Shown here one piece after another: positions 1-64,000 of a stretch of 64,000 bases of DNA. The notes beneath the pieces were generated by a model, which did no database searches, was not told the DNA's origin, and saw only the letters and a program-made list of their open reading frames with translations. Source of the stretch: Labedella gwakjiensis. GTDB taxonomy: Bacteria; Actinomycetota; Actinomycetes; Actinomycetales; Microbacteriaceae. The stretch lies in contig NZ_PYAU01000001.1 in assembly GCF_003014675.1 (NCBI RefSeq), positions 3,348,001-3,412,000 of the forward strand, given 5' to 3'. The translations under genes were made by a program, and so were the position numbers. Position 1 is the stretch's first letter; the number at the start of each line of letters is the position of its first letter.

Positions 1-26
1 CGACGGCCGCTTAGGAAGGCACGGAA

Positions 27-386
27 ATGGCTGCTGGAGGAAGTGCAATCAGGGGCTCGCGCGTCGGCGCCGGGCCCATGGGTGAGCAGGATCACGGCTA
101 CCACGCCGACCGGGTGGCGATCTCGTATTGGGACGCGCTCGGCAATGAAACCGTGCGATACTTCGCGGCGAATCTCCCCGACGAGGAGATCCCCGAGATC
201 ATCGACTGCCCGTCTTCCGGTCTTCCCGCAGGTCGGGATCGCAACAACCCGCCGGAGGTCGCGAAGCTCGAACCGTACAAGACGCACCTCGCCTATGTGA
301 AGGAACGTCGTACGGAGGAGGAAGCCGAGCAGCTGCTCGACGACGCACTCCGTCAGTTGCGCGAACGCCGCGGAACGAACGCCTGA
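27..386 (+). CDS. RbpA-family RNA polymerase-binding protein, zinc-less paralogue
   Basis: A 119-residue protein with the RbpA layout. It has an N-terminal RGSRVGAG segment (residues 9-16), a central beta-rich part, and a C-terminal helix ERRTEEEAEQLLDDALRQL (93-111), which in RbpA contacts the sigma factor. The second RbpA of this window (47129-47494) has four zinc-ligand cysteines; here only Cys61 remains, so a zinc site cannot form. The ATG is preceded by AGGAAGG at good spacing, which fixes the start. It converges on pgl across a strong hairpin. The family call rests on the shared ends. Whether it binds sigma or core polymerase like classical RbpA is inference. Confidence 0.82.
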   Translation: MAAGGSAIRGSRVGAGPMGEQDHGYHADRVAISYWDALGNETVRYFAANLPDEEIPEIIDCPSSGLPAGRDRNNPPEVAKLEPYKTHLAYVKERRTEEEAEQLLDDALRQLRERRGTNA

Positions 387-397
387 CCACCTGATCT

Positions 398-438
398 ACG
401 ACGAAGGCCCCGACCAACACGGTCGGGGCCTTCGTCGT
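398..438. terminator. Bidirectional hairpin terminator between the rbpA paralogue and pgl
   Basis: A perfect 18-bp stem (398-415 with 421-438) around a 5-base loop. It lies between the convergent ends of the rbpA paralogue and the pentose-phosphate operon. The stem base reads ACGACGAAGG...CCTTCGTCGT. There is no clear T tract. Confidence 0.85.
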
Positions 439-468
439 GGGGCGACCTGCGTAAGGCCGACGACGGCG

Positions 469-1239
469 TCAGTAGTCGCGAGCGATCAGGCTGTCGGGTA
501 CTTCGGACGCGGCCGCCCGGTCGACGAAGAAGACCGTGCGCTTGCGCCCCTTGATGCCCGCGATGGGAACCTCCGCATAGGATGCTCCGGCGAGAGCGAG
601 CCCGAGCACGGACGCCTTGTCGGAGCCCGACATCTCCACCCAGATCCGCTGGGACGAGTTGAGAACGTGACGGGTGAGGGAGAGGCGCTCGGCCGGGGGC
701 TTCGGCGAGTTCCGAACCGCGACGACGGTCGCTTCGCGCTCGTTCACCTCGGCCCGGTCGGGGAACAGCGACGCGGTGTGCCCATCCGGGCCCACACCGA
801 GGAAGGTGATGTCGAAGATCGGCAGACCGGAATCGGACTCGGCGTGGGCAGCGAGTTCGTCGGCATACGCCGAGGTCGCCTCATCGAGCGTGAGGCCGGC
901 GTCCGACGAGGCGAAGGCGTGGACGCACGTGGACGGCTGATCGATGTGATCGATCAGTGCACGACGGGCCTTCACGTCGTTGCGGTCCTCGTGGTCGGCG
1001 GGGACCCACCGTTCATCGCCCCACCAGAAGTGCACACGCGACCAGTCGACTCCGTCACGAGCGGGCGATGCGTTGATGGTCTCGAGAACTCGGACACCCA
1101 TCCGTCCACCCTCGAGCACCACATTGACGTGGTCGCGCTCGTCGAGGAGATCGATCACCTTCGTGAGGAATCGAGCCGTGATGGAGGCTGCGAGGGCCTC
1201 GGCATCCGAGTGGACGAGCACGCGCCGATCGTTCGTCAT
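469..1239 (-). CDS. pgl: 6-phosphogluconolactonase
   Basis: A cytosolic 256-residue hydrolase that opens 6-phosphogluconolactone to 6-phosphogluconate, the second step of the oxidative pentose-phosphate pathway. The family motifs FWWGDERWVP (71-80) and GVGPDGHTASLFP (148-160) are present, and the length is typical. It is the last gene of the tkt-tal-pgi-zwf-opcA-pgl operon. Its ATG overlaps the opcA stop by 4 bases, so translation is probably coupled. A terminator hairpin follows at 398-438. Confidence 0.95.
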   Translation of the reverse strand: MTNDRRVLVHSDAEALAASITARFLTKVIDLLDERDHVNVVLEGGRMGVRVLETINASPARDGVDWSRVHFWWGDERWVPADHEDRNDVKARRALIDHIDQPSTCVHAFASSDAGLTLDEATSAYADELAAHAESDSGLPIFDITFLGVGPDGHTASLFPDRAEVNEREATVVAVRNSPKPPAERLSLTRHVLNSSQRIWVEMSGSDKASVLGLALAGASYAEVPIAGIKGRKRTVFFVDRAAASEVPDSLIARDY

Positions 1240-2198
1240 TCGCCCGAGTGTCCCTTCACTGCGCCGACCTCCGCGAGGAACCGCGGGAGACCGGTGGTCA
1301 TCACTTCACCGTACAGGACGTCGGGATCGAGCCTGCGCAGCTCCTCGGCGAGGCAGTCCCGAAGGGTCCGGCGTGGGAGGGCGATGTCGTGCGTCGGCTG
1401 GTCGGGCTGCCGAAGGGACGCGATGGTCGATTCCGGTCGTTCGAGCGAGATCTCACCACTCGCGCGTTCCAGGGCGACGCCGTGGATCCCTCCGATGCCC
1501 GAGCGACCGCTGGTGAGCTCGTGCTGGACGGGCACGTCGAGGGCCATCTCGAGCCAGGTGGCCAGGAGGATGGTCGACGGGGAGTCCGAGGAGCCTGACA
1601 CCGAGACGGCCGTCACCTCGTCGTACGGCGGCTGGTCGAGCACGGCGGCGAGCTGCGCGCGCCACAGGGTCAGTCGCGTCCAGGCGAAGTCCGTGTCTCC
1701 GGGCTTGTAACTCTCCGCGAGACGGAGGAGGGCTGCCTCAGGGTCGTCTGCCGTCGACGAGTCGGTGATCCGCCGCTGGGCGATGTGGCCGATGGGGGAG
1801 TTGGCCACATCGGCGGGAGGCTTGCTCGGCCACCACGCGACGACGGGGGCGTCGGGAAGGAGCAGACCCGTTACGAGGCTCTCCTCGTTGCTCGCGGCGT
1901 CGCCGCGGGCTCGGAGGATGATGACCTCGCTCGCTCCGGCATCGCCGCCGACGCGGATCTCCGCGTCGAGACGGGGGTCGGCCGCGGCGTTGTCGACGCG
2001 GCAGACGACGATGACACGCATGGGGTGCTCGCGCGAAGCGTCGTTGGCGGCCTCGATGGCCTCCTCCTCCTCGCCGTCGGAGGAGACGATGATCAGGGTG
2101 AGCACGCGCCCGAGGGCGACGGCGCCGCCGTCCTCACGCAGAGTGACGAGGGTCTTCGACACCGCGCTGACGGTGGTGTCGGGGAGGTCGACGATCAC
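1236..2198 (-). CDS. opcA: Glucose-6-phosphate dehydrogenase assembly protein OpcA
   Basis: A 320-residue actinobacterial/cyanobacterial OpcA protein. It acts as an assembly or allosteric partner of Zwf rather than an enzyme. It begins MIVDLPDTTVSAVSK, the usual family start, and carries the PDAPVVAWW segment seen in OpcA proteins. It lies between zwf and pgl, overlapping each by 4 bases, which is the conserved actinobacterial order. The call rests on sequence and position together. Confidence 0.93.
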   Translation of the reverse strand: MIVDLPDTTVSAVSKTLVTLREDGGAVALGRVLTLIIVSSDGEEEEAIEAANDASREHPMRVIVVCRVDNAAADPRLDAEIRVGGDAGASEVIILRARGDAASNEESLVTGLLLPDAPVVAWWPSKPPADVANSPIGHIAQRRITDSSTADDPEAALLRLAESYKPGDTDFAWTRLTLWRAQLAAVLDQPPYDEVTAVSVSGSSDSPSTILLATWLEMALDVPVQHELTSGRSGIGGIHGVALERASGEISLERPESTIASLRQPDQPTHDIALPRRTLRDCLAEELRRLDPDVLYGEVMTTGLPRFLAEVGAVKGHSGE

Positions 2199-3739
2199 GG
2201 ACGTCTCCAGGTTCTGCCGTCGCGCTCGATGAGGGCGTCAGCTGACGAGGGACCCCAGGATCCCGGTGTGTACTGTTCGAGCGGGCCGTCCTGCGCGGCC
2301 CAGAACTCCTCGATCGGGTCGAGGATCTTCCAGGAGAGCTCGACCTCCTCATGGCGAGGGAAGAGCGGCGGGTCGCCGAGGAGCACGTCGAGGATGAGCC
2401 TCTCATACGCTTCCGGGCTCGCCTCGGTGAATGCGTGGCCGTAGCCGAAGTCCATCGTCACGTCGCGGACCTGCATACCGGCGCCCGGCACCTTCGACCC
2501 GAAGCGGATCGTGACGCCCTCGTCCGGCTGGACGCGGATCACGAGAGCGTTCTGGCCGAGCTCGGACGTCTGGGAGTCGGCGAAGAGGTGCTGAGGGGCG
2601 CGCTTGAACACCACGGCGATCTCCGTGACGCGACGGCCGAGACGTTTACCCGTGCGGAGGTAGAACGGAACTCCGGACCACCGACGGGTGTTGATGTCGA
2701 GGCGCATGGCCGCGAACGTCTCGGTCGTCGACTGCGGGTTCATCCCGTCTTCGTCGAGGAATCCCGGGACACGCTCGCCCCCCTGCCACCCGCCGGCGTA
2801 CTGTCCACGTGCCGTAGCCGTCGACAGGTCCTGCGGCAGGGAGACGGCGGCGAGCACCTTCTCCTTCTCGGCACGGAGGGCGGCCGCGTCGAACGCGATC
2901 GGCTCCTCCATCGCGGTGAGTGCGAGCAGTTGGAGGATGTGGTTCTGGATGACGTCACGGGCAGCACCGATGCCGTCGTAGTACCCGGCCCGGCCGCCGA
3001 CGCCGATGTCCTCGGCCATCGTGATCTGGACGTGGTCGACGTAGTTCGCGTTCCAGATGGGTTCGTACAGCTGGTTGGCGAACCTCAGGGCGAGGATGTT
3101 CTGGACTGTCTCCTTGCCCAGGTAGTGGTCGATGCGGAACACACTGTCCGGGGGGAACACCGATTCGACCACGGCGTTGAGCTCTCGCGCGGTGCGGAGG
3201 TTGCTTCCGAAGGGCTTCTCGATGACGACCCGTCGCCACTGTCCGTCCTTCTGCTCGGCGAGTCCCGACCGCCTGAGCTGCTCGGTGACCTGGGGGAACG
3301 CCTTCGGTGGGATCGACAGGTAGAACGCGTGGTTGCCCATCGTCCCGCGCTCGGAGTCGAGCTCCTCGATCGTGCGCTTCAGGTGCTCGAACGCCGCGTC
3401 GTCTCCGAACTCACCGGGGACGAAGCGGATTCCCTGTGCGAGCTGTTCCCACACCTCTTCGCGGAACTCGGTCCGGGCGTACTTCTGGACGGAGTCATGG
3501 ACGACCTCCATGAAGTCCTGGTCTTCCCAGTCCCGCCGGGCGAACCCGACGAGGGCGAAGCCCGGGGGGAGGAGCCCACGGTTGGCGAGGTCGTACACGG
3601 CAGGCATGAGCTTCTTGCGTGACAGGTCCCCTGTCACGCCGAAGATGACGAGACCGCTGGGGCCGGCGATGCGGTTGAGTCGGCGATCCGACTCGTGCCG
3701 GAGGGGATTCGAGTCCGCGGTGATAGGGACAGGAGGCAT
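2195..3739 (-). CDS. zwf: Glucose-6-phosphate 1-dehydrogenase
   Basis: A 514-residue NADP-dependent enzyme that oxidises glucose 6-phosphate to 6-phosphogluconolactone. The N-terminal nucleotide fold has GVTGDLSRKKLMPAVYDL (34-51). EKPFG lies at 174-178. The active-site signature RIDHYLGKE is at 202-210, with its catalytic histidine. Full length for the family. It is followed by opcA with a 4-base overlap, and pgi lies 28 bases upstream in the same operon. Confidence 0.97.
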   Translation of the reverse strand: MPPVPITADSNPLRHESDRRLNRIAGPSGLVIFGVTGDLSRKKLMPAVYDLANRGLLPPGFALVGFARRDWEDQDFMEVVHDSVQKYARTEFREEVWEQLAQGIRFVPGEFGDDAAFEHLKRTIEELDSERGTMGNHAFYLSIPPKAFPQVTEQLRRSGLAEQKDGQWRRVVIEKPFGSNLRTARELNAVVESVFPPDSVFRIDHYLGKETVQNILALRFANQLYEPIWNANYVDHVQITMAEDIGVGGRAGYYDGIGAARDVIQNHILQLLALTAMEEPIAFDAAALRAEKEKVLAAVSLPQDLSTATARGQYAGGWQGGERVPGFLDEDGMNPQSTTETFAAMRLDINTRRWSGVPFYLRTGKRLGRRVTEIAVVFKRAPQHLFADSQTSELGQNALVIRVQPDEGVTIRFGSKVPGAGMQVRDVTMDFGYGHAFTEASPEAYERLILDVLLGDPPLFPRHEEVELSWKILDPIEEFWAAQDGPLEQYTPGSWGPSSADALIERDGRTWRRP

Positions 3740-3767
3740 TCAGGTTCTTTCGCTGGAGAGCGCGAGC

Positions 3768-5378
3768 TCAGTTTGCGGCTTCGAAGAGCGCGGTGATGTC
3801 GGCGCCTGCGGCGAGGGTCAGCGTGAGCACGGGACGGCCGTGGTCGGCGAGCACGCTCGCGTCACCGGCAGCCTGGGCGCGGATGAGCTGACCGAGCGTG
3901 AACGGCCGACCGGGGACCGGGAGGTCCTCCGTCGTGTTCTCGGTGATCTGCAGGAACACACCGGTGGCCGGTCCACCCTTGTGGTACTGGCCGGTCGAGT
4001 GCAGGAATCGCGGCCCCCATCCGAAGGTGACGGGGCGGCCCGCTCGGGCGGCGAGCAGGTCGCGGATGCCATCGAGCTGCGGCGTCGCCACCCGGTCGAC
4101 GTAGGCCTGGATCGATACGTAGCCGTCCTCGCCCAGCGCCGCGAGGAGCGCGTCGATCGCGCCGCGGACGGTCGACTGACCATCGACGAGCCCGTCCGTC
4201 GCTCGCACCTCGACGCCGCCGTCGACGAATGCCGGAGCTGTGGGCTCCGGGGTGGCGTCGAGCAGGCCACGCGTCGCGACCTTCGCCGACTCCACGTCGG
4301 GCTGATCGAACGGGTTGATCGCGAGGAGTCGCCCGGCGACCGCCGTGGCGTACTCCCAGACGAGCATCTGCGCGCCCAACGTCCCGCTCACGTGGATCTC
4401 GCCGTGGTGGTCGTCCCCGGAGAACAGGTGTCCGTGGGAATCGGCGTCGTCGACGATGCGGACGACCTGGACGTCGGAGTATCCGGCGGTGATCTCCGTC
4501 GCGAGAGGCTCGAGGACCACCGGCAGGATTCCCGTACCGAGCTTCCCCGTGGATTCCGCGATGAGCTGCTCGGCCCAGTCGGGGAATCCGACGATGTGGG
4601 TGCCGTCGGCCACGATCGCGAGCTTGTCGCGCCGTGGGGACGTCGCGGCGATCGCCGCGCCGAGAATGAGCCCGGGGTTCTGCTCGCTGTCGACGGCGAG
4701 CTCGACGGAGATGGCCTGCGCTTCGTCGAGGAGCTCTCCGACGTCGACGCCCGCGAGTCCGCTCGGGACGAGGCCGAATGCGGTGAGCGCCGAGTAGCGG
4801 CCTCCGACGTTCGGATCCGCGAGGAACACGCGGTAGCCGGCGTCGCGGGCCGACGACTCGAGGGGCGAGCCGGGGTCGGTGACCACGATGATGCGTTCCG
4901 CGGGGTCGATGCCCGCGGCGCGGAACGCCTCCTCGTAGATACGACGCTGGCTGTCGGTCTCGACCGTCGAGCCCGACTTCGAGGAGACGACGATGGCCGT
5001 CTCCGCGAGGCGGTCGGCGAGGGCCGCGCGCACCTGACCGGGCGCCGTGGAGTCGAGGACGGTGAGCTCCGCGCCGACGGTCTGCGTGATGACCTCGGGA
5101 GCGAGCGACGACCCGCCCATGCCTGCGAGCACGATGCGGGTGACGCCGCGAGCGGCGAGCTGCTCGCGCAGCTCGGCGATCTCGGCCACGAGGGGGCGCG
5201 AGATGCTCGCGGCCTCGACCCAACCGAGACGCTTCGAGGATTCCTCGACGGCGTCTGGACCCCAGAGGTCGGGGTTCTGCCCGGTGATGCCGGACGCGAC
5301 GAGATCGGCGACGAGAGTCGGGACCGCAGTGGCGACGGCCTCGGCGGCCGCTCCGCTCACCTGGATCTTGAAGCTCAC
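3768..5378 (-). CDS. pgi: Glucose-6-phosphate isomerase
   Basis: A 536-residue enzyme interconverting glucose 6-phosphate and fructose 6-phosphate. It has two SIS domains: GMGGSSLAP (86-94) and the phosphate-binding SSKSGST (132-138) in the first, and a C-terminal half with [17 protein letters not shown]. Its ATG overlaps the tal stop by 4 bases (ATGA). In Corynebacterium the tkt-tal-zwf-opcA-pgl operon lacks pgi, so its insertion here couples the glycolytic branch point to pentose-phosphate expression. Confidence 0.93.
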
Positions 5379-6484
5379 TTCGCGCTCTCCAGGGCGGATC
5401 CGACGGTCTCGAGCAGTTCGTTCCAGGACACCTCGAACTTCTCGAGGCCCTCCTTCTCGAGCTGGGCCGTGACCTCGTCGTAGGAGATGCCGAGACCGGC
5501 GAGGGCGTCGAGGACGGCGTTCGCGTTCTCGTACTCGCCGGTCACGGTGTCACCCGTCACGTCTCCGTGGTCGAACGTCGCGTCGAGCGTCTTCTCCGGC
5601 ATCGTGTTGACGACTCCCTCGGCCACGAGGCTCGTGACGTAGAGGGTGTCGGAGAGGTTCGGGTCCTTCACGCCGGTCGACGCCCAGAGGGGGCGCTGCG
5701 GGTTGGCACCCGCCGCGGTGAGGACCTTGGCCCGCTCCGATCCGAATGCCTGCTCGTAGACCTGGTATGCGAGGCGCGCGTTCGCGACCCCGGCCTTGCT
5801 CTTGAGAGCCTCGGCCTCGTCCGTGCCGATCGCGCTCAGTCGCTTGTCGATCTCCGTGTCGACGCGCGACACGAAGAAGGACGCGACCGAGTGGATCGTC
5901 GACAGGTCGATGCCGGCGGCTCGCGCCTTCTCGAGACCCGTGAGGTAGGCGTTGATGACCTCGCGGTAGCGCTCGAGGCTGAAGATGAGCGTGACGTTGA
6001 CGCTGATCCCCGCACCGATGGTCTCCGCGATGGCTTCGAGGCCCTCGACGGTGGCCGGGATCTTGATCATGACGTTCGGGCGGTCGATCTTCGTCCAGAG
6101 GCGCTGCGCCTCGGCGATCGTCCCGGCGGCGTCGCGGGCGAGGCCCGGCTCGACCTCGATCGAGACGCGACCGTCGAATCCGGCTGTCGACTCGTAGACC
6201 TTCGAGAAGATGTTCGCCGCGTCACGCACGTCGTCCGTCGTGATCTCGAAGACCGCGTCGGTCACATCGGTTCCCTGCGCGGCGAGTTCGGCGACCTGCT
6301 TGGCGTACGACTCGCTCTGCGAGAGAGCGCCGGCGAAGATCGTGGGGTTGGTCGTGACACCGACGACATTCTTCTCGGCGATGAGCTGCTCGAGGTTGCC
6401 CGACGCGATGCGCTGACGGGAGAGGTCGTCGAGCCAGATGCTGACGCCGGCGTTGGAGAGGGCTGTAGTGGGGTTGTCGCTCAT
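5375..6484 (-). CDS. tal: Transaldolase
   Basis: A 369-residue class I aldolase that moves a dihydroxyacetone unit between sedoheptulose 7-phosphate and glyceraldehyde 3-phosphate. The signature [12 protein letters not shown] (42-53) and the Schiff-base lysine in NVMIKIPAT (Lys141) are present. The length fits the long bacterial TalB-type group that shares operons with transketolase. It sits 30 bases after tkt and overlaps pgi by 4 bases. Confidence 0.96.
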
Positions 6485-6514
6485 GGGGTGTACCCGTTTC
6501 TTCTTCCTGCCCGG

Positions 6515-8605
6515 TCAGTGACCGAGCGACTCCTTGGCGGCGGCGACGGCTGCTTCCGTCGTCATGCCGAACTTCTTGAACAGCGTCTTGTAGTCGGCCG
6601 ACGCGCCGAAGTGCTCGATGGACACGCTGCGACCGGCATCTCCGACGATGTGCCTCCAGGACAACGCCAGACCGGCCTCGATCGATACCCGAGCGGTCAC
6701 GGACGACGGGAGGACCGACTCGCGGTAGGCCTCGTCCTGCTCCTCGAACCACTCGAGAGAGGGGACCGACACCACACGAGCGCCGATGCCCTCCTCGGCG
6801 AGGGTCGAACGGGCGTCCACTGCGATCTGCAGCTCGGAGCCTGTCGCGAGGAAGATCACGTCGGTCGTTCCCGTGGGGGACTCGGCCAGGACGTACGCGC
6901 CCTTCGCGACGTTCTTCGCCGACGCGAAGGTGTCGCCGCTCGCGTCGCCGTCTCCGCGCTCGAACACCGGGATGTCCTGGCGCGTGAGGGCGATACCGGC
7001 AGGCCCGCCCCGACGCTTGAGGATCTCGAGCCACGCGTAGGAGACCTCGTTGGCGTCGCCGGGGCGGACGACAGCGAGGTTCGGGATGGCACGGAGCGTC
7101 GACAGCTGCTCGATCGGCTGGTGCGTCGGTCCGTCCTCTCCGAGGGCGACCGAGTCGTGCGTCCAGACGTAGATCGACGGGATCTGCATGAGGGCCGCGA
7201 TCCGGACGGCCGGCCGCATGTAGTCGCTGAAGATCAGGAAGGTGCCGCCGAAGGCGCGCGTCGGACCGTGGAGGACGATGCCGTTGAGGATCGCGCCCAT
7301 CGCGTGCTCGCGGATGCCGAAGTGGAGGACGCGACCGTAGGGGTCGCCCGTCCACATCTCCGTCGAACGGCTCGCGGGGATGAAGGACGTGGCGCCCTCG
7401 ATGGTCGTGTTGTTCGACTCCGCGAGGTCGGCCGAACCGCCCCACAGTTCGGGGACGACCTCGCCGAGCGCCGACAGGACCTTGCCGGACGCCTTGCGCG
7501 TGGACACCACCGTGTTCGCCTCGAAGACGGGGAGAGCATCCTCGACCCCTTCTGGCAGCTCGCCGGTGAGCAGGCGGTCGAGGAGCTGCTTGCGCTCCGG
7601 GTTGGCCTCGGCCCACGCGTCGAACGACTTCTGCCACTCCGCCCGATCGGCCTCTCCGCGCTCGACGGCGCCGCGGGTGCGCTCGATGACCTCGTCGGAG
7701 ACCTCGAAGGTCTTCTCGGGATCGAAGCCGAGGACCTTCTTGACGCCGGCGAGCTCGTCGCCGCCGAGGGCCGAACCGTGGATCTTTCCCGTGTTCTGCT
7801 TGGTCGGGCTCGGCCAACCGATGATCGTCTTGAGGACGATGAGCGAAGGCTTCGTCGTCTCGGCCTTGGCGGCCTCGATCGCGTCGAAGAGCTCCTGCAC
7901 GTCCTCGACGTAGTCGCCCGTCTTCTTCCAGTCGACTGTCTGCACGTGCCAGTGGTAGGCCTCGTAGCGGGCCGCGACGTCCTCGGTGAAGGCGACGTCG
8001 GTGTCGTCCTCGATCGAGATCTGGTTCGCGTCGTAGATGACGACGAGGTTGCCGAGCTGCTGGTGGCCGGCGAGCGAGGACGCCTCACTCGTGATTCCCT
8101 CCTCGATGTCGCCGTCGCTTGCGATGACGTAGACGAAGTGGTCGAAGGGGCTCTCGCCCTGCGGCGCCTCAGGATCGAACAGGCCGCGCTCGTAGCGGGC
8201 GGCGTATGCGAAACCGACGGACGAGGCGAGGCCCTGACCGAGCGGTCCCGTTGTGATCTCGACGCCATCCGTGTGGCCGTACTCGGGGTGCCCCGGGGTC
8301 TTGGATCCCCACGTGCGCAGCGCCTTGAGGTCGTCGAGCTCGAGACCGTAGCCGCCGAGGTAGAGCTGGACGTACTGGGTCAGCGAGCTGTGGCCGGCCG
8401 AGAGGATGAAGCGGTCGCGGCCGAGCCAGTCCTGATCGCGCGGGTCGCGGCGCATGACCTTCTGGAAGAGGAGGTAGGCGGCGGGCGCAAGGCTCATCGC
8501 GGTACCCGGATGGCCGTTCCCGACCTTCTCCACCGCGTCGGCTGCGAGGATTCGCGCCGTGTCGACGGCCTTCGCGTCGACTCCGTCCCATTCGAGAACT
8601 GCCAC
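6515..8605 (-). CDS. tkt: Transketolase
   Basis: A 696-residue thiamin-diphosphate enzyme of the non-oxidative pentose-phosphate pathway. It shows GNGHPGTAMS (29-38), a thiamin-diphosphate motif beginning ASDGDIEEG, and a pyrimidine domain with EHAMGAILNG. I chose the GTG at 8605, giving MAVLEWDG, because GGAAGGA lies 8 bases before it; a longer reading from TTG at 8623 would place that ribosome site inside the gene. First gene of the pentose-phosphate operon and divergent from ctaB. Confidence 0.95.
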   Translation of the reverse strand: MAVLEWDGVDAKAVDTARILAADAVEKVGNGHPGTAMSLAPAAYLLFQKVMRRDPRDQDWLGRDRFILSAGHSSLTQYVQLYLGGYGLELDDLKALRTWGSKTPGHPEYGHTDGVEITTGPLGQGLASSVGFAYAARYERGLFDPEAPQGESPFDHFVYVIASDGDIEEGITSEASSLAGHQQLGNLVVIYDANQISIEDDTDVAFTEDVAARYEAYHWHVQTVDWKKTGDYVEDVQELFDAIEAAKAETTKPSLIVLKTIIGWPSPTKQNTGKIHGSALGGDELAGVKKVLGFDPEKTFEVSDEVIERTRGAVERGEADRAEWQKSFDAWAEANPERKQLLDRLLTGELPEGVEDALPVFEANTVVSTRKASGKVLSALGEVVPELWGGSADLAESNNTTIEGATSFIPASRSTEMWTGDPYGRVLHFGIREHAMGAILNGIVLHGPTRAFGGTFLIFSDYMRPAVRIAALMQIPSIYVWTHDSVALGEDGPTHQPIEQLSTLRAIPNLAVVRPGDANEVSYAWLEILKRRGGPAGIALTRQDIPVFERGDGDASGDTFASAKNVAKGAYVLAESPTGTTDVIFLATGSELQIAVDARSTLAEEGIGARVVSVPSLEWFEEQDEAYRESVLPSSVTARVSIEAGLALSWRHIVGDAGRSVSIEHFGASADYKTLFKKFGMTTEAAVAAAKESLGH

Positions 8606-8752
8606 GTGACTGATCCTTCCCAATTCGTAACCGAGCGAACAGCGGGTTCGACTCGGTGGGGTGTTGGCGCGCTCGCGGCGCCGCCGTCGACACCGGACGC
8701 GCCGCCGCTTCTGACGAGCGAGGAGAGGGGTGCGCCCGATGCGGGCAGGACC

Positions 8753-8758
8753 AGTATA
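8753..8758 (-). promoter_or_regulatory. Probable -10 box (TATACT) for the tkt operon
   Basis: On the minus strand TATACT lies about 150 bases upstream of the tkt GTG, an unusually good -10 match in this G+C-rich DNA. GGAAAC lies 17 bases further upstream and might be a -35. A long leader of roughly 140 bases would result. Confidence 0.45.
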
Positions 8759-8838
8759 GGGACGGGAGATGCACGGTTTCCCGATGTTGCATCGCCTCGA
8801 AGCGAGGAGTAGTGGAGTGCCGCGCGTTCGACATCGCG

Positions 8839-8844
8839 TAGAAT
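8839..8844 (+). promoter_or_regulatory. Probable -10 box (TAGAAT) for ctaB
   Basis: TAGAAT lies 30 bases upstream of the ctaB ATG, and a Shine-Dalgarno AGAGGAG follows just before the start. No clear -35 is visible. Confidence 0.5.
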
Positions 8845-8874
8845 CGGACGGGACGAGAACCGGTTAGAGGAGCG

Positions 8875-9795
8875 ATGAAGGCAGCCGTAGAAGAACGCGT
8901 CGTATCCGAGAGGATCGGCTTCCGTCGAAAGGCGAAGGCCTACGTCGCCCTCACCAAGCCTCGTGTGATGGAGCTGTTGCTCGTCACGACGATCCCGGTC
9001 ATGATCCTCGCCGAGGGCGGCCTGCCCGACCTCTGGCTCGTGATCGCGACCGTTCTCGGTGGCGCGATGAGCGCCGGGTCCGCTGCGTCCTTCAACATGT
9101 ACATCGACCGCGATATCGACAAGGTCATGAAGCGGACGAGCAAGCGGCCGCTCGTGACGGGTGACCTCACCCCGAGGGAAGCGCTGGTGTTCTCCTGGAT
9201 ACTCGCGGTCGTCTCGACGGCCTGGCTCCTCGCCTTCACGAACCTCCTCGCCGCCGCGCTGTCGGTCGCGGCGATCGCGTTCTACGTCTTCGTGTACACG
9301 CTGTGGCTGAAGCGACGCACGTCTCAGAACATCATCTGGGGCGGGATCGCCGGGTGCTTCCCCGTCCTCATCGGCTGGGCAGCCGTGACGAACTCGCTCA
9401 CCTGGGCGCCGTTCATCCTCTTCAGCGTCGTCTTCCTCTGGACGCCTCCGCACTACTGGCCCCTGTCGATGAAGTACCGCGAGGACTACAAGTCGGTCGG
9501 CGTCCCCATGCTCGGCGTGGTCCGCGGGCGTGCTCAGGTCGGTCTGCAGGTCATCCTCTACACGTGGGCGACGGTCGCGTGCTCGCTCCTGCTCATCCCG
9601 GCAGCCGGGATGGGGGTCGTCTACACGGTCACCGCTCTTGGAGCCGGCGTCTGGTTCATCTATGAGACCCACCGTCTCTACAACCTGGCGATCCGGCACG
9701 AGACCGTGTCGCCGATGCGCGTGTTCCACGGGTCCATCAGCTACCTGACGATCCTGTTCCTCGCCATCGCGATCGACCCGCTGCTGCCCTTCTAA
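8875..9795 (+). CDS. ctaB: Protoheme IX farnesyltransferase (heme O synthase)
   Basis: A 306-residue UbiA-family integral membrane enzyme with many hydrophobic helices. It farnesylates heme B to heme O for cytochrome oxidase. The prenyl-diphosphate site is visible as N74MYIDRDID (Asn74, Asp78, Asp82), and a second acidic loop, [14 protein letters not shown], follows. Full length. It faces ctaA across a hairpin terminator and diverges from tkt, an arrangement common in actinobacteria. Confidence 0.96.
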
Positions 9796-9858
9796 GCGGC
9801 GCGGACATCTCGGACTCGCGACTCTTCTCGCGGGCCGGAGTTCCTGAGCGCTACACAT

Positions 9859-9898
9859 CGAGCCGAGCGCCACACGTTTTCGTGTGGCGCTCGGCTCG
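9859..9898. terminator. Hairpin terminator between ctaB and ctaA
   Basis: A perfect 18-bp inverted repeat (9859-9876 with 9881-9898) around a TTTT loop. It sits between the convergent 3' ends of ctaB and ctaA and can serve both. Confidence 0.8.
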
Positions 9899-9967
9899 AC
9901 CTGAAGTGGGCGCGATGCGGAGGCGGGCGCGTGGAACGGAGGGAGGGCCGTCAGCGCGGTGACGGTC

Positions 9968-10030
9968 CTCGACGTGGGGACACCCTCGACGTGGGGCAGC
10001 CCGCAACGGGGGACGGCGCTCGACGTGGGG
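9968..10030. repeat. Three direct copies of CTCGACGTGGGG
   Basis: The 12-mer CTCGACGTGGGG occurs at 9968-9979, 9985-9996 and 10019-10030, between the ctaB/ctaA terminator and the ctaA stop. Spacing is irregular (17 and 34 bases, a 1:2 ratio). A related but diverged GCAACGGGGGAC lies between copies two and three. No function can be read from it; it may be a decayed tandem repeat. Confidence 0.6.
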
Positions 10031-10049
10031 CCAACTGGCCGTCGACCCG

Positions 10050-11075
10050 TCAGGCGGCGACGGACCCCGTGACGGGCTGGCGCTCGGCCTCGCCGACCGT
10101 CGACGCGATCGGGCTCTTCAGGGACAGCACCACGGCGGTCATCGCGGCCGTCAGGAGGCACGCGAGCACCATGTGGATGCCCACGAGGATCTCGGGGAGT
10201 CCGAGACGTGCCTGGGTGACTCCGACGATGATCTGAACGATCTCAGTGCCCAGCAGCCACAGCACGAAGGTGCGCGTCCGTGGGCGCGGCGGGAAGCGAA
10301 CGGCCCCGACGACGAGCACGACGGTCAGGCCCAGTGTGATGTAGGCAGGCCAGCTGTGGACGTGCTGGAGCAGCTCGGGATCGAGCCCGTTGCGCTTGGC
10401 GCCGCCGTCTCCAGCATGCGGTCCTGAGCCCGTCGTGAGGATGCCGACGACGACCGTGACGGCGACGAAGAAAGAGGTGAGATGCGCAAGACCCGCGTAC
10501 CAGGACGGCGCGACGCGCACCCGCGGTCCCGGCGCCTCGTAGACGCGGTACACGAGGACGGCGGCGAGGACGACGAGGACGACGCTCAGCACGAAGTGGA
10601 GTCCGACGACGTAGGGGTTGAGTCCGCTGAGGACCGTGATGCCGCCAACGATGGCCTGGAGGAAGACGCTCGCTGCCGGGATGATCGTGAGGACGAACAG
10701 GTCGCGGCGCTGTTTCCGGTAGCGGATCACGAAGAGGACCGCGAGGATCGCGATGATCTCCACCGCGAAGAACAGCGTGCGGTTGCCGAACTCGATGATG
10801 CCGTGGATGCCCATCTCGGGTGTCGTCACGAAGGAGTCGGCCGTGCAGCGCGGCCACGTGGGGCATCCGAGTCCTGCACCCGTGAGGCGGACGGCGCCGC
10901 CCGTTCCGACGATGACGGTCTGAGCGACGAAGTTCGCCCAGACGATGATGCGGACCCGGCGATCGATGCTCGTCGGCAGCCAGGCCCAAAAGTGCGCCAA
11001 CCGGATCCGCAGCCAGCCCCAGAAGCGCGCGAGCGCCTCCGTGAGACGGTTCGTCGTGCGGGTCGGGGCGTTCAT
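10050..11075 (-). CDS. ctaA: Heme A synthase (COX15/CtaA family)
   Basis: A 341-residue membrane protein with eight predicted hydrophobic helices. It oxidises the heme O methyl group to give heme A. Conserved helix histidines appear in IHGIIEFGNRTLF, LHFVLSV, HVHSWPAYI and GIHMVLA. The GAVRLTGAGLGCPTWPRC loop is the actinobacterial CtaA signature. I placed the start at the ATG giving MNAPTRTT, because GCAGGAAG lies just upstream; an in-frame ATG 22 codons earlier has no such site. Confidence 0.94.
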   Translation of the reverse strand: MNAPTRTTNRLTEALARFWGWLRIRLAHFWAWLPTSIDRRVRIIVWANFVAQTVIVGTGGAVRLTGAGLGCPTWPRCTADSFVTTPEMGIHGIIEFGNRTLFFAVEIIAILAVLFVIRYRKQRRDLFVLTIIPAASVFLQAIVGGITVLSGLNPYVVGLHFVLSVVLVVLAAVLVYRVYEAPGPRVRVAPSWYAGLAHLTSFFVAVTVVVGILTTGSGPHAGDGGAKRNGLDPELLQHVHSWPAYITLGLTVVLVVGAVRFPPRPRTRTFVLWLLGTEIVQIIVGVTQARLGLPEILVGIHMVLACLLTAAMTAVVLSLKSPIASTVGEAERQPVTGSVAA

Positions 11076-11145
11076 CTCGACTTCTTCCTGCGTTCTTTTG
11101 CTGAAAGGCCGCCCGGACGACGTCCCGCGGGCATGCTGCACCCTG

Positions 11146-11151
11146 TAGAAT
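11146..11151 (+). promoter_or_regulatory. Candidate -10 box for the suf operon and its long leader
   Basis: TAGAAT lies 255 bases before the sufB ATG, in the 331-base gap between the ctaA and sufB starts. No good -35 is visible. The gap holds several short G+C-rich inverted repeats but no gene I can support and no sufR-type regulator. If this -10 is used, the suf mRNA has a leader of about 250 bases. Confidence 0.35.
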
Positions 11152-11406
11152 CGTGGGGTTGAGGCCGGGACCGGATCGGCTGGTGTTCGCGGAGAGGGAT
11201 TCTCCCGAACGGCGACGGTCCGATCGGTGCTTCCACAACCATTCTACGGAGACGACGAGGTCTCGAGAACCATGCCCGAACGGGTCGGGTGCCCGGGAAC
11301 GGGGCTCGCTCGTCGGGAGCTGTGCCTCATCGCACGGTGTCACGTGTCGGTTCGGGGAATGCGTGTTCGCACGCCCCTGTTGCCGATGGAGGAGAGAGAG
11401 GTAGTC

Positions 11407-12825
11407 ATGTCGGACGTCCTGATCGATCGCCCAGAGCTCGAGAGCCTCGGCGTGTACGAATTCGGCTGGTCGGACTCCGACGTCGCGGGGGCTTCCGCGC
11501 GCCGTGGAGTGTCGCCGGAGGTCGTCGCGGACATCTCGCGACTGAAGGACGAGCCGGAGTGGATGCTCAAGCGCCGCATGCGCGGGCTCGACCTCTTCGG
11601 TCGTAAGCCGATGCCCACGTGGGGCGCAGACCTCTCGGACATCGACTTCGACAACATCAAGTACTTCGTCCGGTCGACGGAGCGCCAGGCCGCGACGTGG
11701 GAAGAGCTTCCCGACGACATCAAGAACACGTACGAGCGCCTCGGCATCCCGGAGGCGGAGCGCCAGCGCCTCGTCGCCGGAGTCGCGGCCCAGTACGAGT
11801 CCGAGGTGGTCTACCACCAGATCAACGAGGAGCTCGAGCGCCAGGGTGTCATCTTCATGGACACCGACACGGCGCTGAAGGAGCACCCCGAGTTCTTCGA
11901 GGAGTACTTCGGCACGGTCATCCCCGCCGGCGACAACAAGTTCGCGGCGCTCAACACGGCCGTGTGGTCGGGCGGCTCGTTCGTCTACGTCCCCCCGGGC
12001 GTCCACGTCGAGATCCCGCTCCAGGCGTACTTCCGCATCAACACGGAGAACATGGGCCAGTTCGAGAGAACGCTCATCATCGCCGACGAGGGCAGCTACG
12101 TCCACTACATCGAGGGCTGCACCGCCCCGATCTATAAGTCGGACTCGCTGCACTCCGCCGTGGTCGAGATCATCGTGAAGAAGAACGCCCGCGTTCGCTA
12201 CACGACGATCCAGAACTGGTCGAACAACGTCTACAACCTCGTCACCAAGCGTGCGATCGCCCAGGAGGGCGCGACGATGGAGTGGATCGACGGCAACATC
12301 GGGTCCAAGGTCACGATGAAGTACCCGTCCATCTACCTCACCGGTGAGCACGCGAAGGGCGAGACGCTCTCCGTCGCGTTCGCCGGCCCGGGCCAGCACC
12401 AGGACGCCGGGGCCAAGATGATCCACATGGCGCCGTACACGCAGTCGTCGATCGTCTCCAAGTCGATCGCGCGCGGCGGCGGACGTGCCGGATACCGCGG
12501 AGAGGTCAGGGTGGACGCCAACGCGCACCACTCGGCCAACACGGTCCGATGCGACGCCCTGCTCGTGGACTCGATCTCGCGCAGCGACACCTACCCGGCG
12601 ATCGACATCCGCGTCGACGACGTGCAGCTCGGCCACGAGGCGACAGTGTCCCGCGTGAGCGAGGAGCAGCTCTTCTACCTCATGTCCCGCGGAATGCCGG
12701 AGGACGAGGCCATGGCCATGATCGTGCGCGGGTTCATCGAGCCCATCGCGCGAGAGCTCCCCATGGAATACGCGCTCGAACTCAACAAGCTCATCGAAAT
12801 GGGCATGGAAGGATCCGTCGGCTAG
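11407..12825 (+). CDS. sufB: Fe-S cluster assembly protein SufB
   Basis: A 472-residue scaffold subunit of the SufBC2D complex, which builds iron-sulfur clusters in the cytosol. It shows the SufB signatures [18 protein letters not shown] and [17 protein letters not shown] (cluster-ligand cysteine region) and the C-terminal [20 protein letters not shown]. The frame stays open well upstream, but GAGAGAGAGG before the ATG at 11407 ([10 protein letters not shown]) marks the start. sufD begins at the base after its stop. Confidence 0.96.
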
Positions 12826-14046
12826 ATGACGACCGCAGTGCCGGCTGGAACACCCAGCCAGACCCTCGAGACCACCGGCCAACACGGCTTCAAGGCCCAC
12901 AGCGACGGCGTGGGGCGCTTCGTCCCCGTCCAGACGCGATCGGAGCGCTTCACGTCGACGAACGTCGACGACTTCGCCGCCGTCACGGGACGCGAGCAGT
13001 CCTGGAAGCTCACCCCCGTCGACAAGCTCGGAGAGCTCATCTCCGGCGACCTCGACGGCTCGGCGTACGCCGTCGACGCCGATTCCGTCGACGGAGTCTC
13101 CGTCGCGTGGGCCGACGCGGCGAGCACCGAGCGCGGGCTCGCCGGCATCCCGGAGGAGCGAGCGGCGGCGAACGCCTGGTCGCAGACAGCCGATGTGCTG
13201 CGCATCGATGTCTCCGGAGAAGAGAAGAAGCGCGCAGTGATCCGCCGCTCGACGCTCGGCACGACGCCGCGCGCCGCGCACACGGTGATCACAGCCGCGC
13301 CCTTCAGCTCCGGACTCGTGATCCTCGACAGCGCCGGTCAGGCGAAGCTCACGGAGAACGTCGAGATCGTCGTCGGCGACGGCGCCCACCTCACCGTCGT
13401 GAGCGTGCAGGGCTGGGACGACGACGCTCTCCACCTCGCCGCGCACTTCGCGAAGATCGGGCGCGACGCCAAGCTCAAGCACGTCGTCGTGTCGCTCGGC
13501 GGCTCCGTCGTGCGCGTGAACCCGTCGACGCACCTCGCGTCGGAGGGCGGCGACATCGAGGCGCTCGGGCTCTACTTCTCTGACGCCGGCCAGCACCTCG
13601 AGCAGCAGGTCTACGTCAACCACGACGCTCCGCACACCCGCAGCCGCGTGACCTACAAGGGTGCACTGCAAGGGCAGGGGGCCCGCTCCGTCTGGATCGG
13701 CGACGTGCTCATCGGGCAGAAGGCCACGGGCACCGACTCGTACGAGCAGAACCGCAACCTCGTCCTCACGGACGGCACCCGCGCCGACTCGATCCCGAAC
13801 CTCGAGATCGAGACCGGTGACATCGCGGGAGCAGGGCACGCGAGCGCGACCGGCCGTTTCGACGACGAGCAGCTGTTCTACCTGCAGGCTCGTGGGATCT
13901 CGGAGGAGGAGGCTCGACGCCTCGTCGTGCGCGGGTTCCTCACCGAGATCGTGCAGCAGATCGACGACGCCGAGCTCCAGGAACGCCTGGGCACGGCCAT
14001 CGAGGCCGAGCTCGCCGGAACCACCCTGTCAGCGGGTGAGCGCTGA
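12826..14046 (+). CDS. sufD: Fe-S cluster assembly protein SufD
   Basis: A 406-residue SufB paralogue that pairs with SufB in the assembly scaffold. The conserved C-terminal part carries KGALQGQGARSVWIGDVLI, NLEIETGDIAGAGHASATG (the SufD histidine region) and ARGISEEEARRLVVRGF. The ATG follows the sufB TAG with no spacer, so translation is surely coupled. The Rieske ferredoxin gene starts 2 bases after its stop. Confidence 0.95.
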   Translation: MTTAVPAGTPSQTLETTGQHGFKAHSDGVGRFVPVQTRSERFTSTNVDDFAAVTGREQSWKLTPVDKLGELISGDLDGSAYAVDADSVDGVSVAWADAASTERGLAGIPEERAAANAWSQTADVLRIDVSGEEKKRAVIRRSTLGTTPRAAHTVITAAPFSSGLVILDSAGQAKLTENVEIVVGDGAHLTVVSVQGWDDDALHLAAHFAKIGRDAKLKHVVVSLGGSVVRVNPSTHLASEGGDIEALGLYFSDAGQHLEQQVYVNHDAPHTRSRVTYKGALQGQGARSVWIGDVLIGQKATGTDSYEQNRNLVLTDGTRADSIPNLEIETGDIAGAGHASATGRFDDEQLFYLQARGISEEEARRLVVRGFLTEIVQQIDDAELQERLGTAIEAELAGTTLSAGER

Positions 14047-14048
14047 TC

Positions 14049-14372
14049 GTGCAGGAGAACGTCTGCCCGCTCTCCGAGCTGGCACCCAATCAGGCCAAGC
14101 GCGTCGTCGTCGGGGGAGCGCCCATCGCTCTCGTCCTCGACGGCGACGGAGTCGTGCACGCCATCGGCGACACCTGCACGCACGGCGATATCTCGCTCGC
14201 CGAGGGTTTCGTCGAGGACGACACCCTCGAGTGCTGGGCGCACGGCTCGAAGTTCGAGCTCACCACAGGGAAGCCCCTGACGCTGCCGGCCTACGAACCC
14301 GTCCCCGTCTACGCGGTCGAACTCCGCGACGGCGACATCTACATCGACCCGACCGTAACGAAAGAGATCTAG
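14049..14372 (+). CDS. Rieske-type [2Fe-2S] ferredoxin in the suf operon
   Basis: A 107-residue single-domain Rieske protein. The ligand pattern is Cys-X-His (CTHGD) then 16 residues later Cys-X2-His (CWAHGS), the two-Cys two-His Rieske set. There is no membrane anchor, so it is soluble. It starts at GTG 14049 between sufD and sufC, a position common in actinobacterial suf operons. An electron-donor role in cluster assembly is inferred from position only. A ferredoxin subunit of a ring-hydroxylating oxygenase is the usual database name but no oxygenase is nearby. Confidence 0.88.
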   Translation: MQENVCPLSELAPNQAKRVVVGGAPIALVLDGDGVVHAIGDTCTHGDISLAEGFVEDDTLECWAHGSKFELTTGKPLTLPAYEPVPVYAVELRDGDIYIDPTVTKEI

Positions 14373-14376
14373 TCCC

Positions 14377-15141
14377 ATGTCTGTACTCGAAATCCGCGAC
14401 CTCCACGTCAGTGTGGAGACCGATCAGGGAACGAAGCCCATCCTGAAGGGCGTCGACCTCACGATCCGCAAGGGCGAGACGCACGCGATCATGGGGCCGA
14501 ACGGCTCGGGCAAGTCGACGCTCGCCTACACGATCGCCGGCCACCCCAAGTACACGGTCGAGTCGGGAAGCATCACGCTCGACGGCGAGGACGTGCTCGC
14601 GATGAGCGTCGACGAGCGCGCCCGTGCCGGCCTCTTCCTCGCGATGCAGTACCCGGTGGAGATCCCGGGAGTGACCGTCACCAACTTCCTCCGCACCGCC
14701 AAGACGGCGATCGACGGCGAAGCTCCGTCGGTGCGCAGCTGGATCAAGGACGTGCGCAGCGCGATGAGCGACCTGCGGATGGACTCCACGTTCGCGGAGC
14801 GCAATGTCAACGAGGGGTTCTCGGGCGGCGAGAAGAAGCGCCACGAGATCCTCCAGCTCGAGCTGCTCAAGCCGTCGTTCGCCGTGCTCGACGAGACCGA
14901 CTCGGGGCTCGACGTCGACGCGCTCAAGATCGTCTCGGAGGGCGTCAACCGCGCCAAGGAGAACACCGGCCTCGGCGTCCTCCTCATCACCCACTACACG
15001 CGCATCCTCCGGTACATCAAGCCTGACTTCGTCCACGTGTTCGTCGCCGGGAAGGTCGCTGAGCAGGGTGGGCCGGAGCTGGCGGACCGCCTCGAGGACG
15101 AGGGATACGATCGCTATCTCTCCGACGCTCCCGTAGCATAA
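14377..15141 (+). CDS. sufC: Fe-S cluster assembly ATPase SufC
   Basis: A 254-residue ABC-type ATPase of the SufBCD complex. It has Walker A GPNGSGKST, the SufC-specific signature FSGGEKKRHEI in place of LSGGQ, and Walker B FAVLDETDSGLDVDALK. Typical length and not membrane-associated. It follows the Rieske gene by 4 bases and precedes the SufT-like gene by 5. Confidence 0.97.
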   Translation: MSVLEIRDLHVSVETDQGTKPILKGVDLTIRKGETHAIMGPNGSGKSTLAYTIAGHPKYTVESGSITLDGEDVLAMSVDERARAGLFLAMQYPVEIPGVTVTNFLRTAKTAIDGEAPSVRSWIKDVRSAMSDLRMDSTFAERNVNEGFSGGEKKRHEILQLELLKPSFAVLDETDSGLDVDALKIVSEGVNRAKENTGLGVLLITHYTRILRYIKPDFVHVFVAGKVAEQGGPELADRLEDEGYDRYLSDAPVA

Positions 15142-15146
15142 AGGCC

Positions 15147-15476
15147 ATGGTCACGACGCTCGCTCCCGACAAGTTCGACCAGGTCGAGGAAGCACTCAAG
15201 GATGTGATGGATCCCGAGTTGGGGATCAACATCGTCGATCTCGGTCTCATCTACGATCTCGGGTGGGACGACGAGAACAACGCCCTCATCATCCACATGA
15301 CCCTCACATCGGCCGGGTGCCCGCTCACCGACGTGCTCGAGGAGCAGACGGCCGAGGCCCTCGATGGCGTGGTCGACGCGTTCCGGATCAACTGGGTGTG
15401 GATGCCGCCGTGGGGTCCAGAGAAGATCACCGATGATGGACGCGACATGATGCGCGCGCTCGGATTCGCCATCTGA
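15147..15476 (+). CDS. MIP18/DUF59 Fe-S assembly factor, SufT-like
   Basis: A 109-residue MIP18-family protein that helps deliver or mature Fe-S clusters. It shows DPELGINIVDLGLIYDL near the N-terminus and the conserved cysteine in TSAGCPLTDVLEEQ. It ends the suf operon; a hairpin terminator follows directly. The usual sufS desulfurase and sufU carrier genes are not between sufC and this gene, nor elsewhere in the window. Confidence 0.9.
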   Translation: MVTTLAPDKFDQVEEALKDVMDPELGINIVDLGLIYDLGWDDENNALIIHMTLTSAGCPLTDVLEEQTAEALDGVVDAFRINWVWMPPWGPEKITDDGRDMMRALGFAI

Positions 15477-15482
15477 CCAACT

Positions 15483-15514
15483 CGAAGCCGACCGGTTCGC
15501 CCCGGTCGGCTTCG
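15483..15514 (+). terminator. Terminator of the suf operon
   Basis: A perfect 13-bp stem (15483-15495 with 15502-15514) around a 6-base loop, ending TTCGTCGTTC. It lies 6 bases after the SufT-like stop. Confidence 0.8.
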
Positions 15515-15531
15515 TCGTTCCTGGAGGTCCC

Positions 15532-16716
15532 ATGACCGAGCCGACGGACGAGCTGTCCGCTGCACCGATCGACGTGCTCCGCTCCCGAACGAGCGAGAAA
15601 TGGCGCGAGTACCCCGACGACGTCATCCCCATGTTCGTCGCCGAATCCGACTTCCCTCTCGCAGAGCCGATCGCTCGAGCCCTGCACGCCGCAATCGAGG
15701 CGGGCGATACCGGCTACGTCGCCTCCCGGACGGGCCTGCCCGACGCCTTCGCGGGCTTCGCACGGCGGCACTGGGGATGGGATCTCGCCGACGCCACGGT
15801 ACAGACCACCGCTGACGTGAGCATGGGGATCGTCGAGATCCTGCGGCGCATCGACGTCGGTACGGGGCTCGTCATCACCCCTCCCGTCTATCCGCCGTTC
15901 TACATGCTCGCCGACGAGGCGGGCGCCACTGTGGTCGACGTCCCGCTCCTCGAAACGGGCGCGCTCGACCTCGAGGGGATCGAGCGTGCGTTCCGGGCGG
16001 GGTCGCGCGCGCTCCTGCTGTGCAACCCGCACAATCCGCTCGGGTACCCGCACGATGCTGGATCCCTCGCCGAGCTCGCCGATCTCGCCGACCGCTTCGA
16101 CGCCACCATCGTCAGCGACGAGATCCACGCACCCCTCACGCATTCCGACGCTCGCTTCGTCCCGTGGCTGTCGGTGTCGGACGCTGCGCGCCGGACCGGA
16201 TTCGCGCTGCACGCTGCGAGCAAAGCCTGGAACATCGCCGGGCTGAAGTGCGCCCTCATGATCGCCGCCTCGCCGCGGACCACCGCCGTGCTCCGTTCCC
16301 TCCCCGTCGAGGTCGCCTGGCGAACCGGGCAGTTCGGAGTCATCGCGAGCATTGCGGCGTATACGGAGGGCGATGCGTGGCTCGCACGCGCCGTTCGCAC
16401 CATCGAACGCAACCGCCACACGCTCGTCCGCCGGCTCGGCACCGAGCTCCCGGATGTCGTCGTCTCCGAGCCGCGCGCCGGGTATCTCGCGTGGGTCGAC
16501 GTCTCGTCACTCGGTCTCGGGGAGGAACCGGCAGACGTCATCCTGCGCCGAGCACGGGTGGCCCTCCGCACCGGCAGCGACTTCGGGCCAGGGGGAGCTG
16601 GACGTGTGCGCGTCAACATCGCGTGCGACCCCGCGCTCCTCGAGGAGGCGATCGACCGGATCGTGGTCGTGGCCGACGAGGTACGCGACGCCGATAGGTC
16701 GCGCGCGACGTCGTAG
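15532..16716 (+). CDS. MalY/PatB-family PLP-dependent C-S lyase or aminotransferase
   Basis: A 394-residue fold-type I PLP enzyme of the MalY/PatB group, typically a cystathionine beta-lyase. It begins IDVLRSRTSEKWREYPDD, the family opening in which a substrate-specific W/KW segment is expected. NPHNPLGYP carries the PLP-ring asparagine, and HAASKAWNIAGLKCA carries the Schiff-base lysine. A GGAGG site precedes the ATG. Lying straight after suf it could supply sulfide or cysteine-related products. That link is speculative, because a terminator separates the two. Confidence 0.85.
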   Translation: MTEPTDELSAAPIDVLRSRTSEKWREYPDDVIPMFVAESDFPLAEPIARALHAAIEAGDTGYVASRTGLPDAFAGFARRHWGWDLADATVQTTADVSMGIVEILRRIDVGTGLVITPPVYPPFYMLADEAGATVVDVPLLETGALDLEGIERAFRAGSRALLLCNPHNPLGYPHDAGSLAELADLADRFDATIVSDEIHAPLTHSDARFVPWLSVSDAARRTGFALHAASKAWNIAGLKCALMIAASPRTTAVLRSLPVEVAWRTGQFGVIASIAAYTEGDAWLARAVRTIERNRHTLVRRLGTELPDVVVSEPRAGYLAWVDVSSLGLGEEPADVILRRARVALRTGSDFGPGGAGRVRVNIACDPALLEEAIDRIVVVADEVRDADRSRATS

Positions 16717-16717
16717 A
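16712..16717 (+). promoter_or_regulatory. Probable -10 box (TAGACT) for the ABC-F gene
   Basis: TAGACT lies at the very end of the preceding aminotransferase gene, 79 bases before the ABC-F GTG. No clear -35 is visible. Confidence 0.4.
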
Positions 16718-16796
16718 CTGGGAGGCTGATCCCCCCTCCACCCCTACCGTCGAAGCGGCGAGCCCCTGCGCGCGCCCGACGAGAAACGGACACACC

Positions 16797-18395
16797 GTGC
16801 TGAGCGTTCACGACCTCGAGATCCGCGTGGGAGCGCGCGTACTCATGGAGGGCGTCGACTTCCGGGTGTCCGATGGAGACAAGATCGGCCTCGTCGGCCG
16901 GAACGGCGCGGGCAAGACCACGCTCACCAAGGTGCTCGCGGGGGAGCTGCAGCCGAACGCCGGCTCCGTCGATCTCAGCGGGGAGCTCGGCTATCTGCCC
17001 CAGGACCCGCGCTCCGGAGACCCGGAGGAGCTCGCACGCACCCGCATCCTCAACGCCCGCGGCCTCGGCAGTCTCGTGCTCGGTATGCAGGAGTCGACGA
17101 TGGCGATGGCATCGTCGGACGCCGCAGAGAGCGCCGCAGCCATGAAGCGCTACGGCGACCTCGAGGAGCGGTTCCACACGCTCGGCGGCTATTCGGCCGA
17201 GGCCGAGGCTGCATCGATCGCGAGCAACCTCGCGCTCCCGGATCGCATCCTCGACCAGCCCCTCAAGACGCTCTCGGGTGGTCAACGCCGGCGTATCGAG
17301 CTGGCGCGGATCCTGTTCTCCGACGCGCGAACCATGATCCTCGACGAGCCCACGAACCACCTCGACGCCGACTCCGTCGTGTGGCTCCGCGACTTCCTCA
17401 AGAACTACACGGGCGGATTCATCGTGATCAGCCACGACGTCGAGCTCGTCGGCGAGACGGTCAACCGTGTGTTCTATCTGGACGCGAATCGCCAGGTCAT
17501 CGACACGTACAACATGAACTGGAAGAACTACCAGAAGCAGCGCGAGGCCGACGAGGAGCGCCGCAAGAAGGAGCGCGTCAACGTCGAGAAGAAGGCCACG
17601 ACGTTGCAGTTGCAGGCTGCGCGTTTCGGGGCGAAGGCATCGAAGGCCGCCGCCGCGCACCAGATGGTCGCGCGCGCCGAGAAGATGCTCGCGGGTCTCG
17701 ACGAGGTGCGCGCGGTCGACCGCGTCGCGAAGCTGCGCTTCCCGCAGCCGGCCCCGTGCGGGCGGACACCTCTCATGGCATCCAACCTCTCCCGGTCGTA
17801 CGGCTCCCTCGAGATCTTCACCGCGGTGGATCTCGCGATCGACCGGGGAAGCAAGGTGGTCATCCTCGGCTTCAACGGTGCGGGCAAGACCACACTTCTC
17901 CGTATTCTGGCCGGCGTCGACAAGCCGGACACCGGCCAGATCGAGCCGGGTCACGGACTTCGCATCGGCTACTACGCCCAGGAGCACGAGACCCTCGACG
18001 TCAAGCGATCCGTGCTCGAGAACATGGTGTCGTCGTCGCCGAACATCACCGAGACGGAAGCGAGGAAGGTGCTCGGCTCCTTCCTCTTCACGGGCGACGA
18101 CTCGCACAAGCCGGCCGGCGTCCTCTCGGGCGGCGAGAAGACACGACTCGCTCTCGCCATGATCGTCGTCTCCGGGGCCAACGTGCTCCTCCTGGACGAG
18201 CCGACCAACAACCTCGACCCGGCGAGCCGCGACGAGATCCTGGACGCTCTCGCGCACTACGAGGGCGCCGTGGTCCTCGTCAGTCACGACGAGGGTGCGG
18301 TCGAAGCCCTCAACCCCGAGCGTGTGCTCATCCTGCCCGACGGGGTCGAGGATCACTGGAACAAGGACTACGCCGAGCTCATCTCGCTCGCCTGA
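16797..18395 (+). CDS. ABC-F family ATP-binding protein
   Basis: A 532-residue soluble protein with two ABC ATPase domains and no membrane segment. Domain 1 has Walker A GRNGAGKTT, signature LSGGQRRRIELARIL and Walker B MILDEPTNHLD. A charged linker (KNYQKQREADEERRKKERV) follows. Domain 2 has GFNGAGKTT, LSGGEKTRLALAMI and LLLDEPTNNLD. ABC-F proteins act on the ribosome in translation or antibiotic protection; the subfamily cannot be fixed by eye. The GTG start gives MLSVHDLEIRVG, the usual opening. Confidence 0.92.
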   Translation: MLSVHDLEIRVGARVLMEGVDFRVSDGDKIGLVGRNGAGKTTLTKVLAGELQPNAGSVDLSGELGYLPQDPRSGDPEELARTRILNARGLGSLVLGMQESTMAMASSDAAESAAAMKRYGDLEERFHTLGGYSAEAEAASIASNLALPDRILDQPLKTLSGGQRRRIELARILFSDARTMILDEPTNHLDADSVVWLRDFLKNYTGGFIVISHDVELVGETVNRVFYLDANRQVIDTYNMNWKNYQKQREADEERRKKERVNVEKKATTLQLQAARFGAKASKAAAAHQMVARAEKMLAGLDEVRAVDRVAKLRFPQPAPCGRTPLMASNLSRSYGSLEIFTAVDLAIDRGSKVVILGFNGAGKTTLLRILAGVDKPDTGQIEPGHGLRIGYYAQEHETLDVKRSVLENMVSSSPNITETEARKVLGSFLFTGDDSHKPAGVLSGGEKTRLALAMIVVSGANVLLLDEPTNNLDPASRDEILDALAHYEGAVVLVSHDEGAVEALNPERVLILPDGVEDHWNKDYAELISLA

Positions 18396-18437
18396 ATAAC
18401 GGGCCCCGCGATCGTCTCGTCGCGGTCCACCGCGGGA

Positions 18438-19280
18438 TCAGCGTGAGGCGTCGATCAATTCGTCCTCGACGTCCGCGTCCGTCCGCTTCTCACGTCGTCT
18501 GCGCTCGCGCTTCTCGGCTCGCTCCTGCTCCTCGGGGTCGTCGGCGTTGAGAGCGCGGTACTCCTGACGGATCGCGTACCCGAGGAAGACGAAGCCGAGG
18601 ATCCCGAAGATGAGCCATTGGAAGGCGTAGGACAGGTGGGCGCCCTCGTCCGCGACGGGACGTTGCGCCGCAGCCGGTCGGGTCTCCGCCGGCGCCGGCG
18701 ACTCGTCGACGAGCAGGCCATAGGCGCCGGTGTACGTGGGTTCCCCGATGCGCTCGGCCAGCTCGGGCAGGTGGATCGTCGCGATCTGGCCCTCGCCCGC
18801 GCCGCGGCCGGCGACCGTCGGCTCACCCGGGCGCAACCGCACCGTCACCGTCACGGTGCCGCTCGGTGCGGCCGGGACGACATCCGGGAGATCCTGCTCG
18901 TTGCCCGTCGGCAGCCATCCTCGGTCCACGACGAACACGGAGCCGTCCGTGGTCCGGAACGGGACGAGCTGCTCGAAGCCGGGCTGACCTCCACGCGGAC
19001 GATTTCTGACGAGGACCTCGTCGTCGGTCAGATACGTACCCTCGAGGACGACCGGGCGCCACTCGTCGGCCGGGTCGAACGCATCGAGGTCGGGCAGGAG
19101 CGCGTCGACGGCGACGGGACGCGCATCGTAGTTGTCGGTGACCAGGGAGATCTCGTGGGTCTTCTCCGCGCGGCGGGCGAGCTGCCAATTCGAGAGGAGC
19201 ACGCAGACGATCGCGAACACGATCGCGACGGCGAGGTACCCGAACCACCTCCGCGAGAACGCGAAACGCCAACGGTTCAT
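18438..19280 (-). CDS. SURF1-family cytochrome oxidase assembly protein
   Basis: A 280-residue membrane protein with the SURF1 layout: an N-terminal helix (about 13-31), a large extracytoplasmic domain with VLVRNRPRGGQPGFEQLVPF and VVDRGWLP, and a second helix near 225-245 (FQWLIFGILGFVFLGYAI). The C-tail is highly charged. SURF1 aids heme A insertion into cytochrome aa3, matching ctaA and ctaB at 8875-11075. The ATG (MNRWRFAFSRRW) overlaps the upstream stop as ATGA; the frame is open further upstream but without support. Confidence 0.9.
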   Translation of the reverse strand: MNRWRFAFSRRWFGYLAVAIVFAIVCVLLSNWQLARRAEKTHEISLVTDNYDARPVAVDALLPDLDAFDPADEWRPVVLEGTYLTDDEVLVRNRPRGGQPGFEQLVPFRTTDGSVFVVDRGWLPTGNEQDLPDVVPAAPSGTVTVTVRLRPGEPTVAGRGAGEGQIATIHLPELAERIGEPTYTGAYGLLVDESPAPAETRPAAAQRPVADEGAHLSYAFQWLIFGILGFVFLGYAIRQEYRALNADDPEEQERAEKRERRRREKRTDADVEDELIDASR

Positions 19281-19501
19281 CGTTCGCTCTCCGCGGCCAG
19301 GGGAACGACGGACACCGGGAAGTCTCGAGCCGCTAGGAAGTCGTGCAGATAGTCGACATGCTCGTCGCAGGCGAGCCAGACCTTGGTGCGTTCCGGGCCG
19401 TGGATACGGGGATTGCGCCATTCGACCCGCGAGGTCGCCGTGGCGACGCAGCCCGCGCGTGAACACGTGTGGCGAGCGATCTCGCCGCCGAGCCCGATCA
19501 C
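19277..19501 (-). CDS. Conserved small Cys/His protein of actinobacteria, function unknown
   Basis: A 74-residue protein starting at GTG with GGAG 7 bases before. It overlaps the DUF3099 stop (GTGA) and the SURF1 start (ATGA). Visible are CSRAGC near residues 13-18, ACDEH near 44-48, a basic VEWRNPRIH segment and a C-terminal LHDFLAARDFPVSVV. The cysteines and histidine suggest a small metal-binding or redox protein. I recognise it as conserved in related genomes but know no function. Its place before SURF1 hints at respiratory-complex assembly. Confidence 0.78.
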   Translation of the reverse strand: MIGLGGEIARHTCSRAGCVATATSRVEWRNPRIHGPERTKVWLACDEHVDYLHDFLAARDFPVSVVPLAAESER

Positions 19502-19815
19502 AGCCGGTCTCCGTCCGTCTCCTGATCGGCACGTGCGTCGGTGCGCCGGTCGCCACGCTCGATGGAGAGGGGAGCGGCGAGTCCGGGCTGCTCGACCGTT
19601 CCGCGACGACCATCGCCGACGTTCGCCAGCACGACGGCGATGTAGGGGAGGACGATAGCGCCGATCGCGAACACCCACATCCACCAGCCCGGCACCACGA
19701 AGATGAGCAGGATGCAGACCATTCGAACGCTCATCGCGATGGTGTACTTGCGCATCCGACTCCGACGCTCGTCGTCCGGCGACGGCGGGAGGGTGGTGAT
19801 GGAAGGCTGTTTCAT
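19498..19815 (-). CDS. DUF3099 membrane protein
   Basis: A 105-residue protein with the DUF3099 opening SITTLPPSPDDERRSRMRKY and two adjacent hydrophobic helices (about 28-65), followed by a charged tail. Function unknown. I chose the ATG at 19815, because a TAGGCT -10 box lies 10 bases before it and the alternative GTG at 19824 would sit above the likely transcript start. First gene of a three-gene unit with the Cys/His protein and SURF1. Divergent from fabG. Confidence 0.8.
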   Translation of the reverse strand: MKQPSITTLPPSPDDERRSRMRKYTIAMSVRMVCILLIFVVPGWWMWVFAIGAIVLPYIAVVLANVGDGRRGTVEQPGLAAPLSIERGDRRTDARADQETDGDRL

Positions 19816-19863
19816 GGTCGTCACCAGCCTACGTCCATCTCCTAGGCTGTACGCCGGGGGTAG

Positions 19864-20613
<750 letters not shown>

Positions 20614-20620
20614 CCCGCCG

Positions 20621-21298
20621 TCAGAGCGAGACGCGGGGGAGTCCGAGGAGGGCGAGGACGGCCGAGAGATCGCGATCCGGAAGCACGACGTCCGCCCGGG
20701 CTCGGACAGCCGGTTTGGCGTCGAAGGCGACGCCGAGTCCGGCCGCCGCCATCATCTCGAGGTCGTTGGCTCCGTCGCCGACCGCCACCGTGCGTGCGAG
20801 CGGGAGCTTCCACGTCTCGGCCCATTCGCGCAAGCGGTCAGCCTTCGTCCGCGCGTCGACGATGTCGCCGTCGACGGCGCCCGTGAGGATGCCGTCGCGC
20901 ACCTCGAGTCGATTCGCATGCCAGCCGTCGAGTCCGAGGCGCGCGGCGAGGGGATCGAGGAGCTCGTGAAAGCCCCCGGAGACGACGCAGATGGCACCAC
21001 CGGCGTCATGGATCCCGGCGATGAGCTCCCGGACCCCCGTCGTCAGAACGATGCGCGGAGCGACGTCGGCGAAGACGGATTGCGGGAGCCCTGCGAGGGT
21101 CGCGACGCGCTCTCGGAGGCTCTCCGAAAAGTCGAGCTCGCCTCGCATCGCACGCTCGGTGACCCGTGCGACGTGGTCGAGGGCTCCCGCCTCGGCGGCG
21201 AGCAGCTCGATCGCCTCGTTCTCGATGAGGGTGGAGTCGACGTCGAGGACGACGAGGAATCGCGGCGCCGTCTCGGCCAGGGTGTCACGGGCGGTCAC
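20621..21298 (-). CDS. serB: Phosphoserine phosphatase
   Basis: A 225-residue HAD-family enzyme making serine from phosphoserine. Motif I is [12 protein letters not shown] (nucleophile Asp), motif [16 protein letters not shown], and motif [28 protein letters not shown]. These are SerB-specific. It has no ACT domain, so this is the short form. Its GTG overlaps the glgC stop (GTGA), suggesting co-transcription with glgC although the pathways differ. Confidence 0.93.
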
Positions 21299-22539
21299 GG
21301 GACGACCCTGACCCCCTTGCCGACAACGGTGAGGCCGGAGTCGGTGACGGTGAATCCACGCGCCCTGTCACGATCGTGGTCCACGCCGATCTGGGCACCT
21401 GCCTCCACCACGACCTCCTTGTCGAGGATGGCCCGCTGGACGATCGAGTCCGGACGCACGGTGACACGGTCGAAGAGGACGGAGTCGATCACGCGCGCCC
21501 CTGATTCCACGAGGGCCCAGGACCCGAGCACGCTCCGCTCGATGTGCGCGCCGGAGATGAGCGAGCCGAGAGAGACGATCGAGTCGATCGTCTCGCCGAG
21601 GTTGCCTCGCCCGTCGCGCACGAACTTGGCCGGCGGCGAGTTCAGCTGCTGCGAGAAGATCGGCCAGTCCGCGTTGTACAGGTTGAAGATCGGGAGCGTC
21701 GAGATCAGGTCCTGGTGCGCTTCGAAGAAGCTGTCGATCGTTCCCACGTCGCGCCAGTAGGCCCGATCGCGATCCGTGGACCCGGGGACGTCGTTGCGCT
21801 TGAAGTCGTAGACGCCGGCTTCTCCCTTGTTCACGAAGTACGGAACGATGTCGCCGCCCATGTCGTGGTTGGACGTCGTCGACTCGCCGTCGACCGTGAC
21901 GGCCTCGATGAGGGCGTCGGCGTCGAAGACGTAGTTGCCCATCGATGCGAAGACCTCGTGGGGAGCGTCGGCGAGACCGGTCGCGTTGATCGGCTTCTCG
22001 AGGAATTCGCGGATCGACGTGGGGTCGTCCGGCTGCACGTCGATGACGCCGAACTGATCGCTGAGCTCGATCGGCTGGCGGATGGCGGCCACCGTCGCCG
22101 GCTTGCCCGAGGCGATGTGCGCCTCGATCATGTCGTTGAAGTCCATGCGGTAGACGTGGTCGGCGCCGACCACGACGACGATGTCCGGCTTCTCGTCGCG
22201 GATCAGGTTCAGGCTCTGGAAGATCGCGTCGGCCGAGCCCGAGAACCATCGCTTCCCGAGGCGCTGCTGCGCGGGAACGGACGCGACGTACGAATTGAGC
22301 AGGCCGGAGAGCCGCCACGTCTGCGAGACGTGCCGGTCGAGGCTGTGCGACTTGTACTGCGTCAGCACCACGATCTGCGTGAGACCGGAGTTGATGAGGT
22401 TGGACAGGGCGAAGTCGATGAGCCGGTACTGACCGGCGAAAGGAACGGCGGGCTTCGCTCGATCGGCGGTGAGGGGCATCAGTCTCTTTCCCTCACCCCC
22501 GGCGAGGACGATTCCGAAGACCTTCTTCGTTGCAGGCAT
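21295..22539 (-). CDS. glgC: Glucose-1-phosphate adenylyltransferase
   Basis: A 414-residue nucleotidyltransferase making ADP-glucose. It starts [20 protein letters not shown], with the pyrophosphorylase GGxGxRL motif and the activator/substrate lysine. ADHVYRMD and a left-handed beta-helix C-terminal domain follow. The -10 box TAGGGT lies 6 bases before the ATG, so the mRNA is probably leaderless. Divergent from glgA with only 45 bases between the starts. Confidence 0.96.
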
Positions 22540-22545
22540 GCCCCC

Positions 22546-22551
22546 ACCCTA
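22546..22551 (-). promoter_or_regulatory. -10 box (TAGGGT) for leaderless glgC
   Basis: TAGGGT on the minus strand, then 6 bases, then the glgC ATG. There is no ribosome-binding site. Confidence 0.6.
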
Positions 22552-22572
22552 GAGGAGAGGGGGGTCGTGTAC

Positions 22573-22578
22573 TACCGT
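22573..22578 (+). promoter_or_regulatory. -10 box (TACCGT) for leaderless glgA
   Basis: TACCGT, then 6 bases, then the glgA ATG. It lies back to back with the glgC -10 inside the same 45-base gap. Confidence 0.5.
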
Positions 22579-22584
22579 CGGAGA

Positions 22585-23769
22585 ATGCGAGTCGACCTAC
22601 TGTCACGGGAGTATCCACCGGAGATCTACGGGGGCGCCGGCGTCCACGTCACGGAGCTCGTCCGAGCGCTGCGACGAGACATCGATGTGACGGTGCGAGC
22701 GTTCGGCGCGCCTCGAGACGAGCCGGACACCTTCTCCTACCAGGTACCGTCGGAGCTCGCCTCGGCCAACCCGGCGTTCGGCACGCTGGGTACGGATCTC
22801 CTCATCGCCCAGGACTGCGGCGGTGCCGATCTCGTGCATTCCCACACCTGGTATGCGAACGGCGCCGGCCATCTCGCGAGCCTCCTCCACGGGATCCCGC
22901 ACGTCGTCACCGCCCACAGTCTCGAGCCGCTGAGGCCGTGGAAGGCCGAGCAGCTCGGCGGCGGATACCGGGTCTCGAGCTGGATCGAGAAGACGGCGTT
23001 CGAGGCTGCCGCTGCGGTGGTCGCCGTGAGCGGCGGCATGCGCGCCGACATCCTGCGGAGCTATCCGTCCCTCGATCCCGAGAAGGTCCAGGTGATTTAC
23101 AACGGGATCGACCTGGAGCAGTGGCAGCCCGTGGAGGACCCGGACTTCCTGCGGTCGGCTGGTATCGACCCGGACAAGCCGTCCATCGTCTTCGTGGGTC
23201 GGATCACACGCCAGAAGGGTCTCCCGTACCTCCTGCGGGCGGCCAAGAGCCTGCCGGACGACGTGCAGCTCGTGCTGTGCGCCGGTGCTCCCGACACGCC
23301 GGAGATCCTCGCGGAGGTCGAGGCGGGCGTCCGGGAGCTGCAGCAGACGCGCGCAGGGGTCGTCTGGATCGACCGGATGCTCGCGCGACGCGAACTGTGC
23401 GCGGTGCTCACCGGGGCGACGGCCTTCGTCTGCCCGTCGGTCTACGAACCCCTCGGCATCGTCAACCTCGAGGCCATGGCGTGTGGCGCGCCGGTGGTCG
23501 GATCGGCCACGGGAGGCATCCCCGAGGTCGTGGCCGACGGCGAGACGGGCCTACTCGTGCCGATCGAGCAGGTGACCGACGGGACGGGCACGCCCGTGGA
23601 CCCCGACCGCTTCGTCGCCGACCTGGCCGACGCCCTCACCCGGATCGTCTCCGATCCGCGTGCGGCCGAGATGGGCGCCGCGGGTCGTCGACGCGCCGAG
23701 GAGCTGTTCAGCTGGCAGCGGATCGCCGATGACACGCGTGCGTTGTACGACTCGGTCCTGGCCCGGTGA
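22585..23769 (+). CDS. glgA: Actinobacterial GT4 glycogen synthase (GlgA/GlgM type)
   Basis: A 394-residue GT4 glycosyltransferase with LLSREYPPEIYGGAGVHVTE at the start and the nucleotide-sugar EX7E motif in YEPLGIVNLEAMACGAP. It matches the actinobacterial GlgA group rather than GT5 GlgA. The mycobacterial homologue GlgM (Rv1212c) makes maltose 1-phosphate from ADP-glucose, so that role is possible here. Divergent from glgC, which supplies ADP-glucose. The start is the ATG 6 bases after a -10 box; the long open frame upstream is antisense to glgC. Confidence 0.92.
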   Translation: MRVDLLSREYPPEIYGGAGVHVTELVRALRRDIDVTVRAFGAPRDEPDTFSYQVPSELASANPAFGTLGTDLLIAQDCGGADLVHSHTWYANGAGHLASLLHGIPHVVTAHSLEPLRPWKAEQLGGGYRVSSWIEKTAFEAAAAVVAVSGGMRADILRSYPSLDPEKVQVIYNGIDLEQWQPVEDPDFLRSAGIDPDKPSIVFVGRITRQKGLPYLLRAAKSLPDDVQLVLCAGAPDTPEILAEVEAGVRELQQTRAGVVWIDRMLARRELCAVLTGATAFVCPSVYEPLGIVNLEAMACGAPVVGSATGGIPEVVADGETGLLVPIEQVTDGTGTPVDPDRFVADLADALTRIVSDPRAAEMGAAGRRRAEELFSWQRIADDTRALYDSVLAR

Positions 23770-23797
23770 CGGGGCACGATCGGCGACATGCGGCCGG

Positions 23798-23803
23798 TAG
23801 GCT
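23798..23803 (+). promoter_or_regulatory. -10 box (TAGGCT) for the leaderless ABC ATPase gene
   Basis: TAGGCT, then 7 bases, then the ATG at 23811. No Shine-Dalgarno sequence lies between. Confidence 0.6.
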
Positions 23804-23810
23804 AGAGACC

Positions 23811-24593
23811 ATGTCGTCGGTTCTCGATCTCTCAGCTGTGTCCGTCGTCCGAAACGGGAACGCCATCTTGCGTGACGTGGATTGGCAGGTGACGGGCGAC
23901 CAGCGCTGGGTCATCCTCGGGCCGAACGGAGCGGGGAAGACCACCCTCCTCCAGCTCGCCTCGAGCTTCATGTTCCCGACGACAGGCTCAGTGGATCTCC
24001 TCGGCAACCGCCTCGGCCGCGTCGACGTGTTCGACGTCCGTTCGCGTGTCGGGCTGGCCTCGACGGCGATGTCCCGACGCATCCCCGAATCGGAGTCGGT
24101 GCTCGACGTCGTCCTCACCGCCGCCTACGCCGTCACCGGCCGGTGGCACGAGTCCTACGAGGACATCGACGTGAAGCGGGCCCATCGTGTCCTCGGGGAG
24201 TGGAAGCTCGACGGGCTCGCCGACCGCCGCTTCGGCTCCCTCAGCGACGGCGAGCAGAAGCGTGTCCAGATCGCGCGGAGCGTCATGACCGACCCCGAGC
24301 TGCTGCTGCTCGACGAACCGGCCGCGAGCCTCGACCTCGGGGCTCGCGAGGAGCTCGTCGGTCTGCTGAGCGGTTTCGCGCAGGCTGACGACTCGCCGGC
24401 GATCGTCATGGTGACGCACCACGTCGAGGAGATCCCGCCGGGATTCACCCACGCACTCCTGCTCTCCGGGGGAGGCATCGTCTCGAGCGGCCCTCTGTCC
24501 GAGGCCCTCACATCGGAGACCCTCTCCGAGACCTTCGGGCTCGGGATCTCGCTCGAGGAGCGGGACGGCCGTTTCTCGGCCCGCTCCGTCTGA
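23811..24593 (+). CDS. ABC transporter ATP-binding protein
   Basis: A 260-residue single ABC domain: Walker A GPNGAGKTT, signature SDGEQKRVQIARSVM and Walker B LLLLDEPAASLDLGARE, with the switch histidine in VTHHVEEIPPG. It resembles the ATPases of iron-complex importers and the stand-alone ModF-like group. No permease or binding-protein gene is adjacent, so partner and substrate are unknown. The start is the ATG 7 bases after TAGGCT. Confidence 0.85.
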   Translation: MSSVLDLSAVSVVRNGNAILRDVDWQVTGDQRWVILGPNGAGKTTLLQLASSFMFPTTGSVDLLGNRLGRVDVFDVRSRVGLASTAMSRRIPESESVLDVVLTAAYAVTGRWHESYEDIDVKRAHRVLGEWKLDGLADRRFGSLSDGEQKRVQIARSVMTDPELLLLDEPAASLDLGAREELVGLLSGFAQADDSPAIVMVTHHVEEIPPGFTHALLLSGGGIVSSGPLSEALTSETLSETFGLGISLEERDGRFSARSV

Positions 24594-24655
24594 CCGTCCG
24601 CCGATACGCGCTGCCGGCGGCGCGCCGCTGCCGGGCGATCGCACCCGATTTCTGC

Positions 24656-24661
24656 TAAACT
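24656..24661 (+). promoter_or_regulatory. Probable -10 box (TAAACT) of rpmE2 with a 140-base leader
   Basis: TAAACT lies 140 bases before the rpmE2 ATG. The leader contains a small hairpin with a GCACGC/GTGTGC stem at about 24675-24690. Ribosomal-protein leaders are known for actinobacterial L31 genes, so an autoregulatory RNA is possible. This was not tested. Confidence 0.45.
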
Positions 24662-24759
24662 CGACAGTCGGTCAGCACGCATTCGTGTGCGTCCGCCCCG
24701 GGAGCAGTTCGACGGACCGGGCGATGGGCCCCGACACGTCGGCGGTGAACAGACCGTCG

Positions 24760-24789
24760 CACTCGTAGACACTCCACACTCGTAGACAC
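24760..24789 (+). repeat. 13-bp direct repeat in the rpmE2 leader
   Basis: CACTCGTAGACAC occurs at 24760-24772 and again at 24777-24789, a 17-base period. It ends 12 bases before the rpmE2 ATG, immediately upstream of the AAGGA ribosome-binding site. Confidence 0.75.
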
Positions 24790-24801
24790 CAAGGATCCCC
24801 G

Positions 24802-25053
24802 ATGAAGACTGACATCCACCCGACGTACAACGCCGTCGTGTTCCGCGACCTCGCCTCCGGCGCTTCGTTCCTCACCCGTTCGACGGTGTCGAGCGACAAG
24901 ACGGTCGAGTGGGAAGACGGCAACACGTACCCCGTGATCGACGTCGAGATCTCGTCGGAGTCGCACCCGTTCTACACGGGCAAGCAGCGCATCATGGACT
25001 CGGCCGGTCGCGTCGAGAAGTTCAACCAGCGCTTCAAGAGCTTCGGCAAGTAA
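24802..25053 (+). CDS. rpmE2: 50S ribosomal protein L31 type B
   Basis: An 83-residue L31 that opens [20 protein letters not shown] and ends [10 protein letters not shown], the type B form. It has no CxxC zinc ligands, so this is the zinc-independent paralogue that in many actinobacteria replaces the zinc form under zinc shortage. An AAGGA site lies before the ATG, and a very strong terminator follows. Confidence 0.96.
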
Positions 25054-25077
25054 GCCTCACCGCCGATCGGCGGAGCA

Positions 25078-25119
25078 GACGACGAAGGCCGGCCCCCACG
25101 GGGGCCGGCCTTCGTCGTC
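25078..25119 (+). terminator. Strong hairpin terminator after rpmE2
   Basis: A 20-bp perfect inverted repeat (25078-25097 with 25100-25119) with GACGACGAAGG at the stem base. The innermost pairs must open for a loop. It lies 25 bases after the rpmE2 stop and faces the exonuclease gene. Confidence 0.85.
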
Positions 25120-25167
25120 CGCGGCTCGCCTCTGCGCGACGACGGGCGCGGAGAGGGGACTCTCACC

Positions 25168-25869
25168 TCAGTGCACCGGCCAGGAGCCGATCGAGACGAA
25201 GGTGGGGTCGCGCGTCCGTCTCATGTAGTCCTGGAAGCTCTCCGCCTGCGTCCGACACCAGTCGATCTGCAGACCGTGCAGGTCTTCGGCGCGGACATCG
25301 AGGGCGTCTGCATACGCACGTGCGATCGCCTGTGCGACGCGACCGGCGGCGATCGCGTCGGAGCTCGCCTCATGGGCCGACAGGAGATCGACCCCGTAGA
25401 AGCCAGCGGCGGCCGCGAGAGTCCGCTTGCCGCGGCGGTAGCGGTCGACGGCCTTGTCGATGACGAGGGGATCGATGATGGGCGTGGGGTTCTCGATGGG
25501 TGCGACGCCGTGCCGGCGCGCCTCGGCTGCCAGGAGGGACAGATCGTACGGTGCGTTGTAGATCACCACGGGGATGCCCGCGTCGAAGAACATGTTCAAC
25601 TCGTGGACGATCTCCGCGACGACCTCGGGAGCCGGGCGTCCCTCGCTCCTGGCGGTCTCGGTGGTGATCCCGTGCACGGCCGTGGCCTGCTCAGGGATCT
25701 CGACACCGGGGTCGGCGAGCCAGTCCCGACTGCGCATGACGGACCCGTCGGCGTCGAGGAGGCCGACGTGGGCGCTCACGATCCGCGAGGTCCGGACGTC
25801 GATCCCGGTCGTCTCGAGGTCGAAGACCCCGAGGAGGGACCACCACGGAGAAGGTCTGTCGCTATCCAC
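25168..25869 (-). CDS. DEDDh 3'-5' exonuclease (DnaQ-like)
   Basis: A 233-residue RNase T/DnaQ fold. Exo I is GVFDLETTGID (metal Asp and Glu), Exo II is IYNAPYDLSLL, and Exo III is HEASSDAIAAGRVAQA with the DEDDh histidine and final Asp. It has no polymerase or BRCT domain, so it is a stand-alone exonuclease. Whether it trims DNA, RNA or proofreads with a polymerase is unknown. The GTG start lies 6 bases after TATCGT, so it is probably leaderless. Confidence 0.88.
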   Translation of the reverse strand: MDSDRPSPWWSLLGVFDLETTGIDVRTSRIVSAHVGLLDADGSVMRSRDWLADPGVEIPEQATAVHGITTETARSEGRPAPEVVAEIVHELNMFFDAGIPVVIYNAPYDLSLLAAEARRHGVAPIENPTPIIDPLVIDKAVDRYRRGKRTLAAAAGFYGVDLLSAHEASSDAIAAGRVAQAIARAYADALDVRAEDLHGLQIDWCRTQAESFQDYMRRTRDPTFVSIGSWPVH

Positions 25870-25875
25870 GCCTTC

Positions 25876-25881
25876 ACGATA
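25876..25881 (-). promoter_or_regulatory. -10 box (TATCGT) for the leaderless exonuclease gene
   Basis: On the minus strand TATCGT is followed by 6 bases and the GTG start. Confidence 0.55.
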
Positions 25882-25973
25882 GATGCGACCGACGACACTC
25901 GGTCGTCACCGAACGGGCGAGTCGGACCGGAAGCCACCGGGCAGCCGGTCGTGGCCCCTAAACTGGAGGTCTC

Positions 25974-26867
25974 ATGGCCGTCACATCCCCCTACGATGCG
26001 CTCTTGCGCCGCGTCCCCGTCCGCGAGCACGCCACGTCGGTGCTCGGCACCACGACCAGATGGTGGGAGTACGGAGACCCCGATGCCCGGACCACGATCG
26101 TGCTGGTCCACGGATTCCGCGGCGACCACCACGGCCTCGAGCCTGTCGTGGCTCACCTTTCCGGCTATCGACTCGTCGCACCGGATCTCCCGGGGTTCGG
26201 CGAATCGGAGTCGCTCGTCTCCACGCATGACATCCCCGGATACTCGGCGTGGCTTCGCGCCTTCGTCGATGCCGTGGTGCCAGGAGGCGAGGCGATCATC
26301 CTCGGTCACTCGTTCGGCTCGATCGTGAGTTCGGCCGCGGTCGCCGACGGACTCCCGACACCTGCCCTGATCCTCGTCAACCCGATAGCCGCTCCGGCTC
26401 TCTCGGGTCCGCGCGGCGTCCTGACGCGGCTCGCCGTGTTCTACTACTGGGCGGCCGCGGCGCTGCCGGAGCGAATCGGCTTCGCGGTCCTGCGCAGTCG
26501 CATCGTCGTCCGCATCATGAGCGAGGCCATGGCCAAGACCCGCGAGCGTGGCCTGCGGAACTGGATCCACTCCCAGCACCAGATGTACTTCTCCCGCTTC
26601 GCCTCCCGTCGCGTCGTCCTCGAGGCCTTCCGCGCCTCGGTGTCGACCGACGTCAGCATGGTGGCCGAGCGGATCGTCGTGCCGACGTTGCTCATCGCGG
26701 CAGAGCGAGACGACATCACGCCCGTGGCCGCGCAGCACCGGCTTCAGCAGCTCTTCGCCGACGCGCGACTCGAGGTCATCCCGTCGGTCGGTCACCTCAT
26801 CCACTACGAGGTTCCCGAGGCCGCAGCCGGCTACATCGAGGACTTCCTGACTCGGAGACCTGCGTGA
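25974..26867 (+). CDS. Alpha/beta-hydrolase fold protein
   Basis: A 297-residue alpha/beta hydrolase. VLVHGFRGDHHGLEP holds the oxyanion region, ILGHSFGSIVSS the nucleophile elbow with catalytic Ser, ERDDITP the acidic residue, and SVGHLIHYEVPEA the catalytic His. No substrate can be named. A GGAGG site precedes the ATG, and TAAACT lies 9 bases before the start. The next gene overlaps its stop by 4 bases (GTGA). Confidence 0.87.
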   Translation: MAVTSPYDALLRRVPVREHATSVLGTTTRWWEYGDPDARTTIVLVHGFRGDHHGLEPVVAHLSGYRLVAPDLPGFGESESLVSTHDIPGYSAWLRAFVDAVVPGGEAIILGHSFGSIVSSAAVADGLPTPALILVNPIAAPALSGPRGVLTRLAVFYYWAAAALPERIGFAVLRSRIVVRIMSEAMAKTRERGLRNWIHSQHQMYFSRFASRRVVLEAFRASVSTDVSMVAERIVVPTLLIAAERDDITPVAAQHRLQQLFADARLEVIPSVGHLIHYEVPEAAAGYIEDFLTRRPA

Positions 26868-27451
26868 GGATCCTCGTCGACTGCCGATGGGCGACAGACG
26901 ATGCGAACGACAGGCTCTCCACGACGACGCGCGGTCTTGTCGCGGCTCTGGCGCGGCGCGGCCGGGTGACGATGATCGTCTCGACGCGCGAGCAGCTCCG
27001 CCTCCTCCCCGACCTCCCGTGGCAGTTGCTGCGCAGCCCCGACGACCCCAGGGAGCTGTTCACGGCGCTGGGCCTCAACACGATCGATCCGGACGTGGTG
27101 TTCTCTCCCGCGCCCATGTGGGGGAGTGCGGGCCGCCGCTACGCGCTCGTCACCGGCACGGGTCAGGACGCCAGGCGGACGCTCGCCGGGCGCCGCCGAT
27201 CCGGACCGGCCATCGGCGCTCTCACCTGGTTGAGGATGGTCCCGCTGCTCCGTCGACTCCTGCTCGCTCGCGCCGACGCGATCGTGACCACGACGTCGTC
27301 CGATCAGCGCATCGCGATCGGGGCGAGCCGCACCCGGCAGCCCGTACTCGGGCTCGCGCCATCACGGCTGGACGCGACGGACCCGGAGGCCTGGGCCGAA
27401 CCCGCTGAGCGGCTCCTGGAGCTGTTCGCGGCGCTCGTGGCTCGACGCTAG
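26864..27451 (+). CDS. Short glycosyltransferase-like protein, probably N-terminal part only
   Basis: A 195-residue protein starting MRILVDCRWATDDANDRLST, which resembles the N-terminal Rossmann domain of GT4 glycosyltransferases. It lacks the C-terminal nucleotide-sugar EX7E domain and is about half the usual length. No frameshift remnant is seen downstream, because the sirtuin gene begins converging at once. It may be a specialised short protein coupled to the hydrolase (GTGA overlap) or a truncated relic. The two convergent stops share CTAG. Confidence 0.6.
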   Translation: MRILVDCRWATDDANDRLSTTTRGLVAALARRGRVTMIVSTREQLRLLPDLPWQLLRSPDDPRELFTALGLNTIDPDVVFSPAPMWGSAGRRYALVTGTGQDARRTLAGRRRSGPAIGALTWLRMVPLLRRLLLARADAIVTTTSSDQRIAIGASRTRQPVLGLAPSRLDATDPEAWAEPAERLLELFAALVARR

Positions 27452-28329
27452 GCCTGGTCCTCGCCGTCGACGGCCCTGTCGGCGAGGAGGCGGTCCGCGA
27501 TGGCCGTGAGCGTCTGGGACGCTCCGGCGTCGATCTTGACGGCCGCCCGACCGTCGCCCTTCGTCACACCCCTGTTGATGATGATGACGGGCTTCCGCGA
27601 TCGTCTCGCCTGCTCGAGCAGACGGATCCCCGAGTTGACGACGAGGGACGATCCCGCGATGACGAGCACGTCGGCCTCGGAGATCAGTTGCGTCGCCTCT
27701 TCGAACTTCTCCCGGGGGATGTATTCGCCGAAGAAGACGATGTCCGGCTTCAAGACACCGCCGCAGACCGTGCAGTCGGGGACGTCGAAGGTCTCGATCC
27801 CCGCCACGAGCACGTCACCGTCCGGCCCGAGCTCCTCGTCGTCGGACAGGTCGAACGCCGGGTTCTGGGCGACCATGCGTTCGGCGACGCTGTCGCGACT
27901 GAACATCTGACCGCACGTGAGACAACGGACCTGCTCCATCGAACCGTGGAGGTCGACGACGCGACGCGAACCCGCCCTGATGTGCAGACCATCCACGTTC
28001 TGAGTCACGACTCCGGACGAGAGGCCGGCCTCCTCGAGCCGAGCGATGGCGTGGTGCCCATCGTTCGGCCGCGACGAGGCGAATCGCTTCCACCCGCGGT
28101 GCGATCCCGCCCAGTAGCGCTGACGGAAGGCGGCATCGGTGAGGAATTGCGCGACATTCATGGGGCTGCGCTTCGGCGCGCCCTCCCCGCGGTAATCGGG
28201 GATGCCCGAGTCCGTGCTGACGCCGGCCCCGGTGAGGAACACCGATCGCTTACCGCGAAGGAGGGCCACGGCGTCGTCGACTCCCGGTGTGACGGTGTCG
28301 CCCGCGTTCGATCCGACGAGCATCGTCAT
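27448..28329 (-). CDS. Sir2-family NAD-dependent protein deacylase
   Basis: A 293-residue sirtuin with [16 protein letters not shown] (33-48), the QNVDGLH motif (110-116), catalytic histidine in HGS (128-130), and zinc cysteines C136/C139 and C186/C189. It removes acyl groups from lysines using NAD+. The sequence resembles class II (SIRT4-like) enzymes. GGGAGG 4 bases before the ATG fixes the start. The frame continues far upstream but that stretch is antisense or intergenic. Confidence 0.92.
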
Positions 28330-28428
28330 GGAACCTCCCGACTCACGAACCTGACACGATGGTAAACGACGCACCTGACGGAATTGTTTCCTCACGATGT
28401 GCGGAGACACGGAAGGCTGAACGCGAGC

Positions 28429-29277
28429 ATGCGCATCCAGACGATCACGGCGGACGGGCTGACGGAACTCGAGGACTATTCGCGGCTCACGGACGTCGCG
28501 CTGCGGAAGAAGACGGAACCGGCTGGGGGCCTGTACATCGCGGAGTCCACGAAGGTCATCGGCCGCGCGATCCGTGCTGGGCACCGTCCGCGCTCGGTGC
28601 TGCTGCAGGAGAAGTGGCTGCCGGATGTGGAGCCGCTGCTCGTCGATTTCCCCGACGTCCCCGTCTACGTGGGCGAGCCCGATCTCCTCGAGGAGCTCAC
28701 GGGGTTCCACTTGCATCGCGGCGCCCTGGCGGCGATGCACCGGCCGCCGCTGCGCTCCGTGGAGGAGGTGATCGCGGGGGCGCGCCGGGTCGTCATCCTC
28801 GAAGACATCGTGGACCACACCAACGTCGGAGCGATCTTCCGATCCGTCGCCGGCCTCGGGGCCGACGCGGTTCTCGTCAGCGAACGCTGCGCGGATCCGC
28901 TCTACCGCCGCAGTGTGCGCGTGAGCATGGGGACCGTCCTGCAGGTCCCGTGGACGCGACTGCCGGATTGGGCGACCTCTCGTCGCATCCTCTCGGATGC
29001 CGGTTTCCACGTCGCCGCGCTGGCCCTCGCCGACGGCGCCGTGGGTCTCGGCGCATTCGAAGTGGATCCGCCGGAGAGACTCGCGATCGCTCTCGGCACA
29101 GAGGGTGACGGACTGAGCCGAGCGGCTCTGGCCGCGGCCGACACCGTCGTGACGATTCCCATGCTCCACGGGATCGACTCGCTCAACGTGGCCTCGGCGA
29201 GCGCCGTCGCGCTCTGGGCGCTCCGCGTCCGGGAGGCGGGGTCGTCGCGTCAGTCCTCGCGGAGTTCCGCCGGCTGA
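28429..29277 (+). CDS. TrmH/SpoU-family RNA 2'-O-ribose methyltransferase
   Basis: A 282-residue SPOUT enzyme. Motif 1 is NVGAIFRSVAGLGADAVLV, motif 2 ALGTEGDGLS and motif 3 IPMLHGIDSLNVASASAVAL, forming the trefoil-knot S-adenosylmethionine site. The N-terminal substrate-binding domain contains RSVLLQEKW. It methylates rRNA or tRNA; the target base is unknown. The start was set at the ATG (MRIQTITADG) because the region before it has no coding signal. Its 3' end overlaps the convergent GDSL hydrolase by 28 bases. Confidence 0.9.
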   Translation: MRIQTITADGLTELEDYSRLTDVALRKKTEPAGGLYIAESTKVIGRAIRAGHRPRSVLLQEKWLPDVEPLLVDFPDVPVYVGEPDLLEELTGFHLHRGALAAMHRPPLRSVEEVIAGARRVVILEDIVDHTNVGAIFRSVAGLGADAVLVSERCADPLYRRSVRVSMGTVLQVPWTRLPDWATSRRILSDAGFHVAALALADGAVGLGAFEVDPPERLAIALGTEGDGLSRAALAAADTVVTIPMLHGIDSLNVASASAVALWALRVREAGSSRQSSRSSAG

Positions 29278-30062
29278 ACGAGCGGTCCGGCGATGGGACG
29301 CTTCGCGGAGATGGCATCGCCGGACGATTGGTGGCGGACGCGACGAAGGACCCACGGTACGAGGTACTCGCGAGCCCACTGGATGTCCTCGCTGCGCACG
29401 TCGCGCCGGGATCGTTCCGGGAACGGCTCCGGCCTCATCGGCTCGAGCGTGTTCGGCACGTCGAGGGCGTCGAGCACCATCCGTGCCACCGTGTGATGTC
29501 CGATCGGGTTGAGGTGGAGGCGGTCCGGGGCCCACATCCGCTGATCCTGGATCTCCGTGAGGGCCCACTGGTCCGCCACGATGCAGTCGAACTTCGCCGC
29601 GACGCTCCTGATGTTCTCGTTGTAGATCGCGACCTTGCCCCTGATGCTGCGGAAGACGGGGGAGAAACCCACGTCGACACCCGTGAACACGACGATCGTC
29701 GCGCGGTCGGCCGCGAGTCTCTCGATGGTGGTCTCGAACTTCGCGGCGATCTCGTCCGGATCGGTGCCCGGGCGGATCACGTCGTTCCCGCCGGCGGAGA
29801 TCGTGATGAGATCCGGCCGGAGTTGGATCGCCGGTTCGATCTGCTCGTCCATGATCTGCTGGATCAGCTTGCCGCGAACGGCGAGATTGGCGTACCGGAA
29901 GTTCTCGTTTCCGGCGGCGAGGACCTCGGCGACTCGATCGGCCCAGCCGCGGTTTCCTCCGGGGGCGTTGGGCTCCGGATCCCCGATCCCCTCGGTGAAG
30001 GAGTCGCCGATGGCGACGTAACGGGACCACGGGTGGAGCATCTCGTGCGCTGTCTCCGACAT
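29250..30062 (-). CDS. SGNH/GDSL hydrolase
   Basis: A 270-residue esterase-like protein. Block I is VAIGDSFTEGIGD with the catalytic Ser, block III SAGGNDV, and block V APDRLHLNPIGHHTVA with Asp and His. There is no signal peptide, so it should be cytosolic. Substrate unknown. GAGGAGG lies before the ATG. Its 3' end overlaps the convergent TrmH-type gene. Confidence 0.88.
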   Translation of the reverse strand: MSETAHEMLHPWSRYVAIGDSFTEGIGDPEPNAPGGNRGWADRVAEVLAAGNENFRYANLAVRGKLIQQIMDEQIEPAIQLRPDLITISAGGNDVIRPGTDPDEIAAKFETTIERLAADRATIVVFTGVDVGFSPVFRSIRGKVAIYNENIRSVAAKFDCIVADQWALTEIQDQRMWAPDRLHLNPIGHHTVARMVLDALDVPNTLEPMRPEPFPERSRRDVRSEDIQWAREYLVPWVLRRVRHQSSGDAISAKRPIAGPLVQPAELRED

Positions 30063-30141
30063 GGGCGACCTCCTCTTCCACTCGGTCCGTCCAGAGTACC
30101 CATCCCCGTCACCGGCGGTCCGCGGTGTCGGCGGAGTCGTC

Positions 30142-30147
30142 TAATGT
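30142..30147 (+). promoter_or_regulatory. -10 box (TAATGT) for the leaderless helicase gene
   Basis: TAATGT, then 7 bases, then GTG 30155. This argues against a start at GTG 30125, which would lie above the transcript start. Confidence 0.5.
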
Positions 30148-30154
30148 ACTGCGA

Positions 30155-31975
30155 GTGGATGCGGACGGGATGACGGAGAACGGCGAAGCCGGACCCCGCA
30201 TCGGAACCGCCGCAGCGGAGCATCTCTCGCCGGCGTTCCCCGAGCGCGCCGCGTGGGGAACGGTCAGCAAGCTCCGTGCCTGGCAGGCAGAGGCGATGGA
30301 CGCGTACTTCGCCAGCGAGCCGCGCGACTTCCTCGCCGCGGCGACGCCGGGTGCGGGGAAGACCACCTTCGCGCTCCGACTCGCCGCTGAGCTCCTCTCG
30401 CGTCGCACGGTCGACCGCGTCACCGTCGTGGCACCGACGGAGCACCTCAAGAAGCAGTGGGCCGAAGCGGCCAGTCGTGCCGGCATCCGGTTGGACCCGG
30501 AGTTCAGCAACCGCGCAGGCGTCGTAGGCCGCCACTTCCACGGGGTCGTTGTGACCTACGCCCAGGTTGCGACGCGAGCCGCGCTCCACGAGAGCCTCAC
30601 CGCCTCGTCGCGGACGCTCGTGATCCTCGACGAGGTCCACCACGGAGGGGACGCGCTGAGCTGGGGCGATGCGATCCGTGAGGCGTTCTCGCCGGCCGTG
30701 CGGCGACTCTCCCTGACGGGGACGCCGTTCCGATCGGACACCGCGCCCATCCCCTTCGTCACGTACCTGCCGGATCGAGAGGGCATCAGGACGTCGGTCA
30801 CCGACTTCGACTACGGCTACGGGCGGGCCCTCGCCGACGGCGTCGTCCGGCCGGTGATCTTCATGGTGTATGCGGGGCACATGAGGTGGCGGACGAGCAC
30901 GGGCGACGAGATGGAGGCCCGGCTCGGCGAAGGCAACACGAAGGACATCACCTCTCAGGCCTGGCGCACAGCACTCGACCCGGCGGGGGAGTGGATCCCA
31001 TCCGTGCTCCGCGCCGCCGACCGGCGACTGACCGAGGTGCGGCACGGTGTCCCCGATGCCGGCGGTCTCGTGATCGCCACCGATCACTTCGCCGCTAAAG
31101 GCTATGCGGCCATCCTCGAGCGGCTGACCGGGGAAGCTCCCACCGTGGTCCTCTCCGACGACGCCGAAGCGAGCGCGAAGATCGACTCGTTCTCCGAAGG
31201 CACCGGGCGGTGGTTGGTCGCCGTGCGCATGGTCAGCGAGGGGGTGGACGTGCCGCGATTGTCGGTCGGCGTCTATGCGACCTCCGCGTCGACTCCGCTC
31301 TTCTTCGCGCAGGCGATCGGACGCTTCGTGCGTGCCAGGAGACGAGGCGAGACCGCCAGCGTTTTCCTCCCGAACGTCCCGCAGCTCATGAACCTCGCGG
31401 CGGAGCTCGAGCGCGTGCGGGACCACGCGCTCGATCGGCGCCAGGATCCGAACGCCGAGGGCGATCTCTGGAATCCGGAAGACGCCATGATGGGGGAGGC
31501 GAACCGTTCCGACAAGGCCTCGGACTCGCTCATGGGCGAGTTCAGCTTCGAGGCGATAGCGTCGGATGCGACCTTCGATCGCGTGGTCTTCGACGGTGAT
31601 GAGTTCGGCTCCTATGCCGTGCCCGGCACCGAGGAGGAGCTCGACTTCATCGGTATCCCCGGGATCCTCGAGCCTGATCAGGTGCATGAGCTGTTGACCC
31701 AACGTCATCAGCGGCAGGCGCGACGCATCGACGGGAAGAGAAAGCAGGCGCCGCCAGAGGAGCAGCCGCCACAGGCCCTGTATCGCACGCTCAAGGAGCA
31801 GCGGAGTCTGCTGAACAGTCTCGTCGGGCTGTACGCGAAGAACACGAACGAGCCGCATGGCCTCGTGCACGCCGAGCTCCGTCGAGTATGCGGCGGCCCG
31901 CCCGTCGCTCAGGCGAGTGTGACCCAGTTGCAGCAGCGCATCGACTACCTCCGCCGCCGCCTCGGCTCCCACTGA
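30155..31975 (+). CDS. DEAD/DEAH-box superfamily 2 helicase
   Basis: A 606-residue helicase. The Walker A motif TPGAGKT lies at 64-70, motif II DEVHH at 159-163, SLTGTPFRSD is motif III, and QAIGRFVRARR is motif VI. After the two RecA domains the last 170 residues are family-specific and basic. It is close to the DEAD/DEAH helicases found singly in many actinobacteria; substrate unknown. GTG 30155 is chosen for its position 7 bases after TAATGT; ATG 30170 is also possible. The 68-bp repeat array begins just after its stop. Confidence 0.87.
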   Translation: MDADGMTENGEAGPRIGTAAAEHLSPAFPERAAWGTVSKLRAWQAEAMDAYFASEPRDFLAAATPGAGKTTFALRLAAELLSRRTVDRVTVVAPTEHLKKQWAEAASRAGIRLDPEFSNRAGVVGRHFHGVVVTYAQVATRAALHESLTASSRTLVILDEVHHGGDALSWGDAIREAFSPAVRRLSLTGTPFRSDTAPIPFVTYLPDREGIRTSVTDFDYGYGRALADGVVRPVIFMVYAGHMRWRTSTGDEMEARLGEGNTKDITSQAWRTALDPAGEWIPSVLRAADRRLTEVRHGVPDAGGLVIATDHFAAKGYAAILERLTGEAPTVVLSDDAEASAKIDSFSEGTGRWLVAVRMVSEGVDVPRLSVGVYATSASTPLFFAQAIGRFVRARRRGETASVFLPNVPQLMNLAAELERVRDHALDRRQDPNAEGDLWNPEDAMMGEANRSDKASDSLMGEFSFEAIASDATFDRVVFDGDEFGSYAVPGTEEELDFIGIPGILEPDQVHELLTQRHQRQARRIDGKRKQAPPEEQPPQALYRTLKEQRSLLNSLVGLYAKNTNEPHGLVHAELRRVCGGPPVAQASVTQLQQRIDYLRRRLGSH

Positions 31976-31998
31976 GCGTTGTCGACGGCTACCTCGAG

Positions 31999-32370
31999 CG
32001 TCGGGCACCTCTCTCTGCCGGGGGGCGAGGCGCCCATCGGACGTGTATCCAGCACCTGCGGTCGGGGCGTGCTCCCGCGGTCGGACGGGAGGCAAGGCGC
32101 CCATCGGACGTGTATCCAGCACCTGCCGCTGGGTCGGGACTCCCGTTCTGCTGCGGGAGGCAAGGTGCCCATCGGACGTGTATCCAGCACCTGCCGCTGG
32201 GTCGGGACTCCCGTTCTGCTGCGGGGGGCAAGGTGCCCATCGGACGTGTATCCAGCACCTGCCGCTGGGTCGGGACTCCCGATCTGCTGCGGGAGGCAAG
32301 GTGCCCATCGGACGTGTATCCAGCACCTGCCATCGGGTAGCGTTCCACGCTCTGCCGCGGCGCTAAAAAA
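31999..32370. repeat. Tandem array of a 67/68-bp intergenic repeat
   Basis: Five identical 27-bp cores beginning GCCCATCGGACGTGTATCCA lie at 32032-32058, 32099-32125, 32167-32193, 32235-32261 and 32303-32329 (periods 67, 68, 68, 68). The 40-41 bases between cores hold a hairpin, CTCCCG then 8 bases then CGGGAG. Its stem is kept in interval 1 although the loop differs completely; intervals 2-4 are near identical. Diverged half-units flank both ends. All frames are nearly stop-free because 68 is not a multiple of 3, and I see no gene here. It lies between the helicase gene and the tRNA-Leu terminator. Confidence 0.93.
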
Positions 32371-32405
32371 CACAGAAGGCCCGGATCGCGATGATCCGGG
32401 CCTTC
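32365..32405 (-). terminator. Rho-independent terminator of tRNA-Leu
   Basis: A 13-bp perfect stem (32375-32387 with 32393-32405) with a 5-base loop. On the minus strand it is followed by TGTG and six T residues. It is the only terminator here with a real T tract. Confidence 0.88.
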
Positions 32406-32414
32406 CAACTCACG

Positions 32415-32501
32415 TGCGCGAGGGGGGACTTGAACCCCCACGCCCATTAATAGGGCACTAGCACCTCAAGCTAGCGCGTCTGCCAATTCCGCCACCCGCG
32501 C
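32415..32501 (-). tRNA. tRNA-Leu (anticodon GAG)
   Basis: An 87-base class II tRNA. The acceptor stem GCGCGGG pairs with CTCGCGC (one G-T wobble). The D-arm contains TGGCGGAATTGGCAGACGC, the anticodon stem CTAGC/GCTAG encloses TTGAGGT with anticodon GAG, and a long variable arm precedes GGTTCAAGTCC. CCA is not encoded. It decodes CTC and probably CTT leucine codons. Confidence 0.96.
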
Positions 32502-32588
32502 GAGTTGTTTCGGCTCCCAGCTTCGGGCGCCGAGAAACGACGATAGCACGAATTCCGGACGTGTTTTCACACCCTCGAGGGCAGCGGG

Positions 32589-32594
32589 TAGCGT
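32589..32594 (+). promoter_or_regulatory. -10 box (TAGCGT) for the leaderless M20 peptidase gene
   Basis: TAGCGT, 6 bases, then ATG 32601. TTTCAC lies 18 bases upstream and may be a weak -35. Confidence 0.6.
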
Positions 32595-32600
32595 GGACGC

Positions 32601-33929
32601 ATGCCCTCCTCCCCAGACGACCGCACGACACCGGACCTCGAGAATGACGAGACCGTCCGCGTCGCGCGGGATCTCATCCGATTCGACACGACGAACTACG
32701 GCGAAGGGAAGGCGAAGCCGGAGAAGGACGCGGCGGAGTACGTCGCCGCGTATCTGCGTGATCTCGGCCTGGATCCCGAACTCATCGACGCGGCTCCGGG
32801 GCGGACCAGCGTCGTCGCGCGTGTGGCGGGTCGTGATGCCGACAAGCCGGCTCTCGTCGTGCACGGTCACCTCGACGTGGTTCCAGCCGATCCGGCGAAC
32901 TGGTCCGTCGACCCGTTCGCCGGAGAGATCCGAGACGGCATGCTGTGGGGCCGAGGCGCCGTCGACATGAAGAACATGGACGCGATGATCCTCACCGCCG
33001 TGGCCGACCTGGCCCGTGGTGGGGGAGCCCCCGAGCGGGATCTCGTGCTCGCCTTCTTCTCAGACGAGGAGAACGGCGGCGTCTACGGCTCGCAGCACAT
33101 CGTGAAGACGCGCCCTGAGCTGTTCGACGGCGCGACGGAAGCGATCAGTGAGGTCGGCGGGTATTCGATCACGGTCGGTGGACGTCGGGCGTACCTCATG
33201 CAGACGGCGGAGAAGTCGCTCGTCTGGATCCGTCTCCGTGCTCAAGGTGTCGCGGCTCACGGATCGAGGGTCATCGAGAACAATGCGGTGACCAAGCTCG
33301 CCGTCGCCATCGCGGCGATCGGCCGGACCGAGTGGCCGATCCGCCTGACGGAGACGACCACGGCCCTTCTCGCGGAGCTTGCCGAGATCCTCGGCGTCGA
33401 CCCCGAAACCACGGGGCCGGACGAGATCGCCATCGCGACCGGCACGGCCGCCGGCTTCATCCGCGCGTCGCTCCGCACGACGAGCAACCCGACGCTCCTC
33501 GAGGCCGGGTACAAGCACAACGTGATCCCCGACGTCGCCACGGCGCTCGTCGATATCCGCACCCTCCCGGGCGAGGAGGACGACGTCCTGGCCGAGGTGC
33601 GCGCGATCGTGGGCGAAGACATCGAGATCGAGATCGTTCAGCAGGACATCGGACTCGAGACGCCGTTCGCGGGCCCGCTGATCGATGCGGCCGTCGCGAC
33701 CCTCCAGGCGCACGACCCGGAGGCCGTCGTGCTCCCGTATATGCTCTCCGGGGGGACCGACAACAAGGCGCTCTCGCGGCTGGGAATCACCGGCTACGGG
33801 TTCGCTCCGCTCCGCCTGCCGGAGGACGTCGACTTCCCCGCGATGTTCCACGGGGTGGATGAGCGCGTGCCGCTCGAGTCGCTCGTGTTCGGGCGGCGAG
33901 TCCTCGAGGATCTGTTCCGCACCTACTGA
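32601..33929 (+). CDS. M20-family metallopeptidase
   Basis: A 442-residue zinc-dependent peptidase or amidohydrolase of the M20/ArgE/DapE group. HGHLDVV carries His90 and Asp92, and DMKNMD holds a bridging Asp (122). FFSDEENGG carries the catalytic Glu pair near 156. A small dimerisation domain follows, then HGVDERVPLES with the last His. The M. tuberculosis equivalent by synteny is Rv2141c. Substrate unknown. The start lies 6 bases after a -10 box; uppP follows 18 bases after its stop. Confidence 0.9.
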   Translation: MPSSPDDRTTPDLENDETVRVARDLIRFDTTNYGEGKAKPEKDAAEYVAAYLRDLGLDPELIDAAPGRTSVVARVAGRDADKPALVVHGHLDVVPADPANWSVDPFAGEIRDGMLWGRGAVDMKNMDAMILTAVADLARGGGAPERDLVLAFFSDEENGGVYGSQHIVKTRPELFDGATEAISEVGGYSITVGGRRAYLMQTAEKSLVWIRLRAQGVAAHGSRVIENNAVTKLAVAIAAIGRTEWPIRLTETTTALLAELAEILGVDPETTGPDEIAIATGTAAGFIRASLRTTSNPTLLEAGYKHNVIPDVATALVDIRTLPGEEDDVLAEVRAIVGEDIEIEIVQQDIGLETPFAGPLIDAAVATLQAHDPEAVVLPYMLSGGTDNKALSRLGITGYGFAPLRLPEDVDFPAMFHGVDERVPLESLVFGRRVLEDLFRTY

Positions 33930-33947
33930 CCGTCAGGAGAGCCCCGA

Positions 33948-34802
33948 GTGGACTTCGTCAATGCGATCATCCTTGGCCTCGTCCAGGGTCTCACCGAGTT
34001 CCTCCCGATCTCCTCGAGTGCTCATCTGCGCATCGTCGGCGAGTTCCTCGGGACGGGAGAGGATCCGGGAGCGCGGTTCACGGCGATCACGCAGATCGGC
34101 ACGGAGCTCGCCGTCGTCATCTTCTTCTGGCGAGACATCGTGCGCATCATCGGGGCGTGGTTCCGTTCGCTCGCCGGTCGCGTCCCGCGGAACGATCCCG
34201 ACGCGCGGATGGGATGGCTCATCATCATCGGTTCGGTTCCGATCGTGGTGCTCGGTCTGCTGTTCCAGGATCAGATCGAGACGACGTTCCGTTCGCTCTG
34301 GTTCATCGCCGGGACGCTCATCGGCTTCGGCATCCTGCTGGGTATCGCTGACTACGTCGGGGCGAAGCGTCGCGAGCTCGGGGACATCACCTACCCGCAC
34401 GGCATCGTCTACGGCATGGCACAGGCGCTCGCCCTGATCCCGGGCGTCTCCCGATCGGGTGGCACGATCACGGCCGGCCTGTTCCTCGGCTACAAGCGCG
34501 AGGCGGCCGCTCGCTACGCGTTCCTCCTCGCGATCCCCGCCGTCTTCGGAAGCGGACTGTACCAAGTGGCGAAGTCCATCACCGACCCGTGCGTCGACGG
34601 GGCGACGGGATGCCTCCCGGAGGTCTACGGGCCGCTCGAGACCCTCGTCGCGACCGTCATCGCCTTCGTCGTCGCGCTCGTCGTGATCAAGTTCTTCATG
34701 CAGTACATCTCCAAGCGGTCGTTCCTGCCCTTCGTGGTCTACAGGATCGTGCTCGGCCTCGTGTTGATCGTCCTCCTCTCGACGGGCGCGATGCAGGCCT
34801 GA
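33948..34802 (+). CDS. uppP: Undecaprenyl-diphosphatase (UppP/BacA)
   Basis: A 284-residue polytopic membrane enzyme that recycles undecaprenyl diphosphate for cell-wall synthesis and gives bacitracin tolerance. Signatures are [17 protein letters not shown] (13-29) and [13 protein letters not shown] with the catalytic Ser/Arg. Start GTG 33948 follows AGGAGAG, 18 bases after the M20 gene. Confidence 0.95.
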
Positions 34803-34830
34803 CCTGGTCCGCGGGGCGCGGACGCTCGCC

Positions 34831-34836
34831 TAGGCT
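34831..34836 (+). promoter_or_regulatory. -10 box (TAGGCT) for leaderless mshC
   Basis: TAGGCT, exactly 6 bases, then the mshC ATG. No ribosome-binding site. Confidence 0.65.
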
Positions 34837-34842
34837 GAGGGC

Positions 34843-36105
34843 ATGCGTGCTTGGCCCCGTCCCGACGTCCCCACGGTCCCCGGAGAGGCCTGTGCGCCCC
34901 TGCTCCACGACACGGCCAGCGGGCGACTCGTGGAGGTGCACACGGGGGACACCGCCCGTCTCTACGTGTGCGGGATCACCCCGTACGATGCCACCCACAT
35001 CGGGCACGCCTCGACGTACCTCGCCTTCGACACCCTGCAGCGCGTGTGGCTCGATGCGGGCCTCGAAGTGCACTACGCGCAGAACATCACCGACGTCGAC
35101 GACCCGCTCCTGGAGCGCGCGGCGCAACGCGGTCTCGACTGGCGCTCCCTGGCCGACGAGCAGATCCAGCTCTTCCGCGACGACATGACGGCCCTGAGCG
35201 TCCTGCCGCCCGACGATTACGTGGCCGTCACCGAGGTGATCGATCCGATCGCCGCGGCCGTCGTGCGTCTCCTCGACGCCGGTGTCGCCTATCGCGTCGA
35301 CACGCCCGACTCCGACGCGGGTGACGATGTGTACTTCGACATCGCCGCGGCCTCGGCTCCCGGTGTCTGGACCCTCGGTTCGGAGAGCGGGTACGACCGG
35401 GCTCTCATGGAGCGCCTGAGCGCCGAACGCGGGGGAGACCCCGACCGCGTCGGGAAGAAGGACCCTCTCGACCCGCTGCTGTGGCGTGCCGCGCGAGTGG
35501 GCGAACCGAGCTGGGAGACGGTCGTCGGCGCCGGTCGGCCCGGCTGGCACATCGAGTGTTCGGTGATCGCGCTCGATCATCTGGGAACAGACTTCACGGT
35601 GCAGGGCGGCGGTTCCGACCTGGTCTTCCCCCACCACGAGATGAGTGCGGGGCACGCGGCCGCGTTGTCTGGTCACCCCCTCGCAGCCGTCTACAGTCAC
35701 GCCGGAATGGTCGCCTATCAGGGCGAGAAGATGTCGAAGTCGCTCGGCAACCTCGTTCTCGTCTCCGAGCTCCGCGCACGCGGGGTCGACCCACGGGCCG
35801 TCCGGCTGGCCGTGCTCGCGCACCACTACCGTTCGGACTGGGAGTGGACCGATTCCGTCCTCGACGAGGCCGCCGACCGCGTCGTGCGCTGGCGGGACGT
35901 CGTCGACGGGCGACACTCCGAGCCGCGGCAGCAGGTGTCGGCGCGCGACGTCGTCGAGGCGATGCGTTCGGCCTTGCGGAACGATCTCGACACACCGGGC
36001 ACGATCGCCGTCGTCGACGAGGCCGTCCGATCCGGCGTCGACGACCCCGGTCTCCTGGTCAGCGCGATCGACGCGCTCCTCGGCGTCGCCCTCCTCGCGG
36101 ACTGA
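34843..36105 (+). CDS. mshC: L-cysteine:1D-myo-inositol 2-amino-2-deoxy-alpha-D-glucopyranoside ligase
   Basis: A 420-residue ATP-dependent ligase joining cysteine to GlcN-inositol in mycothiol synthesis. It is a cysteinyl-tRNA synthetase relative with [17 protein letters not shown] (HIGH at 52-55), KMSKS in [10 protein letters not shown] and the zinc/cysteine site [14 protein letters not shown]. It lacks the C-terminal tRNA-binding domain. MshC-specific features include [20 protein letters not shown]. The organism therefore makes mycothiol. The ATG lies 6 bases after TAGGCT. Confidence 0.95.
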
Positions 36106-36174
36106 TCGCGGATCCGTCCGCGTCCGCGAGGGGAACGGCTCAGGATCGGGGATCGAGCACGGCTCGACGGGACG

Positions 36175-37065
36175 TCAGGCCTTTCCCCACGGCTCGTCGC
36201 CGCTCTTGCCGTCTGGCTTGTCACCGCGACGGCGGAGATAGCGTTCGAACTCCTCGGCGATCGCATCGCCGCTCGCATCGGGGGATTCGACGGTGTCCCT
36301 CGCCTGCTCGAGCTGCTGGATGTATGTGGCCATCTCGTCGTCCTCCTCGGCCAGGACATCGATGCCCTGCTCCCACTCTGCGGCCTCGGAGAGGAGCTCT
36401 CCGCGGTCGATGACGACGTCGATGATCTCCTCGAGACGGTCGACGAGCGCGAGGACCGCCTTGGGCGACGGCGCGTTGTGCACGTAGTGCGGAACCGAGG
36501 CCCACACGGAGATGGTCGGCATGCCGAGCACCTCGGCGGCGTCCGCGATGACGCTCAGAATGCCGACCGGCCCCTCGTAGGAGGAGCGTTCGACGGCGAA
36601 TGCACGACGGACGTCGGGGTTCTCGCTCGTGGTGAAGATGGAGATCGGCCTCGTGTGGGGGACGTCGGCGAGCATCGCTCCGAGGAAGACGACCGCGGAC
36701 ACGTCGGCGGTGAGCGCCGCGTCCAGGATCTCCGCGGTGAAGCTCTTCCAGCTCCTCGACGGCTCGATTCCGAGCAGGAGGTAGACGGATCCCTGCCCGT
36801 CGCTCTCGACGGCGGGTCCGTACAACGTGGTCCCCGGCCACTGGATCGTCCGGCGACCGTCGTCGCCGGCGGCGATGGTGGGGCGAGTGAACTGATAGTC
36901 GTAGTAGTCCTCGGGGTCCACCGAAGCGAGAGGGACGAGCTGGAGCTGCTCCTTCAGGAGTCGGACCGTGCCCGTCGCCGCGTCGCCCGCGTCGTTCCAC
37001 CCTTCGAAAGCGACGACGAGGACCCGTCCCCGCGAGAACGCTTCGACTTCAGCCGTCACGTGCAC
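36175..37065 (-). CDS. PAC2-family protein
   Basis: A 296-residue PAC2-domain protein, related to proteasome-assembly chaperone 2 and archaeal/actinobacterial homologues (Rv2125 in M. tuberculosis). It shows VAFEGWNDAGDAATG near the N-terminus, GPAVESDGQGSVYLLLGIEP and SVWASVPHYV. Its function in bacteria is unproven; an ATP-grasp partner role has been suggested in some lineages. It converges with mshC and diverges from the HAD gene. The GTG start follows AAGGG. Confidence 0.88.
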   Translation of the reverse strand: MHVTAEVEAFSRGRVLVVAFEGWNDAGDAATGTVRLLKEQLQLVPLASVDPEDYYDYQFTRPTIAAGDDGRRTIQWPGTTLYGPAVESDGQGSVYLLLGIEPSRSWKSFTAEILDAALTADVSAVVFLGAMLADVPHTRPISIFTTSENPDVRRAFAVERSSYEGPVGILSVIADAAEVLGMPTISVWASVPHYVHNAPSPKAVLALVDRLEEIIDVVIDRGELLSEAAEWEQGIDVLAEEDDEMATYIQQLEQARDTVESPDASGDAIAEEFERYLRRRGDKPDGKSGDEPWGKA

Positions 37066-37127
37066 CAGCCCTTCCGCAGCCCTCCGGCCGATCGATCACT
37101 CCAGGATAGGCGCTTTCGACGACCGGG

Positions 37128-37133
37128 TAGCAT
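37128..37133 (+). promoter_or_regulatory. -10 box (TAGCAT) for the leaderless HAD gene
   Basis: TAGCAT, 8 bases, then GTG 37142. The spacing is at the long end for a leaderless transcript. Confidence 0.45.
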
Positions 37134-37141
37134 TGCACCCC

Positions 37142-37825
37142 GTGACCTCTCTGATGCCCGACGCCGTCCTGTGGGACATGGACGGAACCCTCGTCGATAC
37201 CGAGCCGTACTGGATCTCGGCCGAAACCGATCTCGTGGAGTCCTTCGGACACACCTGGACATACGAGGATGCGATGCAGCTCGTGGGGGCCGGGCTGTGG
37301 GATTCGGCGGAGACGCTCCGCTCGCACGGTGTGGACCTCTCAGCTGATGAGATCGTGTCGCAGCTGACGGGGACCGTCATGGACCGCATCACAGCCGACG
37401 GCGTGCCGTTCCGTCCGGGTGCCCTGGAGCTCCTCACCGACCTCCGCACGGCCGGCGTCCGCGTCGCGCTCGTCACGATGTCTGTACGCAGCATGGCTCG
37501 TCACGTGGTCGATCGGATGGACGACGACCCGTTCGAGGTCCTCATCACGGGCGACGAGGTCTCGCGGCCGAAGCCTCATCCCGACCCGTATCTGCGCGCG
37601 GCGGAGAGCCTCGGAGTCGATATCCGTCGCTGTGTGGCGATCGAGGATTCGCGCACGGGCCTCGCGTCCGCTGTCGCTGCGGGGACCGTCGCCGTCGCCG
37701 TTCCGCACGCCGTCTCCATCCCCGAGTCGGACGACCACGTCGTCTGGCCGACCCTCGCCGGCCGTACCGCTCAGGACATCGCCGATCTCTTCGCCGCACG
37801 CCGCGCGGACGCGGGCGTCCGATGA
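37142..37825 (+). CDS. HAD-superfamily phosphatase (beta-phosphoglucomutase/GPH-like)
   Basis: A 227-residue HAD hydrolase with motif I WDMDGTLVDTEPYW (Asp12, Asp14), an alpha-helical cap, motif II LVTMSVRS, the lysine in SRPKPHPDPYLRAA and motif IV IEDSRTGLASAVAAG. It dephosphorylates a small phosphorylated metabolite, probably a sugar phosphate; the substrate is unknown. GTG 37142 is preferred for its place after a -10 box; ATG 37154 is an alternative. trmI overlaps its stop (ATGA). Confidence 0.88.
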   Translation: MTSLMPDAVLWDMDGTLVDTEPYWISAETDLVESFGHTWTYEDAMQLVGAGLWDSAETLRSHGVDLSADEIVSQLTGTVMDRITADGVPFRPGALELLTDLRTAGVRVALVTMSVRSMARHVVDRMDDDPFEVLITGDEVSRPKPHPDPYLRAAESLGVDIRRCVAIEDSRTGLASAVAAGTVAVAVPHAVSIPESDDHVVWPTLAGRTAQDIADLFAARRADAGVR

Positions 37826-38847
37826 GCGCGCAGAGCGGTGAGCGCGTCCGCAATTCCGGGCCGTTCCGCGTGGGGGATCGCGTCCAGCTGACGGGACCCA
37901 AGAACAAGCTGCACACGATCAGCCTCGAGTCGGGCAAGGTGTTCCACACCCACCGCGGCATGATCAACCACGACGACCTCATCGGCCGAGACGACGGCTC
38001 GGTCATCACCAACACGGCGGGAATCGAGTACCTCGCCCTCCGCCCCCTGCTCGTCGACTTCGTGATGTCGATGCCTCGAGGCGCCGCGATCATCTACCCG
38101 AAGGACGCTGCTCAGATCCTCGCGTCGGCCGACATTTTCCCCGGAGCGCGCGTCGTCGAGGCCGGCGTCGGGTCCGGTGCTCTCTCGATCTGGCTGTTGC
38201 GAGCGATCGGCGAGTCCGGTCACCTCACGTCGTTCGAGCGCCGGGAGGAATTCGCCGACGTCGCACGCGACAACGTCGCGAGCTTCTTCGGATACGACCC
38301 GGCAGCCTGGGACGTCGTCGTGGGAGACCTCGTCGAGCAGCTCCCCGGCGCCGTCGAGCGGGGGAGCGCCGACCGGGTCGTCCTCGACATGCTCGCCCCG
38401 TGGGAGTGCGTCGACGCCGTCGCCGATGCCCTGACCCCCGGCGGCGTCCTCCTCTGCTACGTCGCCACCGTGACTCAGCTGTCTCGTGTGGCCGAGGCCA
38501 TCCGGGAGACGGAACGATTCACCGACCCGTCCTCCACCGAGACCATGGTCCGCGGGTGGCACGTCGAGGGGCTCGCCGTGCGCCCGGACCACCGGATGAT
38601 CGGACACACCGGTTTCCTGCTGACCGCGAGGCGTCTCGCGGACGGAGCCGTGCTGCCGGAGCTCAAGCGTCGCCCGTCGAAGTCGGATTTCTCCGACGAG
38701 GACGTCGAGCTGTGGACTCCTGGAGCCCTCGGCGAACGCGAGTCCAGCCCGAAGAGCCTCCGCAAACGTGTCCGCGCGGCGGCGGCGAGCGCCGACCTCG
38801 TCCGGTCGCGCGACGAGGTGTCGGGCGAGGGCCCGGACGCCGACTAA
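37822..38847 (+). CDS. trmI: tRNA (adenine-N1)-methyltransferase, m1A58
   Basis: A 341-residue SAM enzyme of the TrmI type, methylating A58 in the tRNA T-loop. The N-terminal RNA-binding domain has FRVGDRVQLTGPKNK and HRGMINHDDLIG. The methyltransferase part has VVEAGVGSGALSIWLLRAIG, ending in the LDMLAPWE catalytic region. It overlaps the HAD gene (ATGA). In many actinobacteria this gene is followed by arc, dop, pup, prcBA and pafA; here the next gene is the FKBP lipoprotein. Confidence 0.94.
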   Translation: MSAQSGERVRNSGPFRVGDRVQLTGPKNKLHTISLESGKVFHTHRGMINHDDLIGRDDGSVITNTAGIEYLALRPLLVDFVMSMPRGAAIIYPKDAAQILASADIFPGARVVEAGVGSGALSIWLLRAIGESGHLTSFERREEFADVARDNVASFFGYDPAAWDVVVGDLVEQLPGAVERGSADRVVLDMLAPWECVDAVADALTPGGVLLCYVATVTQLSRVAEAIRETERFTDPSSTETMVRGWHVEGLAVRPDHRMIGHTGFLLTARRLADGAVLPELKRRPSKSDFSDEDVELWTPGALGERESSPKSLRKRVRAAAASADLVRSRDEVSGEGPDAD

Positions 38848-38850
38848 ACT
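38845..38850 (+). promoter_or_regulatory. Probable -10 box (TAAACT) for the FKBP gene
   Basis: TAAACT overlaps the trmI stop codon and lies 50 bases before the FKBP GTG. Confidence 0.45.
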
Positions 38851-38900
38851 GAACCGCGCATCCCGGGGCCGAAGGCCCGCCCGCACCGAATCGAGGCACC

Positions 38901-39839
38901 GTGCGTAAGGCACCCATCCTGCTCCTGTCCGCTGGGCTCGTCGCCCTCTCGCTGACGGCGTGCACGTCGCCGGCAGACGCATGCACCCCCGAGGCGACAC
39001 CTGGTGACGCCTCGAACGTCATCACCGCAGACGGCGACTTCGGCACGGCCCCGGTCGTCGACGCCCCGAGCGACGTCTACACCACGAAGACCCAGAGCAC
39101 GACGCTCATCGAGGGCGACGGCGACGTGGTCCTCCCCGACGAGCTCGTCGTCATCGACTACACCCTCGTCAACGGACGCACCGGCGAGGTCGTGACTCAG
39201 TCCGCCTACGACGCGTCCGCTCCGACCACGTTCTCCCCGGAGAACCTCCTGCCGGGCATGGCCAAGGGGCTCGTCTGCGCCACGGCCGGGTCGCGCGTGG
39301 CCGTCGCCATCTCGGCGGAGGACGCCTTCGGACCGTCCGGCGGGAACCCGCAGTACGGCATCGATGAGGACGACACGATCCTCGCCGTGATGGACGTCCA
39401 CAAGAGCTACCTCGCCAAGGCCGACGGCTTCCCCGTGCCCGTGACGACCCCGGGCCTCCCGTCGGTGGTCACGGCGGCGGACGGCACGCCCGGTCTCACG
39501 ATCCCGAAGACGGATCCGCCCGCCGACCTCCGGAAGGCCACGCTGCTGCAGGGGAGCGGACAGACGGTGAAGGAGGGCGACCTCGTGACCGTCAACTACA
39601 CGGGGGCGCTCTGGACGGAGCGGACGATCTTCGATTCGTCGTGGGAGCGGGGCACCCCCGCACAGTTCACGACCGATCAGGTGGTGCCCGGGTTCGCCGA
39701 TGCTCTCGTGGGGGCCCAGGTCGGCTCCCAGGTGGTCGTCGTGATCCCGCCCTCCCAGGGCTACGGCGATACCGCGTCGGGGTCCATTCCCGCCAACTCG
39801 ACGCTGGTGTTCGTCATCGACATCCTCGGGGTCGGCTGA
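38901..39839 (+). CDS. FKBP-type peptidyl-prolyl isomerase, exported lipoprotein
   Basis: A 312-residue lipoprotein precursor. It has a positive N-terminus, a hydrophobic core and the lipobox LTAC with acylated Cys21. A first FKBP-like fold spans about 75-165 (ELVVIDYTLVNG, LLPGMAKGL) and looks degenerate. A second, more canonical domain spans about 215-310 (VKEGDLVTVNYTGALW, FDSSWERG, VVPGFADALVG). It assists folding of exported proteins outside the membrane. The same type of gene precedes pafB in other actinobacteria. lnt and tatAC lie in the same block. Confidence 0.9.
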   Translation: MRKAPILLLSAGLVALSLTACTSPADACTPEATPGDASNVITADGDFGTAPVVDAPSDVYTTKTQSTTLIEGDGDVVLPDELVVIDYTLVNGRTGEVVTQSAYDASAPTTFSPENLLPGMAKGLVCATAGSRVAVAISAEDAFGPSGGNPQYGIDEDDTILAVMDVHKSYLAKADGFPVPVTTPGLPSVVTAADGTPGLTIPKTDPPADLRKATLLQGSGQTVKEGDLVTVNYTGALWTERTIFDSSWERGTPAQFTTDQVVPGFADALVGAQVGSQVVVVIPPSQGYGDTASGSIPANSTLVFVIDILGVG

Positions 39840-39864
39840 TCGCTGGCTCGACGCCTGCCGGACG

Positions 39865-39870
39865 TAGGAT
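39865..39870 (+). promoter_or_regulatory. -10 box (TAGGAT) for leaderless pafB
   Basis: TAGGAT, 6 bases, then GTG 39877. It supports that start over the in-frame GTG at 39871. Confidence 0.6.
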
Positions 39871-39876
39871 GTGACC

Positions 39877-40902
39877 GTGCCTGAATCGTCGAGTCCATCC
39901 GTGCGGGTGCCCGTCGAGGAGCGACTGTTCTCGCTCGTCCTCGCACTCGTGGCGACGGAGAACGGACTCACGAAGAACGAGATCCTGTCGACGGTGCAGG
40001 GCTACCGCCAGCGGTTCACCCCTGGCGGTGACAACGCGAGTCTCGAGCGGCAGTTCGAGCGCGACAAGGACGATATCCGCGATCTCGGAATCCCGATGGA
40101 GACCGTCGAGCCGCCCGGGGAGCAGGGCAACAACCACCTGATGCGTTATCGCATCTCGAAGGGTGACTACGATCTCCCGTCCGACTTGACCTTCTCGGCT
40201 CAGGAGATCACCCTCCTCGGCCTGGCGGCGACAGTCTGGCGTCAGGGCTCCCTGTCCGCCGAGTCCCAGCGGGCCCTGTTGAAGCTGCGCTCCCTCGGCA
40301 TCCCGTCGGACGATCCCGTGATCGGCTATGCGCCTCGACTGCGCACGCGAGAGAGTTCGTTCGAGCCCCTGCGCTCCGCCCTCGAGCGGCACACGATCGT
40401 GACGTTCCCCTACCTGAAGCCCGGCGACGCGGCCCCGCGACGGCGCAGCGTATCGCCGCTCGCCCTCGTCCAGCATCGTGGGCGTTGGCACCTGTACGGG
40501 ATCGACGAGGACGCGGCCGCTCCACGCACCTTCCTCCTCGCACGCATCGTCGGGACGCCGCGGTCGACCTCGAAGACGTTCCCCCTCCCGGAGGGCGGCG
40601 GTTTCGCCGACCGTGCCCTCGGCGAGCTCGACGCCCTGTGGCGGTCGCAGCGGGCGACCGTCCGCGTCGTCCCCGGATCCGACGCCGAGACACGACTGGC
40701 GCGCCGACCCGACTCGAGCGCCGACCTCGGGGGAGTGTTGACCCTGCACTACACGGACGTCGACATCCTCGCCGACGAGCTCGCGGCGTTCGGACCGGAG
40801 GTGGAGGCGCTGAGTCCCGGCGACCTGCGCGCCGCCGTCGTCAAGAGACTGACCATGCTCGCGAACGCACACTCGGCGTCGTCAGAGAACGAGGAGGACT
40901 GA
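39877..40902 (+). CDS. pafB: WYL-domain transcriptional regulator PafB
   Basis: A 341-residue PafB protein with an N-terminal winged helix (ERLFSLVLALVATENGLTKN), a WYL core (HRGRWHLYGID) and the C-terminal extension. With PafC it forms the activator of the LexA-independent DNA-damage response described in mycobacteria. Its stop is 2 bases before the pafC ATG. The upstream pafA ligase and proteasome genes are missing here. The start is taken at GTG 39877, 6 bases after the -10 box. Confidence 0.92.
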   Translation: MPESSSPSVRVPVEERLFSLVLALVATENGLTKNEILSTVQGYRQRFTPGGDNASLERQFERDKDDIRDLGIPMETVEPPGEQGNNHLMRYRISKGDYDLPSDLTFSAQEITLLGLAATVWRQGSLSAESQRALLKLRSLGIPSDDPVIGYAPRLRTRESSFEPLRSALERHTIVTFPYLKPGDAAPRRRSVSPLALVQHRGRWHLYGIDEDAAAPRTFLLARIVGTPRSTSKTFPLPEGGGFADRALGELDALWRSQRATVRVVPGSDAETRLARRPDSSADLGGVLTLHYTDVDILADELAAFGPEVEALSPGDLRAAVVKRLTMLANAHSASSENEED

Positions 40903-40904
40903 TC

Positions 40905-41918
40905 ATGGCCTCGTTCCAGCCCGTGCACGCACAGGACAAGCTCGCCTTCCTCCTGTCTCTCGTCCCGTATCTCATGGACCACGACCGCGTGAGCGTGGCC
41001 GATGCCGCCGCGCACTTCGGGGTGCCGCCTGAACAGATCCGCCAGGCCGTGAGGCTCATCGCCGTGTCGGGGGTCCCCGGTGAGACGACGCAGTACCAGC
41101 ACGACGATCTCTTCGACATCGACTGGGACGCCTTCGAGCAGGACGACGAGATCGCCATCACGCACCTCGTCGCAATCGACGAGTCGCCGCGTTTCTCGGC
41201 ACGCGAGGCCGCAGCGCTCATCGCCGGACTGCAGTACCTCTCGGGGCTTCCGGAGCAGGCTGATCGCGACGTCGTCGGTGCCCTCATGGCGAAGCTCGCG
41301 ATCGGGGCCTCCGCCGTTCCCAGCGAAGTCGCCGTGGGATCCGGCGACCTCGATGCGGCGCTCGCGACGATCCGCGAGTCGGTCGCGACAGCCCGTTCGC
41401 TCGCGTTCGATTACGTGAACGCACGAGGAGAGCGCGAACGCCGCACGGTCGACCCGCTCCGGGTCGAATCGCTCGACGCGGATTGGTATGTGCGCGCCTG
41501 GGATCACAGCCGGTCGGCCGTGCGGACGTTCCGGCTCGACCGGATGTCGCGCATCGAGGTGACGGAGGAGCCGGCGCACGCGGAGGCGCGAGACGTCGTT
41601 CTGCCAGAGACCCTCTTCCAGGCCTCTCCTGAGGACCTGAGCGTCGAACTCGAGGTGTCGGAGGCTGCCCTGCCGCTCATCGACGAGTGGATCGGTGGAA
41701 GCGAACGGACCGCGGTCGACGGACATCGCGTCCGAGTCACGGTCAGACTGGCGCATTACGGGACCCTGACGCGATTCGTCTCCGGTCTCGCGGGGCTCGT
41801 GACGGTCGTCGGACCGCCGGAGGCCAGGGCAGCGGTGGCGGCGTGGGCGGGGGATGCGCTCGGCAACTACGCCGCGAACGGCGGTTCTCCCAGCCCTATC
41901 TCCGGCGGCGCGAGGTAG
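40905..41918 (+). CDS. pafC: WYL-domain transcriptional regulator PafC
   Basis: A 337-residue partner of PafB. It has the N-terminal HTH (LLSLVPYLMDHDRVSVADAA), WYL core (DWYVRAWDHSRSAVRTFRLD) and C-terminal WCX-like domain. GAGGAGG before the ATG and the 2-base spacing to pafB indicate coupled translation. An open frame extends upstream within pafB but carries no support. Confidence 0.92.
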   Translation: MASFQPVHAQDKLAFLLSLVPYLMDHDRVSVADAAAHFGVPPEQIRQAVRLIAVSGVPGETTQYQHDDLFDIDWDAFEQDDEIAITHLVAIDESPRFSAREAAALIAGLQYLSGLPEQADRDVVGALMAKLAIGASAVPSEVAVGSGDLDAALATIRESVATARSLAFDYVNARGERERRTVDPLRVESLDADWYVRAWDHSRSAVRTFRLDRMSRIEVTEEPAHAEARDVVLPETLFQASPEDLSVELEVSEAALPLIDEWIGGSERTAVDGHRVRVTVRLAHYGTLTRFVSGLAGLVTVVGPPEARAAVAAWAGDALGNYAANGGSPSPISGGAR

Positions 41919-41921
41919 ACT
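41916..41921 (+). promoter_or_regulatory. Probable -10 box (TAGACT) for tatA
   Basis: TAGACT overlaps the pafC stop and lies 31 bases before the tatA ATG, which has its own GGAGG site. Confidence 0.45.
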
Positions 41922-41952
41922 CGACGAACATCGACCCTCTGGAGGATCGCGC

Positions 41953-42219
41953 ATGTTGGGCAACCTGACCGGATGGCATCTCGTCATCATCCTCGTGATC
42001 GTGCTGCTGCTGTTCGGCGCGACCCGACTCCCCGCTCTCACACGGAGCATCGGACAGTCCGTGCGCATCTTCAAGAAGGAAGTCCGCGACGACGACGCGT
42101 CGAAGCCGTCGGACCCGGGATCCGATTACGGTGTCCGCACCGACTCGGGCGTCCGCACCGACGAGAGCACCGTGACCCCCAGCGCGTCTGCTCGACGCGA
42201 CGCCGACACGACGCCGTAA
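41953..42219 (+). CDS. tatA: Sec-independent translocase protein TatA
   Basis: An 88-residue TatA/E protein: one N-terminal membrane helix (LVIILVIVLLLFGATRLP, 10-27), the hinge and amphipathic helix (RSIGQSVRIFKKEV), then an acidic disordered tail. It forms the pore of twin-arginine export. A GGAGG site precedes the ATG. tatC starts 6 bases after its stop. No tatB is seen nearby, as expected for this locus. Confidence 0.95.
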   Translation: MLGNLTGWHLVIILVIVLLLFGATRLPALTRSIGQSVRIFKKEVRDDDASKPSDPGSDYGVRTDSGVRTDESTVTPSASARRDADTTP

Positions 42220-42225
42220 CCGGTC

Positions 42226-43014
42226 GTGCCCGCGAAACAGCGCAGGCAGAAGAACACCGAGGGGCGGATGTCGCTCGGCCAACACCTGCTCGAACTCCGG
42301 AAGCGACTGTTCATCTCGGCCCTCGCGATCGTCGTGGGCATGGTGTTCGGCTTCATCGTGGCTGAGCCCGTCATCCGCGCGATGTCGCAGCCCATCGCCG
42401 AGTTGGCCGAGAAGATGAACGCGAGTCTCAACTTCGAGACCGTCACCTCCGGCTTCGACCTGTACATGAAGATCGCGCTCACGGTCGGCATCGTCGTATC
42501 GGCACCGGTCTGGCTCTACCAGATCTGGGCGTTCCTCGTCCCGGGTCTGAAGCGTCGGGAGATCGGCTACGCGCTCGGCTTCCTCGGGGCCGCTCTCCCG
42601 CTCTTCTTCGGAGGTGCCGCCGCCGGCTGGCTCGTCATGCCGCACATCGTCGAACTCATGGCCGGTTTCATCCCGGAGGGTGGAAGCGGCATCTACACGG
42701 CGAGCTACTTCTTCGACTTCGTCCTGAAGCTCGTGCTGGCCGTCGGGATCGCCTTCGTACTGCCGGTGTTCCTCGTCCTCTTGAACTTCGTCGGAGTGCT
42801 CTCGGCGTCGTCGATCATCAAGTCCTGGCGGTGGGCGATCCTCGCGATCATGGTGTTCTGCGCCCTCGCCACGCCGGCGGCCGACGTGGTCTCGATGTTC
42901 CTCCTCGCGATCCCGATGGTCATCCTCTACTTCGCCGCCTACGGGGTGGCCTGGGTCCACGATCGACGCGCAGCCCGCCGCGTGTCGGCGCCCGACCCGG
43001 AGTTCGCGGTGTGA
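42226..43014 (+). CDS. tatC: Sec-independent translocase protein TatC
   Basis: A 262-residue six-helix membrane protein and twin-arginine signal receptor. The family motifs are SLGQHLLELRKRLFISALA near the start and the SGFDLYMKIAL and WQIWAFLVPGLK-type region (LYQIWAFLVPGLKRREI). Start GTG gives MPAKQRRQKN. helY overlaps its stop by 4 bases. Confidence 0.95.
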   Translation: MPAKQRRQKNTEGRMSLGQHLLELRKRLFISALAIVVGMVFGFIVAEPVIRAMSQPIAELAEKMNASLNFETVTSGFDLYMKIALTVGIVVSAPVWLYQIWAFLVPGLKRREIGYALGFLGAALPLFFGGAAAGWLVMPHIVELMAGFIPEGGSGIYTASYFFDFVLKLVLAVGIAFVLPVFLVLLNFVGVLSASSIIKSWRWAILAIMVFCALATPAADVVSMFLLAIPMVILYFAAYGVAWVHDRRAARRVSAPDPEFAV

Positions 43015-45428
43015 GCGAGACACTCTCCCCGGCCGAGCGGTACGCGGCCTCCCGGCGCACGGCCCTCGTCCGCGAGTTCCGGGACGGATTGTCCTTCGCG
43101 CTCGATCCGTTCCAAGAGGCGGCCTGCGAACGCCTCGAGGCCGGTCGGAGCGTGCTCGTAGCAGCCCCGACGGGAGCGGGGAAGACGATCGTCGCGGAGT
43201 TCGCCGTCTTCCTGGCCATGCGCGAGGAGCGGGCGAAGGTGTTCTACACCGCCCCGATGAAGGCCCTCAGCAACCAGAAGTACGGCGAGTTCGTCGACGC
43301 GTACGGCGCTGAGAACGTCGGTCTCCTCACGGGTGACACGAACATCAACTCCGGAGCACGTGTGGTCGTGATGACCACGGAAGTGCTTCGGAACATGCTC
43401 TATGCAGACTCGGCACTTCTCGCCGACCTCGCTTTCGTCGTGATGGACGAAGTGCACTACCTCGCTGACCGCTTCCGCGGCGCCGTCTGGGAGGAAGTCA
43501 TCATCCACCTGCCGCCTGCCGTCCGACTCGTCTCGCTGAGCGCGACCGTGTCGAATGCAGAGGAGTTCGGAGACTGGCTGCACACCGTCCGTGGTGACAC
43601 GGATGTGATCGTCTCGGAGGAGCGTCCGGTTCCGCTCGACCAGCATGTGCTCATGGGCGGCCGGTTGCTCGACCTCTTCGATGCCAAGACATCGGGGGAC
43701 GAGCCCAACGTCAATCCGGAACTCGTCCGTCTCGCGCAGTTCGGTGGTCGCTCGCTCTCGACGAAGCAGTACGACGACGTCAGCCGATACCACCGGCGGA
43801 GGGGACCGCAGCGCCACGAGCGGACCTCGCGCGCCAGCACCGTGGAGCTGCTCGGTGAGCACCATCTCCTTCCCGCCATCTTCTTCATCTTCAGCCGCGT
43901 CGGCTGCGATCAGGCCGTGCGCGAGGTGGTGAGGGCGGGGGTCCGGCTGACCGAGCAACACGAGCGGCACGAGATCCGTGCCGTCATCGAGGAGCGGACA
44001 GCCGCGTTCCAGGACGAGGACCTCGCGGTTCTCGGGTACTGGGAGTGGCGCGACGGGCTCGAGCGCGGCGTCGCCGCCCACCACGCCGGGATGCTGCCGG
44101 CGTTCAAGGAGGTCGTCGAGGAGCTCTTCCAGCGCAAACTCCTCAAGGTGGTCTTCGCCACCGAGACCCTCGCCCTCGGCATCAACATGCCGGCTCGTAC
44201 GGTCGTGCTCGAGAAGCTCGAGAAGTTCAACGGCGAGGCGCGCGTCCCGATCACGTCGGGGGAGTACACGCAGCTCACCGGCAGGGCTGGACGGCGACGC
44301 ATCGACGTGGAGGGCCACGCGGTCGTCCAATGGGTCGACGGCCTGCACCCCCAGGCCGTCGCGGCCCTCGCATCACGACGCAGCTATCCGCTCAACTCGA
44401 GCTTCCGACCGACGTACAACATGGCGGTCAATCTCATCGACCGATTCGGCCGCCGGCGCACCCGCGAGATCCTCGAGTCGTCCTTCTCGCAGTTCCAGGC
44501 GGACCGGGCTGTCGTCGACCTCGCCAGAAAGGTGCGGGATCAGGAGGGCTCCCTCGAGGGCTACGCGGAGGCGATGCGCTGCCACCTGGGGGACTTCGCG
44601 GAGTACGCGTCCATCCGTCGAGAGCTCGGCGATCTGGAGAAGCAGCGACCTGACGCCGGCTCCGCCGCCAAGCGTGAACGCCGCTCCCGTCAGATCGCCT
44701 CTCTCCGGAAGAGGCTCAAGGCCCACCCGTGTCATGGCTGCTCCGACCGTGAGAAGCACGCTCGATGGGCCGAGCGGTGGTTCCGGTTGCGTCGCGAGAC
44801 GGACGCGCTGCGTCGGCAGATCAACACACGCACGGGCGCCGTCGCAAAGGTCTTCGACCGTGTCGTCGACGTGCTCGTCGAGCTCGGATACCTCGTCGAG
44901 GGGGAGGGGCCCGGAGGGATCTCCCTCGCGCCGCAGGGGCAGGCGCTTCGTCGCATCTACGGGGAACGCGATCTTCTCGTGGCCGAGTGTCTCCGACGTG
45001 GGCTCTGGAACGGCCTCGATGCGCCGAGCCTCGCCGCTCTCGCCTGCTGCCTCGTGTACGAGCCCCGACGCGACGACACCGACGTGCCGGAGCGCTACCT
45101 CCCGCGAGGACGATTCCGCGAAGCACTCACGGCCACGCAGGAGGTCTGGAGCGTCCTCGACGACGTCGAGCAGGCGCATCGGCTGCCCGGCAGCAATGTA
45201 CCGGCCAACGGCCTCGCTCTCGCGATGTACAAGTGGGCGTCCGGATCACCTCTCGACGTCGTCCTGCGCGACGCGGACCTGGCCGCCGGGGACTTCGTCC
45301 GGTGGTGCAAGCAGACGATCGATCTCCTCGACCAGCTCTCGACGGTCGCCGACCCGCCCGTCGGCGTGACAGCCCGGCACGCACTCGACGCCGTGCGTCG
45401 CGGCATCGTCGCGTACAGCTCCGTCTGA
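43011..45428 (+). CDS. helY: HelY-like DEAD/DEAH-box RNA helicase
   Basis: An 805-residue Ski2-like helicase equivalent to HelY (Rv2092c). Motifs are APTGAGKT (52-59), DEVHYLADRFRG, SLSATVSNAEEFGDW, LALGINMPARTVV and QLTGRAGRRRID. The C-terminal half has a conserved CHGCSD segment and a DSHCT-type domain. GTG 43011 overlaps the tatC stop. It is likely to act in RNA decay or processing; the target is unknown. Confidence 0.93.
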   Translation: MSETLSPAERYAASRRTALVREFRDGLSFALDPFQEAACERLEAGRSVLVAAPTGAGKTIVAEFAVFLAMREERAKVFYTAPMKALSNQKYGEFVDAYGAENVGLLTGDTNINSGARVVVMTTEVLRNMLYADSALLADLAFVVMDEVHYLADRFRGAVWEEVIIHLPPAVRLVSLSATVSNAEEFGDWLHTVRGDTDVIVSEERPVPLDQHVLMGGRLLDLFDAKTSGDEPNVNPELVRLAQFGGRSLSTKQYDDVSRYHRRRGPQRHERTSRASTVELLGEHHLLPAIFFIFSRVGCDQAVREVVRAGVRLTEQHERHEIRAVIEERTAAFQDEDLAVLGYWEWRDGLERGVAAHHAGMLPAFKEVVEELFQRKLLKVVFATETLALGINMPARTVVLEKLEKFNGEARVPITSGEYTQLTGRAGRRRIDVEGHAVVQWVDGLHPQAVAALASRRSYPLNSSFRPTYNMAVNLIDRFGRRRTREILESSFSQFQADRAVVDLARKVRDQEGSLEGYAEAMRCHLGDFAEYASIRRELGDLEKQRPDAGSAAKRERRSRQIASLRKRLKAHPCHGCSDREKHARWAERWFRLRRETDALRRQINTRTGAVAKVFDRVVDVLVELGYLVEGEGPGGISLAPQGQALRRIYGERDLLVAECLRRGLWNGLDAPSLAALACCLVYEPRRDDTDVPERYLPRGRFREALTATQEVWSVLDDVEQAHRLPGSNVPANGLALAMYKWASGSPLDVVLRDADLAAGDFVRWCKQTIDLLDQLSTVADPPVGVTARHALDAVRRGIVAYSSV

Positions 45429-45459
45429 TGCTCGGTCCGTTCGCCCAGCTTTCCGATCG

Positions 45460-45465
45460 TAGGGT
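45460..45465 (+). promoter_or_regulatory. -10 box (TAGGGT) for leaderless lnt
   Basis: TAGGGT, 6 bases, then the lnt GTG at 45472. No ribosome-binding site. Confidence 0.6.
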
Positions 45466-45471
45466 TGTGGA

Positions 45472-47049
45472 GTGACCCGAACCCCCTCCCGTCAGCCGTT
45501 CCCGTCAGCCGCTGACCCGCGCGACCGCGACGCTCCGATCGTGCCCCTGTGGGCTGCGGTCCTCCTCGCGCTCGGCGCCGGGCCGGTGCTCGACGCCGGC
45601 TTCCCCGATCTCGGGGCGTGGCCGCTCACGTTCGTCGGGATCGGCATCGTTCTCGTCGCGGTCGTCGGACGACGGGCCGGTACGTCCTTCCTCGTCGGCT
45701 TCATCGCCGGGCTCTCGTTCTACCTGGTGCACGTGTCGTGGACGGCGCTGTACCTCGGGCCGGTGCCGTGGGTGGCGCTCTCCGTCCTCGAGTCCCTGTT
45801 CTTCGGTGCAGGAGCGGTGCTCATCACCCTGGCGTACCGCTGGTTCCCGCGCGTCTGGTCGGGCACGATCGCTCGGCTCGCCGTGCTCCCGGTACTCATC
45901 GGCGCGCTGTGGACCGCTCGGGAGATGGTCGCCAGCACGTGGCCGTACGGCGGCTTCGCGTGGGGCCGGGTCGCCCTGAGTCAGTCGGAGAGCCCTTTCG
46001 CCCCCCTCGTCGCCTGGGTCGGCATCTCCGGTCTGAGCTTCGTCATGGTCGTCGTCGTCGCCGTCACCGTGCAGGTCCTCCGCGAGCCCGCTCCCGGTCT
46101 CGTGCGGAGGATGGCGGTCCCCGTCGTCCTCGTCGTGGCCGTTCTGGCGGTACCGGCGTGGCCGACGTCCGTCTTCGGAACCTCCCGGATCGCGGCCGTG
46201 CAGGGGAACACCAAGGCCGGCTACTTCGATGCGGCCGAGCGCAAGCCCGGCGACCTCATCTCCGGACAGCTCGACGCGAGCCTGCCGGTGCTGGACGAGG
46301 GCGTCGACATGATCGTGTGGCCGGAGGGGGCGAGTGAGTACGACCCGGCCACGGTGCCGTCGGCAGGCCGTGCGCTCGACGCGCTGAGCCAGCTCGCGGG
46401 CGGTGCGCCCGTCATCCTCGGGACCAACCAGGAGCGGGAGGACAAGGTGTACAACACCTCGCTCCTCTGGCAGGACGGTCGCGCGACCGACTGGTACGAC
46501 AAGAAGCACCCGGTGCCGTTCGGCGAGTACGTACCGGACAGGGAGTTCTGGGAGCCGTTCGCCCCCGACCTCATCGGTCTCATCGCGCGCGACTACACGC
46601 CGGGGACGCGCGACGGCATCTTCAACGTGAACGGGGTCATCGCGGGGATCAGCATCTGCTTCGACATCGTCGACGATGCCGTGATCCGCGACTCCGTCGA
46701 TCGTGGTGCGCAGGTTCTGCTCGCCCAGACGAACAACGCCGATTTCGGCCAGACCGACGAGAACCAGCAGCAGCTGGCGATCACGCGCCTCCGCGCGATC
46801 GAGACGTCACGGAGCGTCGTGAGCATCTCGACCGTCGGTCTGAGCGCGGTCATCGGTCCCGACGGTCGGACGATCGCGACGGTCCCGGCCTACGAGCCGG
46901 GGGCCATGGTCGAAGACGTCCCTCTCTCGCGTGATCTCACGCCGGCTGTCGTCCTCGGCGGCCAGACCGAAGGGCTCATCGTCGGATGGGGGATCGGGAC
47001 GCTTCTTCTCGCCGGACTCTTCGGCGCCCGGCGCGGGCGTCGCGGCTGA
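45472..47049 (+). CDS. lnt: Apolipoprotein N-acyltransferase
   Basis: A 525-residue enzyme adding the third acyl chain to lipoproteins. Six or more N-terminal helices are followed by a nitrilase-like domain facing outside. The catalytic triad is Glu285 (VWPEGASEYD), Lys345 (KKHPVPFGEY) and Cys396 (GISICFDIV). A last helix anchors the C-terminus. Mycobacterial Ppm1 carries the same domain. The FKBP lipoprotein of this window is a likely client. Converges with rbpA. Confidence 0.94.
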   Translation: MTRTPSRQPFPSAADPRDRDAPIVPLWAAVLLALGAGPVLDAGFPDLGAWPLTFVGIGIVLVAVVGRRAGTSFLVGFIAGLSFYLVHVSWTALYLGPVPWVALSVLESLFFGAGAVLITLAYRWFPRVWSGTIARLAVLPVLIGALWTAREMVASTWPYGGFAWGRVALSQSESPFAPLVAWVGISGLSFVMVVVVAVTVQVLREPAPGLVRRMAVPVVLVVAVLAVPAWPTSVFGTSRIAAVQGNTKAGYFDAAERKPGDLISGQLDASLPVLDEGVDMIVWPEGASEYDPATVPSAGRALDALSQLAGGAPVILGTNQEREDKVYNTSLLWQDGRATDWYDKKHPVPFGEYVPDREFWEPFAPDLIGLIARDYTPGTRDGIFNVNGVIAGISICFDIVDDAVIRDSVDRGAQVLLAQTNNADFGQTDENQQQLAITRLRAIETSRSVVSISTVGLSAVIGPDGRTIATVPAYEPGAMVEDVPLSRDLTPAVVLGGQTEGLIVGWGIGTLLLAGLFGARRGRRG

Positions 47050-47071
47050 GCGGTCTCGAACAGCGCACACG

Positions 47072-47105
47072 ACGAAGCACCGGACGTTTCCGTCCGGTGC
47101 TTCGT
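47072..47105. terminator. Bidirectional terminator between lnt and rbpA
   Basis: A perfect 15-bp stem (47072-47086 with 47091-47105) around TTTC, with ACGAAGC...GCTTCGT at the base. Confidence 0.85.
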
Positions 47106-47128
47106 GGATTCTGCGAGGGAGAAGCGGC

Positions 47129-47494
47129 TCAGGCGCCGATCTTGTGCTGTCCGCGTCGGGCACGCAGGAAGTCGAGGCGCTCCTGGAGGAGCTCTTCGAG
47201 TTCCGCGCGAGTACGCCGTTCGAGCAGCATGTCCCAGTGGGTACGCGGGGCCTTGACGTCCCCGTGATCGATGTCGACGGGCTTGCTGTCCACCATCAGG
47301 ACGGCCTCAGCACCGCAGGTCTTGCACTCCCAGGTGTCGGGTGCGTCCGCGTCGGCGGCGAAGATGAGGACGGTGTCGTTGCCGCAAGCGGCACACGAGT
47401 ACTCGTGTGCGATCCGCTCCGAGAACACGACCCCTTCCTCGCTCTGCAGGCTCTGGGATCCGAGGCGCATTCCGCGCAGGCTGCGATCTGCCAT
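47129..47494 (-). CDS. rbpA: RNA polymerase-binding protein RbpA
   Basis: A 121-residue canonical RbpA that binds RNA polymerase and principal sigma and stabilises open complexes. N-terminal MADRSLRGMRLG, zinc-type cysteines C34/C37 (CAAC) and C57/C60 (CKTC), and the sigma-interaction helix ERRTRAELEELLQERL are all visible. AGGAGA lies before the ATG. lnt next door matches Rv2050/Rv2051c in M. tuberculosis. Confidence 0.95.
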   Translation of the reverse strand: MADRSLRGMRLGSQSLQSEEGVVFSERIAHEYSCAACGNDTVLIFAADADAPDTWECKTCGAEAVLMVDSKPVDIDHGDVKAPRTHWDMLLERRTRAELEELLQERLDFLRARRGQHKIGA

Positions 47495-47534
47495 TGTGTG
47501 GTCTCCTCTCGCATAGTGTGGTTCGTCAAGTTAT

Positions 47535-47561
47535 AACGCTTCAAGCTGGGTTTTCTCTTCC
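47535..47561 (-). promoter_or_regulatory. Possible SigR-like or TATAAC promoter for rbpA
   Basis: On the minus strand GGAAG (47561-47557) is separated by 19 bases from GTT (47537-47535). This resembles the GGAAT-N18/19-GTT pattern of SigR promoters, which drive rbpA in Streptomyces. The same place reads TATAAC, which could be an ordinary -10. The leader to the ATG is about 35 bases. Confidence 0.3.
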
Positions 47562-47588
47562 AACGGCCGTCATGCTCCCAGGCCGTGC

Positions 47589-48347
47589 TCAGCTTCGAGT
47601 CGCTCTACCGATGGTTCGGAGCGCGACGTCGCACCGATCGGTCACGATTCCGTCGACCCCGAGTGCCAGGAGCCGCCGCATGTCTCGGGGGTCGTTCACG
47701 GTCCACACGTGGACCTCGATCCCGGCGGAGTGGAAGGCACGGACGGATCGTCGTGTGACGACCGCGATTCCGCGGTGCCGTTCGGGCACCTGCACGCACG
47801 GGACGCCCCGGAGGATGCGGCCGACGATGCCGGCGAGGCCGAGACGCGCGGGCAGGAGAGCGCGGGCGACGAGGTCGCTGGACGCGCTCGTGGCTACTCC
47901 CGGAAGCGCTCGGAGCACTGCCGACCGCGTCGCTCCGTCGAAGGAGGTCACGAGCACGCGGTCGCGGGCGTCCGCCGAATGGATCGCGGAGACCACCGAC
48001 GGCACGGCGGACGGTGCCTTCACATCGATGTTGAACGGCGTGTCGGGGAACCGTTCGAGCACGTCGAGCAGACGCGGCACGCGCTCTCCGGCGCCGAGGT
48101 CGAGAGCGTCCAGATCAGCCGAGGCGGTCGAGGCGATCTCGATCGTCGTCTGTCCGACGACGATGGTCGGGTCGTGCGCGAGGACGGCTACGCCGTCGGC
48201 CGTGACGTGCGCATCGGTCTCGACGTAGTCGGCGCCGGCGGCGATGGCGGCTTGGAAGGCGGCCACCGTGTTCTCGGGTGCGGACGTCGCGAGCCCCCGA
48301 TGAGCGAAGACCCGGGGGAGCGGGGAGTCGAAGTAGCGGGTGGTCAT
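47589..48347 (-). CDS. Glycerophosphodiester phosphodiesterase
   Basis: A 252-residue GDPD TIM-barrel enzyme releasing glycerol 3-phosphate and an alcohol from deacylated phospholipids. It shows FAHRGLATSAPENTVAAFQ (catalytic HR and PENT), ADYVETDAHVTADGVAVLAHD with metal ligands and second histidine, and NIDVKAP. No signal peptide, so cytosolic. GAGGAG precedes the ATG. Divergent from the SDR gene. Confidence 0.94.
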   Translation of the reverse strand: MTTRYFDSPLPRVFAHRGLATSAPENTVAAFQAAIAAGADYVETDAHVTADGVAVLAHDPTIVVGQTTIEIASTASADLDALDLGAGERVPRLLDVLERFPDTPFNIDVKAPSAVPSVVSAIHSADARDRVLVTSFDGATRSAVLRALPGVATSASSDLVARALLPARLGLAGIVGRILRGVPCVQVPERHRGIAVVTRRSVRAFHSAGIEVHVWTVNDPRDMRRLLALGVDGIVTDRCDVALRTIGRATRS

Positions 48348-48507
48348 GTGTGTCTCCTCGGTTCTGTCCGCGGCGGGGCCGTCCGGAGCCCCGTTGCCTC
48401 AAGACGATCACCGCTTGGTAGTCTCGGGGCTGGCCCCAGCTTGACATGACGTCCGTCACGGATCGTTCGCCGCTGTCGGCCGTCGTCCCACTTGAGAGGA
48501 ATCCTCC

Positions 48508-49272
48508 GTGTCACACCCCCTCGCCCCCGGCTCACTCGAGGGCAAGAACGTCCTCGTCACCGGCTCGTCCCGCGGCATCGGCGCCGACACCGTGCGCTAC
48601 TTCGCCGCGGCCGGAGCCAATGTGGTCATCAACTTCCGGAACAAGGAGGCGCGAGCGGTCAAGCTCGCCGAGGAGATCCGCGCCACCGGTGGCACGGCCC
48701 TCACCGTCGGCGCCGACCTGACCGACGCCGATTCCGTCGCCGGCATGGCCGCACAGATCCGCGAGGCCTACGGCTCGCTCGACGTCCTCGTCCTCAACGC
48801 GTCTGGCGGCATGGAGAGCGGAATGGCGGAGGACTACGCCATGGTCCTCAACCGCGATGCACAGGTCGGCGTCGTCGACGCGATGCTCCCGTTGCTCGCT
48901 GTCGGATCGCGGATCGTCTTCGTGACGAGCCACCAGGCGCACTTCATCCACTCGACGCCCACCATGCCCGAGTACGAGCCCGTCGCCCGCTCCAAGCGGG
49001 CGGGCGAGGACGCCCTGCGCGCGCGCATCGAGGAGTTCGAGTCGGCCGGAGTCGAGTTCGTCGTCGTCTCGGGCGACATGATCGAGGGCACCATCACGGC
49101 GACGCTCCTCGAGCGCGCGAATCCCGGTGCGATCTCCGCACGCAAGGAAGCCGCCGGTCGGCTCTTCAACGTCTCCGAGTTCGCCGCGGAGGTCGCACGC
49201 GCCGCCGTCGAGCCGATCGGGGCGGACCACACGCGCTACGTCGGCGACGTATCGGACTTCGGCGGCAACTGA
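48508..49272 (+). CDS. SDR-family oxidoreductase with atypical active site
   Basis: A 254-residue Rossmann protein with TGSSRGIG for cofactor binding, LNASGGM in place of the usual NNAG, and VTSHQAHF at the catalytic serine position. The normal YxxxK is not present; instead EYEPVARSK has Tyr and Lys 7 residues apart. It may be a redox enzyme with altered geometry, or non-catalytic. Start GTG with GAGAGGA upstream. Confidence 0.83.
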   Translation: MSHPLAPGSLEGKNVLVTGSSRGIGADTVRYFAAAGANVVINFRNKEARAVKLAEEIRATGGTALTVGADLTDADSVAGMAAQIREAYGSLDVLVLNASGGMESGMAEDYAMVLNRDAQVGVVDAMLPLLAVGSRIVFVTSHQAHFIHSTPTMPEYEPVARSKRAGEDALRARIEEFESAGVEFVVVSGDMIEGTITATLLERANPGAISARKEAAGRLFNVSEFAAEVARAAVEPIGADHTRYVGDVSDFGGN

Positions 49273-49303
49273 ACGATCGTCTGACCCGACGCGGAGACAG
49301 ACA

Positions 49304-49348
49304 CGAAGCCCGTCGGCCGGTGGGGATTACACCGGCTGACGGGCTTCG
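49304..49348. terminator. Bidirectional terminator between SDR and alkene reductase
   Basis: An 18-bp stem with one G-T pair (49304-49321 with 49331-49348), with CGAAGCCC...GGGCTTCG at the base. Confidence 0.8.
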
Positions 49349-49392
49349 TTCGTCTGATCGGCCAGACCGTCTCGATCAGGCCGGTCCGTTGG

Positions 49393-50466
49393 TCAGGCCG
49401 AGAGGCGCGGGTAGTCCGTGTAGCCGGTCGCGTCATCACCGTAGAACGTCGCCGGGTTGGGCTCGTTCTCGGGGTGGCCGCCGCGCCAGCGCTCGACGAG
49501 GTCGGGGTTCGCGATCGCGAGACGACCGACGGCGACAGCATCCGCCGAGCCCTCGGCGACGAGGCGCTCGGCCTCCGCCTTCGTCGTCACCGTTCCGAAG
49601 CCGCTGTTCGCGATGAGCACGCCGCCGAAGCGCGAGCGGAGCTCCTGGACGAGCTCTCCCGTCGGCTCCGCGTGGAGGACGCTCAGGTAGGAGAGTCCGA
49701 GCGGGGCGATCCCCTCGACGACCGCCGTGTACGTTGCCCGGACGTCGTCCGCGTCAGTCTCGGCGATGTCCTGGATGTTGTGGGCGGGGGAGAGACGCAG
49801 GCCGACGCGGCCCGCTCCGATCTCGTCGGCCACCGCGCGCACGACCTCCACGACGAACGACGCACGCGCTGCGGGGGATCCGCCGTACGCGTCCTCGCGG
49901 CGGTTGGCGGCGGGGGAGAGGAACTCGTGGAGGAGGTACCCGTTGGCGCCGTGGACCTCGACGCCGTCGAGTCCGGCGTCGATCGCGCGACGGGCGGCAG
50001 CGACGAACTCGTCCCGGACGACGGAGAGCTCCTCCGTCGTGAGGGCGTGGGGGACGGGGTACGCGCTCTTGCCGGACGGCGTGCGGACCTCTCCGTCGAT
50101 CGCGATGGCGCTCGGAGCGACGATGCGCTCGGTGCCCGTGATGTCGGTGTGCGAGACCCGCCCGCCGTTCATGATCTGCATGACGATCCGGCCACCGGCC
50201 TCGTGGACGGCCTCGGCGACGCGCGACCAGCCGGCCGCCTGCTCCTCGGTGGCGATACCGGGCTGCCCGGGGTACGACTTCGACTCGGCAGACGGGTAGG
50301 TGCCCTCGCTGATGATGAGCCCGAGTCCCGCGCGCTGGGCGTAGTGCTCGACGTTCAGATCGCTCGGCACGCCGTTGGCGTGGGAACGCACCCGTGTGAG
50401 CGGGGCCATGACGACGCGGTTCGGGAGTGAGAGCTCGCCGGCGGTGAGTGGAGCGTAGAGGTTCAT
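49393..50466 (-). CDS. Old Yellow Enzyme-family alkene reductase
   Basis: A 357-residue FMN TIM-barrel ene-reductase (NemA/OYE type). The N-terminal region ANRVVMAPLTR-like (LPNRVVMAPLTRVRSHANG) binds FMN, and GVEVHGANGYLLHEFLSPAANRREDAYGG is visible in pieces as VEVHGANGYLLHEFLSP and NRREDAYGGS. Reduces activated C=C bonds or nitro compounds with NADPH. The substrate is unknown. GAAGGACACG precedes the ATG. Confidence 0.92.
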   Translation of the reverse strand: MNLYAPLTAGELSLPNRVVMAPLTRVRSHANGVPSDLNVEHYAQRAGLGLIISEGTYPSAESKSYPGQPGIATEEQAAGWSRVAEAVHEAGGRIVMQIMNGGRVSHTDITGTERIVAPSAIAIDGEVRTPSGKSAYPVPHALTTEELSVVRDEFVAAARRAIDAGLDGVEVHGANGYLLHEFLSPAANRREDAYGGSPAARASFVVEVVRAVADEIGAGRVGLRLSPAHNIQDIAETDADDVRATYTAVVEGIAPLGLSYLSVLHAEPTGELVQELRSRFGGVLIANSGFGTVTTKAEAERLVAEGSADAVAVGRLAIANPDLVERWRGGHPENEPNPATFYGDDATGYTDYPRLSA

Positions 50467-50586
50467 CGTGTCCTTCCGTTTCGACGCCCGATGGCGCCTT
50501 CTGGCCGAACGGACCCCCTCGTCGCCGTATTCCCGTCTTCAGAGAGTCCGCGGTTTGGCGGCGGGACGGGTTCGGCGTTGAATGGG

Positions 50587-52575
50587 ATGGTGAAGGCAAC
50601 CGATCTCCCTCTCCTGTCCACGCCCGGTCGACCGAGCATCCACCCGAGAGGCGACGTCGCCGTCGTCTCCGTGACCCGCCCGGACATCTCGGCCGACGCG
50701 TACGTCGGACAGCTCTGGAGCGTCCCGCTCACGGGCGGCGAGCCACGGCGCATCACCCGCGGCTTCCGAGACAGCGCACCGCGGCACTCGCCGGACGGGT
50801 CTCTCATCGCCTTCCTGCGGGCGGCGCCGGGGGAGCCGCCTCAGCTGCACGTCGTCTCGTCCGACGGCGGCGAGCCTGTGGTCGTCACCGCCCAGCTGCT
50901 CGGGGTCTCGGACATCGCATGGTCGCCCGATTCGAGTCGCATCGCCTACACGGCGCGCGTCGCCGAGCAGGGACGGTACGGAACGGTGCCCGAGATCGGC
51001 GCGGGCGCTGAGGCTCCTCGGCGCTTCACGACGAGGACGTTCCGCGCCAACGGGGTCGGCTACACGACCGACCGGCGAGCGTCCCTCTTCGTCGTCGACG
51101 TCCCGGACGTCACGGCGGAACCCGCGGTGCAGCCGGTCCCCGAGCGTTCGGGGGAGAAGGCTCCCGACGCGCCGACCGTTCCCGAATCGCGACGCCTGTC
51201 GTCCTTCGACGCCGATGTCTCGCACCCCGTGTTCACGCCGGACGGTTCCGCCGTCGCGTTCATCTCCGATCTCCACGAGACGGCCGATGTCGACCGTGCG
51301 AACGACGTCTACAGTGTGAGTGTCGACGGCGAGGATGAGCCGCGACGACTGTCTGCCGCCGATGCGCGCCGGTCCATCGCCGGCCTCGCGTTCGCACCCG
51401 ACGGTGTCCTCCACGTCCTGGCCCAGGAACTGGGGGACTCCGGACGCGACTTCGTGGCTCGGAACACCTCGCTGTACCGCATGCCCAGCCCGGATGCCCG
51501 GGCCGAGGCTCTCACGGACGTCACCGACACCGACATCGGAGAGGTGTCCGACATCGTGTTCACAGGCGACGGCTCGGTCGTGTTCGCGAATCGCATTCGC
51601 GGTGCGATCAGAGCAGAGCGTCTCGCGGCCGATGGATCGAGAACCGTTCTCACGTCGGACTCCGATGTGGTGTCGGGCATCGACGCGTCGGGGGATCGCA
51701 TCGTCGCCGTCGTCGCGGGTTCCCGCGACTCCGGGGAGGTCGCCCTGCTCGGCGGTCCGAGCCCCGAGGTGCTCACCGATTTCTCCATCGGTCTCCGCGA
51801 CGCCGGCATCCTCCCGGTGGAGCACCACGCCGTGACGGGACGTGATGGCCAGGTCGTCGAGGGCTGGCTCGTCAAGCCGGAGGGTGACGGGCCGTTCCCG
51901 ACGCTCCTCATGATCCACGGAGGTCCGTTCGCCGCCTACACCGGAGCGCTCTTCGACGAATCCCAGGTGTACGCGGACGCGGGGTACGCGGTCGTCTACT
52001 GCAACCCGCGTGGCGCGGCGGGCTTCGGTGAGGCTTTCGGGCGGTCGATCAAGAACGCCATGGGCACCGTCGACTTCGCGGACGTCATCGACTTCTTCGA
52101 GGGGGTCCTCGACGCCGACGAGACGCTCGACGCCGACCGCGTGGGCGTCCTCGGGGGCAGCTACGGCGGCTACCTCACGGCGTGGATCACGGCGCACGAC
52201 CACCGGTTCGCCGGTGCGATCGTCGAACGCGGCTTCCTCGACCCGGAACTCTTCGTGGGCACGTCGGACATCGGCGACTTCTTCGGAGACGAATACGTGG
52301 GAACGTCGCCGGAGGACATCGCTCGACAGAGCCCTCAGGCGCATGTCGGCTCGGTGCGCACACCGACGCTCGTGCTGCATTCGGAGGATGACCTCCGATG
52401 CCCGCTGTCTCAAGCCGAGCGGTACTACGCAGCCTTGAAGCGCCATGGGGTCGACGCCGAACTCGTCGTTTTCCCCGGCGAGAACCACGAGCTCAGCCGC
52501 TCGGGTCGTCCGCGCCACCGTCGCGACCGCTTCGACGTCATCCTCGAGTGGTGGAGCCGCGTCCTTCCGGTGTGA
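50587..52575 (+). CDS. S9-family serine peptidase (acylaminoacyl-peptidase-like)
   Basis: A 662-residue prolyl-oligopeptidase-type enzyme. The first two thirds form a WD40-like beta-propeller (repeats such as DSAPRHSPDGSLIAFL and IAWSPDSSRIAYT). The C-terminal hydrolase has GGSYGGYLTAW (Ser), SEDDLRCPLSQAE (Asp) and GENHELS (His). There is no signal peptide, so it probably cuts short peptides in the cytosol. The ATG at 50587 is chosen; the GTG right after it is possible. Confidence 0.9.
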   Translation: MVKATDLPLLSTPGRPSIHPRGDVAVVSVTRPDISADAYVGQLWSVPLTGGEPRRITRGFRDSAPRHSPDGSLIAFLRAAPGEPPQLHVVSSDGGEPVVVTAQLLGVSDIAWSPDSSRIAYTARVAEQGRYGTVPEIGAGAEAPRRFTTRTFRANGVGYTTDRRASLFVVDVPDVTAEPAVQPVPERSGEKAPDAPTVPESRRLSSFDADVSHPVFTPDGSAVAFISDLHETADVDRANDVYSVSVDGEDEPRRLSAADARRSIAGLAFAPDGVLHVLAQELGDSGRDFVARNTSLYRMPSPDARAEALTDVTDTDIGEVSDIVFTGDGSVVFANRIRGAIRAERLAADGSRTVLTSDSDVVSGIDASGDRIVAVVAGSRDSGEVALLGGPSPEVLTDFSIGLRDAGILPVEHHAVTGRDGQVVEGWLVKPEGDGPFPTLLMIHGGPFAAYTGALFDESQVYADAGYAVVYCNPRGAAGFGEAFGRSIKNAMGTVDFADVIDFFEGVLDADETLDADRVGVLGGSYGGYLTAWITAHDHRFAGAIVERGFLDPELFVGTSDIGDFFGDEYVGTSPEDIARQSPQAHVGSVRTPTLVLHSEDDLRCPLSQAERYYAALKRHGVDAELVVFPGENHELSRSGRPRHRRDRFDVILEWWSRVLPV

Positions 52576-52582
52576 CGGGCGG

Positions 52583-52620
52583 GATCGGGTGCCCGGGGAT
52601 CATCGCCCGGGCGCCCGATC
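52583..52620 (+). terminator. Terminator of the S9 peptidase gene
   Basis: A 15-bp stem with one G-T pair (52583-52597 with 52606-52620) and an 8-base loop, 8 bases after the stop. Confidence 0.75.
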
Positions 52621-52648
52621 GCTGGTCTCCTGCCACCCGTGAGATAAC

Positions 52649-52670
52649 GCTGATAATGCACATTATGTCA
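52649..52670. promoter_or_regulatory. AT-rich inverted repeat, possible operator
   Basis: ATAATG-CA-CATTAT (52653-52666) is a perfect 6-bp inverted repeat with a 2-base centre, flanked by GCTG and GTCAG. It is a strongly AT-rich patch in G+C-rich DNA, lying between two terminators of convergent genes. The form suits a dimeric regulator, but no start codon is near enough to name a target. Confidence 0.4.
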
Positions 52671-52692
52671 GTTCGAGAACATGGGAGCGTGC

Positions 52693-52715
52693 GGAGGGGG
52701 TTCCCGACCCCCTCC
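52693..52715 (-). terminator. Terminator of the sugar isomerase operon
   Basis: A 9-bp perfect stem (52693-52701 with 52707-52715) with a TCCCG loop, 9 bases past the stop of the minus-strand gene. Confidence 0.65.
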
Positions 52716-52724
52716 CCGGCGCTA

Positions 52725-53732
52725 CTACTCGCGTGACGTCGAGAACGCCGCGTCGAACGACTCCGCCGACGGCGTGATGGCGTTGAGTCGCCTCACGTAA
52801 GCGAGCGCCTCGGGCGCGCCGACCAGTCGGTCCATGCCGGCGTCCTCCCATTCGACGCTCGTGGGCCCGTCGTACCCGATCGCGTTCAGGGCCCGGAAGA
52901 ACGGCTCCCAGGGAACGGCGCCATGTCCCGTCGACACGAACGTCCACCCACGACGGGGGTTCGCCCAGGGCAAGTGGGATCCGAGGACGCCGTTGCGGCC
53001 GTCGAGATTCGTGATCGACTCCTTGACGTGCACGTGCGTGACGTGCTCGGCGAAGTCGAGCACGAATGCCACGGGATCGATCCGCTGCCACACGAAGTGC
53101 GACGGGTCCACGTTGAAGCCGAAGGCCGATCGATGCCCGATCGCCTCGAGTGTGCGCTGAGCCGTCCAATAGTCGTAGGCGATCTCGCTCGGGTGCACCT
53201 CGAGTGCGAACCGCACCCCGACCTCGTCGAAGACGTCGAGGATCGGGTTCCAGCGGTCTGCGAAGTCCTGGTACCCCGCCGCGATCCACTCATCGGAGGC
53301 CGGTGGGAACATCGCGACGCCCTTCCAGATCGACGATCCGGAGAACCCGTTGACGATCGGGACACCGAGACGGGCCGCGAAGCGGGCCGTGTCCTTGAGG
53401 TCCTCCGCCGCCCGGAGCCGGACCCCCTCGGGGTCCCCGTCTCCCCACACGCGGTCGCTGAGGATGTCCCGATGCCTCTCGTCGATCGGATCGTCGCAGA
53501 CGGCCTGGCCCGTCAGATGATTCGAGATCGCGAAGACGGTCAGCCCGTTGCGTTCGAGGATGTCGCGTCGGCTCTGCACGTACGCATCGTCGTCCCAGCG
53601 CGAGACGTCGATGTGGTCGCCCCAGCAGGCGATCTCCAGTCCGTCGTAGCCCCACTCCCCTGCGAGCCGTGCGACCTCCTCGAACGGCAGGTCGGCCCAC
53701 TGGCCCGTGAACAGCGTGATCGGTCGCGTCAT
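52725..53732 (-). CDS. Sugar phosphate isomerase/epimerase (xylose isomerase-like TIM barrel)
   Basis: A 335-residue AP-endonuclease-2-like barrel. Candidate metal ligands appear in [10 protein letters not shown] (Glu), [10 protein letters not shown] (Asp, His), HVHVKES (His) and [10 protein letters not shown] (Glu). Such proteins isomerise or epimerise sugars and keto-sugars, or act as lyases on oxidised glycosides. AAGGGGA before ATG 53732 fixes the start. Last gene of the minus-strand arm of the ThuA/Gfo island, so it probably acts on a product of the neighbouring dehydrogenases. Confidence 0.86.
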
Positions 53733-53835
53733 TGCGTCCCCTTCATCGTCCGTGATGTCCGTCCGGCCGGCGCGGCCATGACGGGAGATTTGGCGTGTAC
53801 GGCAACATATCAGAGAGGACCCGTCGTTCGGCTCC

Positions 53836-54864
53836 TCATCGAGCCGAAGCGTCGCGTCGTGCCGCATCGAAGACGTCGGCGAGGACGATCCGCTCCCCTC
53901 GATCGGCGGACTGGACGGCCGCCTCGACCATCGCGAGGCTCCACACGTTGAGGTGGACTTCTCCAGAAGGAACGGGACCTCCATCGAGGGCCGCGACGAA
54001 TTCCGCGAGGGCCGCGTCGAGCCCCTCCCCGTCCGGTGCGGGACCCAGTGGCACGGCGGCGGGATCGTCGTCCCTCCCCTGGGCCACGACCTCGGCCTCC
54101 CCGTCCCACGTCACGGTGCCATCGGGAGCGCTCCCCCGCCAGTCGCCGTTCCACGAGGTCACGAGGCCGTCGGCGCACCAGCTGCCCGAATAGGAGAAGC
54201 GGGCACCGCTCGGGAACCGGAAGATCGCCTCAGCGGCCGCGCCTCCGTCGAACCAGCTCCAGCTCGGCGCGAACTCCTCGCAGTACACCGACTCCGGATC
54301 CTCGTCGAGGAGGAAGCGCGCCTGATCGAAGCTGTGGATCGCCATGTCGACGAGGAGAGGATGATCCATACGGTCGCGGAAACCGCCGAAGCGGGGATTC
54401 TGGAAGAACCGGGTGTCGAGCTGTCCCGCTCCCCCGCGTGCCTGGAGGGCGTCGCGGAACGTCGAGATGCCGGGCGAGAATCGTCGGGATTGACTCGTCA
54501 CCAGGAGTACGCCCGTCGATTCGCTGAGATCCGCGAGCTGGAGCGCCTCAGCCACCGTCGGCGTGACGGGCTTCTCGCTCAGCACCGGGACTCCGGCCCG
54601 GAGAGCAGCGCTGCTCACAGCGAGATGAGCTTCAGGGATCGTCACGTTGAGCAGCATGTCGGCGTGGACGGCCGAGAGGGCGCCGTCGGCGGTCGAGAAG
54701 ACGGGAGCATCCCATCCGCGTTCCTCGACCGCCGAGCGGGCGGCCCCCTCGACGACGTCCACCACCGCGGAGACATGCAGATCCGAGCGTCGCGCGATCG
54801 TGTCGAGCCACGTCCGGCCCATCGCGCCCGCGCCGACGACGATGACAGAGCGCACCGCGTTCAC
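53836..54864 (-). CDS. Gfo/Idh/MocA-family oxidoreductase, first copy
   Basis: A 342-residue NAD(P)-dependent sugar dehydrogenase-type protein. The Rossmann glycine motif GAGAMG lies at 11-16, the EKP motif at 97-99 (SEKPVTPT), and the catalytic-region histidine in [14 protein letters not shown]. It starts at GTG 54864, overlapping the ThuA stop (GTGA), with GGGAG 6 bases before. Pairing of ThuA with a Gfo enzyme recalls rhizobial ThuA-ThuB, which oxidise trehalose-type disaccharides. Confidence 0.87.
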
Positions 54865-55625
54865 AACGGACTCCCGTCCCACTCGCGAGCCGTATGGAAG
54901 TCGTTCTCCCGGTACATCCCGATCCGGGGCGCCACCCTCTCGCGATCCTGGTGCGCCCAGCGCACGGCGTTCGACAGCACACGCTTGACCCCCGCATCGT
55001 GATAGACGGGGTAGTCCTGATCGCCGGGTGAGAAGTAGAAGATGCGCCCGTGCCCACGGGAGAACGTCATCCCGGAGCGGAACACCTCTCCCCCAGAGAA
55101 CCCGGACACGAAGACCAGATCGTCGGGGGTCGGGACGTCGAAGAACTCCCCGTACATCTCCTGCGAGGGGATGACGATCGGTTGGGGAACGCCCTCCGCG
55201 ATCGGGTGCGTCGGCGCGACGGTCCAGACGAGCTCGCGATCGTCGGCCTGGCGCCAGCGCAACGAGCAGGTGGTGCCCATGAGTCGTATGAAGATCTTCG
55301 AGAAGTGCGCGGAGTGCAGAGCGACGAGGCCCATCCCGCCGAGCACGTGCTCACGGACACGATCGACGACGGCGTCCTCCACTGCGTCGTGCAGCATATG
55401 ACCCCACCACAGCAGCACGTCGGTGCGCGCCAGACGCTCCTCCGACAAGCCGTGCTCCTCGTCGTCGAGGGTCGCCGTCTCGACCACGGCGGACTCACCG
55501 AGGAGTTCGCGGAGTCCCGCGGCGATGGTCCCGTGCATGGTGTCGGGGTAGTGCCGCTGGACGATCTCGTCGTGCTTCTCGTGATGGTTCTCGCCCCAGA
55601 CGAGGACTCGGATCGGTCGTGTCAT
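54861..55625 (-). CDS. ThuA-domain protein, first copy
   Basis: A 254-residue ThuA-like (class I amidotransferase-like fold) protein. It starts TRPIRVLVWGENHHEKHDE and shows DVLLWWGHMLHDAVED and GLVALHSAHFSKIFIRL. No classical glutaminase Cys is evident. ThuA proteins take part in breakdown of disaccharides through keto-sugars. GAAGGAG lies before the ATG. Between the LacI gene and the first Gfo gene, which overlaps it by 4 bases. Confidence 0.87.
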   Translation of the reverse strand: MTRPIRVLVWGENHHEKHDEIVQRHYPDTMHGTIAAGLRELLGESAVVETATLDDEEHGLSEERLARTDVLLWWGHMLHDAVEDAVVDRVREHVLGGMGLVALHSAHFSKIFIRLMGTTCSLRWRQADDRELVWTVAPTHPIAEGVPQPIVIPSQEMYGEFFDVPTPDDLVFVSGFSGGEVFRSGMTFSRGHGRIFYFSPGDQDYPVYHDAGVKRVLSNAVRWAHQDRERVAPRIGMYRENDFHTAREWDGSPL

Positions 55626-55683
55626 CGTGTGCTCTCCTTCGTGCATGGCTGTCACCATACGGTGTCTGATGTCTCGGTCGGCG

Positions 55684-56736
55684 TCACGGCTGACGCGGAC
55701 CGAGGGGAGGTCGTGCTGTCGAGTGACGCTCGACCAGGCGCGTCTCGAGCTCGAGGCGTTGGGACACGTCGGAAGCGGATCGGCCGCGTGTCGCGGCCTG
55801 GTGCAGCATGCGGAACGCCGTGGCCCCCATCTCGGAGATCGGTTGCTGCACCGTCGTGAGCGGCGGTGCCGCCAGTGCGGACTCCTCGACGTCGTCGAAT
55901 CCGACCACGCTGAGATCGTCGGGGATGGCGAGGCCGAGCGACGCAGCCGCGTCGTACACACCCAGCGCCATCACGTCGGAGCACGCGAAAACGGCCGTCG
56001 GTCGCTCGGCAGGCGACAGCATATCGATGGCCGCGAGGCGCGCCATCTCGCGATCCCAGTCGCAGAACGCCTGGCGCTCGGCCGGGACGGTGGCGTCCGC
56101 TCCGCGAGCGGCCGTGAGGAATCCGTCGACACGAGCGTTGCTGAACGGATGCGAGCGCCGACCGGCGACGATGCCGAAGGAGCGGTGACCACGATCGAGC
56201 AGGTGCTCGGCTGCCATCCGACCACCGTCCCAGTTGGTCGACCCGACGCTCGCGATATCGGCGGGAGGGCGCGATCCGGGGTCGATCGCGACGACGGGGA
56301 CGCCGCTCGAGGTGAGGGAATAGAGCTCGGCGGCATCGGCCTCGGTGACGACGAGGATCGCTCCGATGGACGGTCGTCCCGTGATGCGCCGCAGCCACTT
56401 CCCGTCCGCACGCGCGACACTGAGGACGAGATCCGTTCCGGCTGCGGCGCATTCCTCTTCGATCCCCTCGAGCACGCGGCTGATCCAACTGCTCCCCACG
56501 TGGCCGACGACGACGTCGACGAGCTCCGACTCGCGGGGCCGTCGGGGGTTCCCGGTGGTGCGCGGACGCCGCCGGTAGCCGAGCTCGTGGGCCGCGTCGA
56601 TCACACGTCGTCTCGTCGCCTCCGAGACGTCGGTCCCGCCGTTGAGCACCTTCGACACGGTGGGAACGCTCGTCTCCGCGCGCTCCGCGATCGACCTCAT
56701 CGTGGCGCGCGGCGCTGTGCTCTCCGGTCCGACCAT
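55684..56736 (-). CDS. LacI-family transcriptional regulator
   Basis: A 350-residue repressor with an N-terminal HTH (TMRSIAERAETSVPTVSKVL, about 12-31) and hinge region, then a periplasmic-binding-protein-like effector domain (VVGHVGSSWISRVLEGIEE through SVVGFDDVEESALAAPPLTTV). The sugar effector is unknown. ATG 56736 lies 6 bases after TACTCT, so the mRNA is probably leaderless. An operator palindrome sits just above that -10, implying autorepression. Likely local regulator of the ThuA/Gfo island. Confidence 0.91.
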   Translation of the reverse strand: MVGPESTAPRATMRSIAERAETSVPTVSKVLNGGTDVSEATRRRVIDAAHELGYRRRPRTTGNPRRPRESELVDVVVGHVGSSWISRVLEGIEEECAAAGTDLVLSVARADGKWLRRITGRPSIGAILVVTEADAAELYSLTSSGVPVVAIDPGSRPPADIASVGSTNWDGGRMAAEHLLDRGHRSFGIVAGRRSHPFSNARVDGFLTAARGADATVPAERQAFCDWDREMARLAAIDMLSPAERPTAVFACSDVMALGVYDAAASLGLAIPDDLSVVGFDDVEESALAAPPLTTVQQPISEMGATAFRMLHQAATRGRSASDVSQRLELETRLVERHSTARPPLGPRQP

Positions 56737-56742
56737 GTCTCG

Positions 56743-56748
56743 AGAGTA
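56743..56748 (-). promoter_or_regulatory. -10 box (TACTCT) for leaderless lacI-type gene
   Basis: On the minus strand TACTCT is followed by 6 bases and the ATG at 56736. The palindrome at 56754-56765 begins 5 bases upstream of it. Confidence 0.5.
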
Positions 56749-56753
56749 TCCGA

Positions 56754-56765
56754 AGTTGCGCAACT
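56754..56765. promoter_or_regulatory. LacI-type operator 1
   Basis: AGTTGCGCAACT is a perfect 12-bp palindrome with the central CG typical of LacI/GalR operators. It sits in the regulator's own promoter, 18 bases above its start codon. Confidence 0.65.
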
Positions 56766-56862
56766 CTGATGTGTCCGTTGGCGATCACGGTCACGCGCGG
56801 CCGATTGCACGGCCCGTGAATCGGGTGCAGAATGAATCCGCGCCCGTCCGACCACCGTTCGG

Positions 56863-56874
56863 ACTTTCGCAACT
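56863..56874. promoter_or_regulatory. LacI-type operator 2
   Basis: ACTTTCGCAACT matches operator 1 at 10 of 12 positions. It lies 49 bases before the second ThuA gene and 109 bases from operator 1, centre to centre. Confidence 0.5.
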
Positions 56875-56923
56875 CGCACCGAACCTGGTCGCGAGAGGCA
56901 TACCCAGCTCCTCAAGGATGACG

Positions 56924-57640
56924 ATGACTGATGCTCCCCCCGCCACGGCGACCCGGAAGGCCCTCGTCGTCCGCGGCGGATGGGACGGTCACCAGCCCGT
57001 CGAGGCCACCGAGCTCTTCATCCCGTTCCTCGAGGCGAACGGTTTCGAGGTGCGGGTGGATGAATCGCCGGCCGTCTATGCGGACGCCGCAGTCCTTGCG
57101 GAGATCGACCTGATCGTCCAGTCGAACACCATGTCGACGATCGAAGCGGACGAGTTCGCGGGACTGCGCGCCGCCGTCGAGAACGGAACGGGACTCGCGG
57201 GGTGGCACGGCGGTATCGCCGACTCCTACCGCAACACGTCCGACTACCTCCACCTGATCGGCGGCCAGTTCGCCTCGCACCCGGGAAAGCACGCCGACGA
57301 GCGCACCGGCGATCAATCCGACAACTACGTCCCCCACACGATCGAGATGACCGCGGCGGCGGCCGAGCATCCGATCACCGCCGGTATCACAGACTTCACG
57401 CTCGTCACCGAGCAGTACTGGGTGCTGCACGACGACTACAACGACGTCCTCGCGACCACCACGCAGGCGGCCAGGGAGTGGGACCCGTGGCATCGCTCCG
57501 TCACGTCGCCGGCGATCTGGACGCGCCGGTGGGGCGCCGGGCGCATCTTCGTCTCGACACCCGGGCACCGCGTCGAGGTGCTCGAAGACCCCAACGTCCG
57601 GACCATCATCGAGAGGGGTCTCCTGTGGGCGTCCCGCTGA
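56924..57640 (+). CDS. ThuA-domain protein, second copy
   Basis: A 238-residue ThuA-like protein, distinct from the first copy. It starts MTDAPPATATRKALVVRGGW and shows GLAGWHGGIADSYRNTSDY and IGGQFASHPG, then VTSPAIWTRRWGAGRIFVS. AAGG lies 6 bases before ATG 56924, which favours it over the ATG at 56918. First gene of the plus-strand arm, divergent from the LacI gene and overlapping the next gene by 16 bases. Confidence 0.87.
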   Translation: MTDAPPATATRKALVVRGGWDGHQPVEATELFIPFLEANGFEVRVDESPAVYADAAVLAEIDLIVQSNTMSTIEADEFAGLRAAVENGTGLAGWHGGIADSYRNTSDYLHLIGGQFASHPGKHADERTGDQSDNYVPHTIEMTAAAAEHPITAGITDFTLVTEQYWVLHDDYNDVLATTTQAAREWDPWHRSVTSPAIWTRRWGAGRIFVSTPGHRVEVLEDPNVRTIIERGLLWASR

Positions 57641-58722
57641 CCGTCGGCATCGTCGGCGTCGGGAAGATCAGCGAGCAGTACCTCGCGAACCTCCCCACCT
57701 TCCCCGGTCTTCGGCTGCTCGCCGTGTCCGACCTCGACGTATCGAGGGCGCAGACCGTCGCGGCGGAACACGGTGTCTCCGCCATGAGCGTCGATGAGCT
57801 CATCGCGCACCCGGAGGTCGACGCCGTCCTCAACCTCACCATCCCTGCGGCGCACGTCGAGGTGGGCACGCGGGCTCTCGAGGCCGGGAAACACGTCTTC
57901 GCCGAGAAGCCGCTCGGTCTCAGCCCTGCTGAGGCAGCACCCATGCTCGACCTCGCCGACAGACTCGGTCTGCGGATCGGGAGCGCACCGGACACCGTGC
58001 TCGGCACGGGCATCCAGACGGCCCGACATGCTCTCGAGTCCGGCGCCATCGGCACGCCCGTGGCGGCCCAGGTCTTCTGGTCGGCGCCCGGCCACGAGCG
58101 CTGGCACCCCGCGCCGGCCTTCTACTACCAGGAAGGTGCCGGACCGCTCTTCGACATGGGACCGTACTACCTGAGCGCTCTCGTGCACTTCTTCGGCCCC
58201 GTCGTCCGCGTATCGGGGCTCGGCACGCGTTCGCAGCGGGAACGGACCATCGAGACGGGACCTCTCGCCGGCGCACCGATCGACGTCGCGGTGGACACCC
58301 ACATCACGGCGCTGCTCGAGCATGCGGACGGCGTGACGACGACGGTCACGGTGAGCTTCGAGGTCTGGAGTACTCGCGCTCCCCTCTTCGAGGTCTTCGG
58401 CACGTCCGGGACGCTCGCCGTGCCCGACCCGAACATGTTCTCCGAACTGGTAGAGGTGGCGACAGCGGTTCGACCCGCGTGGACCGTCCTGCCCGATTCC
58501 GCGGGATACATCGGGACGGGACGCGGGGTCGGACTCGCCGATCTCGCGACGGCGATCGTGGAAGACCGCCCGCACCGAGCATCCGGTCGACTCGCCTTCC
58601 ACGTCCTCGACGTCATGGACGCGATCCTGCGTTCGACGAGGGAACGCGCCGTGATGACGATCGGCAGTACGGTGTCGAAGCCGGAGCTCGTTCCGCTGCA
58701 GTCCCCACGCGCACCGGCGTAG
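57625..58722 (+). CDS. Gfo/Idh/MocA-family oxidoreductase, second copy
   Basis: A 365-residue sugar dehydrogenase-type protein with VGIVGVGKISEQYL, EKP at 94-96 (FAEKPLGLS) and DMGPYYLSALVHFFGP. In the last motif a Tyr pair replaces the usual histidine position, a known Gfo subgroup. GTG 57625 follows GAGGGG and overlaps the ThuA end by 16 bases. Probably oxidises or reduces a keto-sugar made in the same pathway. Confidence 0.87.
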   Translation: MGVPLTVGIVGVGKISEQYLANLPTFPGLRLLAVSDLDVSRAQTVAAEHGVSAMSVDELIAHPEVDAVLNLTIPAAHVEVGTRALEAGKHVFAEKPLGLSPAEAAPMLDLADRLGLRIGSAPDTVLGTGIQTARHALESGAIGTPVAAQVFWSAPGHERWHPAPAFYYQEGAGPLFDMGPYYLSALVHFFGPVVRVSGLGTRSQRERTIETGPLAGAPIDVAVDTHITALLEHADGVTTTVTVSFEVWSTRAPLFEVFGTSGTLAVPDPNMFSELVEVATAVRPAWTVLPDSAGYIGTGRGVGLADLATAIVEDRPHRASGRLAFHVLDVMDAILRSTRERAVMTIGSTVSKPELVPLQSPRAPA

Positions 58723-58776
58723 TCGAGCGCTTCCCCGACCCGTCTGCATCGACGCATTCAGCACAAGGAGAACAGC

Positions 58777-59952
58777 ATGACCTCGTCCTTCCGCGTAGCG
58801 CTCATCGGCCACGCCTTCATGGGCAGGGCCCATGCGCACGCCTGGCGCACGGCTCACCGCTTCTTCCCGCTCCCCCTCGAGCCCGAGCTCGTCGTCGTCG
58901 TGGGACGGGACGAAGACCGTGCCAGGGCCGCGGCGGCCAATTTCGGCGCGGCCGAGTGGTCGACCGATTGGCGCGCGGTCATCGCTCGCGACGACATCGA
59001 CATCGTCGACATCTGCGCCCCCGGCGACCAGCACGCGGAGATCGCGATCGCTGCGCTCGCCGCGGGGAAGCACGTGCTCTGCGAGAAGCCCCTCGCCCGG
59101 ACGGTGACCGAGGCCCAGGAGATGGCGGACGCCGCCCAGGGAGCCCTCGCCTCGGGCGTCCGAGCCATGTGCGGCTTCAGCTACCGCCGTACTCCAGCGC
59201 TCGCCCTGGCCAGACGTTTCGTCGACGACGGGCGCCTTGGCCGCATCCGCCACGTCCGTGCCCAGTACCTGCAGGACTGGCTCAGCTCTCCCGAGGCTCC
59301 CCTCACGTGGCGTCTCGACAAGGAGAAAGCGGGCTCCGGGGCGCTCGGCGACATCGGCGCCCACAGCATCGACACGGCTCAGTGGTTGACCGGGCAGACG
59401 ATCGACGAGGTGTCCGCCGTCCTCACCACGTTCGTCACCGAGCGTCCGGTCCTCGCTCAGCAGGAAGGCCTCGGCGGGCGCGCTGCCGAAGGAGCCCCGC
59501 GCGGACCCGTCACGGTGGACGACGCCGTGGCTTTCACCGCTCGGTTGAGCGGCGGAGCGATCGGCGTCTTCGAGGCCACGCGATTCGCTCTCGGGCGCCG
59601 GAACGCGAACCGGATCGAGATCAACGGGGACCGGGGTTCGATCGCCTTCGACTTCGAGCGGATGAACGAGCTGGAGTACTTCGACGGCGACGACCCGGAC
59701 GATGCCCAGGGCTTCCGCCGCATCCAGGTGACGGATCCGTCTCACCCGTACGTCGACCGGTGGTGGCCGACGGGGCACGGACTGGGCTACGAGCATGCCT
59801 TCACCCACCAGGTCGTCGATCTCGTGACGGCGATCGCCGAGGGCCGTCAGCCGGAACCCTCTTTCGCGAACGCTCTCCAGGTGCAGCGGGTGCTCGAGGC
59901 CGTCGAACGCAGCGCGGCGGACCGATCGCGCCTCACTCCGACGTCTGCCTGA
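58777..59952 (+). CDS. Gfo/Idh/MocA-family oxidoreductase, third copy
   Basis: A 391-residue member with FRVALIGHAFMGRAHAHAW, EKP at 103-105 (CEKPLARTV) and the canonical GALGDIGAHSIDTAQWLTG carrying the catalytic histidine. The N-terminal GHAFMG and HAHAWR segments recall the large inositol/levoglucosan-dehydrogenase-like group. AAGGAG precedes the ATG, 54 bases after the second copy. Same operon arm. Converges on the MFS gene. Confidence 0.88.
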   Translation: MTSSFRVALIGHAFMGRAHAHAWRTAHRFFPLPLEPELVVVVGRDEDRARAAAANFGAAEWSTDWRAVIARDDIDIVDICAPGDQHAEIAIAALAAGKHVLCEKPLARTVTEAQEMADAAQGALASGVRAMCGFSYRRTPALALARRFVDDGRLGRIRHVRAQYLQDWLSSPEAPLTWRLDKEKAGSGALGDIGAHSIDTAQWLTGQTIDEVSAVLTTFVTERPVLAQQEGLGGRAAEGAPRGPVTVDDAVAFTARLSGGAIGVFEATRFALGRRNANRIEINGDRGSIAFDFERMNELEYFDGDDPDDAQGFRRIQVTDPSHPYVDRWWPTGHGLGYEHAFTHQVVDLVTAIAEGRQPEPSFANALQVQRVLEAVERSAADRSRLTPTSA

Positions 59953-59984
59953 CAGCGGGTTCCGGAGCTGTCCGAGGCGTGGGC

Positions 59985-61441
59985 TCAGTCCTTCGTCCCC
60001 ACCTCGTAGAGCGAGAGAGGCTTCGTGATCGCCTCGAGGGACTGCCTCTCCGCGTCGACGCCGAAGATCTTCGCCACGAGACCGCCCACGATCATGATGG
60101 CGGCGCCGAGGACGTACCCCATCGTGAGCGGTCCGCGGTCCGTACCGTCGCCGACGAGGGCTCCGTAGATGGTGGGCGCGAAGGCGCCGGCGAGCTGTCC
60201 GATGATGAAGAAGTACGAGATCGCCTGGCTGCGGAGCTCGAGCGGGAAGATCTCGCTCACGGTGAGGTAGGCGGACGATGCGCCGGCCGAGGCGAAGAAG
60301 AACGCCACGCACCAGAAGATCGTCTGCGTCGTCGCCGTGAGCATATCGGCCTGGAAGAGCACGGCCGAGACACCCAGGACCACGCCGGAGACGCCATAGG
60401 TGAGCAGGATCATGTTGCGCCTCCCCCACACGTCGAAGAAGTGCCCGAGGATGAGCGGTCCGATGAGATTGCCGATCGCGAACGGGAAGAAGTAGAGCTG
60501 TGTCGTCGACGAGTCGAGTCCGTAGAAGTTCTGCAGGACGAGCGCGTAGGTGAAGAAGATCGCGTTGTACAGGAACGACTGCGTGATCATCATCGTCGCC
60601 CCCACGAGCGTGCGCTTCGGGTAGTCCTTGAGCAGCACGCGCGCGATGACGCGGAACGGGATCGATCCGGTCGATTTCAGCTCGATCGCCTCGGAATCGT
60701 CCACCTTCGCGAGAGTGCCGCCCTCCCGTTCGACACGCCCTCGATGTCGTCGACGGTGCGCTCGGCCTCCTCCTCGCGACCATGGGTCATGAGCCACCGT
60801 GGGCTCTCGGGGATGTGCCGACGCAGGAAGATGATGAGGATGCCGAGGATGGGGCCGATGAAGAACGCGAGTCGCCATCCGACCGTCTCGGGGAAGATCG
60901 CCTCGTTGAGGAAGAAGAAGTTGGCTGCGGTGCCGAGAGCCGCTCCGCCCCAGTAGGTTCCGTTGATCGCGATGTCCACGCGTCCGCGGTACTTCGCCGG
61001 GATGAGCTCGTCGATCGCCGAATTGATGGCCGCATACTCGCCGCCGATCCCGGCGCCCGCGATGAATCGGCACACGAGGAGGAGTTCGAAGTTCGGCGCG
61101 AGCCCCGCGAGGCCGGACGCCGCGAGGTAGATGACGAGCGTCAGGATGAACAGCTTCTTGCGACCGAGACGATCGGAGAGCCGCCCGAAGACGAGCGCTC
61201 CGATCACTTGACCGATGAGGTACACCGTCGCGGTCACACCGACTTCGGTGGCACTGAGCCCGAATTCCTTCTGGAAGCCGGCCGAGGCGACGATCTGGAT
61301 CTCGAGGCCGTCGAGTACCCAGGAGAACCCGAGCCCCACGACGATCGACCAGTGGAATCGAGTCCACGGCAATCGGTCCATCCGGGCGGGGACGAGACTC
61401 CGGATCGGAGCGGTGTCGTGGGACGTGTCAGTGGTCGACAT
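59985..61441 (-). pseudogene. MFS sugar/metabolite:H+ symporter, split by a one-base frameshift
   Basis: Two frames together give a complete 12-helix MFS transporter of about 485 residues. The N-terminal part (from ATG 61441) has GRLSDRLGRKKLF and PESPRWLMTHGREEEAERTV. The frame changes near 60733-60737, after DDIEG, and the C-terminal part resumes at VEREGGTLAKV with FFDVWGRRNMILLTYG and SEIFPLELRSQAISYFF. One base is missing in the hydrophilic loop between helices 6 and 7. Both halves look otherwise intact, so the lesion is recent, or a sequence error. It probably imported the substrate of the ThuA/Gfo island. Confidence 0.83.
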
Positions 61442-61560
61442 GGTGCCTCCTCGGCGAAAACCATAGACCCGTTCACGACCCGATAGTCGGCCTCCGTTTC
61501 ACCCTTGCGGACCGGCAGGGAGAGGAGTAGAAATCGCCCAGCATCCCACGGGTCCGGACG

Positions 61561-61920
61561 TCACCGACCGCGCAGGCGTTCGAGATCGCGGCGGTCGCGT
61601 TTCGTGGGACGGCCACTCCCCCTGTCTCGCTCGACGGTCACCGGGACCTCGACCCGCGGAGGCTTCGGCGGGGTGAGATCCGTGTAGTTATCCGCCGCCA
61701 CGCTCGCCGACACGCGCTTGACCAGGAGTCCTCGTACCACGAGGATCCGCTCGTCCGCGAGACGGACGCGCACCTCGTCCCCGACGCCGATCGACTGTGC
61801 TGGTTTCGCGCGCTCTCCGTTGACGCGCACGTGGCCGGCCTTGCACGCCGCCGTGGCGGCCGAACGGGTCTTCGCGAGGCGGACGGCCCAGATCCAGCTG
61901 TCGACACGGACCGTCGCCAT
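61561..61920 (-). CDS. S4-domain RNA-binding protein (Hsp15-like)
   Basis: A 119-residue protein with an N-terminal S4 domain (RVDSWIWAVRLAKTRSAATA and CKAGHVRVNG) and a basic C-tail. Hsp15-type proteins bind stalled 50S subunits carrying peptidyl-tRNA. The role here is inferred from family. The start has GAGGGA upstream. It lies between the MT0933-like gene and the broken MFS gene on the same strand. Confidence 0.9.
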   Translation of the reverse strand: MATVRVDSWIWAVRLAKTRSAATAACKAGHVRVNGERAKPAQSIGVGDEVRVRLADERILVVRGLLVKRVSASVAADNYTDLTPPKPPRVEVPVTVERDRGSGRPTKRDRRDLERLRGR

Positions 61921-61934
61921 GAACCACTCCCTCG

Positions 61935-62144
61935 CTACTCGTTGCCGATCTTCTTGTCCGCAGCCTTCTTCGCGTCGTCGATCTGACCCGCGAACTTCCC
62001 GCCGGTCGCCTTGTCGGCCGCCGCGGCGATCCCGTCGAGGATCTTGTCGCTCGCCCCCTCGGCCTGCTCGCTCTTCAGAGCCTTGGTCACGCGCTCGTCC
62101 TTGAGGAACTCCTGCGCCTTCTTCGAGATGTCGTCGATTCCCAT
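61935..62144 (-). CDS. MT0933-like antitoxin-family protein
   Basis: A 69-residue protein starting MGIDDISKKAQEFLKDERVT, rich in Lys, Ala and Asp, ending DDAKKAADKKIGNE. It matches the small MT0933/Rv0909-like family named as antitoxins. No toxin gene is adjacent: the S4 protein follows and dhaM precedes. It may act outside any toxin pair, for instance as a stress protein. ATG 62144 gives the family-typical start. Confidence 0.82.
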   Translation of the reverse strand: MGIDDISKKAQEFLKDERVTKALKSEQAEGASDKILDGIAAAADKATGGKFAGQIDDAKKAADKKIGNE

Positions 62145-62239
62145 GTCGATCCGTTCTGTCTGGCCGGGGTCATCCGGTGTCCCCATCCTCACGTGGCGGG
62201 CGGCGCTCGACAACCCCGCCTCGCTGAGCCTGCGGGGAC

Positions 62240-62941
62240 TCAGACCTCGCCGAAGCCTGACCGGACGAGGTCTGCGAGGGCGTCGACCGCTTCGCGCCCC
62301 CCGGGGTCCGGTGTCGAGAGCTCGACAGTCGTACCGACCGTGAGCCCGAGGCCCATGATGGCGAGGAGGCTCTTGGCATCCTTCCCATTCACCGACACGG
62401 GGACGTCGAAGCGGGAGGCGAGCTTGACGAATTCCGCCGCCGGCCTCGCGTGGAGACCATCGCGATTCACGAGGTCGACGGAACGCGTGTAGGGGCCATC
62501 GGACGCGGGCGCATCCGGATCCTCCGCCGGTTCGTTCGACGGGGACGGGCCGGATCGTTCCTGACCGTTGGCCGTGCCGGCCGCAGCCGCGACCCCGGCG
62601 CGGTCCGAACCGGTGGCGGCCGCGACCGCTGCCGCGACGGTGCCCTCGACGAGCGGCGCGTCGGCGATCACGATGCGGTCCCGTTCGTCGTCGTCGAGGA
62701 AGTCGAGGGCGGTCTCGGCGGTGAGGACGGCGGAGCCGAGATCGCAGAGCACGACGACTCCGTCGCCGGACTCCGCACGGGCGAGCGCTGCGGACACACG
62801 ATCGAAGCTCGTCCCGATGCGCCCGTCGTCCGTGCCTCCTGCCGCGATGATCGCGACGTTCTCGGCCATCTGCGCCGCGAGTTCGACGACGCCGTCGGCG
62901 ATCTTCTCGCTGTGCGAGACGACGACGATCCCGACCGTCAT
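62240..62941 (-). CDS. dhaM: DhaM: PTS EIIA-type phosphotransfer subunit fused to HPr
   Basis: A 233-residue two-domain protein. The N-terminal EIIA-mannose-type domain (1-110) has GIVVVSHSEKIADGV with the phospho-histidine. A linker rich in Ala, Gly and Pro follows. The C-terminal HPr domain (about 148-233) has VDLVNRDGLHARPAAEF with the HPr histidine. It passes phosphate from enzyme I to DhaL-ADP. It lacks the EI fragment of E. coli DhaM. Overlaps dhaL by 4 bases. Confidence 0.93.
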   Translation of the reverse strand: MTVGIVVVSHSEKIADGVVELAAQMAENVAIIAAGGTDDGRIGTSFDRVSAALARAESGDGVVVLCDLGSAVLTAETALDFLDDDERDRIVIADAPLVEGTVAAAVAAATGSDRAGVAAAAGTANGQERSGPSPSNEPAEDPDAPASDGPYTRSVDLVNRDGLHARPAAEFVKLASRFDVPVSVNGKDAKSLLAIMGLGLTVGTTVELSTPDPGGREAVDALADLVRSGFGEV

Positions 62942-63570
62942 GCCGCGGCCTCCGCGGCGGCTCGGAGGATGAGAGCGCTCGACTGCGCCCCGGGGTCGCG
63001 GTGACCGATGGCCCGTTCGCCGAGGTAGCTCGCGCGTCCCTTGTGCGCGACGAGCGGCTCGGTCGCCGCCGCGCCCTCGCTCGCCGCGTCGGCCGCCGCC
63101 TCGAGGACGGCCTTCTCATCGGCCCCCGCTTCCGCTGCCGCGGACGCGGCGGCGACAGCCGGAGTCCATGCGTCGATCATCGTCTTGTCTCCGACGGCGG
63201 CCTTGCCGCGGAGTACGACGCCGTCACGAGCTGCCGTCAACAGCTCGACCAGGGCCGCAGAGTCGAGGTCGGCCTTCCCGTTCACAGCGCCGGCGGCCTT
63301 GAGGTAGGCGGTGCCGACGAGAGGCCCGGACGCGCCACCCACCGTCGAGATCAAGGTGGTGGCGACGAGCTTGAACACGTCGGCCGGCGTCGAGCCCTCG
63401 GGGAGTCCGTCGAGTTTGGCGATGACGGCGGTGAATCCCCTGTCGAGGTTCTCCCCGTGATCGCCGTCGCCGATCTCCCGATCCAGTGTGATGAGTTCGA
63501 CCCGGTGCTCGGCGACCACCGCGGCCGAGCGACGCACCCAGGCGATGGCCCAATCGGTTCCCAATGTCAT
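62938..63570 (-). CDS. dhaL: Dihydroxyacetone kinase subunit DhaL
   Basis: A 210-residue nucleotide-binding subunit that carries a tightly bound ADP, rephosphorylated by DhaM. It shows LDREIGDGDHGENLDRGF with metal-binding aspartates, TVGGASGPLVGTAYL and VGDKTMIDAW. GGAGAG lies before ATG 63570; an open stretch upstream belongs to dhaK in another frame. Middle gene of dhaK-dhaL-dhaM. Confidence 0.94.
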   Translation of the reverse strand: MTLGTDWAIAWVRRSAAVVAEHRVELITLDREIGDGDHGENLDRGFTAVIAKLDGLPEGSTPADVFKLVATTLISTVGGASGPLVGTAYLKAAGAVNGKADLDSAALVELLTAARDGVVLRGKAAVGDKTMIDAWTPAVAAASAAAEAGADEKAVLEAAADAASEGAAATEPLVAHKGRASYLGERAIGHRDPGAQSSALILRAAAEAAA

Positions 63571-63610
63571 ACGTTCTCTCCGTTCTGCGGCCGCGCTCGG
63601 CCGTGCTCCG

Positions 63611-64000
63611 TCATCGACCCCACCGCAGCGCGGCGGTCTGCACGGGGGCGTCCCATAACTCGATCGTCTCGTCGTCGAGCTTGAGGACCGAGATCGATGC
63701 ACCCTGCATCTCGAGTGCGGTGATGTAGTTGCCCACCAGGTTGCGGACGACCGTGATTCCACGGCTCGCCAAGACCTCCACGGCGTGCCGGTAGACGATG
63801 TACAGCTCGACGAGCGGAGTCCCGCCCATCCCGTTCACGAAGAGCAGCACCGAGTCGCCCGAGGCGAACGGGAGGTCCGAGAGGATCGGTTCGAGGAGGC
63901 GCTCGACGATCGCATCGGCCGGTTCGAGCGGAATCCGCTCGCGGCCGGGCTCACCGTGGATGCCGATGCCGATCTCGATCTCGTCGTCTCCCAGGGTGAA
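63611..64000 (-). CDS. dhaK: Dihydroxyacetone kinase subunit DhaK, C-terminal part
   Basis: The last 129 residues of DhaK; the gene continues beyond the window's right edge. GIGIHGEPG carries the histidine that binds dihydroxyacetone covalently. FVNGMGGTPLVELYIVYRH, RNLVGNYITALEMQG and the ending DDETIELWDAPVQTAALRW are family-typical. It precedes dhaL by 40 bases. With DhaL and DhaM it makes dihydroxyacetone phosphate from dihydroxyacetone and PEP. Confidence 0.93.
   Translation of the reverse strand, partial: FTLGDDEIEIGIGIHGEPGRERIPLEPADAIVERLLEPILSDLPFASGDSVLLFVNGMGGTPLVELYIVYRHAVEVLASRGITVVRNLVGNYITALEMQGASISVLKLDDETIELWDAPVQTAALRWGR

Follow-up and report, generated by a model that had tools for sequence, protein, structure and literature searches.

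The tandem array that separates a helicase gene from tRNA-Leu (GAG) in Labedella gwakjiensis is, in our judgement, very probably a locus-specific minisatellite built from a noncoding element conserved in the genus. In the analysed window, a 64-kb (64,000 nucleotides) stretch of the contig, Tandem Repeats Finder places the array at positions 32019-32331, with a period of 68, 4.6 copies, and 92% matches. Exact matching locates its 27-bp core, GCCCATCGGACGTGTATCCAGCACCTG, on the plus strand at 32032-32058, 32099-32125, 32167-32193, 32235-32261, and 32303-32329, so that the cores together span 32032-32329 and their starts are 67, 68, 68, and 68 bp apart. The five identical cores reported in an earlier note on this DNA, repeated every 67-68 bp between the two genes, are thus confirmed, and the invariant stretch is in fact 28 bp, because the base after the core is C in all five copies. 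The same note described diverged outer and near identical inner units, and the comparison of intervals bears this out: intervals 2-4 are nearly identical to each other, and the outer ones are not. Such an array lies far outside what chance would produce. Within the window the core does not recur, and a search of the own genome (one contig of 3,838,939 bases) found the unit nowhere else, the next matches being at chance level. A coding repeat was considered and ruled out, since the periods of 67 and 68 are not divisible by three.

Two genes converge on the array, which sits 3' of both. The ResIII/DEAD-type helicase gene (30125-31975, plus strand) ends 56 bp before core copy 1. On the other side, tRNA-Leu (GAG) (32414-32501, minus strand; ARAGORN and Rfam RF00005) is followed by its intrinsic terminator at 32373-32407, with arms at 32375-32387 and 32393-32405 and the T run on the minus strand. 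An M20 peptidase gene and a BacA/UppP-type gene lie beyond the tRNA gene.

The origin of the array is best seen from its relatives. Our comparison set comprised four Labedella genomes, one per species: the own genome (G000), G001, and G002 and G003, which appear to be Labedella populi and L. phragmitis. Each of the three relatives has one complete core at the orthologous place, directly before the tRNA-Leu terminator, and it is core copy 5 of the array that corresponds to this single intact copy. Copy number thus differs between related genomes, five cores here versus one intact core in each of the other species; the only addition is a broken half-copy of 22 nt in G001, 46 bp upstream of the intact one. 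The case foreseen in the earlier note, of a unit missing from all close relatives, is not what we observe. The conserved element consists of the core plus TCTGCCGCGGCGCT and occupies 32307-32364 on the plus strand, being 58 bp long here and 59 bp in the three relatives. It is 81-90% identical between the species, and its 25-nt core 92-100% identical, whereas fourfold sites of the helicase gene are only 44-56% identical between the same species and the intergenic DNA to the left of the element can hardly be aligned. Because its identity is so far above that of its surroundings, the single-copy element is probably under purifying selection. Its most likely role would be that of a DNA or RNA binding site, or of a 3'-end site for the convergent transcripts, a suggestion that we make tentatively.

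Outside the genus the element was not detected. None of 396 other Microbacteriaceae genomes contained the core within three mismatches of 24 bases. The exact 27-bp core had no match among GTDB genome contigs, a search from which the own and very near records were possibly left out and in which no relative matches all 27 bases; the shorter 22-nt form gave no match among viral contigs, and the whole array none among plasmids and phages. Just before its tRNA-Leu terminator, Plantibacter (L067, L070, and L137) carries a conserved sequence of its own, TCGGGTRTCGGCRTSTCGTGGAGTCCGGCGGGAAAACA; it was examined as a related block and rejected, as its similarity to the Labedella element is no better than that of shuffled sequences.

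The following scenario would account for these data. As the four species show, the Labedella ancestor had one complete element, about 59 bp long, directly before the terminator, in the gap where the helicase and tRNA-Leu (GAG) genes converge. In L. gwakjiensis the element together with its left flank would have been duplicated in tandem and then expanded to about five units. The GCYGCGG repeats on either side of the single copy are the likely sites between which slippage or unequal recombination took place, and the inner units may have been homogenised afterwards. The left flank of the single copy reads TGTTGCGGGAG in G002 and GCCGCGGAAG in G003, its right end is TCTGCCGCGGCGC, and the two sides have a common GCYGCGG-like repeat (GTTGCGG in G002). 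From one repeat to the other, G002 has 69 bp and G003 has 92 bp, the latter including an insertion of 23 bp. Since the element is 1 bp shorter here, duplication over a distance of 69 bp predicts a period of 68 bp, which is the one observed. Against this route, the exact microhomology is short, being GCGG in G002 and 7 nt in G003. Near-identity of the inner units fits with later unequal recombination or slippage, and the 22-nt half-copy in G001 shows that another species has undergone local duplication at this locus too. That this half-copy is broken argues that extra copies are dispensable, and they are probably near-neutral. Expansion, as proposed earlier, is supported, with slippage or unequal recombination as the likely mechanism.

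The feature that had first drawn attention to the array was a hairpin with a conserved stem and a variable loop. Pattern matching finds it in interval 1 at 32072-32091 (CTCCCG-CGGTCGGA-CGGGAG), and in intervals 2, 3, and 4 at 32140-32159, 32208-32227, and 32276-32295, respectively. Intervals 1, 2, and 4 match the described CTCCCG-N8-CGGGAG perfectly, but interval 3 reads CGGGGG; the T-G pair ascribed to this change exists as one U-G wobble if the plus strand is transcribed and becomes a C-A mismatch on the minus strand. Both arms are indeed unchanged in interval 1, and its loop, said to be entirely different, differs from that of interval 2 at seven of the eight positions. However, the hairpin straddles the junction of two units, and its arms come from opposite sides of the relatives' single copy. 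The right arm, CGGGAG, has its counterpart in the left flank of that copy (GCGGGAG in G002, ACGGGAG in G001), and the position of the left arm, near its right end, is taken by CTCC, CCCC, or ACCC. Accordingly, the hairpin arises only on duplication and is absent from the single-copy relatives G001-G003. It is also within reach of chance: the window contains about 505 perfect 6-bp stems with loops of 3-12 nt, and 22% of shuffled 68-nt tandem units have one as well. In the own genome the exact pattern is found inside the array only, but a control pattern read backwards is about equally rare, so that this restriction carries no information.

As all four intervals derive from one another by copying, the conservation of the stem rests on one comparison, that of intervals 1 and 2, where the right arm lies inside a 12-nt run of identity. 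The naive probability of retaining the stem is 0.0022 for all 12 stem positions and about 0.017 for the left arm alone, values that were chosen after the fact and apply to clustered changes. We conclude that the hairpin results from the joining of two units and is not the selected feature; that it defines the element, as the earlier note had it, is not supported.

The same results bear on the idea that the array specifies a structured noncoding RNA, or a series of small RNAs made by processing, in which stems are conserved and loops vary; we regard this as highly improbable. What speaks for such an RNA is that the stem is retained in interval 1 and that the intergenic region as a whole has dinucleotide-shuffle z-scores of -3.5 and -3.8. 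These scores, however, include the terminator, and dinucleotide shuffles destroy the repeat; with a repeat-preserving permutation and the terminator excluded, the fold of the array has z of only -1.0 on the plus strand and -0.4 on the minus strand, and single units fold no better than shuffles. The structure prediction with covariation that had been proposed as a check gave, in four species, no covariation within the element, the sole compensated pair being in the terminator. Neither the compensatory changes nor the Rfam match that would mark a structured RNA family was therefore found for the array. The hairpin is missing from the relatives, and no sigma-70-like promoter was found; the core was examined as a candidate sigma-70 promoter and rejected.

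The notable invariant is the core rather than the stem, and in this respect the earlier description is upheld. The spacers of intervals 1 and 2 differ by about 14 changes, none of which falls into the core (naive probability 0.0002). Judged by the sequences, five intact cores next to a diverged spacer could result from selection on every copy or from conversion tracts, either of which would be sufficient. This constancy, along with the 92-100% identity across species, would also be expected if the array were a functional cluster of protein-binding sites, with the core bound by a DNA-binding protein and copy number selected for dosage or titration. We find that improbable: a degenerate search of the four genomes with up to three mismatches revealed no further site and hence no sign of a regulon; one intact copy is enough for three species; the spacing of 67-68 bp corresponds to about 6.4-6.5 helical turns, which puts neighbouring cores on different faces of the DNA; and the array lies 3' of both genes. 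In a related and likewise doubtful proposal, the core of 25-28 bp would be a putative cis element specific to Labedella, either a binding site or an RNA element at the 3' end. Local amplification would have raised its dosage and selection would keep every copy intact, so that it tunes how the convergent helicase and tRNA-Leu (GAG) transcripts terminate or behave at their 3' ends.

A different question is where the single-copy element itself came from. It may, though we consider this unlikely, derive from the tRNA-Leu/M20-peptidase promoter region as an ancient incomplete copy that was left by a tandem duplication of tRNA-Leu, after which the second tRNA was lost and the array grew from the relic. 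This proposal concerns origin and is compatible with the minisatellite. TCGGACG-TGT-T-CA-CACC occurs in the same orientation in the core and on the 5' side of tRNA-Leu, the gene order fits such an origin, and the local alignment has a score that 0 of 2000 shuffles exceeded in G000 and 7 of 2000 in G002. However, the score was exceeded by 82 of 2000 in G001 and by 360 of 2000 in G003, the -10-like TAGCGT is not retained in the relatives' elements, and no tRNA remnant was found. The similarity between core and promoter is thus significant by shuffling in two of the four species. In L. gwakjiensis the shared motif flanks both sides of tRNA-Leu (32308-32343 and 32555-32594), and here the similarity extends to CGGGTAGCGT. 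TAGCGT is located 6 bp before the ATG of the M20 peptidase gene and TTCACA 17 bp upstream of TAGCGT (32589-32603), an arrangement also present in the other three Labedella species; this placement suggests a leaderless M20 peptidase transcript.

The minisatellite, in turn, belongs to a known kind, although the earlier note knew of no described element like it. Head-to-tail units of roughly 10-100 bp characterise minisatellites or VNTRs, and the array has about 4.6 units of 67-68 bp. Of the described cases, ETR-F/VNTR3239 of Mycobacterium tuberculosis comes closest; it is located in the intergenic region between rnc and fpg1, upstream of fpg1, and across isolates the expression of fpg1 correlates with the length of the repeat (PMC2734929). 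Both consist of intergenic near-exact direct repeats at one locus in one lineage, and in both cases related species lack the array and have a short intergenic region. In contrast to ETR-F, the Labedella array is 3' of both neighbours, and its copy number was compared between species only. Mycobacterial MIRU minisatellites are similar in being mostly intergenic, arranged head-to-tail, tens of base pairs per unit, and variable in copy number (PMC3635867, PMC2734929); but MIRUs occur at 41 sites dispersed over the chromosome (PMC2734929), whereas our unit occupies one locus in its genome. With REP/BIME elements (PMC3733652) the array has in common that it is a short intergenic repeat bearing a palindrome. 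REPs, however, are dispersed palindromes of high copy number (PMC3733652), whereas here neither the core nor the exact hairpin occurs outside the array and the hairpin is a product of unit junctions. A new class of hairpin element does not hold up. What the locus offers instead is a bacterial minisatellite near its start: relatives have a single copy, the period can be predicted from a short repeat in the flanks, and the hairpin is formed solely by the joining of units. The small genus-conserved noncoding element beside tRNA-Leu (GAG) merits annotation as well.

A separate dispersed repeat, CTTCGACARGCTCAGGGACC, was observed in Labedella, with 29-46 copies in G001-G003 and 12 here at up to two mismatches. 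The intergenic region orthologous to the array locus contains this repeat in the three relatives (G001:C10:3035-3054, G002:C8:304752-304794, and G003:C2:431242-431261) but not in L. gwakjiensis, and copies of the repeat often form facing pairs 40-60 bp apart.
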